This document shows, one piece after another, positions 1 through 52,568 of a stretch of DNA of 52,568 nt (its first letter is position 1; the number at the start of each line of letters is the position of its first letter). The notes beneath the pieces are model-generated. The model made no database searches. It saw only the letters and a program-made list of their open reading frames with translations, and was not told the origin of the DNA. This stretch comes from Lachnospiraceae bacterium (GTDB lineage Bacteria; Bacillota; Clostridia; Lachnospirales; Lachnospiraceae), in assembly GCA_017619295.1 (NCBI GenBank), contig JAFZSQ010000030.1:1-52568 (forward strand). Direction: 5' to 3'. The translations under genes and the position numbers were made by a program.

Positions 1-117
1 GTTATGGATAATCAGATTGATGCCATAAGCGGAGCCACCATCACCACCAATGCGGTAACCAATGCTGTTAACGGCGGATTATACTTCTTCTCACAGGAAT
101 TAAAGGAGGTGGAGTAA
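1..117 (+). CDS. rnfG: RnfG, C-terminal fragment (cut by window edge)
   Basis: Frame 1 is open from the first base to a TAA at 115-117, giving the last 38 residues of a protein. It contains DAISGATITT, which matches the motif in RnfG/NqrC-type subunits where a threonine carries covalently bound FMN. RnfG is the periplasm-facing flavin subunit of the Rnf ferredoxin:NAD+ oxidoreductase. Identity is supported by rnfE, rnfA and rnfB following directly; the next start codon abuts this stop and the ribosome site AAGGAGGTGG lies inside this gene. The rest of rnfG, and presumably rnfC and rnfD, lie upstream of the window. Confidence 0.9.
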   Translation, partial: VMDNQIDAISGATITTNAVTNAVNGGLYFFSQELKEVE

Positions 118-921
118 ATGAATAAGATAGGTGAACGTTTATTTAACGGTATTATTCGAGAAAATCCCACCTTCGTACTGATGCTTGGTATGTGCCCCAC
201 ATTGGCGGTAACCACATCGGCAATTAACGGACTTGGAATGGGTCTTTCCACAGCGGTTGTTTTGGCCTTGAGTAACGCCATTATTTCCGCATTGAGAAAT
301 ATTATCCCGGATAAGGTAAGAATACCTGCATTCATAGTTGTAATAGCTTCATTCGTTACAATGGTGCAGCTTCTTATTCAGGGATATTTACCTTCACTTT
401 ATGCGAGCCTTGGAATCTATATTCCTCTTATAGTTGTTAACTGTATTATTCTCGGAAGAGCCGAAGCTTATGCTTCAAAGAATCCTGTGATTCCTTCATT
501 CTTTGACGGTATCGGAATGGGACTTGGCTTCACACTGGCTCTTACGATTATCGGTGCTGTAAGAGAACTTTTGGGAAGCGGCTCAGTATTCGGAAACACT
601 GTAATGCCCGAAAGCTTTACTCCAATCGGAATCTTTGTTATGGCTCCCGGTGCTTTCTTTGTTCTGGCAGCTCTTACCGCAGCTCAGAACGCAATTAAGA
701 ATCATTACGAGTCCAAGGGCAAGAAGAGCAAGATCATTAACGTTGATGCTCTCGGAAGCGGCTGTGCAAGTGATTGTACTGCCTGTGGCGAAACCGGATG
801 CTCATACAGACGTGAAGAGATGATTGTTGAGACTGAAACCGAAACGGTGGAAGTTGTAGAAGAGGTTGTGGAAACTGACGACCTTGAGATAATAGACTTG
901 GATAAGGAGGGGGATGAATAA
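118..921 (+). CDS. rnfE: Rnf electron transport complex subunit RnfE
   Basis: This is an integral membrane subunit of the Rnf complex, paralogous to RnfA, which helps carry electrons across the membrane core while ions are pumped. The first ~200 residues hold about six hydrophobic helices with the family pattern MLGMCPTLAVTTSAINGLGM and VNCIILGRAEA, including the paired in-membrane cysteines. The protein is 267 residues, longer than the ~200-235 usual for RnfE, because of a ~65-residue tail with C-x3-C-x2-C-x4-C (near residue 219) followed by a run rich in Glu, Asp and Val. The stop overlaps the rnfA start by one base (TAATG). Start ATG 118 has AAGGAGGTGG eight bases upstream. Confidence 0.95.
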   Translation: MNKIGERLFNGIIRENPTFVLMLGMCPTLAVTTSAINGLGMGLSTAVVLALSNAIISALRNIIPDKVRIPAFIVVIASFVTMVQLLIQGYLPSLYASLGIYIPLIVVNCIILGRAEAYASKNPVIPSFFDGIGMGLGFTLALTIIGAVRELLGSGSVFGNTVMPESFTPIGIFVMAPGAFFVLAALTAAQNAIKNHYESKGKKSKIINVDALGSGCASDCTACGETGCSYRREEMIVETETETVEVVEEVVETDDLEIIDLDKEGDE

Positions 922-1505
922 TGCTGCAGATTAAAGATTTAATGATATTAATGATTGGCACATCCCTGGTAAGCAACGTAGTACTAAGCCAGTTCTTAGG
1001 CCTGTGTCCTTTCCTCGGAGTATCCAAGAAAACAGATACCGCATTGGGAATGGGAGTTTCGGTTATATTCGTTATCACCCTTTCAAGCGCGGTTACAGGA
1101 GTAATATATAAATTCCTCCTGGTTAAATTTGGAATTGAATACTTAAGCACCATCGTATTTATTCTTGTTATTGCGGCTTTGGTTCAGTTCGTTGAGATGT
1201 TCTTAAAGAAATTTGTCCCTCCGCTTTACAAGGCTTTGGGTGTTTACCTTCCTCTTATTACCACAAACTGCGCAGTACTTGGCGTTGCCTTAAATAACGT
1301 TCAGTACAAGTACGGTATCCTTGCGGGAATTGTAAACGGTCTCGGAACAGCCGTTGGCTTTACCATTGCCATTGTTATTCTTGCAGGCTTAAGAGAGAAG
1401 ATGGCCAGAAATCATATCCCCGAACCCTTCAAGGGAATGCCTCATGTCCTGTTGACAGCAGGCCTGATGGCTATTGCCTTCTGCGGTTTCTCGGGACTTT
1501 TGTAG
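921..1505 (+). CDS. rnfA: Rnf electron transport complex subunit RnfA
   Basis: This is a six-helix membrane subunit of Rnf, 194 residues, the normal family length. It carries the twin conserved segments VLSQFLGLCPFLGVSKK near the N-terminus and TTNCAVLGVALN in the middle, the symmetric cysteines that bind the in-membrane iron-sulfur centre in Rnf/Nqr complexes. Its start overlaps the stop of rnfE by one base and is preceded by AAGGAGGGGG, so the two are translationally coupled. rnfB follows 10 bases later. Confidence 0.96.
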   Translation: MLQIKDLMILMIGTSLVSNVVLSQFLGLCPFLGVSKKTDTALGMGVSVIFVITLSSAVTGVIYKFLLVKFGIEYLSTIVFILVIAALVQFVEMFLKKFVPPLYKALGVYLPLITTNCAVLGVALNNVQYKYGILAGIVNGLGTAVGFTIAIVILAGLREKMARNHIPEPFKGMPHVLLTAGLMAIAFCGFSGLL

Positions 1506-1515
1506 GAGGTGGCTT

Positions 1516-2316
1516 ATGGATATTTTAATGGGTATACTTAAAGCCGCCGGAATGGTTGGAGCCGTGGGAATATTCGTGGGAGTATTCTTAGGCGTTGCAG
1601 CCATTTGGTTTAAGATTAAAGTTGATGAGAAGGAAGAAGCAGTTTTGGCTCTCCTTCCCGGAAATAACTGTGGTGGATGCGGTTATCCCGGATGCTCGGG
1701 ACTTGCAGCTGCAATCGCCAAGGGAGAAGCTCCCGTTAACCAGTGTCCCGTAGGAGGACAGCCTGTTGCAGACAAAATCGCCAAGGTTATGGGCGTTGAA
1801 GCTGAAGCAGGTGAGAAAATGGTGGCTTTTGTCAAATGTCAGGGAGACTGTGAGAAAGCCGGACAGGACTATGATTACTATGGTATCGAAGATTGCAGAA
1901 TGCTTTCTTTCGTTCCCAATGGCGGTCCCAAATCCTGTAACAGCGGATGCTTAGGTTTTGGCAGCTGCGTGAAGGAATGTCCCTTTGATGCCATCCACGT
2001 TGTAAACGGTGTGGCAGTTGTGGATAAGGACGCTTGCAAAGCCTGCGGAAAGTGCGTGGCTGTTTGTCCTAAGAATCTGATTGAACTTATTCCTTATTCT
2101 GCGCCTGTTACAGTTGCCTGCAGTTCAAAGGATAAGGGCCCTGTAACCATGAAAGCCTGCTCTGTGGGATGTATCGGCTGCGGAATTTGTGTTAAGAACT
2201 GCGGTTCAGATGCGATTTCAGTTACCGATTTCCATGCAGCCATTGACTATTCCAAGTGCGTAGGCTGTGAAGCTTGTATGGAGAAGTGCCCCAAGAAGGC
2301 TATTGTGGCTCACTAG
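1516..2316 (+). CDS. rnfB: Rnf complex iron-sulfur subunit RnfB
   Basis: RnfB is the multi-cluster subunit thought to accept electrons from reduced ferredoxin. I place the start at ATG 1516, just after TAGGAGGTGGCTT; an in-frame upstream ATG at 1474 lies inside rnfA without a site. The 266-residue product has one N-terminal membrane helix (about 5-31), the RnfB motif CGGCGYPGC at 52-60, and four ferredoxin-like cysteine clusters (CLGFGSCVKECP, CKACGKCVAVCP, CIGCGICVKNC, CVGCEACMEKCP). That is the cluster-rich clostridial form rather than the shorter proteobacterial one. It ends the rnf set; the next gene starts 6 bases on. Confidence 0.95.
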   Translation: MDILMGILKAAGMVGAVGIFVGVFLGVAAIWFKIKVDEKEEAVLALLPGNNCGGCGYPGCSGLAAAIAKGEAPVNQCPVGGQPVADKIAKVMGVEAEAGEKMVAFVKCQGDCEKAGQDYDYYGIEDCRMLSFVPNGGPKSCNSGCLGFGSCVKECPFDAIHVVNGVAVVDKDACKACGKCVAVCPKNLIELIPYSAPVTVACSSKDKGPVTMKACSVGCIGCGICVKNCGSDAISVTDFHAAIDYSKCVGCEACMEKCPKKAIVAH

Positions 2317-2322
2317 ACATTA

Positions 2323-3681
2323 ATGAAGAAGTTTTTCAAAGCATTTATTGCCAATTTATTAATATGTTCACTGCTCTGTCTTTGGGGATGTGGACCCGAC
2401 ACAAAGGATGTGCCGGCACCTGAAATTGCAGATGAGGTGTGGGAGGAAGTCCTTGAAACACCTGCCACATCCAATGAAGAGTCTGAGCCGGAAACGGGGA
2501 ATGAACCTGAAGAAGTTATAGAACTCGGGCCTGTAATTCTTGGAGATGACAGGCCTGAAGTTTATCTTCCCTATCTTGAGGGAAGGAGAATAGCTGTTTT
2601 TTCCAACCAATCAGGAATAGTTGGAGATGACGAGAGCAAAGGTCATATTCTTGACGCCCTTATAGAAGAGGGTTTGGAGGTAAAAGCGATTTTTTCTCCT
2701 GAGCATGGTTTCAGGGGAGATGCCGACGCCGGTTCGGGAGTGGATGATTCCGTAGATGCAAAGACGGGAATACCTATTCTTTCTTTGTATGGAAACGGTC
2801 ATTATCCCAGTGATGAAAGCATGGGAACCTTCGATGTTCTTGTAGTGGACATTCAGGACGTGGGGCTCAGATATTACACCTATTATGTGACCATGTTTTA
2901 TTTGATGGAGGCATGCGCAAGGGATGGTAAGAGCGTTGTGATTCTGGACAGACCTAATCCAAACGGATCTTACGTGGACGGAGGAATTCTTAAGGACGAA
3001 TACAAGTCCGGAGTAGGATTGCTGCCGATACCCACGGTGCATGGCATGACTCTTGGGGAACTGGCACTTATGATAAATGGTGAAGGTTGGCTTTCAACGG
3101 GAAAGGACAGCCTTGATTTATATGTTGTTGGTTGCGAGAACTACACTCATTCAACCCGCTATGATCTTTTGAAGAACCCGTCTCCAAATCTTAAAGATAT
3201 GAAAGCAGTTTATCTGTATGCTTCCACTTGTTACTTTGAGAATACCGTTATTACGGTTGGACGAGGAACGGAATTTCCCTTTGAGGTATATGGAAGCCCG
3301 TATTTGGAGGGCGTAGAGGGCAATGATTTTACATTCACGCCTGTTTCAATGTCAGGCGCCACATCTCCTTTATATGAGGGGATTACGTGCTTTGGCAAGG
3401 ACCTTAGAGGGAAGAGCGATGAAGATATTCTCTCGGAGGGCATTTGCCTTGAGTATTTGATAAATGCTTATAATGACTATATGAGTACCGGCTCGGAGGG
3501 AGATTTCTTTGGAACCCCGGATAAGAACGGGAAGTACTGGATTGACTATCTTAGCGGATCGGACGAGCTTAGAAACGATATTGTTGCCGGAATGAGTGAA
3601 CAGGAGATTAAGGCAACCTGGCTGGCAGACATTGCCGCATTTAAAGAATTAAGAAAACCTTACCTGTTATACGGGGATTGA
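2323..3681 (+). CDS. namZ: DUF1343 / NamZ-type exo-beta-N-acetylmuramidase lipoprotein
   Basis: The 452-residue protein has a lipoprotein signal peptide ending at Cys23 (LWGC), then an acidic low-complexity linker to about residue 65. The rest matches the DUF1343 (YbbC/NamZ, GH171) family: FSNQSGI near 94, the signature SPEHGFRG with Glu127-His128, LSLYGN, DIQDVGLRYYTY, and LDRPNPNG. Characterised members release N-acetylmuramic acid from the non-reducing end of peptidoglycan fragments. It is presumably anchored outside the membrane for wall recycling. It sits 6 bases after rnfB without a clear ribosome site of its own, so translation probably depends on coupling. Family assignment is firm; the exact enzyme activity is inferred. 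Confidence 0.85.
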   Translation: MKKFFKAFIANLLICSLLCLWGCGPDTKDVPAPEIADEVWEEVLETPATSNEESEPETGNEPEEVIELGPVILGDDRPEVYLPYLEGRRIAVFSNQSGIVGDDESKGHILDALIEEGLEVKAIFSPEHGFRGDADAGSGVDDSVDAKTGIPILSLYGNGHYPSDESMGTFDVLVVDIQDVGLRYYTYYVTMFYLMEACARDGKSVVILDRPNPNGSYVDGGILKDEYKSGVGLLPIPTVHGMTLGELALMINGEGWLSTGKDSLDLYVVGCENYTHSTRYDLLKNPSPNLKDMKAVYLYASTCYFENTVITVGRGTEFPFEVYGSPYLEGVEGNDFTFTPVSMSGATSPLYEGITCFGKDLRGKSDEDILSEGICLEYLINAYNDYMSTGSEGDFFGTPDKNGKYWIDYLSGSDELRNDIVAGMSEQEIKATWLADIAAFKELRKPYLLYGD

Positions 3682-3684
3682 TTG

Positions 3685-5766
3685 ATGTTATCTGTAGTTA
3701 AGTGGATTATAATGGTTTTTGCCGTGGCGCTTTTGGGGCGCCCGGCGCTTATCAGAACCAAACTTAAATATGTGGACGGAGGCTTCGGATTGAACTTTGG
3801 AATCGGAAGCGGTCTGTCCTTTCTTCTTGCATGGCTTTTCTGTGCATCTTTTTCTATTCCCTTCGGAAATGCAGCGGTAATCATAAGCTTTATAATTCTG
3901 GCATTGGGTCTGAATTTATACAGCTATAAATTTGACAGAGAAAGCTTTGTGAGGCTTTGGAACAGAAGTGAACTTGTCAGGTTCCTTTTTGGCTTCCTGG
4001 CCTTTGTTTTACTGTTTTCGTTTGCTGTATGGATAAAGGGCTACAGACCCGAAATAGACGGACAAACTGAGAAATACATGGATTTTGGCATTATGCAATC
4101 CATATACAGACAGGAGAGCGCATGGCCTGAAGATTTCTGGATGAGCGGTTCGAAGCTCAACTATTACTTCCTTGGTCTTTCGGCATCCACTTATCTTACA
4201 AGGCTGGCATTCGTGACACCGACCTTTGGATATAACTTTATGCTTTGCACGCTCTTTGCCATTTCTTTGATGATGGTATTTGAACTGGTTTCATCTTTAA
4301 TAATCCACAGACAGGGAAGCGTGGCATCCGTTTATATCGGTGGAGTGTTCGGAAGCCTGGGAGCAGTGTGCGCCGGAAATGGCCACTATATTTTGTTCGG
4401 AATTGTTGTAAGAATTCTCAAAAAGATATTCGGGGAAAATCTTATCGTCAAAGATTATTGGTTCCCTGATTCCACGGTTTATATTGGCACGAATCCTGAG
4501 GTGGGGGACTTCGGAAAACATGAGTTTCCGGGTTATACCATGATTCTCGGAGATTTGCATGCCCATTTGGTTAATATGTTATGGACGCTGCCTTTCCTTG
4601 CAGTGCTCATTGATTATGCCTTGAGAGACAAAACAAAAGAAAAAGGAATAAAACACTTTTTTGATGTGCACATTATAGTTATGGGTCTCCTTTTAGGCAT
4701 CTTCAGAGGTTCCAATTTCTGGGATTTCCCGATTTACTATGTTATTGCAGGAGGCATAATTCTGTTTACCGAGCTTTGCGCCCATGGTGTGAAGCCCTTA
4801 ACCTTCCTTATGGTTTTGGCAAAGGGTGTTGTGATGTATGCGATTGCCTTTGTGGGAACACTTCCTTTCTCTTTGGGATTTAAGAAAATGATTTCAGGCA
4901 TTTGCATTGCTCATACACACTCACAGTTTTATAAGATGGTAATCATTTGGGGAATACCTTTTGTGGCGGCAACGGCTCTTATTTTGTGGATTTTCGTAAG
5001 AAGAAAAGGGTCCATAAAGCTTCTTGCCAGAATTGATTTGATAGAAATAGCTCTGGCACTTTGTGCCATGGGTTTGGTAATTGTTCCGGAGCTTATATAT
5101 GTGAAAGACATATACGGAGAGCAGTACACAAGGTTTAATACCATGTTTAAACTGACTTACCAGGCCTTCATTCTTTTCGGAATAATTTCAGGCATACTTA
5201 TGGGGCGTATCATAGCTCTTAAGAAGTGGAAATGGGCAGTAAGCTACGGATTGATTTTGCTTATTCTTTCCTCATATATCTTTACCTCAGGAAAAGTTTG
5301 GCTATATAAACACGGCGGTTCCTTTAAGGGTTTATCTGTTTTGGAAGCCACCCTTAAGGATGAGCCCGAGGATAAAGGAGCCATAAAAGAAGCAGTAAAT
5401 ATTTTGCTTAAAGATGAGAGAAAAGACATCAGATTGCTTGAAGGAGTCGGAGGAGACTACACTGACAGCAATTGCCTTTCATCTTTTACAGGTGTGCCGA
5501 CGGTGGAAGGGTGGCCTGTTCATGAATGGCTGTGGCAGAACAGTTATGATCCCGTGGGAGCCAGAACCGAAGAAGTGCGTTCATTCTATGAAGACGGTAA
5601 TGTATCTGCAAACTATGAGATGCTCCAGAAATATGGAATTGATTATATCTTCGTGGGAAAGGGAGAATATGAGCTCTACAATGTGAATCCGGAGGGCTTT
5701 TTAACACTGACGAATGAGATATTCAAAACTGAAAACGGATATATGTTTTTAAAGGTAAAAAAATAA
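3685..5766 (+). CDS. DUF2298 (YYY-type) polytopic membrane protein
   Basis: A ~693-residue membrane protein with ten or more hydrophobic helices and a soluble C-terminal ~150 residues. Features fitting the DUF2298 family are SKLNYYFLG near residue 155 and EFPGYTMILGDLHAHLVN near 279-296; the Asp-Leu-His-x-His motif is a family hallmark. These proteins resemble GT-C glycosyltransferases in layout, so a lipid-linked sugar transfer role is possible but not shown. The C-terminal part (VEGWPVHEWLW, YGIDYIFVGKGEYELY) is also typical. The start is ATG 3685; a TTG directly before it (3682) is an alternative. The stop of namZ ends at 3681, so the genes are coupled. A terminator hairpin follows. Confidence 0.8.
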   Translation: MLSVVKWIIMVFAVALLGRPALIRTKLKYVDGGFGLNFGIGSGLSFLLAWLFCASFSIPFGNAAVIISFIILALGLNLYSYKFDRESFVRLWNRSELVRFLFGFLAFVLLFSFAVWIKGYRPEIDGQTEKYMDFGIMQSIYRQESAWPEDFWMSGSKLNYYFLGLSASTYLTRLAFVTPTFGYNFMLCTLFAISLMMVFELVSSLIIHRQGSVASVYIGGVFGSLGAVCAGNGHYILFGIVVRILKKIFGENLIVKDYWFPDSTVYIGTNPEVGDFGKHEFPGYTMILGDLHAHLVNMLWTLPFLAVLIDYALRDKTKEKGIKHFFDVHIIVMGLLLGIFRGSNFWDFPIYYVIAGGIILFTELCAHGVKPLTFLMVLAKGVVMYAIAFVGTLPFSLGFKKMISGICIAHTHSQFYKMVIIWGIPFVAATALILWIFVRRKGSIKLLARIDLIEIALALCAMGLVIVPELIYVKDIYGEQYTRFNTMFKLTYQAFILFGIISGILMGRIIALKKWKWAVSYGLILLILSSYIFTSGKVWLYKHGGSFKGLSVLEATLKDEPEDKGAIKEAVNILLKDERKDIRLLEGVGGDYTDSNCLSSFTGVPTVEGWPVHEWLWQNSYDPVGARTEEVRSFYEDGNVSANYEMLQKYGIDYIFVGKGEYELYNVNPEGFLTLTNEIFKTENGYMFLKVKK

Positions 5767-5785
5767 GGCGCCAACAGGCGCCTTT
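5767..5785. terminator. Hairpin terminator between convergent genes
   Basis: GGCGCC, loop AACA, GGCGCC, then TTTAATTATTTCTTTTTA. T-rich sequence lies on both outer sides when read on the respective strand, so it can serve both the DUF2298 gene and the minus-strand regulator gene that ends at 5788. Confidence 0.75.
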
Positions 5786-5787
5786 AA

Positions 5788-6156
5788 TTATTTCTTTTTA
5801 TTCTGCTCTATGTGTTTCTTTATGATATCAAAGGTCTTATCACTTATAACATGCTCCATTCTGCATGCGTCGGCAGTGGCAGTTTCCTCATCCACACCAA
5901 GAGACATTAAAACATTGGAAAGAACGGTATGACGTTCAAAAATCTTTGTGGCAATTTTTCTGCCGGAATCAGTCAGGGTAATAAACCCGTTCTTGTCTAT
6001 GGTGATGTGATTATCAGCTTTAAGTTTAGACATGGCACGACTTACCGAAGGCTTTGAAAAGTTCATTGCGTCGGCAACGTCAATTGATCTGACATAAGAT
6101 TTCTCTTCCGATAATGTCAGTATTGTTTCCAAATACATTTCCCCAGATTCTTGCAT
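5788..6156 (-). CDS. DtxR-family iron-dependent repressor (short form)
   Basis: A 122-residue metal-sensing repressor. I choose the ATG at 6154-6156 because GGAGGG precedes it by about nine bases; the longer open frame to 6240 adds a hydrophobic run with no site. The first ~65 residues form the winged helix (VADAMNFSKPSVSRAMSKL as the recognition region). The metal ligands resemble DtxR rather than MntR: Met7 in GEMYLE where MntR has Asp, His76, and Cys98-x2-Glu101-His102 in ACRMEHVISD. This suggests sensing of Fe(II) rather than Mn(II). The SH3-like C-terminal domain of full DtxR is absent. A palindrome with DtxR-like half-sites lies ~75 bases upstream in the divergent promoter. Confidence 0.88.
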   Translation of the reverse strand: MQESGEMYLETILTLSEEKSYVRSIDVADAMNFSKPSVSRAMSKLKADNHITIDKNGFITLTDSGRKIATKIFERHTVLSNVLMSLGVDEETATADACRMEHVISDKTFDIIKKHIEQNKKK

Positions 6157-6224
6157 TATATAATACCCTCCGTTCGAAGTGATAACAAAGTAATTATAAC
6201 ATAAAAAAAATAATAAAAAAGGTA

Positions 6225-6253
6225 TTGACAAGTTAGCCATGGCTAACTATACT
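6225..6253 (+). promoter_or_regulatory. Near-consensus promoter with DtxR-type operator in its spacer
   Basis: TTGACA (6225-6230) and TATACT (6248-6253) are separated by exactly 17 bases. The spacer is filled by the perfect 18-bp palindrome AGTTAGCCATGGCTAACT (6231-6248). The half-sites GTTAG/CTAAC match the core of the DtxR/IdeR box as generally known. The regulator gene next door is divergent, so binding here could repress this promoter and perhaps also its own. The promoter points right, away from the regulator. Confidence 0.8.
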
Positions 6254-6259
6254 AAGGGA

Positions 6260-6345
6260 GTAGGCGAAAGACCTACGAGATATTCCTTTTCAATATAATG
6301 ATTTGTTTGCTTGGCAAAGGGACGAACTTATTGTTCGTCCCTTTG
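6260..6345 (+). ncRNA. Candidate iron-repressed small RNA or structured leader
   Basis: Transcription from the 6225 promoter should start near 6260. The product would fold a small hairpin GTAGG/CCTAC (6260-6276, loop CGAAAGA) and then a perfect 13-bp hairpin (6315-6327 with 6333-6345, loop TTATT). No gene with a convincing start lies in it. A 38-codon frame from ATG 6298 and a 51-codon frame from TTG 6392 exist; the second has AAAGGAG about ten bases upstream but resembles nothing I know. The large hairpin lacks a clean T-run (TTCATGCGCAG follows), so the RNA end is unsure and this could be the leader of a longer transcript. Confidence 0.4.
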
Positions 6346-6489
6346 TTCATGCGCAGATTTTATACAAAATATCCAAAGGAGAAGGGGATTATTGTACAGA
6401 TTTTATCATGTTAAAGCAATAAAGGTTGACGCTTTTGTGGGCTTTGTTGTAAATTTGAATAAAAACTTCTTAATTTTAGGCAAAATGTG

Positions 6490-6518
6490 TTGCAAAACGC
6501 ACAAACGTATGCTAATAT
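6490..6518 (+). promoter_or_regulatory. Promoter of the glp operon
   Basis: TTGCAA (6490-6495), 17-base spacer, TAATAT (6513-6518). An imperfect inverted repeat TGTG-N10-CACA (6487-6504) overlaps the -35 box and could be an operator, though I cannot assign it to a regulator. The transcript would begin near 6525, leaving a ~130-base leader before glpP. The stretch 6346-6489 between the big hairpin and this promoter holds nothing else I can support. Confidence 0.6.
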
Positions 6519-6562
6519 CTACTTGTGTTAAAGATGAAGCTTCATAAAACGCCTAGGAGAAG

Positions 6563-6615
6563 AGAGCATGGCTACACCGCATGAGAAATGCGCACTGTTA
6601 GAATGCTTTTTTTTT
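6563..6615 (+). terminator. Leader attenuator of the glp operon, likely GlpP target
   Basis: AGAGCAT (6563-6569) pairs with ATGC plus the first Ts (6603-6609), enclosing an inner hairpin CGCAT-GAGAA-ATGCG (6578-6592). Nine Ts follow (6607-6615). This is a two-tier intrinsic terminator inside the leader, before glpP. GlpP is an RNA-binding antiterminator in Bacillus, so this is its expected target. The GAGAA apical loop recurs in the glpF-glpA gap. Confidence 0.6.
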
Positions 6616-6655
6616 GCCCCAAAATCACACAAACTTACCCTAAGGGAGGGCTTTT

Positions 6656-7231
6656 ATGATGCTTAAGAGGACACCTTTCAGAGAGATATTGGCGGATACG
6701 CCGATTATCGCCGCCGTTAAGGATATGGAAGGGCTGGATAAATGCTTGGATTCAGATATTCAGGTAATCTTTATTCTTTTCGGCGACGTGTGTTCTCTCC
6801 AGGAGATTGTCAAGAAGGTTAAGGATGCCGGGAAAATAGCCATGGTTCACATGGATCTGGTTAACGGCTTTACGGGTAAAGAGATTGTTTTGGATTACAT
6901 TAAGAACTTTACTCATGCAGACGGTATCATAACAACCAAGATTAATTTGATTAAATATGCCAAGCAAATTGGATTATATACGGTACTGAGATATTTTGTT
7001 GTTGACTCAATGGCTTTATCCAACATAGAGAAGCAGGTAGACTCGATTCAGCCCGACGTTATAGAAATCCTGCCGGGAATAATGCCTAACATAATAAAGA
7101 AGGTCAACAAGATCAGTAAAGTGCCTGTCATAGCGGGGGGGCTTATCGCAGATAAGAAAGATGTTATGACGGCACTGACAAACGGTGCGGTCGCCATTTC
7201 GGCGACCAGCCCCGATGTTTGGTTTATGTGA
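6656..7231 (+). CDS. glpP: GlpP, glycerol-3-phosphate-responsive antiterminator
   Basis: A 191-residue TIM-barrel-like protein of the GlpP family, which binds G3P and then prevents termination in glp leader RNAs. Family features are TPIIAAVKDMEGL near 15-27, FILFGDVCSL, AMVHMDLVNGF, DGIITTK, LRYFVVDSMAL, DVIEILPG and VPVIAGGLI. ATG at 6656 (or 6659, ATG ATG) follows GGGAGGG. It heads the operon with glpK 46 bases downstream. A terminator-type hairpin with a T-run in its own leader suggests autoregulation by antitermination. Confidence 0.93.
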   Translation: MMLKRTPFREILADTPIIAAVKDMEGLDKCLDSDIQVIFILFGDVCSLQEIVKKVKDAGKIAMVHMDLVNGFTGKEIVLDYIKNFTHADGIITTKINLIKYAKQIGLYTVLRYFVVDSMALSNIEKQVDSIQPDVIEILPGIMPNIIKKVNKISKVPVIAGGLIADKKDVMTALTNGAVAISATSPDVWFM

Positions 7232-7277
7232 TTCTAAGCCATGGTGGCTTTGAATAATAGAGAAGGAGGAATAGTAA

Positions 7278-8774
<1,497 letters not shown>

Positions 8775-8810
8775 CATAACTACATATTATTGATTAGGGG
8801 GTAATAATTT

Positions 8811-9509
8811 ATGCAAGCTTATTTATGTGAGTTTATAGGAACAGCTATGCTCGTCCTTTTGGGCGATGGCGTATGTATGGGTGCTACTTTAAGCAAGTCC
8901 GGATTTAAGGGAAGCAACTCAACATATATTACAATCGGTTGGGGTCTTGCAGTTATGGTTCCCGCTTTCATGTTTGGTTATTCAGGCGCAAGCTTTAACC
9001 CTGTTCTTACAATTGCTCTTGCAGTAGTAGGAAACTTCGCATGGAATCTGGTTCCCGGATATATTATTGCACAGATGCTTGGCGGCTTCGTAGGTGCTTC
9101 CATTCTTTCAATTGCATACAAGGATCACCTTGATGCAACAGAAAAAGAAGGCGGTTCAACACTCGGTGTTTACTGTACAGCTCCTTCAATCCCCAACGCT
9201 CCCAGAAACGTATTCCAGGAAGCTCTTGCAACATTCGTTCTCGTATTTGCAATCCTTGCAATTCCCGGCGGATATGCACTTCCCAACTTCGCAGTATTTG
9301 GAATCATCATGGCCTGCGGTATGTCATTCGGTGGTTTGACAGGATACGCAATGAATCCTGCTAGAGATCTTTCTCCTCGTATTGCTCACGCTGTATGGCG
9401 TAAGGGCGATAACAACTGGGGTTATTCATGGATTCCTGTAGTTGGTCCTTTACTTGGTGCACTTTGTGCAGGTTTACTTTGGAAGGTTGTTCCTTTCTTC
9501 CACATGTAA
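8811..9509 (+). CDS. glpF: Glycerol uptake facilitator (aquaglyceroporin)
   Basis: A 232-residue MIP-family channel with six membrane helices that lets glycerol in by diffusion. The two half-membrane loop motifs are SFNPVLTIA near residue 62 and MNPARDLSPR near 180. The first is NPV instead of the canonical NPA. The Asp in ARDLSPR is the mark of glycerol-conducting members as opposed to water channels. The start follows TTAGGGGGTAATAATTT. glpK ends 36 bases upstream; a strong hairpin separates glpF from the dehydrogenase genes. Confidence 0.95.
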   Translation: MQAYLCEFIGTAMLVLLGDGVCMGATLSKSGFKGSNSTYITIGWGLAVMVPAFMFGYSGASFNPVLTIALAVVGNFAWNLVPGYIIAQMLGGFVGASILSIAYKDHLDATEKEGGSTLGVYCTAPSIPNAPRNVFQEALATFVLVFAILAIPGGYALPNFAVFGIIMACGMSFGGLTGYAMNPARDLSPRIAHAVWRKGDNNWGYSWIPVVGPLLGALCAGLLWKVVPFFHM

Positions 9510-9559
9510 TTCGTGATATAATGTAATTAACTAATTAAATAGTTATTGCGCGAGAGATG

Positions 9560-9613
9560 AGTCAGGCAATTGGCAGGCAGAGAATGCCGGCTTATTGCCT
9601 GACTGCTTTTTTT
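9560..9613 (+). terminator. Intra-operon attenuator between glpF and the G3P dehydrogenase genes
   Basis: A perfect 11-bp stem, AGTCAGGCAAT (9560-9570) with ATTGCCTGACT (9594-9604), contains an inner hairpin GGCA-GAGAA-TGCC (9576-9588) and is followed by seven Ts (9607-9613). It has every feature of an intrinsic terminator. Since glpA follows at 9652 on the same strand, it is likely conditional, and its apical loop GAGAA is the same as in the leader before glpP. Confidence 0.7.
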
Positions 9614-9651
9614 CAAAAAGCAGTCAATTCATTAAAAAGGAGAGCGATAGA

Positions 9652-11082
9652 ATGAAAGACATTGTTGTTATCGGTGCAGGCGTATCAGGCTGTGCGATTG
9701 CAAGAGAGCTGTCAAGGTACAAAGCAGATGTTCTTGTTATTGATAAATGCGAGGACGTGTGTTGTGGAACCTCGAAAGCAAACAGCGCTATTATCCACGC
9801 AGGCTTTGATGCGGCCGAAGGATCTCTGATGGCTAAACTGAATGTCAAAGGAAACCAGATGATGGATAAACTGGCAGAGGACCTGGATATTCCCTTTAAG
9901 AGGAATGGAGCCCTTGTTGTGTGTATCCACAAAGAGGAACTTCCGGGACTTAAAGAGCTCTATGACAGAGGTATAGCTAACGGAGTTAAGGAACTTAAGA
10001 TTCTGTCCAAAGAAGAGGTTCTCAAAATGGAACCCAATCTTAGCGACAATGTAGAGGGGGCGCTTTTTGCTCCTACAAGCGGAATCGTTTGCCCTTTCAA
10101 CCTCACTATAGCTTTGGCAGAGAATGCTGCAGTTAACGGCGTAAACTTCCAGTTTGACACTGAAGTTACCGATATTGTTAAGAAGGACGGATACTACGTT
10201 CTTAAGACCAATAAGGGTGATATCGAAACCAGGTATGTGGTTAATGCCGCAGGCGTTTATGCTGACAAGATTCACAACATGGTAAGCAACAAGAAGCTTA
10301 CAATTGTTGCCAGAAGAGGAGATTATTGTCTGCTTGATAAGACTGCCGGAAATCACGTATCAAAGACCATATTCCCTCAGCCCTCCAAGATGGGTAAGGG
10401 CGTTCTGGTTTCTCCCACAATTCACGGAAACCTTATTGTGGGACCCACTGCAATAGATATAGAAGATAAAGAAGCTACCGCAACAACAAAGGCAGGAATT
10501 GATGACCTTATCGGAAAGGCAGGCTTATCTGTAAAGAACCTTCCCATGAGACAGGTTATTACAAGCTTTGCAGGCCTTCGAGCTCATGAGGCAGGCCACG
10601 AGTTTATTATTGAGGAAGTGGAAGATGCCAAACAGTTTATTGACTGTGCCGGCATTGAGTCTCCCGGTCTTAGCTCATCACCTGCAATCGGTGAGATGGT
10701 AGCCGATATTCTGAAAGATTTGATGAAACTTGAAAACAAGGATAACTGGATTTCCAAGAGAAAGGGAATTCTTAATCCTTCAGAGCTTTCACTTGAAGAA
10801 AGAAATAAGCTTATTAAAGAGAATCCTGCATACGGTAATATAATCTGCCGCTGTGAGAGTGTTACGGAAGGTGAGATTATAGACGCTTTGCACAGACCTA
10901 TTCCCGCAAGAAGTCTTGACGGTGTCAAGAGAAGAACCAGAGCGGGCATGGGAAGATGTCAGGCAGGTTTCTGTTCGCCGAGAACCATGGAGATCATAGA
11001 GAGAGAGCTTGGAATACCTCAGGAGGAAATCACAAAATCCGGCGGGAACTCAAAAATTGTTGTAGGACGTACTAAGGAATAG
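9652..11082 (+). CDS. glpA: FAD-dependent glycerol-3-phosphate dehydrogenase subunit (GlpA-like, with 2Fe-2S domain)
   Basis: A 476-residue flavoprotein likely oxidising G3P to dihydroxyacetone phosphate. It has an N-terminal FAD-binding loop VIGAGVSGCAIAREL (residues 5-19), a DAO-type oxidoreductase fold (NSAIIHAGFD, LRAHEAG, GIESPGLSSSPAIGEMV), and a C-terminal BFD-like [2Fe-2S] domain with C-R-C near residue 400 and CQAGFC near 442-447. I start at ATG 9652 after AAAAGGAGAGCG; the upstream frame runs through the terminator hairpin and is not translated. Neighbours GlpB-like and DUF1667 proteins suggest a three-part complex. Substrate is inferred from the glp context. Confidence 0.87.
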   Translation: MKDIVVIGAGVSGCAIARELSRYKADVLVIDKCEDVCCGTSKANSAIIHAGFDAAEGSLMAKLNVKGNQMMDKLAEDLDIPFKRNGALVVCIHKEELPGLKELYDRGIANGVKELKILSKEEVLKMEPNLSDNVEGALFAPTSGIVCPFNLTIALAENAAVNGVNFQFDTEVTDIVKKDGYYVLKTNKGDIETRYVVNAAGVYADKIHNMVSNKKLTIVARRGDYCLLDKTAGNHVSKTIFPQPSKMGKGVLVSPTIHGNLIVGPTAIDIEDKEATATTKAGIDDLIGKAGLSVKNLPMRQVITSFAGLRAHEAGHEFIIEEVEDAKQFIDCAGIESPGLSSSPAIGEMVADILKDLMKLENKDNWISKRKGILNPSELSLEERNKLIKENPAYGNIICRCESVTEGEIIDALHRPIPARSLDGVKRRTRAGMGRCQAGFCSPRTMEIIERELGIPQEEITKSGGNSKIVVGRTKE

Positions 11083-11094
11083 GAGGGAACCACT

Positions 11095-12357
11095 ATGAGA
11101 ACAGTAGATGTATTAATAGTTGGCGGTGGCCCTGCCGGTCTTGCAGCAGCAGCATCTGCCAAAAAGCAGGGAATCGACAATATTCTTATTCTTGAAAGAG
11201 ATAAGGAACTTGGCGGAATTTTAAACCAGTGCATACATAACGGATTTGGACTTCATACTTTTAAAGAAGAACTTACAGGCCCCGAGTATGCCGGTCGTTT
11301 CATTGATGAAGTGCTTAAACTTGGTATTGAGTATAAACTCGGAACCATGGTAATGGATATCACAAAGGATAAAGTGGTTACCGCCATGAACAGAGAGGAC
11401 GGAATGTTTGAGATTCAGGCGAAATCCATCGTCCTTTGCATGGGATGCCGTGAGAGATCCAGGGGAGCTTTAAATATACCCGGATATCGTCCTGCAGGTA
11501 TTTTCTCCGCAGGTACTGCACAGCGTCTTGTAAACATGGAAGGCTATATGCCTGGTAAAAAGGTTGTTATTTTAGGCTCCGGAGATATCGGTCTTATCAT
11601 GGCAAGAAGACTTACATTGGAAGGCGCCAAGGTTCAGGTTGTAGCTGAGCTGATGCCTTACTCAGGCGGATTAAAGAGAAACATAGTTCAGTGTCTTAAC
11701 GACTATGATATTCCTCTTAAGTTAAGCCATACCGTAGTTGATATCAGAGGCAAGGAGAGACTTGAAGGAATTACTATCGCAGAGGTAGATAATACCGGAA
11801 AGCCTATCCCCGGAACAGAAGAGGATTATGAGTGTGATACACTTCTTTTATCCGTAGGTCTTATTCCCGAGAATGAGCTTTCAAGAAATGCCGGTGTTGA
11901 GATGGATCCCGTAACAAGCGGACCTGTTGTAAATGAAAGCCTTGAAACCAGCATCCCCGGTGTTTTTGCCGCAGGAAATGTTCTCCATGTTCATGACCTG
12001 GTTGACTACGTTTCCGAGGAAGCAACAAAGGCCGGCGCCAATGCCGCCAAGTTTGTTAAAGGCGAGTTAAAGGGTGCGGGAAAAGACATAAAGATTAATG
12101 CCGTTGACGGAGCAAGATACACGGTTCCCAGACATATATGCGTAGAAAACATGGAAGATATTTTGACAGTCAGATTCCGTGTGGGCGCAGTGTTCAAGGA
12201 TTCCTTCATCAGCGTATATCTTAACGATGAGAGAGTCCAGCACAGGAAAAAGAACGTAATGGCACCCGGTGAAATGGAACAAGTTATCTTAAAGAAGGAT
12301 CAGCTTCTTAGCTATCCCAACCTTGAGACAATCACCGTAAAGATAGAAAAGGAGTGA
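11095..12357 (+). CDS. NAD(P)/FAD-dependent oxidoreductase, GlpB-like partner subunit
   Basis: A 420-residue pyridine-nucleotide-disulfide-type flavoprotein. It has two Rossmann motifs, IVGGGPAGLAAAASAKK (8-24) for FAD and VILGSGDIGLIMARRL (about 158-173) for a nucleotide, plus GCRERSRGALNIPG and VFAAGNVLHVHDLVD near the end. Related genes sit next to GlpA-like proteins in many clostridia and are thought to pass electrons from G3P oxidation to NAD or another acceptor. It starts 12 bases after glpA behind AGGAGGG, and its stop overlaps the upstream part of the next frame. Confidence 0.87.
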   Translation: MRTVDVLIVGGGPAGLAAAASAKKQGIDNILILERDKELGGILNQCIHNGFGLHTFKEELTGPEYAGRFIDEVLKLGIEYKLGTMVMDITKDKVVTAMNREDGMFEIQAKSIVLCMGCRERSRGALNIPGYRPAGIFSAGTAQRLVNMEGYMPGKKVVILGSGDIGLIMARRLTLEGAKVQVVAELMPYSGGLKRNIVQCLNDYDIPLKLSHTVVDIRGKERLEGITIAEVDNTGKPIPGTEEDYECDTLLLSVGLIPENELSRNAGVEMDPVTSGPVVNESLETSIPGVFAAGNVLHVHDLVDYVSEEATKAGANAAKFVKGELKGAGKDIKINAVDGARYTVPRHICVENMEDILTVRFRVGAVFKDSFISVYLNDERVQHRKKNVMAPGEMEQVILKKDQLLSYPNLETITVKIEKE

Positions 12358-12365
12358 TTGATACT

Positions 12366-12725
12366 ATGGAAAAAAGAGAACTTACCTGTATCGGCTGTCC
12401 TTTGGGATGCCAAATTACCGTTGAACTTGAGAATGGAGAAGTTAAGACCATCACCGGCAATACCTGTGAGAAGGGTCGAATTTATGCAGAAAAGGAAGTT
12501 ACCAATCCCACAAGAATCGTAACTTCAACTGTAAGGGTAGAAGGAGGAAGCAAAGATTTTACCTCCGTTAAGACCAAATCAGATATTCCCAAATCCAAGA
12601 TATTCGATGTCATGAAGGACATCAATAAGGCTGTGGCCAAAGCCCCCGTTAAGATTGGTGACGTTGTTATTGAGAACGTGGCCGGAACGGGCGTGGAGGT
12701 TGTTGCCACCAAGGCTGTTGATTAG
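12366..12725 (+). CDS. DUF1667 small cysteine-motif protein (third G3P dehydrogenase component)
   Basis: A 119-residue soluble protein starting MEKRELTCIGCPLGC. The family signature is Cys-x2-Cys-x3-Cys at residues 8-15 plus GNTCEKGRIYAEKEVTNPTRIVTS, so four conserved cysteines that probably bind an iron-sulfur cluster. It is the usual last gene after glpA and glpB homologues in Firmicutes. I prefer ATG 12366, 11 bases past AAGGAG; an in-frame GTG at 12354 overlaps the preceding stop. Role as an electron carrier subunit is inferred from context. Confidence 0.85.
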   Translation: MEKRELTCIGCPLGCQITVELENGEVKTITGNTCEKGRIYAEKEVTNPTRIVTSTVRVEGGSKDFTSVKTKSDIPKSKIFDVMKDINKAVAKAPVKIGDVVIENVAGTGVEVVATKAVD

Positions 12726-12744
12726 GGAGAATCAGGACATAGAA

Positions 12745-12778
12745 AAAGGGGAGTCCCAGGGGAGGGACTTCCTTTTTT
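12745..12778 (+). terminator. Terminator of the glp operon
   Basis: AAGGGGAGTCCC, loop AGGGGA, GGGACTTCC then TTTTTT. The stem includes two G-U pairs. It lies 20 bases after the DUF1667 stop and before the antiporter gene. Confidence 0.8.
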
Positions 12779-12843
12779 CTAATTTCGGTGTTATAATCTG
12801 TATTCGGCGTAGAGAGAGTATATTGAAGAAGGAAGCGATTTAA

Positions 12844-14013
12844 ATGGAAGCAGCTTACAGCGTATTCAGAGATTTAGCATTAATAGTTATATTTGCAAAG
12901 TTTTTTGGCCTTATTGCGAGAAGATGCAAGATGCCCCAGGTTGTGGGCGAGATTCTTGCGGGACTTCTGATTGGACCCTGCCTTTTAAACTGGGTTCAGC
13001 TTACAGATTATATTTCAAAGACAGCAGAAATCGGCGTTGTTCTTCTGATGTTTGGTACGGGTCTTGGAACCAACTTACAGGACCTTAAGAAGGCGGGAGC
13101 GAAGGCCTTTGCCATTGCCTGCGCCGGTGTGTTCATTCCTCTTGTTGGTGGAACATTACTCTATTCCTGCTTTTACGGATTTTCTGCTGTTGGCAGCGAG
13201 CACTTCTATAAAGCATTATTTATAGGAACAATTATGACCGCCACAAGCGTTTCCATTACGGTTGCAACCTTGCAGGAACTTGGCAAAATAAGCACCTTTG
13301 TAGGAACCACCATTGTAAGTGCGGCTATCATAGATGACGTTATCGGTATTCTGGTTCTTACCTGCGTTGTAAGTGCCGGAACCTCCACCGGAAATATCGG
13401 AGGCGTTTTTGCCAAGACAGGATTATTCATTGTATTCTCCGCAGTTGTTGCCTTTGTCGGATACAAGATAATGAAGTGGTTCGACAACAGATACCCCCAC
13501 ACTCAGAGGGTACCTATCGTGAGCCTGGCATTCTGCTTTGCCATGGCTTATATTGCTGAAGCGCACTTTGGAATAGCAGATATCACAGGTGCATATATTG
13601 CGGGCGTAATCCTTTGCTCCATTCAGGACGCAGGTTATGTATCAAGAAAAATCGACATCAGCTCATATATGTTATTCGGCCCCGTTTTCTTCGCATCCGT
13701 AGGACTTAAAACGGATATCAGCGGCCTCACACCGGAGATTCTTATTTTCTCCCTTTGCTTTGTAGCCGTTGCATTGATTACAAAGATCGTGGGCTGTGGC
13801 GGCGTTTCTGCCCTTCTTGGTTTCAGAGGACGAGACAGATTAAGAATCGGTGTCGGTATGATGACAAGAGGAGAGGTTGCCCTGATTGTGGCCCAGAAGG
13901 GATTGTCCGTGGGCCTTATTGAATCCATATATTTTGCTCCGGTAATTCTTTTGATACTGATAAGCTCGGTGGCAACGCCTATATTGTTGAAGATATTATT
14001 TAGAGAAAAATAG
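12844..14013 (+). CDS. Cation:proton antiporter (KefB/NapA-like, CPA2)
   Basis: A 389-residue membrane protein of about 12 helices matching the Na+/H+ exchanger domain of the CPA2 group. It has MPQVVGEILAGLLIGP near residue 30, TATSVSITVATLQELG, the charged helix SAAIIDDVIGILVL near 161-174 with two adjacent Asp as used for ion and proton exchange, and GMMTRGEVALIVA near 338. There is no C-terminal TrkA domain, so it is a stand-alone antiporter. Ion specificity (Na+ or K+) cannot be read. The start ATG follows GAAGAAGGAAGCG; a TATAAT-like box near 12791 may be its promoter. Confidence 0.88.
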   Translation: MEAAYSVFRDLALIVIFAKFFGLIARRCKMPQVVGEILAGLLIGPCLLNWVQLTDYISKTAEIGVVLLMFGTGLGTNLQDLKKAGAKAFAIACAGVFIPLVGGTLLYSCFYGFSAVGSEHFYKALFIGTIMTATSVSITVATLQELGKISTFVGTTIVSAAIIDDVIGILVLTCVVSAGTSTGNIGGVFAKTGLFIVFSAVVAFVGYKIMKWFDNRYPHTQRVPIVSLAFCFAMAYIAEAHFGIADITGAYIAGVILCSIQDAGYVSRKIDISSYMLFGPVFFASVGLKTDISGLTPEILIFSLCFVAVALITKIVGCGGVSALLGFRGRDRLRIGVGMMTRGEVALIVAQKGLSVGLIESIYFAPVILLILISSVATPILLKILFREK

Positions 14014-14034
14014 TGTCTTGGGCAAGGGCCAGAC

Positions 14035-14103
14035 GTGCAGTTTGGGGACAGACCCCTTTTCGCACATAAAATGTGCGAAAAGGGGTCTGTCCCCAAATTG
14101 CAC
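14035..14103. repeat. Long intergenic palindromic repeat, copy A
   Basis: A perfect 27-bp inverted repeat (14041-14067 with 14071-14097, loop AAA) with outer extensions GTGCAG/TTGCAC (14035-14040, 14098-14103; one G-U pair). Each arm contains GGGGACAGACCCC. The start of copy B at 19631 has the same build (GTGCA, GGGAC, GTCCC, GCAC). This looks like a REP/MITE-type element. It sits between the antiporter stop and the clpB promoter, where it might also act as a terminator. Confidence 0.8.
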
Positions 14104-14106
14104 ATC

Positions 14107-14134
14107 TTGACATAGAGAAAAACTGTGTTATAGT
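14107..14134 (+). promoter_or_regulatory. Promoter of clpB
   Basis: TTGACA (14107-14112), 16-base spacer, TATAGT (14129-14134), about 47 bases before the clpB start. No CIRCE element or CtsR-like tandem repeat is visible, so heat control is not evident from this stretch. The -35 box directly abuts the palindromic repeat. Confidence 0.6.
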
Positions 14135-14180
14135 TGATATAGAACAAAGATAAAACCCAGAAAAGAAGAGGGGTGATTTT

Positions 14181-16763
14181 ATGAACATACAGAAATTTAC
14201 ACAGAAAAGTATAGAAGCCGTCAACATGACGGAGAAACTGGCATATGAGTACGGAAACCAGGAGATTGAGCAGGAGCACCTTTTGTATGCACTGCTTACC
14301 GTTGAAGACAGCCTGATTCTCAAGCTTATCCAAAAGATGGAGATTAACACGGAGCACTTTGTTAATCACGTCAGAGAAATGCTTGAAAAGAGAGTTAAGG
14401 TTCAGGGTGGCGAACTTCGTATGGGCCAGTACCTTAACAGAGTTCTTGTGGAAGCTGAAGATGAAGCCAAGAGAATGGGTGATTCCTACGTAAGCGTGGA
14501 GCACCTTTTCCTTTGCATGATTAAGCATCCTAGCAAGACCATGAAGGAGTGCTTTAAGGAGTATGGAATTACAGTCGAGAGATTCCTTGCGGCTCTTTCT
14601 ACCGTAAGAGGCAATCAGAGCGTTAACTCCGATAATCCCGAGGCTACTTATGACACTCTTGAGAAGTATGGTCAGGAACTGGTTGAGAAGGCCAGAATGC
14701 AGAAGCTTGATCCTGTTATAGGCAGAGATTCCGAAATCAGAAATGTAATTCGAATTCTTTCCCGTAAGACCAAGAATAACCCTGTGCTCATCGGTGAACC
14801 CGGTGTAGGTAAAACGGCGGTTGTTGAAGGCCTTGCTCAAAGAATTGTAAGAGGTGATGTGCCCGGCAATCTTAAGGACAAGAAGATATTCTCCCTTGAT
14901 ATGGGTGCCCTTGTGGCCGGAGCAAAGTACAGAGGCGAGTTCGAGGAGAGACTTAAAGCCGTTTTGGAGGATGTTAAGAATTCCGACGGACAGATTATCC
15001 TTTTCATCGATGAGCTTCATACCATCGTCGGAGCAGGCAAAACCGACGGAAGTCTCGATGCCGGCAACATGCTTAAACCCATGCTTGCCAGAGGTGAGCT
15101 TCACTGTATCGGTGCCACAACCCTTGACGAGTACAGAAAGTATATTGAAAAGGACGCTGCCTTAGAGAGACGTTTCCAGCCTGTCATGGTTGATGAACCT
15201 ACTGTCGAAGATACCATCTCAATATTAAGAGGTATTAAGGACAGATACGAGGTTTACCATGGCGTTAAGATTATGGATAACGCTTTGGTAAGTGCCGCTA
15301 CATTATCAAACAGATATATAACGGACAGATTCCTTCCCGATAAGGCCATTGACCTGGTGGATGAAGCCTGCGCTCTTATTAAGACGGAACTTGATTCCAT
15401 GCCTACTGAGCTCGATGAGATGCAAAGAAAGATCATGCAGCTTGAAATCGAGGAGACGGCCCTTAAGAAGGAGACGGACCACTTAAGCGTGGAGAGGCTT
15501 GAAACCCTAAGGAAGGAGCTTGCTGAGCTCAAAGAAGATTTTTCCGGAAAGAAAGCACAGTGGGATAACGAGAAGGAAAGCGTCAATAAGATTTCCAAAA
15601 TCAGGGAGGAGATTGACGAGGTTAACAGCCAGATTCAGATTGCCCAGAGAAACGGTGATTATGAGAAGGCGGCAGAATTAAGCTACGGCAAACTGCCTGA
15701 TTTAAAGAAAACTTTGGAAACTCTTGAAAACGAGTCCGGTAAGAAAGAAAATTCTCTGGTTCATGAGTGCGTTTCCGAGGATGAAATCACAAGAATTATC
15801 TCCAGATGGACCGGAATACCTGTATCTAAATTAACGGAAAGTGAGAGGAATAAAACACTTCATCTGGATCAGGTTCTCCATGAGAGAGTTATAGGCCAGG
15901 ATGAGGCTGTAGAGAAGGTTACTGAGGCCATTATAAGGTCCAAAGCAGGGGTTAAAGACCCCGGCAAACCCATTGGTTCCTTCATGTTCTTAGGTCCTAC
16001 CGGTGTGGGAAAAACAGAGCTAGCCAAAACTTTGGCTCAGGCACTTTTTGACGATGAGAACAACATGGTTCGAATCGACATGAGCGAATACATGGAGAAG
16101 TTCTCCGTATCCAGACTTATCGGAGCACCTCCCGGATACGTTGGATATGATGAGGGCGGTCAGCTGACTGAGGCAGTGAGACGTAAACCTTACTCAGTTG
16201 TTTTGTTTGATGAAATCGAGAAGGCTCATCCCGACGTGTTTAACGTGCTTTTGCAGGTTCTTGATGACGGACGTATCACGGATTCCCAGGGTAGAACCGT
16301 TGATTTCAAGAACACAATCCTTATCATGACCAGTAACATCGGCGCAGGCTACCTCCTTGACGGAATCGACTCTGAGGGTAATATCTCGGAGGAGGCAAGG
16401 AATGAGGTAGAGGGTGATTTGCGTAATCATTTCAGACCCGAATTCCTTAACAGACTTGATGAGATAATCATGTTTAAGCCGTTGAGCAAGGACAACATTG
16501 GTGGTATCATTAACTTGGTTGTCGAAGATATCAACAGAAGACTTGCGGATAAGGAATTGTCCGTGTCTCTTACCGACAAGGCTAAGGAATATATCGTAAA
16601 TGAGGCTTATGATCCCATCTATGGAGCAAGACCTCTTAAGAGATATATCCAGAAGCATGTGGAAACTTCGGCAGCTAAACTGATACTGGAAGATAAAGTT
16701 CATACCGGCGATGTCATCAGCATTGATGAGAAGGACGGTGAACTTGTGGCTTTGAGAGGATAA
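14181..16763 (+). CDS. clpB: ATP-dependent disaggregase ClpB
   Basis: An 860-residue AAA+ protein that threads and rescues aggregated proteins with DnaK. Order: N-terminal Clp repeat domain (1-145), first AAA+ module with GEPGVGKT at about 205, [12 protein letters not shown], coiled-coil middle domain (about 400-525, with [14 protein letters not shown]), second AAA+ module with GPTGVGKT at about 605 and [13 protein letters not shown], then the D2 small domain ([11 protein letters not shown]). The middle domain and length separate ClpB from ClpC or ClpA. Start ATG 14181 follows GAGGGGTG. The next gene begins 2 bases later. Confidence 0.97.
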
Positions 16764-16765
16764 TT

Positions 16766-16939
16766 ATGCTGCCTGTTGATCCCGTAATGAGACTAAGTTT
16801 TATAAATCTGAAGTTAAGAGATTTCTACGAGAGTCTCGATGATTTATGCGAAGATTTGGACATCGACAGGGCGGAACTCGAGGAAAGCCTTGCAGCCATT
16901 GACTATCACTATGACGCCGATGCCAACAAATTCGTATAA
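16766..16939 (+). CDS. DUF4250 small protein
   Basis: A 57-residue frame directly after clpB (two bases between). The product starts MLPVDPVMRLSFINLKLRDF and continues with a short acidic helix, LCEDLDIDRAELEES and IDYHYDADANKF. This pattern is what I know as the DUF4250 family, short proteins common in Clostridia with unknown function. The reading is acidic and compact with no membrane segment. Its 3' end overlaps the likely start of the next gene in another frame. No separate ribosome site is seen beyond GAGAGGATAATT in the end of clpB, so it is probably coupled. Confidence 0.82.
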   Translation: MLPVDPVMRLSFINLKLRDFYESLDDLCEDLDIDRAELEESLAAIDYHYDADANKFV

Positions 16940-18302
16940 GAACAATTCAGACAAAGATTTGAGAAAGGGTGTTCCCTTCGTCTATGACGGAGGGTTGCCC
17001 TTTTTTGCGTGTGTATGCGATTACCTTAAGGATAACGGATACTCGTACTCTGTTTGTGGCGGCAATTACGGTGCCAAGTGCGGAAGATGCAAGGTAAGAT
17101 TCGAAGAGGGCGCCCCTTTACCTGATGCCATAGAAAGAAAACTTCTGAGTCCCGATGAACTTCGAGAGGGTGTAAGGCTTGCCTGCAGAAGCAATCCTAA
17201 GGCAGGAAGCAAGTTGTCCATTCTTTTTGGGGCAAAAACAGCTATAATCGCCGAAACTGCAAAGATTAATCTCGCCGCCATGCCGGATAGAGATGCAGTG
17301 GGAATTGATCTTGGCACATCAACGTTGGCTTTTGCATTTTGGGATTCAAATGAGAAAAAGCAGATTTTGCACAAGGCAGATAATCCCCAGATTAAATACG
17401 GTTCCGACGTGATTTCAAGGATTGATGCCGCAAATAAATACGGAAGAGAGTTTATTTCGGAGGAACTTCTTGATTTCCTGTATGAAGGCCTTTTGAAGGT
17501 GGCTGACGGTAAGGACATAAAGAGCCTTCCTGTATATGTTGCAGGGAATACGGTTATGCTTCACGTCCTTTCCGGTGAAGATGCAACCGGTCTTGGAGCA
17601 TATCCTTTTACACCGGCATTTTTGGATGAAAGAAAGATTACATATAAAGACGCAACATTTACTTTGCTTCCCGGGATTTCGGCCTTTGTGGGGGCAGATA
17701 TTACCGCGGGATTAATAAGCGAAGGCATTCTTCCCGTAAGTGCCATGTCAAAAGGTAAGCTCTTTATCGATCTTGGTACCAATGCGGAAACGGCTTTAAG
17801 CGACGGTGAAAAGGTTTATTGTACAGCATGTGCCGCAGGCAGTGCCTTTTCAACGGATGCAGGAATCGGAAGCGAAGGTATATCGGCGATTGCTAAGCTT
17901 TTGCAAGAAGGAATAATTGATGAGACGGGCCTTCTTAAAGAGGAGAACGGGGCTGTAACCCAGAAATCCGTCCGTGAAATTCAGCTGGCAAAAGCAGCGG
18001 TAGCCTCAGGTATAGAAATCCTTTTGGGGAAATCCGGCATGAGTAAAGAGGACATCCAAAGCGTTTCCATAGCAGGCGGCTTCGGGTATTTCCTGAATGT
18101 TGAGGATGCGGCCCAAATTGGGCTTTTGCCAAAGGAATTAAAAGATGTGGCGCGCCCCGGCGGGAACACATGTTTGCAAGGATGCCTGATGTATGATAAA
18201 GTAAGGAAGGAACTTGGCTCCTTCAGAAATGATTTTGTGGCCATTGATTCCGCAACTGAGCCGAATTTTGATGAATTATATATGAGACAGGTGAACTTTT
18301 AA
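16920..18302 (+). CDS. ASKHA-domain protein with N-terminal 2Fe-2S motif (RACo-like, short form)
   Basis: About 460 residues. The N-terminus holds a ferredoxin-like cysteine set, Cys46-x7-Cys54-x2-Cys57-x31-Cys89. This is followed by an actin/Hsp70-like ATPase fold: GIDLGTSTLAFAF, YVAGNTVMLHVLSG, FIDLGTNAETALSD and SIAGGFGYFLNVEDAAQIGLLP. Related proteins reactivate corrinoid enzymes by ATP-driven reduction. This one is shorter than typical RACo (~600 residues), and no corrinoid gene is nearby, so its target is unknown. The start is uncertain: ATG 16920 overlaps the DUF4250 gene, and a TTG near 16957 is possible. It is coupled to rarA by a TAATG overlap. Confidence 0.75.
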   Translation: MPTNSYKNNSDKDLRKGVPFVYDGGLPFFACVCDYLKDNGYSYSVCGGNYGAKCGRCKVRFEEGAPLPDAIERKLLSPDELREGVRLACRSNPKAGSKLSILFGAKTAIIAETAKINLAAMPDRDAVGIDLGTSTLAFAFWDSNEKKQILHKADNPQIKYGSDVISRIDAANKYGREFISEELLDFLYEGLLKVADGKDIKSLPVYVAGNTVMLHVLSGEDATGLGAYPFTPAFLDERKITYKDATFTLLPGISAFVGADITAGLISEGILPVSAMSKGKLFIDLGTNAETALSDGEKVYCTACAAGSAFSTDAGIGSEGISAIAKLLQEGIIDETGLLKEENGAVTQKSVREIQLAKAAVASGIEILLGKSGMSKEDIQSVSIAGGFGYFLNVEDAAQIGLLPKELKDVARPGGNTCLQGCLMYDKVRKELGSFRNDFVAIDSATEPNFDELYMRQVNF

Positions 18303-19630
18303 TGGATTTATTTGAGTATTCCAGAAGTTTAAATACAAAAAATGAGACGCCTTTGGCAGCAAGACTTCGCCCCACAACCATCGATGAGGTGGTGGGACAG
18401 CAGCATATTCTGGGGAAGGATAAGCTTTTGTATCGCGCCATTAAAGCGGACAAGTTAAGCTCCATCATTCTTTATGGCCCTCCCGGAACGGGAAAGACCA
18501 CCATTGCCAAGGTTATCGCCAATACCACCCAATCTGAATTTACTCAGATTAATGCAACCATAGCCGGAAAGAAGGATATGGAGGATGTGGTTAACAAGGC
18601 AAAAGGGACCCTTGGAATGTATGGAAAGAAGACCATTCTTTTCATCGATGAGATACACAGATTTAACAAGGGACAGCAGGATTACTTATTGCCTTTTGTT
18701 GAGGATGGAACAATTACGCTTATAGGCGCCACCACAGAGAATCCTTATTTTGAGGTTAATGGGGCTTTGCTTTCAAGGTCCATTATCTTTGAGCTTAAGC
18801 CTCTTGAAAAGGATGATATAAAGGAACTTATTAAGAGGGCGGTTTATGACACCGAGAAAGGCCTTGGATCCTTTAAGGCGGATATAAGTGATGAGGCGTT
18901 AGAATTTTTGGCTGATCTGTCCGGAGGGGATGCAAGACATGCTCTTAATGCCATTGAGATCGGCGTTACAACCACTGACAGATCCGAGGACGGAATAATA
19001 CATATAACTCTTGATGTGGCTCAGGAATGTATTCAGCGCAAGAAGATGAGCTATGACAAGAACGGGGATAATCATTACGACACCATCTCTGCTTTTATTA
19101 AGAGTATGAGAGGATCAGACCCGGATGCGGCGGTTTATTATCTCTCCAGAATGCTTCAGGCAGGAGAAGATGTTAAGTTCATTGCAAGAAGAATGATGAT
19201 TTGTGCCAGCGAGGACGTGGGAAATGCAGACCCCATGGCTTTGGTGGTTGCAACAAGTGCAGCTCAGGCTGTTGAGAGAGTAGGTATGCCGGAATCACAG
19301 ATTATTTTAAGCCAGGCGGCTTCCTATATAGCCTGTGCACCAAAGAGCAATGCAGCGGTTGAAGCTATTTTTGCTGCCAACAACGAGGTACAAAAAAGCG
19401 GAAACCTTCCGATACCTCCACATCTCCAGGACGCTCATTATAAATCCAGTGAGAAACTTGGAAGAGGCACCGGATATAAATACGCACATGATTATAAGAA
19501 CAATTATGTGAAACAGCAGTATCTGCCTTATGAATTAAGCGGTAAGGAGTTCTATTCACCCAGCGGAAACGGGTATGAGGTGAAGATTAGAGAGCATTTC
19601 AAGAAACTTAAAAAGGAAGCAGAAGAATAG
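18302..19630 (+). CDS. rarA: Replication-associated recombination protein A (AAA ATPase)
   Basis: A 442-residue RarA/MgsA ATPase, related to clamp loaders, acting at stalled replication forks. Landmarks: LAARLRPTTIDEVVGQQH (18-35), Walker A GPPGTGKTT (59-67), Walker B FIDEIHRFNKGQQD, sensor-1 GATTENPYFEV, and the C-terminal tetramerisation region (RGSDPDAAVYYLSRM, IPPHLQDAHY). Full length. The start overlaps the preceding stop by one base. Its TAG stop forms the edge of a long palindromic repeat. Confidence 0.95.
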   Translation: MDLFEYSRSLNTKNETPLAARLRPTTIDEVVGQQHILGKDKLLYRAIKADKLSSIILYGPPGTGKTTIAKVIANTTQSEFTQINATIAGKKDMEDVVNKAKGTLGMYGKKTILFIDEIHRFNKGQQDYLLPFVEDGTITLIGATTENPYFEVNGALLSRSIIFELKPLEKDDIKELIKRAVYDTEKGLGSFKADISDEALEFLADLSGGDARHALNAIEIGVTTTDRSEDGIIHITLDVAQECIQRKKMSYDKNGDNHYDTISAFIKSMRGSDPDAAVYYLSRMLQAGEDVKFIARRMMICASEDVGNADPMALVVATSAAQAVERVGMPESQIILSQAASYIACAPKSNAAVEAIFAANNEVQKSGNLPIPPHLQDAHYKSSEKLGRGTGYKYAHDYKNNYVKQQYLPYELSGKEFYSPSGNGYEVKIREHFKKLKKEAEE

Positions 19631-19704
19631 GTGCAGATAGGGACAGTCCCCAATCGCACATCCTGGAAGGACGTGCAATTGGGGACTGTCCCTATCTGCA
19701 CCTA
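19628..19704. repeat. Long intergenic palindromic repeat, copy B, filling a convergent gap
   Basis: Arms of 29 bp (19631-19659 and 19673-19701) pair with a single mismatch that is a G-U pair in RNA. They extend outward through TAG/CTA, which are the stop codons of rarA (+) and the DUF4364 gene (-). Arms contain GGGACAGTCCCC. It resembles copy A at 14035-14103. In RNA from either strand it would form a very stable hairpin and may separate the two convergent genes. Confidence 0.82.
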
Positions 19705-20226
19705 GAATAGATTTTTAACAATATTCGAATATATCTCTGAGCTCTTCTCAGCCCAGTTGTCACAGATTGACTTTGCGGTGGCCTCATCCGGAACAGAGAG
19801 AGTAATCTTAACTATATCTTCATTACGCTCACGAACCACAAGACTTGATTCATAGTGACCTGTGGTGGTCTTATAATAACTTCCCTTTACAGAGTTTTCA
19901 TCCCTGATGGTAATGGCATTAGTGTTAAGGTAATTGATAATGTCATTACGGATTTCCTTATTTATCCTTTTCTCGAAGAAGGAGACGGTCTGTCTTCCTT
20001 CGGGAGTTACGGATAAATATGTTCTCTTGCCGGATGCGGTGGATTCAACAAGATTATCCTCAATCAGCTCACTGAATGTGGTTTGAACGGTAAGGTAATC
20101 CGTAAGGTTATTATCCTGGATGAAATCGCTTATCTGGACTTTGGTCAAAGGCTCTTCGGCCTTATTAAGCATATATAGAACGATTAATTTATATAAAGTA
20201 TCTAGCGCTGCGGGTTTGGAAGCCAT
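19702..20226 (-). CDS. DUF4364 family protein (winged-helix type)
   Basis: A 174-residue cytosolic protein typical of Lachnospiraceae and other Clostridia. The first ~80 residues read as a winged helix similar to PadR/MarR folds (LYKLIVLYMLNKAEEPLTKVQISDF, TTFSELIEDNLVES, TYLSVTPEGRQTVSFF); the C-terminal ~80 residues (YYKTTTGHYESSLVVRER, IVKITLSVPDEATAKSICDNW) are the family-specific domain. A regulatory role is likely but no target is known. The start is 2 bases after the malic enzyme stop on the minus strand, so both form one operon. Confidence 0.85.
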   Translation of the reverse strand: MASKPAALDTLYKLIVLYMLNKAEEPLTKVQISDFIQDNNLTDYLTVQTTFSELIEDNLVESTASGKRTYLSVTPEGRQTVSFFEKRINKEIRNDIINYLNTNAITIRDENSVKGSYYKTTTGHYESSLVVRERNEDIVKITLSVPDEATAKSICDNWAEKSSEIYSNIVKNLF

Positions 20227-20228
20227 TT

Positions 20229-21386
20229 TTAACCTCTGACAATCTTAGCTTTTACTGCTTCGGATACAGCCTCTGCAACCTTGGGATTAAAGGGCTCGGG
20301 CATAATGTTGTCTTCATTTAATTCATCATCCGAAACAAGTGAAGCGATTGCAAGAGCGGCAGCCATCTTCATCTCTTCGGTAATCTGCTTAGCGCGACCT
20401 TCCAACGCACCCTTAAAGATGCCGGGGAAAGCTACTACATTGTTGATCTGGTTAGGGAAATCACTACGTCCTGTACCGATGATTCTTGCGCCTGCAGCCT
20501 TTGCCACATCGGGCATGATTTCAGGTACGGGATTAGCCATTGCAAAAATAATTGCATCCTTGTTCATGGTCTTAACCATTTCAGCGGTTACGACACCGGG
20601 AGCTGAAACGCCGATGAAGATATCTGCGTTAACAAGTCCGTCCGCAAGGTTACCCTTATCGTTGTTAGGGTTAGTGATATTTGCAATCTCTTCCTTTGCG
20701 GAGTTTAATCCGTCACGACCTCTGTAGATGATACCGGAACGGTCGCAGAGAAGAATGTTCTTGAATCCATAGTTTAAAAGAAGCTTTGTAATGGCAATTC
20801 CGGCAGCACCGGCACCGTTAACAACTATTTTGCAAGCTTCCTTTTCTTTCTTAACTATCTTTAACGCGTTGATGATACCTGCGAGAACTACGATGGCAGT
20901 TCCGTGCTGGTCATCGTGGAAAACGGGTATATCAAGAATCTCTTTAAGTCTGGTTTCAATCTCGAAACATCTGGGAGCGGAAATATCTTCCAAGTTGATG
21001 CCGCCGAATCCGGGAGCAAGATAGGTTACTGCCTTAATGATTTCTTCTGTATCCTGAGTATCGAGACAAATGGGAACGGCGTTAACACCGCCGAATTCCT
21101 TGAAAAGAACTGCCTTACCTTCCATAACGGGCATAGCAGCGTGAGGACCGATATTTCCGAGACCCAAAACTGCGCTTCCGTCAGAAACAACAGCAATGGT
21201 GTTGGACTTGATGGTGTATTTGTATGCTGCTTCTTTATCCTTCGCAATAACCTTGCAAGGCTCGGCAACACCGGGGGTGTAAGCAAGTGCCAGATCCTCT
21301 CTTGTTTTAACTTTGGACTTGGCAACTGTCTCGAGTTTACCTTTCCATTCTTCGTGTAACTTTAAAGCCAATTCTGAATTATCCAT
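20229..21386 (-). CDS. NAD(P)-dependent malic enzyme (oxaloacetate-decarboxylating)
   Basis: Converts malate to pyruvate and CO2 with reduction of NAD or NADP. At 385 residues it is the short bacterial form without a phosphotransacetylase-like tail. Visible motifs are AYTPGVAEPC near 50 with the catalytic Tyr, SDGSAVLGLGNIG, GGINLEDISAPRCFEIE near 135, PVFHDDQHGTAIV near 155 (metal-binding Asp pair), the Rossmann segment VVNGAGAAGIAITKLL, and FAMANPVPEI. Cofactor preference is not readable. ATG at 21384-21386; divergent to rho. Confidence 0.94.
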   Translation of the reverse strand: MDNSELALKLHEEWKGKLETVAKSKVKTREDLALAYTPGVAEPCKVIAKDKEAAYKYTIKSNTIAVVSDGSAVLGLGNIGPHAAMPVMEGKAVLFKEFGGVNAVPICLDTQDTEEIIKAVTYLAPGFGGINLEDISAPRCFEIETRLKEILDIPVFHDDQHGTAIVVLAGIINALKIVKKEKEACKIVVNGAGAAGIAITKLLLNYGFKNILLCDRSGIIYRGRDGLNSAKEEIANITNPNNDKGNLADGLVNADIFIGVSAPGVVTAEMVKTMNKDAIIFAMANPVPEIMPDVAKAAGARIIGTGRSDFPNQINNVVAFPGIFKGALEGRAKQITEEMKMAAALAIASLVSDDELNEDNIMPEPFNPKVAEAVSEAVKAKIVRG

Positions 21387-21594
21387 TTTAGACCGCCTTC
21401 ATCTGTATTTTTTCTGTGATAAATTATAAATTATTTATTAAATATAAAAAAGATGTAGATTATTATTTTTTTTTATATTATAATAACGACTGTACAACTT
21501 CAAGAAAGAAATATATCTTCGAGAGTTATCGTTAATTCACTTCGGGTTTCACCGAGTTGTTCCATTTTTGGTTTATAAATAGTAGGAGGATAAA

Positions 21595-23043
21595 ATGGGA
21601 ATGAAAGAAAAATATGAGTCTTTGTCGGTGGCAGTATTAAAGGATCTTTGTCATGCAAGGGGAATTGCCATCTCTTCATCCATGAAGAAAGCAGACTTGG
21701 TAGAGGCTATGCTCAGACAGGATGAGATTGACAAGGAAGAAGACTTAAAGAGTCATGAGGCTACCGAAGACGAGAAGGAAGCTGCAAAGCAGTTTCAGGG
21801 TAAGCCTGCGGAAACAAAGACAGTAGTAGTAACTAACAAGAAGAAGACTCCCGCGGCAGCGGAGGAGGCTGAGAAGGATGAGGCCGGAATTAACGAGTAC
21901 TCACCCGAACTCGACAGCGGAATTGAGGCAAACGGTATTTTGGAGGTTATGCCCGACGGATACGGTTTCATCAGAAGCGAAAATTACATGCCCGGTAATG
22001 AGGACGTTTATGTTGCTCCCGGACAGATCAGAAAGTGCAAATTGAGAACAGGCGACATTGTTGTGGGCAATACAAAAGTAAGAAGCTCAAACGAGAAGTT
22101 CTCAGCACTTTTGTACATTAAGAGTGTCAACGGTTATCCTTTGGAAAAGGTAATGTCACGTCCCAGCTTTGAGGATTTGACACCTACTTTCCCCGATAAG
22201 CGAATCAAGCTTGAAAGACCCGGTTGTGATATTTCCATGAGAATCATGGACTTATTCAGCCCCATCGGTAAGGGACAGAGAGGAATGATTGTTTCTCCCC
22301 CTAAGGCAGGTAAGACAACCATCCTTAAGGAGGTTGCGAAATCTCTTAAGGCCAGCGACCCCAACATTCACCTTATTATTCTTTTGATTGATGAGCGTCC
22401 TGAGGAAGTTACAGATATTAAGGAAGCAATCACAGGTTCAAATGTGGAAGTAATCTATTCCACCTTTGATGAATTGCCTGAGCATCATAAGAGAGTTTCC
22501 GAGATGGTAATGGAGAGAAGTAAGAGACTTGTTGAGCACGGCAGAGACGTTGTGGTTCTGATTGACAGTATCACAAGACTTACAAGAGCGTACAACCTTG
22601 TAGTTCCACCCAGTGGACGTACTCTTTCCGGTGGTCTTGATCCTCTGGCTCTTCACATGCCCAAGAAGTTCTACGGAGCAGCCCGTAATACAAGAGAAGC
22701 AGGAAGCCTTACAATTCTTGCCACAGCTCTTGTTGAGACAGGCAGCCGTATGGATGACGTAGTATACGAGGAATTCAAGGGAACAGGTAACATGGAACTG
22801 GTTCTTGACAGAAAGCTTTCCGAGAAGAGAATCTTCCCTGCCATCGATATTCCCAAATCAAGTACCAGAAGAGAGGACCTTCTTCTTTCTCCCGAAGAGC
22901 AGCAGGCTATGAACAAGCTTCGTAACGCTTTCTGCGGTAATAAGCCCGATGAGTCCGTTAATCAGGTTATCAGACTTATTAAGGATACAAGAAACAATCA
23001 GGAGTTTATCATGAGAGTTTCTAAGACTCACTTCGACTATTAA
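21595..23043 (+). CDS. rho: Transcription termination factor Rho
   Basis: Hexameric RNA helicase that ends transcription. Its 482 residues are longer than the ~420 of E. coli Rho because of a charged insertion (about 45-105, rich in Glu, Lys and Ala) between the N-terminal helical domain (VAVLKDLCHARGI) and the cold-shock-like RNA-binding domain (GILEVMPDGYGFIRSENYMP). Further on are Walker A PPKAGKTTILKE (about 235-246), Walker B VVVLIDSITRLTRAYN, and the Q-loop region GRTLSGGLDPLALHMPK. Start ATG follows AGTAGGAGGATAAA. The 208-base gap to the malic enzyme gene is AT-rich, with a TATAAT at 21479-21484 and no structure I can name. Confidence 0.96.
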   Translation: MGMKEKYESLSVAVLKDLCHARGIAISSSMKKADLVEAMLRQDEIDKEEDLKSHEATEDEKEAAKQFQGKPAETKTVVVTNKKKTPAAAEEAEKDEAGINEYSPELDSGIEANGILEVMPDGYGFIRSENYMPGNEDVYVAPGQIRKCKLRTGDIVVGNTKVRSSNEKFSALLYIKSVNGYPLEKVMSRPSFEDLTPTFPDKRIKLERPGCDISMRIMDLFSPIGKGQRGMIVSPPKAGKTTILKEVAKSLKASDPNIHLIILLIDERPEEVTDIKEAITGSNVEVIYSTFDELPEHHKRVSEMVMERSKRLVEHGRDVVVLIDSITRLTRAYNLVVPPSGRTLSGGLDPLALHMPKKFYGAARNTREAGSLTILATALVETGSRMDDVVYEEFKGTGNMELVLDRKLSEKRIFPAIDIPKSSTRREDLLLSPEEQQAMNKLRNAFCGNKPDESVNQVIRLIKDTRNNQEFIMRVSKTHFDY

Positions 23044-23061
23044 AAGTAAGTAAAAAAATAC

Positions 23062-23090
23062 TTGCACAAGTTTTTCTTTCATGCTACAAT
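23062..23090 (+). promoter_or_regulatory. Promoter of rpmE
   Basis: TTGCAC (23062-23067), 17-base spacer, TACAAT (23085-23090). The leader to rpmE is ~70 bases and has a short CTCA/TGAG hairpin near 23092-23110. A ribosomal-protein leader control is possible but not shown. Confidence 0.55.
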
Positions 23091-23168
23091 ACTCATGCTG
23101 TTTGTGTGAGCAGGCAGTAGCGGATGAGAACATAACTATTAATTTTCTATATATGGCGAGGTGAAAAC

Positions 23169-23372
23169 ATGAAAGAAGGAATTCATCCTGAGTACTATCA
23201 GGCAACAGTTACTTGCAACTGTGGTAATACATTTGTAACAGGTTCTACAAGCAAGGAAATCCACGTAGAGGTTTGTTCCAAGTGCCACTCATTCTATACA
23301 GGACAGCAGAAGTCTGCAAGAACTGATGGACGTATTGATAAGTTCAATAAGAAGTACGGTACAGCTAACTAG
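23169..23372 (+). CDS. rpmE: 50S ribosomal protein L31 (zinc-binding form)
   Basis: A 67-residue ribosomal protein. It keeps the zinc ligands Cys17-x-Cys19 (TCNCGNTF) and Cys37-x2-Cys40 ([11 protein letters not shown]), so it is the zinc-containing form rather than the cysteine-less YtiA/RpmE2 type made when zinc is short. The C-terminal [11 protein letters not shown] is the family ending. ATG 23169 follows GGCGAGGTG. It has its own promoter and a strong terminator. Confidence 0.96.
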
Positions 23373-23396
23373 TTTTGTACAAGAATATGAGTTAAC

Positions 23397-23434
23397 AAAG
23401 GTTGAGGTTATCTTTCGTAATCTCAACCTTTTTT
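23397..23434 (+). terminator. rpmE terminator
   Basis: AAAGGTTGAG paired with CTCAACCTT, with a partly paired TTA/TAA interior, followed by TTTTTT. A second independent hairpin GCTCTTTT-GGT-AAAAGAGC follows at 23435-23453 without a T-run. Confidence 0.85.
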
Positions 23435-23486
23435 GCTCTTTTGGTAAAAGAGCGATTATCTAAAATAATAATTAGGGTGGTTTAAA

Positions 23487-24509
23487 ATGAGCAGAAGAAA
23501 GAAAAAAGTTTTTTCAGGAATTGGCGGCCAGGCAGTACTTGAAGGCGTCATGATGAAAAATAAAGATAAATATGCCGTTGCGGTAAGAAAACCTGACGGA
23601 GAGATTGCTGTAGATGTTGAAGCTTTTACCGGCGTAGGTAACGGCATGGCAATTTCAAAGATTCCCTTCTTCAGAGGAATATTTAATTTCATCAATTCCC
23701 TGGTTCTCGGAATGAAAACCCTTTCTTATTCCGCATCCTTCTATGAGGAAGAGGACAAGAAAGAAACCGAAGCCGACAAAGAAATAAACAAAATCAGCAA
23801 AGGAAAAGAAGAGGGAATCCTTATGGGATTCACAACAGTTTTCGCCGTTGCCTTGGCAGTCGGCCTGTTCCTTCTTTTACCTTTCTATATTTCCAATTAT
23901 ATTTCAAAATATATAAGAAACGATTCTTTGATGGCAATTATTGAAGGCGTAATCAGAATCGTTATATTCGTTGGATATGTCAGCATTATCAGCTGCATGA
24001 AGGACATTAAGAGACTTTACAGATATCACGGAGCCGAGCATAAGTGCATCAACTGTCTTGAGCATGGTCATAACCTTAATGTTCACAATGTTAAGAAGAG
24101 CTCCAGACTTCACAAGAGATGCGGCACAAGCTTCATTGTATTTATCCTTGTTATAAGCATTATTCTTTTCTTCTTTATTAAGACAGACAATATGCTTTTA
24201 AAGGTTATCTACAGACTTTTGCTTATTCCTGTAATTGCGGGTATTTCTTACGAGATAATAAGACTCGCTGGCAAAACCGACAATATTCTCATGAATATCA
24301 TTTCTGCTCCCGGACTCCTGTTCCAGAAGATTACCACCAAGGAGCCTGATGAGGAGATGATTGAGGTTGCCATTAAGTCCGTTGAGGCTGTTTTTGACTG
24401 GAGAGCTTTCCTTCACGAGAACTTCGACGTGGAAGAAGAGCCCGAAGAGACAGTCGAATATGAAGAGCCCTACGACAGTGAGGAATATGCACAGACAGAG
24501 GAGCCCTAG
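23487..24509 (+). CDS. DUF1385 membrane protein (YqhQ-like)
   Basis: A 340-residue membrane protein. The N-terminus has the family opening GIGGQAVLEGVMMKNKDKYAVAVRKPDG, then KIPFFRGIFNFINSL, four or more membrane helices (about 112-135, 150-175, 210-260), and the conserved YRYHGAEHKCINCLEHG near residue 182-198 with His and Cys positions suggestive of metal binding. The C-terminal ~40 residues are very acidic. Function unknown. It sits in the conserved rpmE - DUF1385 - prmC - prfA order and ends directly at the prmC start. Confidence 0.85.
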   Translation: MSRRKKKVFSGIGGQAVLEGVMMKNKDKYAVAVRKPDGEIAVDVEAFTGVGNGMAISKIPFFRGIFNFINSLVLGMKTLSYSASFYEEEDKKETEADKEINKISKGKEEGILMGFTTVFAVALAVGLFLLLPFYISNYISKYIRNDSLMAIIEGVIRIVIFVGYVSIISCMKDIKRLYRYHGAEHKCINCLEHGHNLNVHNVKKSSRLHKRCGTSFIVFILVISIILFFFIKTDNMLLKVIYRLLLIPVIAGISYEIIRLAGKTDNILMNIISAPGLLFQKITTKEPDEEMIEVAIKSVEAVFDWRAFLHENFDVEEEPEETVEYEEPYDSEEYAQTEEP

Positions 24510-25367
24510 ATGCGCTACGATGAAGCCGTAAAAGTTGGGGCAGAAAGGCTTAAAAATGCCGGAATAGAGGAAGCAAATCTTGACGCAAGACTTTTGTTGG
24601 AAAAAGCTTGCGGAACCGACGCTGCCGCTCTTTATTCGCATCCTGAAAGGGAAGTGACGGATGAAGAGTATTCCGATTTCCTAAAGATGCTTGAGAGAAG
24701 AGAAGAAAGAATTCCTCTCCAGCACATTACGGAAGTTGCATCTTTTATGGGTCTTGATTTTAAGGTTAACTGTAACGTGTTAATTCCCCGGGCTGATACC
24801 GAAACCCTTGTTGAAGAGGCGTTAAAGGTTCGAATGGACGGGGACAGAATTTTGGATATGTGCACCGGTTCCGGATGCATTCTCATAAGTGTGCTCAACT
24901 ATTCGAATAACTGCGAGGGAGTAGGAGCAGACGTTTCTTCCAAAGCATTAGAGATTGCAAGGGCAAATGCTGAAGCACTTCTTAAAAACAAGGAAGACGA
25001 CACAAAGATTTCATTTGTGGAAAGCGATTTGTTTGAAGATGTGGAAGGAAAGTTCGATTTGATCCTTTCAAACCCTCCCTATATTGCAACGGATGTCATC
25101 CCGACTCTTATGCCGGAGGTGGCAAAACATGAGCCCATTATAGCTTTAGATGGCAAAAATGATGGCTTGTGGTTTTATGAAAGAATAGTGGAAAAATTAG
25201 AGGAGTATTTAAAGCCCGGCGGTTCGGTTATTTTCGAGATAGGTTATGACCAGGGAGAAGCCGTCAGCGGACTCCTTAAAAATATTGGTTTCACGGGCAT
25301 AGAGATTGTTAAAGACTATGCGGGAATGGACAGAGTAGTTAAAGGAACCATGCCGATTTTGAAATAA
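24510..25367 (+). CDS. prmC: Peptide chain release factor N5-glutamine methyltransferase
   Basis: Methylates the GGQ glutamine of release factors with S-adenosylmethionine. The 285 residues contain an N-terminal helical domain for release-factor binding, the turn motif [12 protein letters not shown] near 94, SAM-binding DMCTGSGCI near 114, and catalytic NPPY at 188-191. Its substrate gene prfA follows 10 bases later, the usual pairing. The start ATG touches the preceding stop. Confidence 0.95.
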
Positions 25368-25377
25368 GGAGATTCCC

Positions 25378-26454
25378 ATGTTTGATAAATTAGATGATTT
25401 AATAAGAAGATTTGAAGAGATAATACAGGAACTTGCATCTCCTGATGTGGCTAACAACAGGGAGAGGTTCAAATCTCTTATGAAGGAGCAAAGTGATTTG
25501 ACTCCTATTGTAGAGGCATATAAAGAATATAAGAAATGTAATCAGGACATAGAAGACTCACTTGCAATGCTTGATGAGGAGTCCGATGAAGAAATGAGAG
25601 AAATGATCAAGGAAACTCTCAGTGATGCAAAGAAGAGAGTGGCAGAGCTTGAGGACGAACTTAAGATTCTCCTTCTTCCCAAGGACCCTAACGATGACAA
25701 GAACGTTATCGTTGAAATCCGTGCAGGTGCAGGCGGCGATGAATCGGCACTTTTTGCGGCAGAGATTTATCGTATGTATACTCACTACGCTGAGAGTCAG
25801 AGATGGAAGGTTGAGCTGGTAAGCTGTGACGAGATCGGAATCGGAGGCATGAAGGAAGTAACATTCATGATCAGCGGTAACGGTGCTTACTCAAAGATGA
25901 AGTACGAGAGTGGAGTTCATCGTGTACAGCGTGTTCCCGAGACTGAGTCAGGCGGAAGAATTCACACATCAACAATTACCGTTGCGGTTATGCCTGAGGC
26001 AGAGGATGTTGATGTTGTTATTGATGAGAAAGATATCAGAATCGACGTTATGAGAGCTTCCGGAAACGGTGGTCAGTGTGTCAACACAACCGACTCCGCA
26101 GTAAGACTTACACATTATCCCACAGGAATTGTGGTTTACTCTCAGACAGAGAAGAGCCAGTTGCAGAACAAGGCCAAGGCTTTTGCCCTTCTCAGAGCAA
26201 AGCTTTACGACATTGAGCAGCAGAAGGCTCATGATGCAGAAGCAGAGCTTAGAAGAAGCCAGGTTGGAACCGGAGACAGATCTGAGAAAATCAGAACCTA
26301 CAACTTCCCGCAGGGAAGAGTTACCGATCACAGAATCAATCTTACTTTATATAAGCTTGATAAGATAATGAATGGGGATATACAGGAAATTATCGACGCA
26401 TGTATTGCAGCCGATCAGGCAGCAAAGCTTGCAAAGATGAACGAAACCGCATAG
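25378..26454 (+). CDS. prfA: Peptide chain release factor 1
   Basis: Recognises UAA and UAG stop codons and triggers peptide release. The 358 residues include the codon-recognition region with [15 protein letters not shown] (PxT-type reading loop nearby) and the catalytic GGQ at 231-233 within [18 protein letters not shown]. Position 234 is Cys where many bacteria have His. PrmC, encoded just upstream, modifies this Gln. Ribosome site AAGGAG precedes the ATG. Confidence 0.96.
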
Positions 26455-26467
26455 GGAGGGGTAAACT

Positions 26468-27136
26468 ATGGCAGCAAAGATTTTAATTGTTGAGGACGAA
26501 AAGGCAATCGCGGACTTAATCTACATGAGTCTTACAGATGCAGGTTACAAGTGCGAGAAGGTTAATGACGGCTTTGAGGCCGCAGATTTAATCGAGGAGA
26601 AGAGATACGATCTGGTTCTTCTTGATATCATGCTCCCCGGATGCGACGGATATGAGCTTTTGGACTATCTCAAGGAGTATGAGACACCTGTAATCTTTGT
26701 AACAGCCAAAGCAGACGTTAAAGACAGGGTAAAGGGCCTTAAATTAGGCGCAGATGACTATCTTACCAAGCCTTTTGATATAGTCGAGCTCCTTGCTAGA
26801 GTAGAGACCGTTTTAAGGCGTTATAACAAGAATGAAACCAAACTTGAATTTGCCGATGTAGTTGTTGATACAGAGGCACATACTGTTACACAGAACGGAA
26901 ATAACATTTCCCTTACCATGAAGGAATACGAGATCCTTATTCTCTTCCTTCAGAACAAGAACATCGCTCTCTTCAGAGAGAAGATTTTCGAGAAGGTTTG
27001 GGGCGGTGAATACACCGGAGACAGCAGAACAGTAGATTTACATGTTCAGAGAATGCGTAAGAAACTGGGATGGGAGAAGAGAATCGTCCCTGTTTATAAA
27101 GTAGGATATCGGTTGGAGGACACTGATGAAGTTTAA
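26468..27136 (+). CDS. OmpR/PhoB-type response regulator
   Basis: A 222-residue two-component regulator: receiver domain (1-120) with acidic pocket VEDE, phosphoacceptor Asp53 (LLDIMLPG), Thr and Lys switch positions (VTAK, LTKPFD), then a winged-helix DNA-binding domain (LTMKEYEILILFLQNKN, SRTVDLHVQRMRKKLG). It follows prfA by 13 bases with GGGAGGGG as ribosome site and overlaps the kinase gene by 11 bases, so the pair is translated together. Signal and targets are unknown. Confidence 0.93.
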   Translation: MAAKILIVEDEKAIADLIYMSLTDAGYKCEKVNDGFEAADLIEEKRYDLVLLDIMLPGCDGYELLDYLKEYETPVIFVTAKADVKDRVKGLKLGADDYLTKPFDIVELLARVETVLRRYNKNETKLEFADVVVDTEAHTVTQNGNNISLTMKEYEILILFLQNKNIALFREKIFEKVWGGEYTGDSRTVDLHVQRMRKKLGWEKRIVPVYKVGYRLEDTDEV

Positions 27137-28571
27137 GTGGAAACTTTTTATTTGGACTATGGCATCGGTTACTTTGGCATATTGCTTAAGCGGAAGTATG
27201 ATGATTACTTCCGCCTTTCGCGTTACATACAACAAAGAGGTTGAAATTGCCACTGAGGAGCATGAAATCATGCAGAACACCCTTATTATGGTTCTTTCCC
27301 ACCTTTCAAAGAACGTAACTGATGATGTATGGAGACAGGTGGTTAAGGATCTGGATGATACCAGCGCCAGAAAGAACTTCTATTTCTGTATTCAGAATAA
27401 GGAAAAGTCCGACCTGTACCAGAGCTATTCCATGAAGAAGGACGATATACTTGCGTATAACAAGGAAGAGGGCATAAACGACACCGGAGTATTCCTTTAT
27501 ACTCAGGACGACAAATACCTTCTCATGACCCGCTCCTATATCAATTCCGACAACGGAAAGTATTATCTCAACATCATAAGAGATATTTCTGATATATTTG
27601 AAAGCCGTTCCAATCAGCTGGCGGTTTTCTATCGAATTATGGGCATTATTATGGTTCTGACAGCAGGTGTTTCATATCTGATTGCCTATTACCTTGCCAA
27701 GCCTTTGTTTAAGATTTCAAGGGTTGCCGATGAGATTTCTGAGGGCAACTTTACCGTGAGAGCCAATCTTGAAGGCTACGATGAGATTGGTGAACTTGCC
27801 ATGGATATAGACAGCATGGCAGATACTCTTGAGAAGAACTTCGAAGAATTAAATGATGCGGTTAGAAGACAGGAGGATTTCGTCGGTAACTTCGCCCACG
27901 AGTTAAAAACTCCTTTAACCTCCATTATCGGCTATGCGGATACTTTACGATCCAAGAAACTGGATGAAGAGGAAATCTTCAAGGCTGCAAACTACATTTA
28001 CACGGAAGGAAAGAGACTTGAGGGCATGTCCTTCAAGCTTCTTGAGATGCAGGTAACCAAGCAGCAGGAGATGGTTCTTAAGGATGTTGATGCCCAGTAT
28101 CTTGGAGAGAACGTTGGCGGAGCTTTGGCTCCTCTTATGGACAGTACCGGAATGGAACTTAATGTTGATTTCGAGCCCGGTATAATCTCTGCAGATATTG
28201 ACCTGATCAAATCGGTTATCTTCAATGCGGCAGACAATGCACGTAAAGCCAATGAGGCCGCAGGTCGCAACAAGGTAGATATCCTCGGAAAGCTTGAAGG
28301 GGATAAGTACATCATTTCCATTATCGATGAAGGTACCGGTATTCCTGAAGAGGAACTTGGTAAAATCACAGAAGCTTTCTACATGGTGGATAAGTCCAGA
28401 GCAAGAAAGCAGGGCGGCGCAGGTCTTGGCCTTGCACTCTGTAAGCAGATTATGGAGCAGCTTGGCGGAACCATAGAATTTGAGAGTAAAGTCGGAGAGG
28501 GAACCAAGATTATTCTTACTCTTAAAGGCAAAGAATTAACTGAAGAAGAGGAGGGCGGCGAAGATGAATAA
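27126..28571 (+). CDS. HAMP-domain sensor histidine kinase
   Basis: A 481-residue membrane kinase partnering the regulator before it. Layout: helix 1 (about 8-30), an extracytoplasmic sensor region of ~135 residues with no family I recognise, helix 2 (about 168-192), HAMP (193-245), HisKA with His258 in FAHELKTPLTS, and the ATPase domain with NAADNARKAN, DEGTGIPEEE and GGAGLGLALCKQ. The gene overlaps its upstream and downstream neighbours, making a tight three-gene set. Confidence 0.93.
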   Translation: MKFKWKLFIWTMASVTLAYCLSGSMMITSAFRVTYNKEVEIATEEHEIMQNTLIMVLSHLSKNVTDDVWRQVVKDLDDTSARKNFYFCIQNKEKSDLYQSYSMKKDDILAYNKEEGINDTGVFLYTQDDKYLLMTRSYINSDNGKYYLNIIRDISDIFESRSNQLAVFYRIMGIIMVLTAGVSYLIAYYLAKPLFKISRVADEISEGNFTVRANLEGYDEIGELAMDIDSMADTLEKNFEELNDAVRRQEDFVGNFAHELKTPLTSIIGYADTLRSKKLDEEEIFKAANYIYTEGKRLEGMSFKLLEMQVTKQQEMVLKDVDAQYLGENVGGALAPLMDSTGMELNVDFEPGIISADIDLIKSVIFNAADNARKANEAAGRNKVDILGKLEGDKYIISIIDEGTGIPEEELGKITEAFYMVDKSRARKQGGAGLGLALCKQIMEQLGGTIEFESKVGEGTKIILTLKGKELTEEEEGGEDE

Positions 28572-29340
28572 AACTCAGTCAGCTATCGTGGGTTTGGCAG
28601 TAGTTGAACTTCTTTTGGTATGCTTCTTCATTCCTCAGCTTTTCTTCAGAGTACAGGACTCTGAGCTTGCCAAGGAAGTTGAGAAGGTTTCGGTGGAACC
28701 TGCAAACCTCGCTTCATTTAACAGTACGATTTACGCAAACTCATCACCTTTGACACTTGATGAGAAGATTGATTTTGCCAACAGTTACGATGGAACCATA
28801 ACATCAATTTTCCTTGAAAAAGGTGAGAAATATTCCGCTAACCAGATCTGTTCAATAGCAGCGGGAGAAATTGATGACATTTGCTCATATTATGAGGATG
28901 ATCCGCTTTTTACAAGAATAAAAGAGTTAGAGCTTACCACTCCCTTAAGGGATTACGGCGTAGAGCTTGGACTTAAAGCGGCTGATGATGAAACCGGATA
29001 CGCAGATGTTGATACGGTAGACGAGATTGACGTGGATTTGGGTCCTTCATATATTTCAGGCCCTTATGAGATTCGTCTTGAGCCTCTTATGTATATTAAC
29101 TCCTCAGAACCCGAGCAGGCTTTCATCGCTTGGACAATTGACTTCTATTACTCAGAGGACGGAACCTCAATCTTCATTTATTTTGATGATGATACAGGAA
29201 AGATTATTTCCGTAACCGGTAGTTTGGCTAACTTTAATGACAAGGAGATGTATTCTCTTTATCAGGATACAAAGACTGTGTCAGGTCTTGTGAAAAGCTA
29301 TTATGACGCAGTGGAATCCAACAGTAGCCAAAATGAGTAA
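28564..29340 (+). CDS. Membrane-anchored protein linked to the two-component system, unknown function
   Basis: A 258-residue protein I do not recognise. One N-terminal membrane helix (about 8-30, no lipobox) leaves ~225 residues outside the cell. The outer part is acidic, with repeated short aromatic and Asp stretches (YYEDDPLF, FYYSEDGTSIFIYFDDDTG). The segment DDDTGKIISVTG resembles the processing of PepSY/YpeB-like domains but this is weak. Its start overlaps the kinase stop by 8 bases, so it may be a sensor accessory or the controlled product. No terminator follows; the gpmI promoter is next. Confidence 0.75.
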   Translation: MNKTQSAIVGLAVVELLLVCFFIPQLFFRVQDSELAKEVEKVSVEPANLASFNSTIYANSSPLTLDEKIDFANSYDGTITSIFLEKGEKYSANQICSIAAGEIDDICSYYEDDPLFTRIKELELTTPLRDYGVELGLKAADDETGYADVDTVDEIDVDLGPSYISGPYEIRLEPLMYINSSEPEQAFIAWTIDFYYSEDGTSIFIYFDDDTGKIISVTGSLANFNDKEMYSLYQDTKTVSGLVKSYYDAVESNSSQNE

Positions 29341-29349
29341 AAATTGGGT

Positions 29350-29378
29350 TGCCTGTGGGTAACAAAACTGATATAATT
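29350..29378 (+). promoter_or_regulatory. Promoter of gpmI
   Basis: TTGCCT, 17-base spacer GTGGGTAACAAAACTGA, TATAAT, about 55 bases before the gpmI start. Confidence 0.6.
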
Positions 29379-29432
29379 CAATATTGTTAAATATATAACA
29401 GTTAATTAATTTCTATATAGCGAGGTATATAT

Positions 29433-30974
29433 ATGAGCAAAAAAACCAAAGTACTTATGATTCTCGATGGTTTCGGAATCAATGAGAAGACCGAAGGCAA
29501 CGCTGTTGCTCAGGCTAAGACTCCCGTCATCGACAATCTTATGAAAACTTATCCCTGGGTAAAGGGAAATGCCAGCGGCATGGCAGTAGGTCTTCCTGAA
29601 GGACAGATGGGTAACTCCGAGGTTGGTCACCTTAACATGGGTGCCGGAAGAATTGTTTACCAGGAGCTTACAAGAATTACCAAAGAGATTCAGGACGGCG
29701 TTTTCTTTGAGAATGAAGCTCTTCTTGATGCTGTAAACAACTGTAAGAAGAACAATTCATCACTTCACATGTACGGACTTCTTTCAGACGGTGGTGTACA
29801 CAGCCACAACACACATCTTTATGCTTTACTTGAGCTTGCTAAGAGAAATGGCTTAGACAAGGTATTCGTTCACTGCTTCCTTGACGGAAGAGATACACCT
29901 CCCACAGGCGGCAAGGGCTATGCTGAGGAACTCGAGGCAGAAATGAAGAAGATTGGCGTTGGTAAGATCGCTACTGTAAGCGGACGTTACTACGCTATGG
30001 ACAGAGATAACAACTATAACAGAGTTGAGCTTGCTTACAATGCTCTTACAAAGGGAGAGGGCGTTACAGCTCCCGATGCAATTACAGCAATTCAGCAGTC
30101 TTACGATAAGGATGAGACAGATGAGTTCGTTAAGCCTACCGTAGTTATGGAGAATGGCAAGCCCGTTGCAACAATCAAAGACGGCGATTCCATTATTTTC
30201 TTTAACTTCAGACCTGACAGAGCCCGTGAGATTACTCACTGCTTCTGTGATGATGAGTTTGATAAGTTTAACAGAGGAGCAAGAATCAAGACCACATATG
30301 TATGTTTCTCAGATTATGATCCTCTTATCTTAAATAAGGAAGTAGCATTTAAGAAGATTTCCATTACCAATACATTTGGTGAGTGGCTTGCAGCAAAGGG
30401 AATGAAGCAGGCGCGTATTGCCGAGACAGAGAAGTACGCACACGTTACATTCTTCTTCAACGGCGGAATCGAGCAGCCTAATGAAGGTGAGGACAGAATT
30501 CTCGTTAATTCCCCCAAGGTTGCGACATACGACCTTAAGCCTGAGATGAGTGCTTACGAAGTTTGCGATAAGCTTACAGAGGCAATTCGCTCCGGCAAAT
30601 ATGATGTTGTAATCATCAACTTTGCTAACCCTGATATGGTTGGCCACACGGGTGTACTTGAGGCAGCCATCAAGGCAGTTGAAGCAGTTGATGAATGTGT
30701 TGGAAAGGCAGTGGAAGCTGTTAAAGAAGTTGAGGGTACAATGTTTATCTGCGCCGACCACGGTAACGCTGAGCAGCTTATCGACTACGAGACAGGCGAA
30801 CCCTTCACAGCTCACACAACCAACCCCGTTCCCTTCATCCTTGTTAACTACAAGGAAGGCTACGGCTTAAGAGAGGGCGGATGTCTTGCAGATATCATCC
30901 CCACAATCATTGAGATCATGGGTGAGGAACAGCCTGCAGAGATGACCGGAAAGTCACTTCTTATTAAGAAATAG
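29433..30974 (+). CDS. gpmI: 2,3-bisphosphoglycerate-independent phosphoglycerate mutase
   Basis: Interconverts 3- and 2-phosphoglycerate in glycolysis using two Mn ions and a phosphoserine intermediate. It is 513 residues, standard length. Landmarks: metal-binding MILDGFGIN near residue 10, catalytic Ser62 in [58 protein letters not shown] and ADHGNAEQL. Ribosome site GCGAGG precedes the ATG. It is a single-gene unit with promoter and terminator. Confidence 0.97.
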
Positions 30975-30997
30975 TTAGAATAGTAATGATTGAAGAC

Positions 30998-31036
30998 AAG
31001 GGCGTCGGATTAATATTCCACGCCCTTATTCTATTT
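30998..31036 (+). terminator. gpmI terminator
   Basis: AAGGGCGT paired with ACGCCCTT, with an inner GGA/TCC pairing and loop TTAATAT, followed by ATTCTATTTT. Confidence 0.8.
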
Positions 31037-31131
31037 TATGGGTTAATTACACGTTATTTTTTTAACTATTTTTTATTGATAAATTTACATAAAACAGTTT
31101 CCTATTTGTATATAGCAGGAATGGGAAAGAT

Positions 31132-31235
31132 AATGTCCGCCCGACTAGGACATTTGTGAAATAGCGAAAAACAGAAGCTCCGTTTAGTAAACGTTTCACA
31201 CATGAAATATTATTCTAAAACTTATGTAGAATAAT
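31132..31235. promoter_or_regulatory. Cluster of three inverted repeats upstream of the peptide transporter
   Basis: In the 408-base gap 30975-31382 I find AATGTCC-N9-GGACATT (31132-31154), CGTTTA-G-TAAACG (31181-31193) and ATTATTCTA-N9-TAGAATAAT (31209-31235). All are perfect and close together. None matches a regulator box I can name with confidence. They may be operators or RNA hairpins of a longer upstream transcript. The rest of the gap is AT-rich, with the opp promoter at its end. Confidence 0.5.
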
Positions 31236-31314
31236 TCAATTTATTTTTTTGCTATAGACTGAATATAATTACAAAAATTGGCGAATAGTAGCGTATTTAT
31301 GGGCTTTTTTTTCG

Positions 31315-31343
31315 TTGACAATTCACTATTCTTACTTTATAAT
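31315..31343 (+). promoter_or_regulatory. Promoter of the oligopeptide ABC operon
   Basis: TTGACA (31315-31320), 17-base spacer, TATAAT (31338-31343): perfect consensus boxes with ideal spacing, expected to be strong. Transcription would start near 31350, about 33 bases before the binding-protein start. Confidence 0.8.
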
Positions 31344-31382
31344 AGCAAACTGTTAAAGTTATATTTTCTAAGGAGGAAAAAT

Positions 31383-33446
31383 ATGAAAAAGGCATTTTTA
31401 TCAGTGCTTCTTTGTGTTGCTATGTGCGCTACATTACTTGTAGGCTGTGGTAATAAAGAGGCAGCTGCTACCACAACAACTGATAGCAGTGCAACAACTG
31501 AGACTACCGACGAAGCAGCCGAGACAGTTACAGCTCCCGGAACATATGATACTCTTGTAGTTGGTACTCAGGTATTTGATGGAGTTTTCAGTCCCTTATT
31601 CTATGAATCAGCTTATGACGGACAGGTTTGTGATATGATTTTCACAAGTGTTTGTGTGCTTGATCCTGACGGAAAACTCGTTGATAACGCAGGTCATGTA
31701 GAAGTTAAGGAAGAGGGCGGCAAGTACATCTACACTGTAACTTTGCAGGATGGCCTCAAGTTCTCTGACGGAGAGCCTGTAACCATTGACGATTTAATTT
31801 TCGCATACTATGTTTATGCAGATCCCACATATGATGGAAACTCAACATTTGGTACTCTCGACATCGAGGGTATGGCTGATTACGTTAACTCAGCAGCTCC
31901 CCTTTGGAAGTGCTTAATGAACGCTACAGCTGATAACACAGATTTCGCTAACTGGGATGAAGATACTCAGAAGAAGTTCTTTGAGGAAGACCTTCCCACA
32001 GCAGGTGCAGCATTTGCTCAGGAAATCGTTGATTACTGTGTAGATGCAGGTTATGCAGCAGACGCTAACGATGTTTCTACAGCAGCAGGTGCTTGGGGCT
32101 TCGAAGTTGCTGAAGGCGGCACAGCAGAAGATTTCTTCAATGCTATGGTTGAAGCATACGGCGGAGATCTCTTAAACCTTTCAAATACAGAGTCTGCAGG
32201 TTCATCTCTCTTTGATCTTTTAGATCCCGCTTACACAGAGGCAATTGAACTTACAGATGTAAATGAAATCACAGGTATCAAGAAGGTTGATGATCTTACA
32301 TGTACCGTTACATTTAATTCAGCAAACATTTCAGGTGACAAGCTTGTTGCTTGGCAGCCTCTTGTTCCTAAGCACTACTATGGTAAGGACTTCAAGAAGG
32401 GTGATTTAACATCTGTTAAGGCTCTTAACAATGCTCCTCTTGGCTCAGGTGCTTATACATTTGTAAGCTACGATAACAACATTGTTACTCTTGCAGCTAA
32501 CCCTGGTTACTTCAAGGGTGCACCTCAGATTCCTAACCTTAAGTTCCAGGTAGTAGATGAGAACACAAAGGTTGACCTTATCTTAAACGGTGATATCGAT
32601 ATTACTGATCCTTCAGCTTCACTTGAAGTTGTTGCTCAGATGGAAGAAAATGCTGACAAGGCAGCTTACTCACTCGTTGATAATCCGGGTTACGGTTACA
32701 TCGGCATCAATGCTGAGAACGTTCCTGATCTCAACGTACGTAAGGGCTTAATGTGCTTAATGAACAGAGAGCCTGCTGTTAAGTCTTACTATGGTGAACT
32801 CGCTGAGGTTATTGAGCGTCCCATGACTCCTACCGTTGCAGAGTATCCTCGTGATGCTAAGCCCGTTTACTCATATGATCCCGCTAAGGCTCTTGAGTAC
32901 TTCAAGGAAGCAGGATACGAGCAGAAAGACGGCAAGCTTGTTAAGAATGGCGAGCAGTTAGTAATCAAGGTTGGTATCGGTGATGCTTCATCTCACCCTT
33001 CAACACCTATCCTTACTCAGATGGCTAACGATATGGCTGATATGGGTGCAGAACTTGTTGTTAACGATCTTCAGTTCTCAGTTCTTACTGACATGGTTAA
33101 GGGCGGCGAGCTCGACATGTGGGTAATGGCTTGGGGTAATGCTACAGACTGTGACAACACTCAGATGTTCGGCAGCAAGGGTGGTTCTAACTACCAGCAC
33201 TACTACAGCGACGAAATCGACGCTCTTCAGGCTAAGATTCTTCAGACTGTTGATTTCGATGAGAGAGCAGCTTTAGTTGCAGAAGAACTTGATCTTATCA
33301 TGGATGCAGCAATTTACATGCCTGTTTACCAGAGAAAGAACATGGAAATCTACAACGCTACAACTCTTAACATCGATACTCTCCCTGAGAGAACAACAAC
33401 ATACTATAACTACGCATCTCAGATTGAGAAGTTACAGATGAACTAG
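31383..33446 (+). CDS. oppA: Oligopeptide ABC transporter substrate-binding lipoprotein (family 5)
   Basis: A 687-residue extracellular binding protein. Start ATG 31383 follows AAGGAGGAAAA; an open frame reaching back to 31278 crosses the promoter. The signal peptide ends at the lipobox Cys22 (LLVGC), followed by an Ala/Thr/Glu linker (to ~53). The SBP_bac_5 pattern is clear: LQDGLKFSDGEPVTIDDLIFAY, PLVPKHYYG, LGSGAYTFVSY, and the peptide-loop region GYGYIGINAENVPDLNVRKGL. An extra ~110-residue segment (about 150-270) makes it longer than classical OppA. Likely binds oligopeptides, though nickel or sugar ligands occur in this family. Confidence 0.9.
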   Translation: MKKAFLSVLLCVAMCATLLVGCGNKEAAATTTTDSSATTETTDEAAETVTAPGTYDTLVVGTQVFDGVFSPLFYESAYDGQVCDMIFTSVCVLDPDGKLVDNAGHVEVKEEGGKYIYTVTLQDGLKFSDGEPVTIDDLIFAYYVYADPTYDGNSTFGTLDIEGMADYVNSAAPLWKCLMNATADNTDFANWDEDTQKKFFEEDLPTAGAAFAQEIVDYCVDAGYAADANDVSTAAGAWGFEVAEGGTAEDFFNAMVEAYGGDLLNLSNTESAGSSLFDLLDPAYTEAIELTDVNEITGIKKVDDLTCTVTFNSANISGDKLVAWQPLVPKHYYGKDFKKGDLTSVKALNNAPLGSGAYTFVSYDNNIVTLAANPGYFKGAPQIPNLKFQVVDENTKVDLILNGDIDITDPSASLEVVAQMEENADKAAYSLVDNPGYGYIGINAENVPDLNVRKGLMCLMNREPAVKSYYGELAEVIERPMTPTVAEYPRDAKPVYSYDPAKALEYFKEAGYEQKDGKLVKNGEQLVIKVGIGDASSHPSTPILTQMANDMADMGAELVVNDLQFSVLTDMVKGGELDMWVMAWGNATDCDNTQMFGSKGGSNYQHYYSDEIDALQAKILQTVDFDERAALVAEELDLIMDAAIYMPVYQRKNMEIYNATTLNIDTLPERTTTYYNYASQIEKLQMN

Positions 33447-33477
33447 AATCAATCAGTATATTAATTCTGATATATTT

Positions 33478-33517
33478 CAGTGGGAGATGCCTTGGGAAAC
33501 CAAGGCATTTTCCGCTG
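33478..33517 (+). promoter_or_regulatory. Long hairpin between binding protein and permease genes
   Basis: ATGCCTTGG (33487-33495), loop GAAA, CCAAGGCAT (33500-33508), lengthened by CAGTGGGAG/TTTCCGCTG with wobble pairs to an 18-bp stem. A T-rich stretch, but no clean T-run, follows. Such hairpins usually protect the upstream message or partly stop transcription so that binding protein exceeds permease. Confidence 0.7.
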
Positions 33518-33606
33518 ATATTTTGTGTTAGAGGGGAAATTAATAATTATATAAATCCCTGAAAAGTTATACAAAACAGGAATATCGAATTAGAAATGGG
33601 GCTTTT

Positions 33607-34572
33607 ATGAGACAGTATATTATTAAGCGTGTGGTTGTAAGCTTTATAGTGCTTTTCCTTGTGTCTATTCTGCTTTACAGTATCGCTAGATCTGTGCCTG
33701 GAGATTATGTAGCCAACGTTACAGGCGGAAATCCGAATATTACTCCCGAAATGCAGCAGCGAATGAGAGAACTTTACGGTTTGGACAAGGGCATTTTCGA
33801 AGGATATGTTTCATGGTTAAAAGATGCTTTGCACGGTGACCTTGGAACTTCATTCAAGTACCAAAAACCTGTTGTCGAGGTCATAAAGAGCTATATGGCG
33901 CCTACATTTGCTCTGGCATTTATTTCAATGGTCTTAGAGATATTGTTAGCTATTCCTCTCGGAATCATAGCAGCAAGAAAACAGTATTCCATGACAGACT
34001 ACACAATAGTTGCAATTGCAATTATGGGTATTTCATTACCCTCATTCTTCTTTGCATCAGTACTTAGAAGATGGCTTTCAATCGGACTTGGCATTCTGCC
34101 CATTTCCGGTATGGTTACGGCTAGAGCCAATTACCAAGGATTTGATTTATTCATAGATTATGCTAAACACTTTACTTTGCCTATTATCGTGTTTGTTATT
34201 AATGGTATCGGAGGACTTCTTCGTTATGTAAGAACAAACATGCTTGAAGTTTTGAGTGCCGACTATGTTCGTACCGCAAGAGCAAAGGGATTGCCTGAGA
34301 GAAAAGTTATCGGTAAGCATGCATTCCGTAACACTTTGATTCCTATTGTTACTATGGTCGGCGGTATGATTCCCAGTCTATTCTCCGGTGCCGTTATTAC
34401 AGAGGGTATTTTCTCACTGGAAGGCCTTGGAAGAGTAGCACTTGATTCCGTATATAATGGTGATATCCCTTACCTTATGGGATTTAATATGTTTATTGCA
34501 GTGTTAACTTTGATCGGAACTTTGATTTCGGATATTCTTTATGCGGTCGTTGACCCCCGTGTAAGATATTAG
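33607..34572 (+). CDS. oppB: Oligopeptide ABC transporter permease, OppB type
   Basis: A 321-residue inner-membrane permease with six helices. The N-terminus reads MRQYIIKRVVVSFIVLFLVS, and RSVPGDYVANV with LYGLDKGIFEGYVSWLKDALHGDLGTSF follows, as in OppB/DppB. The cytoplasmic coupling motif is RTARAKGLPERKVIGKHAFRNTLIPIV. ATG 33607 lies after GAAATGGGGC. It pairs with the permease encoded 10 bases downstream. Confidence 0.93.
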   Translation: MRQYIIKRVVVSFIVLFLVSILLYSIARSVPGDYVANVTGGNPNITPEMQQRMRELYGLDKGIFEGYVSWLKDALHGDLGTSFKYQKPVVEVIKSYMAPTFALAFISMVLEILLAIPLGIIAARKQYSMTDYTIVAIAIMGISLPSFFFASVLRRWLSIGLGILPISGMVTARANYQGFDLFIDYAKHFTLPIIVFVINGIGGLLRYVRTNMLEVLSADYVRTARAKGLPERKVIGKHAFRNTLIPIVTMVGGMIPSLFSGAVITEGIFSLEGLGRVALDSVYNGDIPYLMGFNMFIAVLTLIGTLISDILYAVVDPRVRY

Positions 34573-34582
34573 GAGGTGCATC

Positions 34583-35584
34583 ATGGAAGACAATAAAGAA
34601 TTATTAAAAAAGAACCTGCAAGAACAGGACGAATTTGAAAAAAACCAGGTAATTATGACTCCCGGCCAGCTTGTTGCAAAGAGATTCTTCAGGAACAAGC
34701 TTGCATGTGTAGGTGTAGCCATTATTATCGTTATGTCATTATTCTGTATTATCGGACCTTTTATTTCTCCCTACGGAGAGTACGAGATCTTTTATAAAGA
34801 TATGAACACAGGTGTTGAGCACAGAATGCAGGAAGAACTTGACATGTCCCAGATGGGGATTAACGTTAAGGCTCCGATTTCTGAAGCGCATTGGCTTGGT
34901 ACAGACACTGACGGAAGAGATGTATTCACCCGTCTTATGTACGGTGGACGTATTTCCCTTACCGTAGGTTTTGTAGTAGTTATCATCGAGCTTATCATCG
35001 GTATCTTCCTTGGAGGATTGGCCGGATACTATGGCGGTGCCGTCGACATGGTTATCATGCGACTGGTTGAGGTGTTCTATTCGCTGCCGTTTATACCTAT
35101 CATGCTTATTTTATCCTCACTTTTCGTAGGATATAATATTTCTCCCCAGTACAAGATTTATTTCATCATGATTGTTATGGGTATTTTGGACTGGGCCGGT
35201 GTAGCCAGAACTGTAAGAGGACAGATTCTTTCTTTAAGAGAGATGGAATATATGCAGGCTGCTGAGTCTACGGGAATTAAGACTTCCCGTAAGATTTTCA
35301 AACACCTTGTTCCCAATACAATGCCTATCATTATCCTTATTGCAACCATGGATATAGGATCTGTTATTCTTTACGAATCAGTTCTTTCATACCTTGGCGT
35401 AGGTATTGCATGGCCTTATGCTTCTTGGGGTAATATGGCAAACACAGTTACAGATTCAATTATTCTTAAGAACTATCCTAATATTTGGGCACCTCCGGGA
35501 TTATTGATTCTCTTAACTGTTCTTGCTTTCAACTTTATCGGTGATGGTATGCGTGATGCATTCGATCCCAGGATGAAAAGGTAG
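34583..35584 (+). CDS. oppC: Oligopeptide ABC transporter permease, OppC type
   Basis: A 333-residue permease. It has the cytoplasmic N-terminal stretch (about 1-45) and the first helix (about 48-70) typical of OppC, then HWLGTDTDGRDVFTRLMYGGRISL, the OppC hallmark, and the coupling loop MQAAESTGIKTSRKIFKHLVPNTMPIII. The ribosome site is AGGAGGTG. It stops directly before the ATPase gene. Confidence 0.93.
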   Translation: MEDNKELLKKNLQEQDEFEKNQVIMTPGQLVAKRFFRNKLACVGVAIIIVMSLFCIIGPFISPYGEYEIFYKDMNTGVEHRMQEELDMSQMGINVKAPISEAHWLGTDTDGRDVFTRLMYGGRISLTVGFVVVIIELIIGIFLGGLAGYYGGAVDMVIMRLVEVFYSLPFIPIMLILSSLFVGYNISPQYKIYFIMIVMGILDWAGVARTVRGQILSLREMEYMQAAESTGIKTSRKIFKHLVPNTMPIIILIATMDIGSVILYESVLSYLGVGIAWPYASWGNMANTVTDSIILKNYPNIWAPPGLLILLTVLAFNFIGDGMRDAFDPRMKR

Positions 35585-35593
35585 GTGACACCG

Positions 35594-36730
35594 ATGACAG
35601 CTAAAGAACAAAAGCAGCGTTTAAAAGAGATTAAGAAGTTTAACGCTAAAAAATATAAAGAGTATAACAAAAATCAAAGAAGAAAAAGAGCCCCTGAGTC
35701 AGAATATGTGACAAAGATGGCTGATAACGATAACATCATCGAGTTTGACGACCTTAAGACATACTTCTATACAGATATAGGAACTGTTAAGGCAGTTGAC
35801 GGTGTTTCTTTTGAAATCAAGAGAGGAAAGACCATCGGTGTAGTAGGAGAGTCCGGATGCGGAAAGTCGGTTACATCTCTTTCTGTAATGGGCCTTTTAC
35901 AGGGACCTACAGGTCAGGTTGCAGGTGGGTCAATCAGATTTAATCAGGTTGGAAAGAACCGTGCCGTTGATCTTACAAAGCTTCCCGTAAAGGAATATGA
36001 GAAGATCCGTGGTAATGAGATCTCCATGATTTTCCAGGAGCCCATGACCACATTAAACCCTGTGTTCACAATCGGTGATCAGCTTATGGAGTGTATTGCT
36101 CTTCACAATCCTAATATGAAGAAAAAGGATATTGAAGCAAGAGCATTGGAAACCCTTGAGATGGTTGGAATCAAGCGTGACGGAATGCTTGATTTATATC
36201 CTCATGAGCTTTCAGGTGGTATGAGACAGAGAGTGGTTATTGCAATGGCTTTGTCATGTAACCCTCAGCTTATCATTGCCGATGAGCCTACAACAGCTTT
36301 GGATGTTACCATTCAGGCACAGATTCTTGACCTCTTGAGAGAACTCAAAGACAAGATAAACGCGTCCATTATGCTTATTACTCATGACCTTGGCGTTGTT
36401 GCCGAGATGGCTGACTACGTTGTTGTTATGTACGCAGGACGTATAGTTGAGCAGGGTACTGCCGATGATATTTTCCATCATCCCGCACACCCTTATACAA
36501 TCGGTTTGATGAAGTCTAAACCCATGCTCGGTGAGCATGTTGACAGACTTTACTCAATCCCCGGAAATGTTCCCAACCCTATCAACCTTCCTGAGCATTG
36601 TTATTTCAAGAACAGATGCGAGATGTGTGTTGACAAGTGCGAGGGCGCATATCCTGAATTGATCTCCCTTAGTGAGACACACAAGGTAAGCTGTTACCTT
36701 CGTGAAAATGAAGTAAAGGGGGAAAACTAA
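35594..36730 (+). CDS. oppD: Oligopeptide ABC transporter ATPase, OppD type
   Basis: A 378-residue ATPase powering import. An unusual, strongly basic N-terminal ~45 residues (KEQKQRLKEIKKFNAKKYKE and onward) precede the ABC domain. Then come Walker A GESGCGKS, the Q loop MIFQEPMTTLNP, signature LSGGMRQR, Walker B LIIADEPTTALD and the oligopeptide-specific cysteine-rich C-terminus (HCYFKNRCEMCVDKC), which binds an iron-sulfur cluster in some relatives. ATG 35594 is preferred with GGTAGGTG; a GTG at 35585 is in frame. Confidence 0.93.
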   Translation: MTAKEQKQRLKEIKKFNAKKYKEYNKNQRRKRAPESEYVTKMADNDNIIEFDDLKTYFYTDIGTVKAVDGVSFEIKRGKTIGVVGESGCGKSVTSLSVMGLLQGPTGQVAGGSIRFNQVGKNRAVDLTKLPVKEYEKIRGNEISMIFQEPMTTLNPVFTIGDQLMECIALHNPNMKKKDIEARALETLEMVGIKRDGMLDLYPHELSGGMRQRVVIAMALSCNPQLIIADEPTTALDVTIQAQILDLLRELKDKINASIMLITHDLGVVAEMADYVVVMYAGRIVEQGTADDIFHHPAHPYTIGLMKSKPMLGEHVDRLYSIPGNVPNPINLPEHCYFKNRCEMCVDKCEGAYPELISLSETHKVSCYLRENEVKGEN

Positions 36731-36731
36731 A

Positions 36732-37709
36732 ATGAGCGAAATTAATTATGTAGTTGACGCCAAGGGCGTTAAAAAGTATTTCCCCATTAAATCAGGACTT
36801 CTTCAGAAGACCATAGGACATGTAAGAGCAGTAGACGGTGTTGATATCCGCATCAAAGAAGGTGAGACCTTCGGTTTGGTTGGAGAGTCAGGTTGTGGTA
36901 AGTCCACCCTGGGCCGTACATTGTTAAGACTTATTGAGCCTACAGAAGGCCAGATTTCCATTAACGGAATGGATATGACCAAGCTTAAAAGGGAAGAATT
37001 AAGAAAAGTTCGTCCTTCAATGCAGATGATTTTCCAGGATCCCTTCTCATCATTGGATCCCAGAATGCCTGTAGGCGAGATTATCGGTGAAGCAGTAAGA
37101 GAGCATGGCATTGTTCCTGCAAGCGAATACAGAGATTACATTCTCAAAATCATGGAAGACTGTGGACTTCGTCCTTATTACATTGACAGATATCCCCACG
37201 AGTTCTCCGGCGGACAGAGACAGAGAATCTGTATTGCAAGAGCATTGGCTCTTAACCCTAAGTTCATCGTTTGTGACGAACCTGTTTCAGCACTTGATGT
37301 TTCTATCCAGGCTCAGATTATCAACCTGATGGAAGAGCTGCAGGAGAAGAGAAATCTTACATATTTGTTTATTTCTCATGACCTGTCAGTAGTTCAGCAT
37401 ATTTCTGATACCATCGGCGTTATGTACCTTGGATCAATGGTTGAGAACGGTTCTACAGAAGATATTTTTGCAAATCCTTTACATCCTTATACAAAGGCTT
37501 TATTCTCTGCAGTTCCTATTGCAGATCCCGATGTAAAGATGAACAGAATTCTTCTTGAGGGAGACATTCCTTCACCTGCCAACCCGCCCAGCGGATGTAA
37601 ATTCCATACAAGATGTTCACAGTGTATGGAGATTTGTAAGAACAAAGTCCCTGAGGTTAAGGATATGGGCAACGGACATACAGTTGCTTGTCATCTTTAT
37701 AATAATTAA
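36732..37709 (+). CDS. oppF: Oligopeptide ABC transporter ATPase, OppF type
   Basis: A 325-residue ATPase partner of OppD. It shows Walker A GESGCGKST near 53, Q loop MIFQDPFSSLDPRMPVGEI, signature FSGGQRQRICIARAL, Walker B FIVCDEPVSALDVS, and the oligopeptide C-terminal motif PANPPSGCKFHTRCSQCMEIC. The spacing to oppD is one base. No terminator is visible after it; the secG promoter follows. Confidence 0.94.
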   Translation: MSEINYVVDAKGVKKYFPIKSGLLQKTIGHVRAVDGVDIRIKEGETFGLVGESGCGKSTLGRTLLRLIEPTEGQISINGMDMTKLKREELRKVRPSMQMIFQDPFSSLDPRMPVGEIIGEAVREHGIVPASEYRDYILKIMEDCGLRPYYIDRYPHEFSGGQRQRICIARALALNPKFIVCDEPVSALDVSIQAQIINLMEELQEKRNLTYLFISHDLSVVQHISDTIGVMYLGSMVENGSTEDIFANPLHPYTKALFSAVPIADPDVKMNRILLEGDIPSPANPPSGCKFHTRCSQCMEICKNKVPEVKDMGNGHTVACHLYNN

Positions 37710-37712
37710 TTG

Positions 37713-37741
37713 TTGCATTACCTTAGTATTTATGCTAAACT
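37713..37741 (+). promoter_or_regulatory. Possible promoter of secG
   Basis: TTGCAT, 17-base spacer TACCTTAGTATTTATGC, TAAACT, ending about 35 bases before the secG start. The -10 box is moderate. Confidence 0.45.
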
Positions 37742-37775
37742 GTCTTTTGTGTGACGCATTAGGAGGTTTATCCAA

Positions 37776-38015
37776 ATGGAAGTTTTAAGATTAATATTGA
37801 CAATAGTTTTCATAATTGTTTGTCTTGCTTTAATAGTTTTGGTTTTAATGCAGGAAGGAAAGTCAGCAGGCTTAGGAGCTATCAGCGGCGCTGCAGAGAC
37901 ATACTGGGGTAAGAACAAGGGACGTTCCATGGAAGGTGCGCTTGTTAAGATTACCAAGGTATTGGCTGTGTTGTTCATGCTTTTGGCTGCAGTACTTAAC
38001 ATCTCAAGATTTTAA
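37776..38015 (+). CDS. secG: Preprotein translocase subunit SecG
   Basis: A 79-residue membrane protein with two helices (about 4-25 and 55-77) and the conserved linker LVLMQEGKSAGLGAISGAAETYWGK. It is the small stabilising subunit of the SecYEG export channel. ATG follows TAGGAGG. The position before rnr and smpB is conserved in Firmicutes. A strong terminator follows at once. Confidence 0.94.
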   Translation: MEVLRLILTIVFIIVCLALIVLVLMQEGKSAGLGAISGAAETYWGKNKGRSMEGALVKITKVLAVLFMLLAAVLNISRF

Positions 38016-38030
38016 TTCATTGCATTTATT

Positions 38031-38064
38031 TGACCACTCTTCATGCAAGAGTGGTCATTTTTTT
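38031..38064 (+). terminator. secG terminator
   Basis: TGACCACTCTT (38031-38041), loop CATGC, AAGAGTGGTCA (38047-38057), then seven Ts. It ends only three bases before the TATAAT box of the rnr promoter. Confidence 0.9.
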
Positions 38065-38072
38065 GCTATAAT
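38064..38072 (+). promoter_or_regulatory. Extended -10 promoter just upstream of the rnr start codon
   Basis: TGCTATAAT (38064-38072) is an extended -10 element. With the usual 6-7 base distance, transcription would start at or next to the A of ATG 38079. The -35 region falls in the terminator stem and is not a match. A leaderless rnr message is implied. Confidence 0.5.
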
Positions 38073-38078
38073 TCAGGT

Positions 38079-40127
38079 ATGGGTAAGAAGAAAGATACTA
38101 AAGAGAAAAAGAATAAGAATAAAAAAGTCAGCAAGGAGCAGGAACTTCTCAATTCCTTTGTGGGGACTTTTTGCGGAACCGAAGGAGGCTTTGGTTTTGT
38201 TACGGTGGAAGGATTTGAGCAGGATTTTCACATCAGTGAATCCAGAGTTAACGGAGCTGTACATAAGGACACCGTTGAGATCAGATACCTTAAGAGCAAA
38301 AAGGGCGGAAGACCTGAGGCTGAAGTTGTAAGAGTAATCGAGAGAGGCATCAAGCAGGTTGTTGGAACATTCGAGAAGTCCAAGAACTATGGATTTGTTG
38401 CCTGCGATGACAGGAAGATTCCTTTCGATGTCTTTATTGCCAAGGAGAATTCCAAGGGAGCTGAGGATGGTTCCAAGGTTGTGGCCACAATAATAAATTA
38501 TGGCGACGGAGGAAAGAGCAATCCCGAGGGCGCAATTACCGAGGTGCTTGGTCATATAGATGAACCCGGAGTTGATATTCTTGCAATTGCAAAGGGCCTT
38601 GATATTCCTGCCGAGTTTCCCGGTAAAGTTCTTAAGCAGGCTGAGAAGGTCGCAAGTGAAGTAAGTCGTGCTGATATGGATGGCAGATCTGATTTAAGAA
38701 AGATTACCATGGTGACCATCGATGGCGAGGATACCAAGGACTTTGATGACGCTGTAAGTCTTGAGAAGCTTAGAAAGGGCCATGTAAGACTTGGTGTTCA
38801 CATTGCGGATGTTGCCAATTATGTTCAGGAGAGGTCTGCTCTTGATAAGGAAGCCTTAAAGAGAGGAACCAGCGTTTATCTTTTGGACAGAGTTATTCCC
38901 ATGCTTCCTTTTGCTTTATCAAACGGAATATGTTCTCTTAATGCAGGAGAAGACAGACTTGCTTTAACCTGCTTTATGGAGATAGACAAGGAAGGCAATA
39001 TCGTTTCTCACAGCATTGAAGAGAGCGTTATAAACATAAACAGGCGACTTACCTACAATCAGGTTCAGAAACTTTTTGATAAGGATAAGGCCACAGTAAG
39101 AGATTTAAGACATTTGAAAAAAATGCTGTTTCTCATGAAGGACACAGCTGAGTTATTAAGAGCCAAGAGACAGAATGAGGGTTCTGTGGATTTTGACTTG
39201 CCGGAAAGTAAGATAAAGCTAAATGCTGCAGGTATTCCTGTTTCCATTGAACCTTATATCAGAAATGATGCCACAAGGCTTATAGAGGATTTCATGCTTG
39301 CTGCCAACACCACGGTGGCAGAGCATTTCTACTGGCAGGAAGCTCCTTTCCTTTACAGAGTTCATGGGGCTCCGGAACCTGAGAAGATGGAGAAATTGGC
39401 CACATTCATAAGGAACTTTGGGTATTTCCTTAAGAAGGCAGGCAGGAATAGTGATACAATAGGGAAGAGTATTCATCCCAAGGAAATACAGAAACTGCTT
39501 AAGTCTGTGGAGGGAACTCCTGAGGAGACTTTAATAAGCAAACTTACCTTAAGAAGTATGCAAAGAGCTAAGTACTCCGATTCCTGTGACGGGCATTTTG
39601 GACTTGCTTTCAAGTATTATACGCATTTCACATCACCTATAAGAAGATATCCGGATCTTCAGATTCACCGTATTATCAAGGACTCTCTGAGGGGAAGACT
39701 GAATTCGGAGAAGATGGACCATTACAGAGATATTCTTCCCGGTGTTGCAAAGCTTTGCTCAGATTATGAAAGAAGAGCCGACGAAGCGGAACGTGAGACA
39801 GAGAAGCTTAAGAAGGTCGAGTATATGGAAGGCTTTATAGGCCAGACATTTGACGGCGTCATAAGCGGTATTACCAAGTGGGGAATATATGTTGAACTTC
39901 CCAATTCCGTTGAGGGCTTAATTCACATTTCAAAGCTTACAGGAGATTATTTCTACTATAATGAGCAGACCTATGAGATGATAGGTGAGAGCACAGGCAA
40001 GAAATACAGACTTGGTGAAGAAATCAAAGTTAAACTATTGGACGTTGACGTCAAACAAAGAACCATCGACTTCGTTGCCGTGAGAGATGGCGAAGAGGTC
40101 GACTGGGAAAGGTATTTGGACAGATAG
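38079..40127 (+). CDS. rnr: Ribonuclease R
   Basis: A 682-residue 3'-5' exoribonuclease that degrades structured RNA, including non-stop messages in trans-translation. Start ATG 38079; the frame back to 38043 lies in the terminator. A lysine-rich start (1-25) leads to cold-shock domains (GTFCGTEGGFGFVTVEG), the RNB catalytic domain with clustered Asp in DTKDFDDAVS (about 217-226) and HFTSPIRRYPDL, and a C-terminal S1 domain (GFIGQTFDGVISGITKWGIYV). The helix-turn-helix domain seen in longer homologues is missing. The ribosome site is weak (CAGGT). smpB follows with no gap. Confidence 0.94.
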   Translation: MGKKKDTKEKKNKNKKVSKEQELLNSFVGTFCGTEGGFGFVTVEGFEQDFHISESRVNGAVHKDTVEIRYLKSKKGGRPEAEVVRVIERGIKQVVGTFEKSKNYGFVACDDRKIPFDVFIAKENSKGAEDGSKVVATIINYGDGGKSNPEGAITEVLGHIDEPGVDILAIAKGLDIPAEFPGKVLKQAEKVASEVSRADMDGRSDLRKITMVTIDGEDTKDFDDAVSLEKLRKGHVRLGVHIADVANYVQERSALDKEALKRGTSVYLLDRVIPMLPFALSNGICSLNAGEDRLALTCFMEIDKEGNIVSHSIEESVININRRLTYNQVQKLFDKDKATVRDLRHLKKMLFLMKDTAELLRAKRQNEGSVDFDLPESKIKLNAAGIPVSIEPYIRNDATRLIEDFMLAANTTVAEHFYWQEAPFLYRVHGAPEPEKMEKLATFIRNFGYFLKKAGRNSDTIGKSIHPKEIQKLLKSVEGTPEETLISKLTLRSMQRAKYSDSCDGHFGLAFKYYTHFTSPIRRYPDLQIHRIIKDSLRGRLNSEKMDHYRDILPGVAKLCSDYERRADEAERETEKLKKVEYMEGFIGQTFDGVISGITKWGIYVELPNSVEGLIHISKLTGDYFYYNEQTYEMIGESTGKKYRLGEEIKVKLLDVDVKQRTIDFVAVRDGEEVDWERYLDR

Positions 40128-40595
40128 ATGAAAGAACAGGGAATGAAGCTTGTTGCCAACAACAAGAAAGCCTATCACGATTATTTTATCGAAGAAAAAT
40201 ATGAGTGCGGTATTGAACTTCACGGTACCGAGGTTAAGAGCCTTCGCCTGGGCAAATGCTCGGTGAAGGAATCATTCATAAGAATTGAGAAGGGCGAAGT
40301 TTGGGTTTATGGCATGCATATAAGCCCTTATGAGCAGGGTAATATTTTCAACGTGGATGCCATGAGGCCCAAGAAACTCCTTATGCACAAGTATGAGATA
40401 AACAAACTTGCCGCAAAGGTTGCCGAGCAGGGCGTCACCTTGATTCCCCTTCAGGTTTACTTTAAGGACGGAAGAGCAAAGGTTGAGATAGGCCTGGCCA
40501 AAGGTAAGAAGCTCTATGATAAGAGAGCAGATATTGCCAAGAAAGATCAGTTGAGAGAGGCGCAGAAAGAATTTAAAATCAGAAATCTCGGATAA
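40128..40595 (+). CDS. smpB: SsrA-binding protein SmpB
   Basis: A 155-residue protein that carries tmRNA to stalled ribosomes. It has KLVANNKKAYHDYFIEEKYE, GIELHGTEVKSLR, MHISPYEQGN and the C-terminal KGKKLYDKRADIAKKD that enters the mRNA channel. The gene abuts rnr, and the tmRNA gene lies 56 bases downstream. Start ATG 40128 is directly after the rnr stop; a second ATG four codons later (40143) is possible. Confidence 0.96.
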   Translation: MKEQGMKLVANNKKAYHDYFIEEKYECGIELHGTEVKSLRLGKCSVKESFIRIEKGEVWVYGMHISPYEQGNIFNVDAMRPKKLLMHKYEINKLAAKVAEQGVTLIPLQVYFKDGRAKVEIGLAKGKKLYDKRADIAKKDQLREAQKEFKIRNLG

Positions 40596-40604
40596 CTCGC
40601 TTTG

Positions 40605-40633
40605 TTGACTCACATCTTCTTGTGATATATAAT
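40605..40633 (+). promoter_or_regulatory. Promoter of ssrA
   Basis: TTGACT (40605-40610), 17-base spacer, TATAAT (40628-40633). Predicted start near 40640, about 12 bases before the mature 5' end of tmRNA. Confidence 0.75.
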
Positions 40634-40651
40634 TTTGTTATAACTAAATAT

Positions 40652-40996
40652 GGGGTAGTCATGGTTTCGACAGGGATCTTGCAGCTGGAGAAGCTATCCG
40701 CAGGCGATGCGTCAAATCGCAAACCTAAACTAAACGCTGATAATAAATTAGCAGTAGCTGCCTAAGCAGCTTTGTCCGCCTTAGTGCACCTACACATTAA
40801 GAATCGGGCATCGACTTTGTAGGAAACGACGTATGTTAAGCTTTGCGCATACGGGCGTATTATGAAGCTACCAAGGATATAAGGGTGTTTGTTTCCTTGT
40901 ATCTGAGGGAATGGGGCTTGCCCAAGATAACAAACTATGATAGTAGAAGGACAGGGAATGGGTTTTTGGACACGGGTTCGACTCCCGTCTACTCCA
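40652..40996 (+). ncRNA. ssrA: tmRNA (SsrA)
   Basis: The 5' end GGGGTAGTCATGGTTTCGACAGG and the 3' end GGGTTCGACTCCCGTCTACTCCA form the tRNA-like part: GGGGUAG pairs with CUACUCC (one G-U). The CCA is not encoded (ACTA follows), so it must be added after transcription. The tag reading frame after TAAAC starts at GCT 40736 and reads ADNKLAVAA, stop TAA 40763-40765. This hydrophobic ending is a proteolysis tag. Several pseudoknot regions lie in between. It has its own promoter and sits next to smpB and rnr, its working partners. Confidence 0.96.
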
Positions 40997-41025
40997 CTAA
41001 TAAGTGATTGGGGAAGGTATTGGCT

Positions 41026-42324
41026 ATGGCAGATGTATTGAATTTCAAATGCCCTTGTTGTGGGGCCAATTTACCGTTTAACGGTAAAGCCGGGGAACTG
41101 GTTTGTGAGCATTGTGAAGCACATTTCACAATGGAGCAGGCTAAGGCAGCCGAGGAGGCTGAACTTTCCCATTCAAGTGAATCAAACATGGTATGGAGCA
41201 CTGCTAATCAGCAGGTGATTAATGACGAAAACGGAAAGGTGAAGGGATATAAATGCCCTAACTGTGGTGCCGAAATGGCCGCAGACGAGAACACCGCCGC
41301 TACGGAATGCCCTTATTGCGGCAATCCGGCTGTCATCCCTCAGTCTTTTGAGGGATTTTATCGCCCTGATTTGGTGGTGCCTTTTTCTATTGATAAAAGA
41401 CAGGCTATCGATTCACTTCTTGATTTTACCAAGGGCAAGAAGTTACTTCCCAAGGCTTTTACAAACAGAAACAGACTTGAGGAGATTACAGGTCTTTATG
41501 TTCCTTTCTGGCTTTTCTCCTGCCATGCCAACGGCTTTGTAACCTATGATGCCGTTAAGGAGGAAAGAAGCGAGGACGCCAACTACAGATATGTTAAGAA
41601 AGATCATTATACCGTTGTAAGAAAAGGTGAAATGGATTTCGAGAGAATCCCTGTAGATGCAGCCACACGAATGGATGACAATACAATGGATTCATTAGAA
41701 CCATACGATTTTTCCAAAGCGGTAGAATACGATGCAGCATATTTCTCCGGATATCTTGCTGATAAATATGATGTTGAACAAAAGGATGCAGTGCCCAGAG
41801 CCAACGAGAGAGTAAAGCACACCTTCAAGTCCAAAATGCGCGAGGCAGTGAAGGACTACACCGAAGTTATTGAGAAGGCGGAGAGCATTCAGCTCTCAAA
41901 CACAAAGGCAGAGTATGCTATGCTTCCTGTATGGCTTATGTCCACAAGCTATGAAGGAAAGGTTTATTCCTTCGGTATCAACGGACAATCCGGAAAGATG
42001 GTGGGCAGCCTTCCTGTAGATAAAGGCAAGAAGTTTAAATATCTTTGCATCGGAACCCTCATCGCGTTTGCCATTCTTTCTGTGCTGGCATATTTCCTTG
42101 GCGCTACAAGAGGATTTACTGCCAAGGGCGAGTCAATTGCCTTTGTAATAGCATTGATTATCGGCCTTATTTATTCCTCAGCATTAAAGGCTTCTATGAA
42201 TACTGTTTCAAAGAAATACTCCGCAGGGGACTACCTGCTGGAGAAATCTCTTAAGATGGGAGTACCTGTAGACAGATTTATTTTCACCAAAACAGATAAG
42301 ACAGCCAAGACCGCTAAACAGTAA
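41026..42324 (+). CDS. Zinc-ribbon membrane protein, unknown function
   Basis: A 432-residue protein with two N-terminal zinc ribbons: CPCCGANLPF...CEHC (residues 8-30) and CPNCGAEM...CPYCGNP (about 78-101). The middle region (VVPFSIDKRQAIDSLLDFTKGKKLLPK, TGLYVPFWLFSCHANG) matches proteins often annotated as TFIIB-type zinc ribbon or PriA-like, though no helicase motif is present. Two membrane helices (about 341-362 and 371-392) lie near the C-terminus, with a short cytosolic tail. ATG 41026 follows GGGGAAGG; an in-frame TTG at 41008 is less likely. It begins 30 bases after tmRNA with no terminator between, and overlaps the kinase start by one base. Confidence 0.78.
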   Translation: MADVLNFKCPCCGANLPFNGKAGELVCEHCEAHFTMEQAKAAEEAELSHSSESNMVWSTANQQVINDENGKVKGYKCPNCGAEMAADENTAATECPYCGNPAVIPQSFEGFYRPDLVVPFSIDKRQAIDSLLDFTKGKKLLPKAFTNRNRLEEITGLYVPFWLFSCHANGFVTYDAVKEERSEDANYRYVKKDHYTVVRKGEMDFERIPVDAATRMDDNTMDSLEPYDFSKAVEYDAAYFSGYLADKYDVEQKDAVPRANERVKHTFKSKMREAVKDYTEVIEKAESIQLSNTKAEYAMLPVWLMSTSYEGKVYSFGINGQSGKMVGSLPVDKGKKFKYLCIGTLIAFAILSVLAYFLGATRGFTAKGESIAFVIALIIGLIYSSALKASMNTVSKKYSAGDYLLEKSLKMGVPVDRFIFTKTDKTAKTAKQ

Positions 42325-44618
42325 TGGTAGGAATTCTTTATTCAGAAGTAAACTTAATATGCGTGGTAATAATGGCCATTATAGCCATAAGCGTATTTTT
42401 CTCCGGTGAGCACAAGGTGGACAAATACGTTTTGGCTTTGCTGACCTTTTTTTGCTTTATTATGTTCACGGCGGATTCAATATGGGCCCTGGCGGACAAT
42501 GGCATTATTCCCAGAACATATAATGTTATCTATGTTTCAAATTTCATATATTTCTTCTTCTCAGGCCTTGTTGGATTAGGCTGGTTTTATATCTCTGAGA
42601 GCCTGTATTTCGGTAATAAGGATATTTTTCATGATAAATTGAAGAATGTCGCCATCCATATCCCTGCGCTTATCATCATTATACTTACCATAACCAATAT
42701 TTGGACGGGCTCATTGTTCTATATTGATGAGAGCCTGAATTATCACAGGGGAGATTTGCATTTTATTCAGGCTGCCTGCGGATATTTTTATGAGCTCTAC
42801 GTGGTTGTAAGGGGCATAATCAACTACGCAAAGATTAAAGATGATCTGCTTAGGAAGAGAATAAAGAAGGCTATTATTTTTCTGACGGTTCCTTTGCTCG
42901 GCAGTGCTTTTCAGGCATGGCTCGGTTCTTTCCCGGCTCTTTGCGTGGGCACAACCCTGGCAGAACTTTTGATGTATACATACATCACTACTTACGAACG
43001 AGAAAAATTCATTATAGAAAAGGGTGAAAAGGAGAGAGGTATTATTGAGCAGGCTCTTTCCAGTATCCTTTATTCATACAGGGAAATTTACTTTATACAG
43101 TTCAGAGAACGCTCAATTAATATGATTTATCCCACTTATGTGTCCGACAGGTTTGAATACAACTATGAGACCATAAGCAAGGACAGAATAGACAGTATTC
43201 CTGAGGATGAAAATAACATAGGTGAGATTACGCAGTTTTTTGACTTGAACAGAGCAAGAATCGAACTCATGAGTCATGACAGCGTAGAGTGTAAATACAG
43301 CGTATGCGTTGGTGAAGAAGAGAGAGAGTGGCAGTGTGCCACATTTATCATTCAGGAGAAGCAGGGAAGTATTCCCGTTTCCGCCTTCCTTACCATAAGA
43401 AGTATCCAGGATCTTTTGAGTAAGGAACAGGAAGCCAAAAAGAAACTTGAGGAAGCTCTGGCAATGGCTGAGTCTGCAAATAAGGCCAAGAGCGTATTCC
43501 TTAACAATATGTCTCATGATATCAGAACTCCCATGAATGCCATACTGGGCTTTGCTGATATTGCGAAAAAGGAAATCGTTGACAAGGCAAGAGTTGATGA
43601 ATGCTTAAGCAAGATTATCCTTTCCGGTAAGGATCTACTTAACCTTATTAACGATATCCTTGATATGTCCAGTATCGAAAGCGGAAAAGTCAAGTTTAAC
43701 CATGTGGCTTCTTCCGTAAAGGGTATGGCTGAAAGCATCAGGGACATGTTTGCAAATGAGGCCGAGAAGAAGCAGATTAATTTCATTGTCAACTACGATG
43801 AGATTACAAACGATTATATATATTGCGATGAATTAAGAGCAAAGCAGGTAGTCATAAACATTGTAAGTAATGCCTTCAAATATACTCCCCTAGGAGGAAC
43901 TGTGTCACTGACAATAAGACAGTATCCTCTTATCAAGGAAGGCTTTGCCCAATACGAGCTTGTGGTCCAGGACAACGGTATCGGTATGAGTAAGGAATTT
44001 AAAGAGCAGATTTTTGATTCCTTCTCACGTGAACGAAGCGCTACCCTTAGCGGCATTCAGGGTACCGGCCTTGGAATGGCGATTGTTAAGAAGATTATTG
44101 ATATGGTAGATGGCGAGATTGATGTATGGAGTGAAGTTAACGTCGGAACCAAGATAACCATAAGGCTTGTTATTAAAACTGCGGAGAAGGAAGAAGAGCT
44201 TAAGACTGAGGAGCCTGAGGAGAACTACGACTTTACAGGAAAGAAAGTGCTTCTGGTTGAGGATAACGAACTTAACAGAGAAATCGCAGAGGCAATTCTT
44301 AGCGAAGTAGGTATAAAAGTCGAAAGTGTGGTTAATGGTCAGGAAGCAGTTGACCGTATGGCAGAGGCCAAGCCCGGAGAGTTCGACCTTGTGCTTATGG
44401 ATATTCAGATGCCGGTTATGGATGGATATACCGCAACCACAAAGATAAGAGAGCTTGAAGATCCTTCAATTGCGTATATACCTATTGTAGCCATGACTGC
44501 AAATGCCTTCGATGAAGATAGAAAAGAAACCATGAACATGGGTATGAACGGTCATATATCCAAGCCTATAGACATAGATGAAATGCTTTCCACCATGAAG
44601 AAATGCATGGGATTGTAG
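42324..44618 (+). CDS. Hybrid sensor histidine kinase with seven-helix input and receiver domain
   Basis: A 764-residue signalling protein. Residues 1-220 carry about seven membrane helices with short loops; 240-370 read as a divergent PAS-like region; HisKA has His398 in NNMSHDIRTPMNAILGF; the ATPase domain has NIVSNAFKYTP, DNGIGM and GTGLGMAIV; a receiver at 638-764 has phosphoacceptor Asp693 (LMDIQMPVMDGYTA). No output domain is present, so a partner must take the phosphate. The standalone CheY-like protein encoded 90 bases downstream is the obvious candidate. Input signal unknown. Confidence 0.93.
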   Translation: MVGILYSEVNLICVVIMAIIAISVFFSGEHKVDKYVLALLTFFCFIMFTADSIWALADNGIIPRTYNVIYVSNFIYFFFSGLVGLGWFYISESLYFGNKDIFHDKLKNVAIHIPALIIIILTITNIWTGSLFYIDESLNYHRGDLHFIQAACGYFYELYVVVRGIINYAKIKDDLLRKRIKKAIIFLTVPLLGSAFQAWLGSFPALCVGTTLAELLMYTYITTYEREKFIIEKGEKERGIIEQALSSILYSYREIYFIQFRERSINMIYPTYVSDRFEYNYETISKDRIDSIPEDENNIGEITQFFDLNRARIELMSHDSVECKYSVCVGEEEREWQCATFIIQEKQGSIPVSAFLTIRSIQDLLSKEQEAKKKLEEALAMAESANKAKSVFLNNMSHDIRTPMNAILGFADIAKKEIVDKARVDECLSKIILSGKDLLNLINDILDMSSIESGKVKFNHVASSVKGMAESIRDMFANEAEKKQINFIVNYDEITNDYIYCDELRAKQVVINIVSNAFKYTPLGGTVSLTIRQYPLIKEGFAQYELVVQDNGIGMSKEFKEQIFDSFSRERSATLSGIQGTGLGMAIVKKIIDMVDGEIDVWSEVNVGTKITIRLVIKTAEKEEELKTEEPEENYDFTGKKVLLVEDNELNREIAEAILSEVGIKVESVVNGQEAVDRMAEAKPGEFDLVLMDIQMPVMDGYTATTKIRELEDPSIAYIPIVAMTANAFDEDRKETMNMGMNGHISKPIDIDEMLSTMKKCMGL

Positions 44619-44645
44619 AAAAAAGTTAAATTATTAGAAAATTCT

Positions 44646-44673
44646 TTACTTTATATCTAAATTGATGTATAAT
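44646..44673 (+). promoter_or_regulatory. Possible promoter of the CheY-like gene
   Basis: TTTACT, 17-base spacer TTATATCTAAATTGATG, TATAAT, ~35 bases before the ATG at 44709. A second TATAAT lies at about 44683. The -35 box is weak. Confidence 0.4.
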
Positions 44674-44708
44674 ATTCAAAAGTGTATAATTGTATCAGGG
44701 AGGAAGCC

Positions 44709-45077
44709 ATGAAAGACAAAGCTAGGATAATGGTTGTTGATGATTCAGTTTATATGCGCGAATTAATTGAAGATATATTGCTTGAGGATGGTTACGAGGT
44801 CATGCAGGCAGCCGACGGCGCGGAGATGTTGGAAAAGATTGAGAAGTTTGCGCCACAGGTTGTGTTTATGGACGTGGTGATGCCTAACCAGAACGGAATT
44901 GAAATAACAAGTTCCTTAAAGGCCAAATATCCGGACATAAAGATTGTAATATGTTCTGCACATAATAATCTTGCTATCCAGAAGAAAGCGTTGGAAAACG
45001 GAGCAGACATGTTCCTGCCGAAACCATTCGATGCCAACAAAATTGAGAAGATTGTGAAAGGTTTTACAGCGAATTAG
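44709..45077 (+). CDS. Single-domain response regulator (CheY-like)
   Basis: A 122-residue stand-alone receiver: acidic pair Asp11-Asp12 (VVDDS), phosphoacceptor Asp55 (VFMDVVMPNQNG), Ser at the switch position (CSAHNN) and Lys near 104 (PKPFD). There is no DNA-binding domain. ATG 44709 follows GGGAGGAAGCC; the frame back to 44682 overlaps promoter-like sequence. It lies right after a hybrid kinase that lacks an output, so it may be an end point or a phosphate relay. CheY or Spo0F-like roles are both possible. A terminator follows. Confidence 0.9.
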   Translation: MKDKARIMVVDDSVYMRELIEDILLEDGYEVMQAADGAEMLEKIEKFAPQVVFMDVVMPNQNGIEITSSLKAKYPDIKIVICSAHNNLAIQKKALENGADMFLPKPFDANKIEKIVKGFTAN

Positions 45078-45082
45078 ACATG

Positions 45083-45110
45083 AGGCGCCGCTTTTCAAGC
45101 GGCGCTTATT
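45083..45110 (+). terminator. Terminator after the CheY-like gene
   Basis: GCGCCGCTT (45085-45093), loop TTC, AAGCGGCGC (45097-45105), followed by TTATT. Strong G+C stem, short T-run. Confidence 0.75.
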
Positions 45111-45135
45111 ACATTACAAAAACTTGAGGAGAGCT

Positions 45136-45687
45136 ATGAATAAAGAATTTCAAGTAGATGCATTCGTTTTTATCTCAAAAGAAGATGCCGATAGAGCTGC
45201 GAAGGAAAAGAAGCAGGTTGCTTATATAAAATCCCATATGGATTTAAGCTCATTTGAGAAGGTTAAAGCTTTGTATGAGAAGTCCAATAAGGAGCGCTTG
45301 TTCAGGACGCCCATTGGACTTGCTTTTATGCAGGATATGTATAATGCCTTGATTAAGGGCGGGGCCAATCCCGACGAATTGCTTCCTGTTTTTGTGCAGG
45401 CAAGCTTTGATCAAAGGCTCAGGCCTCAAACCGTTTCAGAGAAGCAGAATGAAATGTTTAAACAAAAGCAGGAGAAGCTTCGGACAAATCACAGAATCTC
45501 TCTTATTATGAACATTATTCTTCTGGTTGCTGTTATAATAATGTTTGTAATCACCATTAAGAGTGACAATCCAAATATTCTTAATTATGAGACGGCTCTT
45601 CAAAACAGATACTCTGCATGGGAACAGGAACTTAATGACAGAGAGAAGGCCATTAAAGAAAAAGAACTTGAACTTATAAGAAACTGA
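45136..45687 (+). CDS. Single-pass membrane protein with coiled-coil ends, unknown function
   Basis: A 183-residue protein I do not recognise. A soluble N-terminal part (1-118) of mostly charged helices is followed by a membrane helix (about 122-143, SLIMNIILLVAVIIMFVITI) and a charged coiled-coil tail (ALQNRYSAWEQELNDREKAIKEKELELIRN region). The start is ATG 45136 after GAGGAGAGCT; the frame from 45124 is a TTG without need. It sits between two receiver-domain genes, with 20 bases to the following regulator, which suggests a link to signalling. Confidence 0.75.
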   Translation: MNKEFQVDAFVFISKEDADRAAKEKKQVAYIKSHMDLSSFEKVKALYEKSNKERLFRTPIGLAFMQDMYNALIKGGANPDELLPVFVQASFDQRLRPQTVSEKQNEMFKQKQEKLRTNHRISLIMNIILLVAVIIMFVITIKSDNPNILNYETALQNRYSAWEQELNDREKAIKEKELELIRN

Positions 45688-45707
45688 TATAAGAAGGTTG
45701 ATTTATT

Positions 45708-46382
45708 TTGAATAATAAAAAAATTTTGGTTGTGGATGATGAAACCAGAATGCGAAAGCTGGTTAAAGACTTCCTTGTCAAAGACGGTTATGTTGTTTTG
45801 GAAGCGGGAGACGGGCAGGAAGCCCTGGACGTGTTCTACGCTAACAGTGACACGGCCCTTATTGTGCTGGATGTTATGATGCCGAAACTTGATGGATGGG
45901 AAGTATGCAAAGAAATCAGAAACAACTCCAAGGTTCCGATTATAATGCTCACTGCCAAATCCGAGGAGAGAGATGAACTTCTCGGATTTAAACTGGGCGT
46001 TGATGAATATATTTCCAAACCCTTTAGCCCCAAAATTCTCGTGGCACGAATAGCGGCGATTCTTAGAAGAACATCCGGCGATGAAGAAGATGAGAAGTTC
46101 GAACTGGGCGGTATTGTGGTAGATAAGTCCGCACATACTGTCACAGTGGATGGAGTGGATGTGGAGCTCAGCTACAAGGAGTTTGAACTCTTGACTTTCT
46201 TTATGGCAAATAAAGGAATAGCTCTTTCCAGGGAAAAGATTCTTAACAATGTATGGAACTATGATTATTTCGGCGATGCCAGAACCATTGATACCCATGT
46301 AAAGAAGCTTCGAAGCAAGCTGGGAGAGAAGGGAAACCTCATAAGTACCATATGGGGAATGGGCTATAAATTTGATGCTTGA
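45708..46382 (+). CDS. OmpR-type response regulator (TTG start)
   Basis: A 224-residue DNA-binding regulator: receiver with DDET, phosphoacceptor Asp55 (LDVMMPKLDGWEV), TAKS, and KPFSPKILVARIAAILRR; winged helix with LSYKEFELLTFFMANKG and ARTIDTHVKKLRSKLGEKG. The only sensible start is TTG 45708, 10 bases after AAGAAGG. No adjacent kinase gene: the next HAMP kinase is at 48637, after three other genes. The two read like partners by general build, but this is inferred. Confidence 0.9.
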   Translation: MNNKKILVVDDETRMRKLVKDFLVKDGYVVLEAGDGQEALDVFYANSDTALIVLDVMMPKLDGWEVCKEIRNNSKVPIIMLTAKSEERDELLGFKLGVDEYISKPFSPKILVARIAAILRRTSGDEEDEKFELGGIVVDKSAHTVTVDGVDVELSYKEFELLTFFMANKGIALSREKILNNVWNYDYFGDARTIDTHVKKLRSKLGEKGNLISTIWGMGYKFDA

Positions 46383-46405
46383 CATTTTGAATATATTTGG
46401 TAAAA

Positions 46406-46430
46406 TATAATTTGACAAAATGAAAATTAT
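46406..46430 (+). promoter_or_regulatory. Promoter and possible OhrR operator of the gpx operon
   Basis: TATAAT (46406-46411) is overlapped by a perfect inverted repeat ATAATTT-N10-AAATTAT (46407-46430). OhrR sites in Gram-positives are AT-rich dyads over the promoter, and ohrR is the second gene of this operon, so autorepression is plausible. The sequence is AT-rich overall and chance is possible. The -35 box is poor. Confidence 0.4.
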
Positions 46431-46456
46431 CAATCAGTCTATAAGGAGGTTTGAAA

Positions 46457-46999
46457 ATGAGCTTTTATGATTATAGCGTTTTAGCACCTGATGGTTCTGA
46501 AGTATCCATGAAGGATTTTGAAGGCAAGGTTGTTTTGGTTGTAAATACTGCTACAGGTTGTGGCTTTACTCCTCATTATAAAGATCTCGAGGAAATGTAC
46601 GAGAAATTTCATGATAAGGGATTTGAAATAGTAGATGTCCCCTGTAATCAGTTTGCAGGTCAGACTCCCGGAACAGATGAGGAGATTCATGAATTTTGCA
46701 GCTTAAAGTACAATACAAAGTTCCCTCAGATGAAGAAATCCGATGTTAACGGTAAAGACGAATTGCCTTTATTCAGATTCCTTAAAGACGAGAAGGGATT
46801 TGAAGGCTTCGGTAAGGGACCTGCTGCAATCGCCATGAGTGCAATGCTTAAAAAGATTGATAAGGATTACAAGAATAATCCTGATATCAAGTGGAACTTT
46901 ACCAAGTTTATTGTTGACAGACAAGGCAATGTGGTTGCACGTTTTGAACCCAGCATGAAAATGTCTGAAGTAAGTAAGTGCGTTGAGTCTTTAATGTAG
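46457..46999 (+). CDS. Glutathione peroxidase-family thiol peroxidase
   Basis: A 180-residue peroxidase that reduces hydrogen or organic peroxides. The catalytic site has Cys35 in NTATGCGFTPHYKDL (cysteine form, no selenocysteine), Gln65 with Cys63 in VPCNQFAGQTPGT, and Trp in KWNFTKFIVDRQGNVV. As in most bacterial members it probably uses thioredoxin. ATG 46457 follows AAGGAGG; an in-frame TTG sits at 46451. Next in the operon is an OhrR-type peroxide sensor. Confidence 0.94.
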   Translation: MSFYDYSVLAPDGSEVSMKDFEGKVVLVVNTATGCGFTPHYKDLEEMYEKFHDKGFEIVDVPCNQFAGQTPGTDEEIHEFCSLKYNTKFPQMKKSDVNGKDELPLFRFLKDEKGFEGFGKGPAAIAMSAMLKKIDKDYKNNPDIKWNFTKFIVDRQGNVVARFEPSMKMSEVSKCVESLM

Positions 47000-47038
47000 T
47001 ATAATTGTGTAGAAGAATTTGTGTTATTGGAGGAAGAA

Positions 47039-47488
47039 ATGGCAGATACCTACGAACAACTGAAACTTAAAGTTCAACTTTGCTTTCCCTTGTATGCGTG
47101 TTCAAGGAAGATTGTGAGTTCCTATACCCCTTTCCTAAAACCCCTTGGTTTGACTTACACGCAGTACATCGTGTTTCTTGTTTTATGGGAAGAGAAAACT
47201 GTTACGGTTGGCGAACTTGGAAGGAAGCTGTTTCTTGATGAAGGAACTTTAACACCTCTTCTTAAGAAGATGGCCGACAAAGGTTATGTTAAAAGGACGC
47301 GCCTTAAAGAGGATGAAAGAGTTACCCAGATTTCACTTACTGCCGAAGGCGAAGCCTTAAAGGAGAAGTGTAAGGATATCCCCTACAAGGTTGCGGAAAC
47401 AGTTTCACCGCTTAACAAGGAAGATGCCAAGGATTTATACAGAATTCTCTATAAAATCTTGGAAAAACAGAACGGGGATAATAAATGA
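47039..47488 (+). CDS. ohrR: OhrR-type organic peroxide-sensing MarR repressor
   Basis: A 149-residue MarR-family regulator. It has the reactive Cys15 in QLCFPLYACSRK, in the same place and context as in Bacillus OhrR, plus a second Cys21. The winged helix is VGELGRKLFLDEGTLTPLLKKMADKGYVKR with the wing KEDERVTQISLT. Oxidation of Cys15 releases DNA in studied members. ATG 47039 follows TTGGAGGAAGAA. It is 39 bases after gpx and its stop overlaps the next start (ATGA), so it probably controls its own operon. Confidence 0.9.
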   Translation: MADTYEQLKLKVQLCFPLYACSRKIVSSYTPFLKPLGLTYTQYIVFLVLWEEKTVTVGELGRKLFLDEGTLTPLLKKMADKGYVKRTRLKEDERVTQISLTAEGEALKEKCKDIPYKVAETVSPLNKEDAKDLYRILYKILEKQNGDNK

Positions 47489-48633
47489 GCGCCAACGATT
47501 TTACCGCAAACGAGAAAACAAGAGAAAAAATAATTGTTAAAACCGGAATCGTTGGAATAATCGTAAATCTCTTGCTGGCCGGATTTAAGGCAACAATAGG
47601 ACTTATATCCGGATCCATTGCCATAGTTATGGATGCTGTAAACAATACTTCGGATGCATTGAGCTCTCTTATTTCAATAATAGGGGCGAAGCTTGCATCA
47701 AAGGAGCCTGACAGAAAGCATCCCTTTGGATATGGCAGAATAGAGTATCTTAGTGCCATGATTATTTCCATAATCGTACTCTATGCGGGAATAACATCCT
47801 TTACAGAGTCGGTTAAGAAGATAATCAATCCCGACACACCTGATTATTCGGTGGTTTCTCTGGTTATTGTTTTTGCTGCGGTATTTGTAAAGATTTTCCT
47901 TGGAAGATACGTTAAAGGAAAAGGAGAACAGGTTAATTCCGATTCTCTTATTAACTCCGGCAAGGACGCTCTTCTTGATGCGGTTATTTCTACCGGTACA
48001 CTTGTTGCGGCCTTGATATTCGTTTTCACAGGCCTTTCTTTGGAGGCGTGGCTCGGTGCCCTTATATCACTTGTGATTATCAAGTCCGGCGCTGACATGA
48101 TAAAGGAGACTATTTCTGAGATTCTTGGAGAACCCGGTGAAATCTCCCTTATAACAAATATAAAGAAAACTATAGCAGCATTCCCGGAGGTTTCGGGTGC
48201 ATATGATCTGGTACTGCACAATTACGGGCCTGACACATATAACGGCTCTGTACACATAGAAGTTCCTGATACTTTATCCGCAGAGAAACTTGATAAGCTC
48301 ACCAGAGACATTACTACTGAGATTTACACCAAGTTTAATGTTCTTCTTACTGCAGTAGGAGTTTATTCTTTTAACACAGGTGATGAGAGGATAATTGCCA
48401 TCAAAGAGAAGGTGAAGAAAGCTGTTCTTGCACAGGAATACGTTCTTCAGATGCATGGCTTTTATCTGGACGAAGAAGAGAAGTATATAAGATTTGATGT
48501 GGTCGTAAGCTTTGATGCCCCCAGTCGTAACGCTGTTCACGAGGGCATACTTCATGATTTAAAGGAAGCTTTTCCTGATTATGAATTTATAGTCGCCATG
48601 GATATCGATTTTGGCGGCTTGAATCGAGGCTAG
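47485..48633 (+). CDS. Cation diffusion facilitator family transporter
   Basis: A 382-residue metal efflux antiporter with six membrane helices and a cytosolic C-terminal domain of about 90 residues. The metal site motif is DAVNNTSDALSS in helix 2 near residue 50, with matching HPFGYGRIEYLSAM and SINSGKDALLDAV-like region in helix 5 (SDSLINSGKDALLDA). The tail (VHIEVPDTLSAEKLDKLTRDI) is the usual dimer domain, but extended by a second ~60-residue segment. Zn, Fe, Mn or Co are possible. Being with gpx and ohrR, iron or manganese export during oxidative stress is an attractive guess. Confidence 0.9.
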   Translation: MSANDFTANEKTREKIIVKTGIVGIIVNLLLAGFKATIGLISGSIAIVMDAVNNTSDALSSLISIIGAKLASKEPDRKHPFGYGRIEYLSAMIISIIVLYAGITSFTESVKKIINPDTPDYSVVSLVIVFAAVFVKIFLGRYVKGKGEQVNSDSLINSGKDALLDAVISTGTLVAALIFVFTGLSLEAWLGALISLVIIKSGADMIKETISEILGEPGEISLITNIKKTIAAFPEVSGAYDLVLHNYGPDTYNGSVHIEVPDTLSAEKLDKLTRDITTEIYTKFNVLLTAVGVYSFNTGDERIIAIKEKVKKAVLAQEYVLQMHGFYLDEEEKYIRFDVVVSFDAPSRNAVHEGILHDLKEAFPDYEFIVAMDIDFGGLNRG

Positions 48634-48636
48634 ATA

Positions 48637-50118
48637 TTGAAACATTCAATAAAGAGGCAGTTTGCCGGAATATTTATAGGGTTGATGTTTGGCACAATCT
48701 TGTTGTGCTTTATCATCAACTCTTTTTATCTTGAAAAATACTATGTATCAAGGAAGATAAAAGCTATTCATCAAGCCTACGATGCGGTAAAGGAAGCCGC
48801 TGCACAAGGGGATTTGGAAACAGAAGCTTTTGGCAGAGAATTAAATGCCATTTGTATTAAGTATAATTTGAGCCTTCTTGTTATGGACATGGATTCCAGA
48901 ATCACCATATGTGTGGGAGCCGAGAAGGAGTTTATGCAATCTGTTTTATACCAGAGCATATTTGAGCAAAGACATCCTGAAGAAGAGATTGAGGTTTATG
49001 AAAACGAGGATAAGACCGAGTACTACATTCTTCAGAACGTACCTGATGTCAGATCAGAGTTAAACTATCTTCAGATGTGGGGCATGTTTGACACTGAGCA
49101 TTTCTTTATGCTTCGAAGCTCAGTTGAAAGTATTAAGGAGAGTGTTAACACAGCCAACAGATTCCTGGCTATCACAGGTCTTTTGACTGCGGTTCTTGGG
49201 GGAATAATCATATATTTCACCACGGGACGAATTACGGGCCCCATTAGAAATCTTACGGATATTTCCGAGCGTATAACTAATCTTGATTTCACTGCCAGGT
49301 ATGAGGGAGAAGGTAAAAACGAAATCTCTACTCTCGGTGAAAACATTAATAAGATGTCCTCAACTCTTGAGAAAACCATTACGGAGTTAAAGAAGGACAT
49401 AGAAGAAAAAGAGAAGATTGATGAGATGCGCAGGGAGTTCCTGTCAAACGTTACTCATGAACTTAAGACTCCCATAGCACTTATTCAAGGATACGCGGAA
49501 GGCCTCAAGGAAAATATAAATGAGGATGAAGAAAGCAGGAACACATACTGCGACGTAATTATAGATGAAGCTTCAAAGATGAATGAAATGGTTAAAAAGC
49601 TTCTAAACCTTAATGAACTTGAGAACGGAGCCAATATAATTAACCCTGTTGAGTTTGATCTTTCCGAACTGATCAGGAATTATCTCACAAAAACAGATGT
49701 GCTTATAGAGCAAAACGGTGTTACCGTAATGAATAATTGCAGTGAGCCAATTACTGTCCTTGCCGATGAATTCATGACGGAAGAGGTCCTTGCCAACTAT
49801 TTTACCAATGCCGTAAACCATTCAAAGTACGATAAGAAAATAGAAGTAAAAGCCACAAGGCTTATGAACGGTAACGTCAGAATATCGGTGGTTAATTCCG
49901 GAGACCCTATTCCCGAAGAAAGCTTACCCCATATTTGGGAGAAGTTTTATAAAGTTGACAAAGCAAGAACCAGAGAGTATGGTGGCAGTGGCGTTGGCCT
50001 ATCCATCGTAAAGGCTATTATGGAAGCCATGGACAAGCCATACGGCGTAATAAATTATGAAAATGCTGTGGAGTTCTATTTTGAACTTCAATATATTAAC
50101 AGTTCGGAAGGAAGATAA
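48637..50118 (+). CDS. HAMP-domain sensor histidine kinase (TTG start)
   Basis: A 493-residue membrane kinase. Helix 1 (about 10-31), outer sensor region (32-175) unlike any I know, helix 2 (about 176-198), HAMP (about 195-250), HisKA with His274 in FLSNVTHELKTPIALIQGYAEG, and ATPase motifs NYFTNAVNHSK, NSGDPIPEESL and GGSGVGLSIVK. The start is TTG 48637, three bases after the transporter stop. No regulator is adjacent; the regulator at 45708 is the likely partner. Confidence 0.91.
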   Translation: MKHSIKRQFAGIFIGLMFGTILLCFIINSFYLEKYYVSRKIKAIHQAYDAVKEAAAQGDLETEAFGRELNAICIKYNLSLLVMDMDSRITICVGAEKEFMQSVLYQSIFEQRHPEEEIEVYENEDKTEYYILQNVPDVRSELNYLQMWGMFDTEHFFMLRSSVESIKESVNTANRFLAITGLLTAVLGGIIIYFTTGRITGPIRNLTDISERITNLDFTARYEGEGKNEISTLGENINKMSSTLEKTITELKKDIEEKEKIDEMRREFLSNVTHELKTPIALIQGYAEGLKENINEDEESRNTYCDVIIDEASKMNEMVKKLLNLNELENGANIINPVEFDLSELIRNYLTKTDVLIEQNGVTVMNNCSEPITVLADEFMTEEVLANYFTNAVNHSKYDKKIEVKATRLMNGNVRISVVNSGDPIPEESLPHIWEKFYKVDKARTREYGGSGVGLSIVKAIMEAMDKPYGVINYENAVEFYFELQYINSSEGR

Positions 50119-50124
50119 AAGAAT

Positions 50125-51411
50125 TTGATAGTTAATGAAGACAGAACTTTAGAAAAAGTAGTCCTTGCGGGAGTTGATACGGGCGAGGATGAAAACTTCG
50201 AACTTTCACTGGAAGAACTTGAAGATCTGGCCAAGGCCTGCGATATGGAATGCATGGGCGTTGTAACTCAGACAGTTCCCGAAATAAACAAGGCTACATG
50301 CATGGGAACGGGCAAGGTAGAGTTTCTTAAAGCCTTTGCAAGAGATATGGAAGCTGAGACCGTTATCTTTGACAATACATTAAGCCCCATGCAGATGAAG
50401 AACCTCCAGGACGAGCTGGGACTTGCAGTTATGGACAGAACCGGGCTTATCCTTGAGATATTTAACAGGAGAGCCGGAAGTAACGAGGCAAAGCTTCAGG
50501 TAGAGAGCGCAAGACTCAAGTATATGCTGCCAAGACTTGCGGGAATGAGAACAAACCTCGGAAGACAGGGCGGCGGTTCCGGTTCAAGAAGCAATAAGGG
50601 TGCCGGTGAAAAAAAGATAGAGTTAGACAGACGTGCAATTGAACATCGCATCTCTGTTTTGAGAAAAGAATTAAAAGAAGTCTTCAAGGACAAGGAAACT
50701 CAAAGAAAGAAAAGACAGAACGACAGTATAAGGCAGGTTGCTCTTGTGGGCTACACCAACGCAGGTAAATCTACCATATTAAACAGCATGGTGGATTGCT
50801 TCGGAGAGGTTAAGGACAAAAAGGTATTTGAGAAGGATATGCTTTTTGCAACTCTTGATACTTCCGTAAGAAAGATCAGTTTTAAAAATAAGGAAGATTT
50901 CTTCCTTTCCGATACGGTTGGTTTTATCCATAAACTGCCCCATGGTTTGGTAGAAGCGTTTAAATCTACTTTATCGGAGGTGCTGCAGGCTGATCTCCTT
51001 TTACACGTTGTGGACTTCTCGGATGAGAACTTTAAACAACATATTAATGTAACGAAAGAGACTCTAAACGAGATTGGCGCCGGCGGTATTCCTACCATAT
51101 ATGTATATAACAAGTGCGATAAGAAACCCGGAATATATAAAGACGGTGACGATTCTTTATATATAAGCGCCAAAAACAAAGACGATATTGAGAAACTTAC
51201 AAACGCCATTTGTGAGAAGCTCTACTCCGATTATGAGGAGTGTGAGTTTAACCTTCCTTATTCCATGGGAGGGGCGCTTAATGTTATGAGAAGCAAAGGC
51301 CGTATAATTGAATCCGAGTACCGGGACGACTGTATCTTTGTAAAAGCCAACTGCTCCAAAGCGCTGAAGAAGAGTTATTCCGACTTTCTTGTAGTGAAAG
51401 AATCGGTATGA
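50125..51411 (+). CDS. hflX: GTPase HflX
   Basis: A 428-residue ribosome-binding GTPase that splits stalled ribosomes. It has the N-terminal HflX domain (FDNTLSPMQMKNLQDELGLAVMDRTGLILEIF), the Gly-rich linker RQGGGSGSRSNKG, and the G domain: Walker A GYTNAGKST at about 209-217, DTVGFIHKLPHGLVEAFKSTL, and YNKCDK. Start is TTG 50125, ~11 bases after GGAAGG. It abuts the kinase gene (6 bases), so the operon 46457-51411 ends here. Confidence 0.94.
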   Translation: MIVNEDRTLEKVVLAGVDTGEDENFELSLEELEDLAKACDMECMGVVTQTVPEINKATCMGTGKVEFLKAFARDMEAETVIFDNTLSPMQMKNLQDELGLAVMDRTGLILEIFNRRAGSNEAKLQVESARLKYMLPRLAGMRTNLGRQGGGSGSRSNKGAGEKKIELDRRAIEHRISVLRKELKEVFKDKETQRKKRQNDSIRQVALVGYTNAGKSTILNSMVDCFGEVKDKKVFEKDMLFATLDTSVRKISFKNKEDFFLSDTVGFIHKLPHGLVEAFKSTLSEVLQADLLLHVVDFSDENFKQHINVTKETLNEIGAGGIPTIYVYNKCDKKPGIYKDGDDSLYISAKNKDDIEKLTNAICEKLYSDYEECEFNLPYSMGGALNVMRSKGRIIESEYRDDCIFVKANCSKALKKSYSDFLVVKESV

Positions 51412-51454
51412 TATACTTAATTTGCTATTAATCATTTTTTGAAGGGATATATAA

Positions 51455-52243
51455 ATGAAGAAGAAATCATTTTTACCTATCAAAATATTGGTTGCAACAC
51501 TTGCCTTTTCATTTTCCTTTGCAGGATGCGATCTGGATCCCATGCCTACGCTGACCGAAGAGGAACAGGCGGAAGTATCCGAGTATGCAGTGGGAATTCT
51601 TATGAAGTATGATTCCCATCATCAAAACAGGCTCTTAAGTGACAAAGAACTGGAAACGGAGCTTACGAGACTGAAGACTCTTGCGGATAACAAGGTTAAT
51701 GCTGAGGTATATGCAAGACAGTCCAAGGCATCAAAGGAGAAAGAAAGAGAAGAGAAGAAGCAGGCTCTTGATAATACGCCTACAGTTGATAACGCCACAG
51801 GCGTCGGAACAAGTGCACCGGTATATGCGGAAGAGTTCTTAGGCCTTGACGGATTCACAGTAAGGTATACGGGCTATGAAGTTCATCCCGATGCTTATCC
51901 CGAAGCAGGAGAGGGAATGTATTTCTCGGTTCCTGCGGCTACAGGTAAGGACCTGTTGATTCTTAACTTTGACGTAGCCAATGTATCAGGCAGCGACCAG
52001 CACCTTGATATGTTTGGGAAGAACGTAGCGTTCTTGGTAACCGTAAACGGGGACATGACGAAATTTGCAGAACAGTCATTGCTTCTTAATGACCTTGCTA
52101 CATATAATGACACTATTCCCGCAGGACAATCAGAAACTCTTGTATTGATAGTCCAAATAGATGAAGATTTAAGTTCCAATATCACATCTGTAGGGGTATC
52201 GATGCAAAGTGAGTCAAAAATTGCGACAACTCGACTCGATTAA
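51455..52243 (+). CDS. Lipoprotein with C-terminal Ig-like domain, unknown function
   Basis: A 262-residue secreted lipoprotein. Signal peptide (1-24) ends at lipobox Cys25 (SFAGC). Residues 30-65 are a helical stretch; 75-105 is a charged linker rich in Lys/Glu (SKASKEKEREEKKQ). From about 125 on it reads as a beta-sandwich (FTVRYTGYEVHPDAYP, LLILNFDVANVSGSDQHLDM, ETLVLIVQIDEDLSSNI), like DUF4352/DUF5067-type telokin folds that are common in Firmicutes lipoproteins. Start ATG after GAAGGGATATATAA. A terminator follows. Confidence 0.8.
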   Translation: MKKKSFLPIKILVATLAFSFSFAGCDLDPMPTLTEEEQAEVSEYAVGILMKYDSHHQNRLLSDKELETELTRLKTLADNKVNAEVYARQSKASKEKEREEKKQALDNTPTVDNATGVGTSAPVYAEEFLGLDGFTVRYTGYEVHPDAYPEAGEGMYFSVPAATGKDLLILNFDVANVSGSDQHLDMFGKNVAFLVTVNGDMTKFAEQSLLLNDLATYNDTIPAGQSETLVLIVQIDEDLSSNITSVGVSMQSESKIATTRLD

Positions 52244-52292
52244 CCCAATAATTTGTTATTTTGAACACACAATTTAAACATCTTGATTCCAC

Positions 52293-52318
52293 AAAGCCCC
52301 GATTTTCGGGGCTTTTTT
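52293..52318 (+). terminator. Terminator after the lipoprotein gene
   Basis: AAAGCCCCGA (52293-52302), loop TTT, TCGGGGCTTT (52306-52315), continuing into a T-run. Confidence 0.9.
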
Positions 52319-52369
52319 GACACACCCGGCCGGTTTTGAAAATTTTTTCAAAAAAAGTGAAAATTATTG

Positions 52370-52398
52370 TTGACATTATTATATGAGGGTGATATAGT
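52370..52398 (+). promoter_or_regulatory. Strong promoter, probably of an rRNA operon
   Basis: TTGACA (52370-52375), 17-base spacer, TATAGT (52393-52398). It stands after a terminator in an AT-rich stretch and reads toward the window end with no gene start in the next 170 bases. Confidence 0.65.
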
Positions 52399-52404
52399 AG
52401 TCAT

Positions 52405-52568
52405 TGTCGCGAGCGGGACACCGCTTAAGACGCAGTACCTTGACAAATGAACAACAATGCAACCCTGAAACAATTCCTAAAAATTGTTCAGAGAACAAAA
52501 ACCTTTTATTAAGTAAATTAACGGTTAAATAGCCAGACTATTTTGACCGGATCAACAAACATTTAACA
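52405..52568 (+). other. Likely rRNA operon leader (16S gene outside window)
   Basis: No open frame of note lies here. GCAGTACCTTGACAAATGAA resembles the boxA-like antitermination region of Firmicutes rRNA leaders (typical form with TTGAAAACTGAAC), and a hairpin ACAATT-CCTAAA-AATTGT follows (around 52470-52490). The transcript is cut by the window edge before any mature 16S sequence, so the assignment rests on leader resemblance only. Confidence 0.45.

Follow-up and report, generated by a model that had tools for sequence, protein, structure and literature searches.

Iron-sparing small RNAs have been named for enteric bacteria, Pseudomonas, Bacillus, Staphylococcus and Mycobacterium (PMC9410917), and this report and a second one (PMC8628891) describe the systems closest to the locus analysed here. 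RyhB of Escherichia coli is an iron-repressed, iron-sparing sRNA (PMC9410917). FsrA of Bacillus subtilis is likewise iron-repressed, and its C-rich motif binds Shine-Dalgarno sequences (PMC9410917). The staphylococcal IsrR is iron-sparing and Hfq-independent, and pairs through single-stranded C-rich regions with the 5' regions of mRNAs for Fe-S enzymes (PMC9410917). MrsI of Mycobacterium tuberculosis, about 100 nt long, has an IdeR box in its promoter and uses a short seed against iron-protein mRNAs in a host that lacks Hfq (PMC8628891, PMC9410917). No iron-controlled sRNA of Lachnospiraceae or other Clostridia was among the matches listed in a search of the open literature, which covered the starts of abstracts and left most subscription journals outside its scope. 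An earlier model reading of the DNA alone (the sequence-only reading) knew of no such RNA described in Lachnospiraceae.

In this work, we have analysed a stretch of 52,568 nucleotides from a Lachnospiraceae bacterium, called the window. We propose, as the probable reading of the sequence, that the unit at 6254-6350 is a stand-alone gene for an iron-controlled small RNA which would repress iron-rich proteins. The sequence-only reading had pointed to a candidate iron-repressed sRNA at this place, and the promoter, the operator, 97/97 conservation, the non-coding character of the unit and its predicted pairing with iron-protein genes for the most part agree with that suggestion. The features of the locus are:

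5788..6156, minus strand: DtxR-family metal-dependent repressor of 122 aa, divergent to the RNA (Pfam, MntR structure alignment, G001 orthologue)
6225..6253, plus strand: sigma-70 type promoter TTGACA-17-TATACT (sequence; same architecture, up to two mismatches, in 51 of 397 family genomes)
6231..6248, no strand: DtxR-type operator AGTTAGCCATGGCTAACT, a perfect 18-bp palindrome (sequence)
6260..6350, plus strand: putative small RNA, about 85-95 nt long (5' end placed from the -10, 3' end behind the terminator)
6260..6276, plus strand: weak 5' hairpin GTAGG-CGAAAGA-CCTAC (sequence, fold)
6277..6314, plus strand: proposed targeting region with two elements (unpairedness, predicted pairing with gene starts)
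6283-6296, plus strand: element 1 of the targeting region, UUCCUUUUC(AAUAU)
6302-6312, plus strand: element 2 of the targeting region, UUUGUUUGCUU
6315..6350, plus strand: probable intrinsic terminator (13-bp stem 6315-6327/6333-6345, TTTGTT tail from 6342)

The sequence-only reading had described a near-consensus promoter whose 17-bp spacer is filled by an 18-bp palindrome with DtxR half-sites, and on both points it was right. TTGACA (6225-6230) and TATACT (6248-6253) match the consensus at 11 of 12 positions over a 17-nt spacer, and TTGACA-N17-TATA[AC]T occurs at two sites in the whole window, this promoter being one. The palindrome AGTTAGCCATGGCTAACT, made of the spacer and the first base of the -10, is the sole perfect 18-bp palindrome in the 52,568 bases, and an operator match with up to three mismatches has a chance expectation of 0.04. 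By its sequence the promoter would thus stand under an iron repressor, since it contains a DtxR-type operator that is shared with feoA and ZIP genes.

The divergent gene encodes a protein with the Pfam domains PF01325 (Fe_dep_repress) and PF02742 (Fe_dep_repr_C), 83% identical to its orthologue in the other species of the genus (G001). It probably starts at 6156, where GGAGGG precedes the ATG, the mechanically called ORF from 6240 being probably too long. Alignment to MntR structures brings M7, E10, H76, C98, E101 and H102 to the metal-site positions. The best PDB match is 1on2 (MntR), which we take to be the MntR D8M mutant, and in the regulator D8 and E99 of wild-type MntR are replaced by M7 and C98, while E101, H102 and H76 are retained. 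The primary site of DtxR consists of M10, C102, E105 and H106, and Met and Cys at these positions are, as we assume, ligands of the DtxR/IdeR (iron) type. Because M and C are residues of this primary-site type, the metal of the regulator is likely iron, in line with the iron-type ligands that had been ascribed to it before. The features of DtxR/IdeR-type proteins are present, namely both domains and, on this alignment, a Met and a Cys where MntR has Asp8 and Glu99. An assignment to MntR was not adopted: the NCBIfam MntR models score highest on the protein but stay below their cut-offs, the DtxR model is below its cut-off too, and the ligands are M and C.

Is this type of box used for iron genes in relatives? 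Upstream of the regulator gene, the box RGTTASCNNNNGSTAACY was present with at least 13 of 14 letters at 40 of 110 regulator loci (30 + 80, with the window's own genome, G000, counted once and G001/G11 twice). Of 397 family genomes, 51 contain the pattern TTGACARGTTAGYNNNNRCTAACTATANT with up to two mismatches, whereas the reversed control matched no genome. We inspected 57 places of TTGACARGTTAGYNNNNRCTAACTATANT, 14 of them base by base. At 26 of the 57 the first gene behind the promoter is feoA, called from readings of the N-termini; the remaining places lie upstream of ABC transporters, ZIP, DUF2325-like and further genes, and some (L165, L176, L181) upstream of TetR-like regulators, where the boxes may be of a different kind. 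L178, L180, L183 and L205 were left unassigned. At 4 of the 57 places, which are the window, G001, L164 and L198, the DNA behind the box is purely non-coding up to a gene that is convergent or far away. The sequence-only reading had named, as a finding that would speak against the RNA, a relative in which feo directly follows this promoter with the hairpins missing. Such arrangements do occur in other genera, but in the window's genome feoA sits elsewhere, so in our reading they show the ancestral use or origin of the promoter and do not refute the RNA.

In the window's own genome the box is also present upstream of feoA (PF04023 match), which lies on another contig than the regulator, and upstream of a ZIP-type transporter whose best NCBIfam model is ZupT, below cut-off. 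A DtxR-type box further precedes a transporter gene that looks RND-family-like by eye (G000:C89:33789, L155; in G001, L160), and another lies just 3' of the promoter-like sequence of an enolase-like gene, eno by eye (G000:C89:29473, L004; in G001, L158); control of an enolase by an iron-type repressor would be unexpected. The boxes at the feoA, ZIP, RND-like and eno-like genes are kept in G001 in 4 of 4 cases. At two mismatches the own genome has 7 box places versus 9 for the reversed control, so weak box sites mean little by themselves.

From the position of the -10, we infer that the RNA starts near 6260, about 7 nt behind it. The fold of 6260-6347 has a z-score of -5.9. The larger of its two hairpins, a perfect 13-bp stem with a 5-nt loop at 6315-6345, folds at -23.9 kcal/mol over 6312-6346 (z -7.7), whereas 6260-6311 folds no better than its shuffles (z -1.0); of the two hairpins claimed by the sequence-only reading, therefore, the big one is strong and the small one weak. 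Its statement that no T-run follows the big hairpin did not hold. A TTTGTT tail follows the G+C part of the stem, with a T-score of 4.24 versus 3.93 and 3.18 at the terminator tails at 5765-5784. This score, counted from the end of the stem's G+C part and so beginning inside the 13-bp stem, is in the top 0.7% of window positions. An automated terminator scan of the window did not have the 6315 hairpin among the terminators it listed. The question of the 3' end is largely answered by the sequence, and not wholly, because the T count starts inside the stem and the scan omits the hairpin. No assignable gene reads into the hairpin, as the regulator gene points away from it and glpP, on the strand of the RNA, begins only further downstream. 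The locus has thus the sequence makeup of a stand-alone non-coding RNA with a terminator, one that is absent from the automated scan. The only other place in the window with a comparable stem is a 15-bp perfect inverted repeat at 14053-14085, CCCCTTTTCGCACAT.., probably a terminator, which lies behind a transporter-like gene that ends at 14013.

The accessibility of the targeting region depends on where transcription would begin. In an RNA starting at 6259-6260 the modelled mean unpaired probability is 0.70 for element 1 and 0.62-0.72 for element 2. Element 2 would be free for some start sites only, because in an RNA beginning at 6257-6258 it is predicted to be bound by the 5' end (unpaired probability 0.16-0.18).

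Among the genomes of the genus searched, the RNA with its box promoter is present in 2 of 2 (G000 and G001). In G001 the stretch 6254-6350 is identical at 97 of 97 positions, and a single base, in the middle of the palindrome, is changed in the promoter-operator. In 50-nt bins, identity is 45/50 and 48/50 over 6150-6249, 100/100 over 6250-6349 and 35/50 and 42/50 (77/100) over 6350-6449, so that it falls just behind the terminator. The bins of the regulator gene (5800-6149) are 62-88% identical, and on the glp side identity is 49, 49 and 50 of 50 over 6450-6599 and 80-100% in glpP. The RNA block stands out sharply from its right flank and from the regulator gene, but it is not the sole such stretch. 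The copies in both carrier species are identical, and therefore offer no covarying pairs.

Beyond the genus, a covariance model of the RNA (R1) was run over 397 family genomes with stricter filters. It gave E values near 1e-21 in G000 and G001 only, and in 20 further genomes E values of 0.05-1, none of them convincing; of 18 weak matches taken as loci (L254-L271) only L261 has a box, a weak one 1.5 kb from the match. A DNA search of 61 genomes (E <=10) gave outside the genus only short matches among those listed, and phage records and one exact pattern in viral contigs gave no match. Since the covariance model is convincing in two genomes only, the RNA appears by sequence to be young or fast-evolving above the genus level.

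For the prediction of targets, the sample comprised the window and 40 stretches that cover 27% of the own genome (797,568 bases in all), and the pairing of 6277-6314 was scored against -45..+18 of each start of 750 simply called genes. The five best predicted partners of the 750 are an FMN-reductase-type flavoprotein, rubrerythrin, a CsoR-type repressor and two aldo/keto reductases. The flavoprotein carries CxxCxxCx5C, presumably an iron-sulfur flavoprotein motif, and both aldo/keto reductases carry Fer4-type (4Fe-4S) domains. Lower partners include an Rrf2 regulator (rank 10), desulfoferrodoxin (rank 17), whose gene lies upstream of that for rubrerythrin on the same strand, and an NfnA-like Fe-S subunit (rank 25). 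Pfam backs the target names in a biased sample, 10 of the top 30 picked by eye as interesting. Iron-type Cys motifs, on a list of four to which two were added after seeing matches, occur in 28 of the 750 genes and in four of the top 5 (Fisher 7.6e-6), four of the top 20 (0.005) and four of the top 30 (0.02). When only the two Fe-S motifs chosen in advance are counted, which occur in 12 of 750 genes, the figures are 2 of the top 10 (p = 0.0098) and 2 of the top 30 (p = 0.08), and over the 750 starts the whole pairing distribution of these genes is not shifted (p = 0.24). The top-5 mean was matched by 1 of 40 shuffled seeds in the own genome alone, and 14 of 60 shuffles gave at least as many partners below -12 kcal/mol as the RNA. 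In a search by anti-Shine-Dalgarno pattern, 30 loci were inspected, of which two were the RNA gene, and no target was convincing.

The comparison with G001 bears on the same question. For the two top targets that have an orthologue there, predicted pairing is strong in G001 too: an Fe-S aldo/keto reductase leads the orthologous pairs with -27.0 in either species, and the flavoprotein scores -28.4 and -25.1. Over 291 orthologous pairs, none of 60 shuffled seeds reached the top-3 or the top-5 mean, one reached the top-10 mean, 3 the best single score and 12 the median; over 226 pairs and 40 shuffles the corresponding counts were 0 (top 3), 0 (top 5), 2 (top 10) and 6 (median). The third-best pair (a purine nucleoside phosphorylase by eye) and the fifth are not iron proteins, and the 1.59 Mb sampled from G001 contained no orthologue of rubrerythrin, of desulfoferrodoxin or of the second aldo/keto reductase. 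In G001 alone (1,484 genes), two of the five best partners have the motifs (p = 0.008; for the top 20, p = 0.12), another of these five is HypB, a hydrogenase maturation protein, and the top-5 mean was matched by 1 of 15 shuffled seeds. A bipartite site, RGCAAAC-N-TTGARRAGG, has five occurrences in the own sample, one of them being the RNA gene, and six in 80 stretches of G001. Within 60 bases before called starts there are two sites in the own sample (aldo/keto reductase, rubrerythrin) and two in G001 (aldo/keto reductase, flavoprotein). Forty scrambles of one element gave a mean of 0.1 start-proximal sites per sample; one scramble reached two sites in the own sample, one did so in G001, and none reached four in all. 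This count is a description more than an independent test, because the motif was drawn from these very matches and the aldo/keto pair is one orthologous case. Taken as models, the pairing predictions favour iron sparing, with weaker support from the stricter statistics.

The leader of the own feoA (G000:C49, L148 1392-1498) carries AAGCAAACAAACAAGCAAATC and that of G001 (L220) carries AAAGCAAACAAACAAGCAAATC, both complementary to element 2. The predicted pairing of AAGCAAACAAACAAGCAAATC with element 2 scores -21.1, and on this model the RNA may also act on feoA.

We propose the following mechanism. When iron is plentiful, the divergent DtxR-type repressor would bind the palindrome in the spacer and block RNA polymerase; when iron is scarce the repressor would be released, and an RNA of about 90 nt, ending at the 6315-6345 hairpin, would be made. 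In its middle part (6277-6314), an anti-Shine-Dalgarno element, CCUUUUCAAUAU, and element 2, UUUGUUUGCUU, would pair with the ribosome-binding regions of mRNAs, and this pairing would stop the translation of iron-rich, dispensable proteins such as rubrerythrin, the Fe-S-type flavoprotein and the 4Fe-4S aldo/keto reductases, probably with desulfoferrodoxin among them. Because no Hfq match was found in G000 or G001, the RNA would presumably work without Hfq, as MrsI or IsrR does. The proposed base pairs make the iron-sparing reading directly testable.

Other explanations of the locus have to be weighed against this one. It is hardly credible that 6254-6350 is a short protein-coding gene: an ATG frame at 6298 has its first 17 codons within the identical block, but no ribosome site is visible before it, it passes through the hairpin, and it runs for 38 codons in the window and 82 in G001, differing past codon 17. 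The other frames that start in the block show no ribosome site either, and none ends alike in both species. The coding reading was rejected on these grounds, and the earlier statement that the region holds no convincing gene stands, as no frame continues alike in both species. The unit might also be a relic, a promoter and terminator left behind when feoAB moved away, with a functionless RNA; in relatives the same promoter is often directly before feoA, which here is now on another contig. A relic should drift, however, and the identity of 97/97 beside 77/100 over 6350-6449 and 68-88% in most regulator-gene bins makes this very unlikely. An iron-responsive leader of the downstream glpP-glpK operon seems highly improbable to us. 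The RNA and the operon are on the same strand with glpP starting at 6656, the glp leader is strongly conserved too, including a 50/50 bin, and the scan does not list the 6315 hairpin, but a hairpin with a T-rich tail stands at 6315-6350, the sequence behind it (6350-6449) drifts, and the glp leader has a conserved stretch of its own with a T9 run. This leader (6460-6655), which contains a hairpin and the T9 run and shares 90-100% identity with G001, is probably the target of the GlpP antiterminator.

More weight is due to the alternative that the sRNA is real and iron-controlled and has another job, on the feoA leader or on non-iron targets, the matches to iron proteins being coincidental. The pairing of AAGCAAACAAACAAGCAAATC in the own feoA leader with element 2 (-21.1) fits this, and so do the several top partners that are not iron proteins; four of the five top partners in the own sample are iron-type, however, and the best-scoring orthologous pair is an Fe-S enzyme, and we regard this alternative as unlikely. 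An iron-controlled sRNA that represses iron-rich proteins remains our preferred reading.

Could other lineages have done the same? At L164 (G254:C12:50395-50544, minus strand), a DtxR-box promoter precedes about 115 nt with TCCTCCT, CACCTC and CCCTC, a hairpin terminator and a convergent gene, a layout that is, by analogy, like that of FsrA and IsrR; among 98 genomes around G254 this RNA is in G254 only, the 97 others being negative. At L198 (G286:C20 near 10202) non-coding DNA that contains ACCTCCTAG and a strong hairpin separates a DtxR-box promoter from a convergent gene. In the YSD2013 group (L126, L130, L131) the divergent DtxR-box promoter lies upstream of the gene for the same regulator, and some 290-350 nt of conserved DNA without genes separate it from a gene that is nicotinamidase-like by eye; L126 and L130 have long identical blocks in common and a hairpin with changed pairs. 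The L164 stretch has three C-rich motifs and the L198 stretch a CCUCCU motif, each with its own terminator, and Rfam (E <=0.05) gave no match over 15 related loci. We advance tentatively, with more doubt than confidence, the idea that the feo-type promoter with its DtxR box was recruited several times in Lachnospiraceae for unrelated iron-sparing RNAs (the window, L164 of G254, L198 of G286 and L126/L130/L131 of YSD2013), and that in the window's genus, which has no detectable Hfq, iron shortage lowers rubrerythrin and desulfoferrodoxin, so that oxygen defence is given up to save iron. Lachnospiraceae are abundant in guts. If our reading of the window's RNA is true, this family has an independent RNA for sparing iron, in a genus with no detectable Hfq, and the predicted targets would connect iron shortage with the loss of oxygen-defence iron proteins.

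How does the locus compare with the known iron-sparing RNAs? The sequence-only reading had called it RyhB-like, a likeness that is kept for the function, by prediction, and not for the family. An Rfam search of 5700-6700 (E <=10) gave 12 matches, all to other families and far below the cut-offs, with the RyhB family not matched. The Hfq profile (PF17209) had no match in G000, which is 95.8% complete, or in G001, and in a control it matched 5 of 14 genomes. We therefore read the RNA, by analogy, as a new lineage-specific member of the class of iron-sparing sRNAs to which FsrA, IsrR and MrsI belong, and not as a RyhB homologue. The comparisons with these RNAs are made by description, from the reports cited. 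RyhB is Fur-controlled and Hfq-assisted, whereas here there is a DtxR-type box and no Hfq or Rfam match. FsrA is like our RNA in iron repression and Shine-Dalgarno binding (PMC9410917), both predicted here; it differs in being Fur-controlled and helped by FbpABC, and no Rfam family is above cut-off at our locus. With IsrR the RNA would share iron sparing, Hfq independence and pairing with Fe-S mRNAs (PMC9410917), again as predictions. IsrR, however, is Fur-controlled and has three stem-loops plus a terminator and three C-rich regions, where we see one U/C element and a second element. MrsI belongs to another phylum, and here the box fills the spacer; as described, MrsI is like the predicted RNA in a length of about 100 nt, a DtxR-family box in the promoter, a short seed and the lack of Hfq (PMC8628891, PMC9410917).
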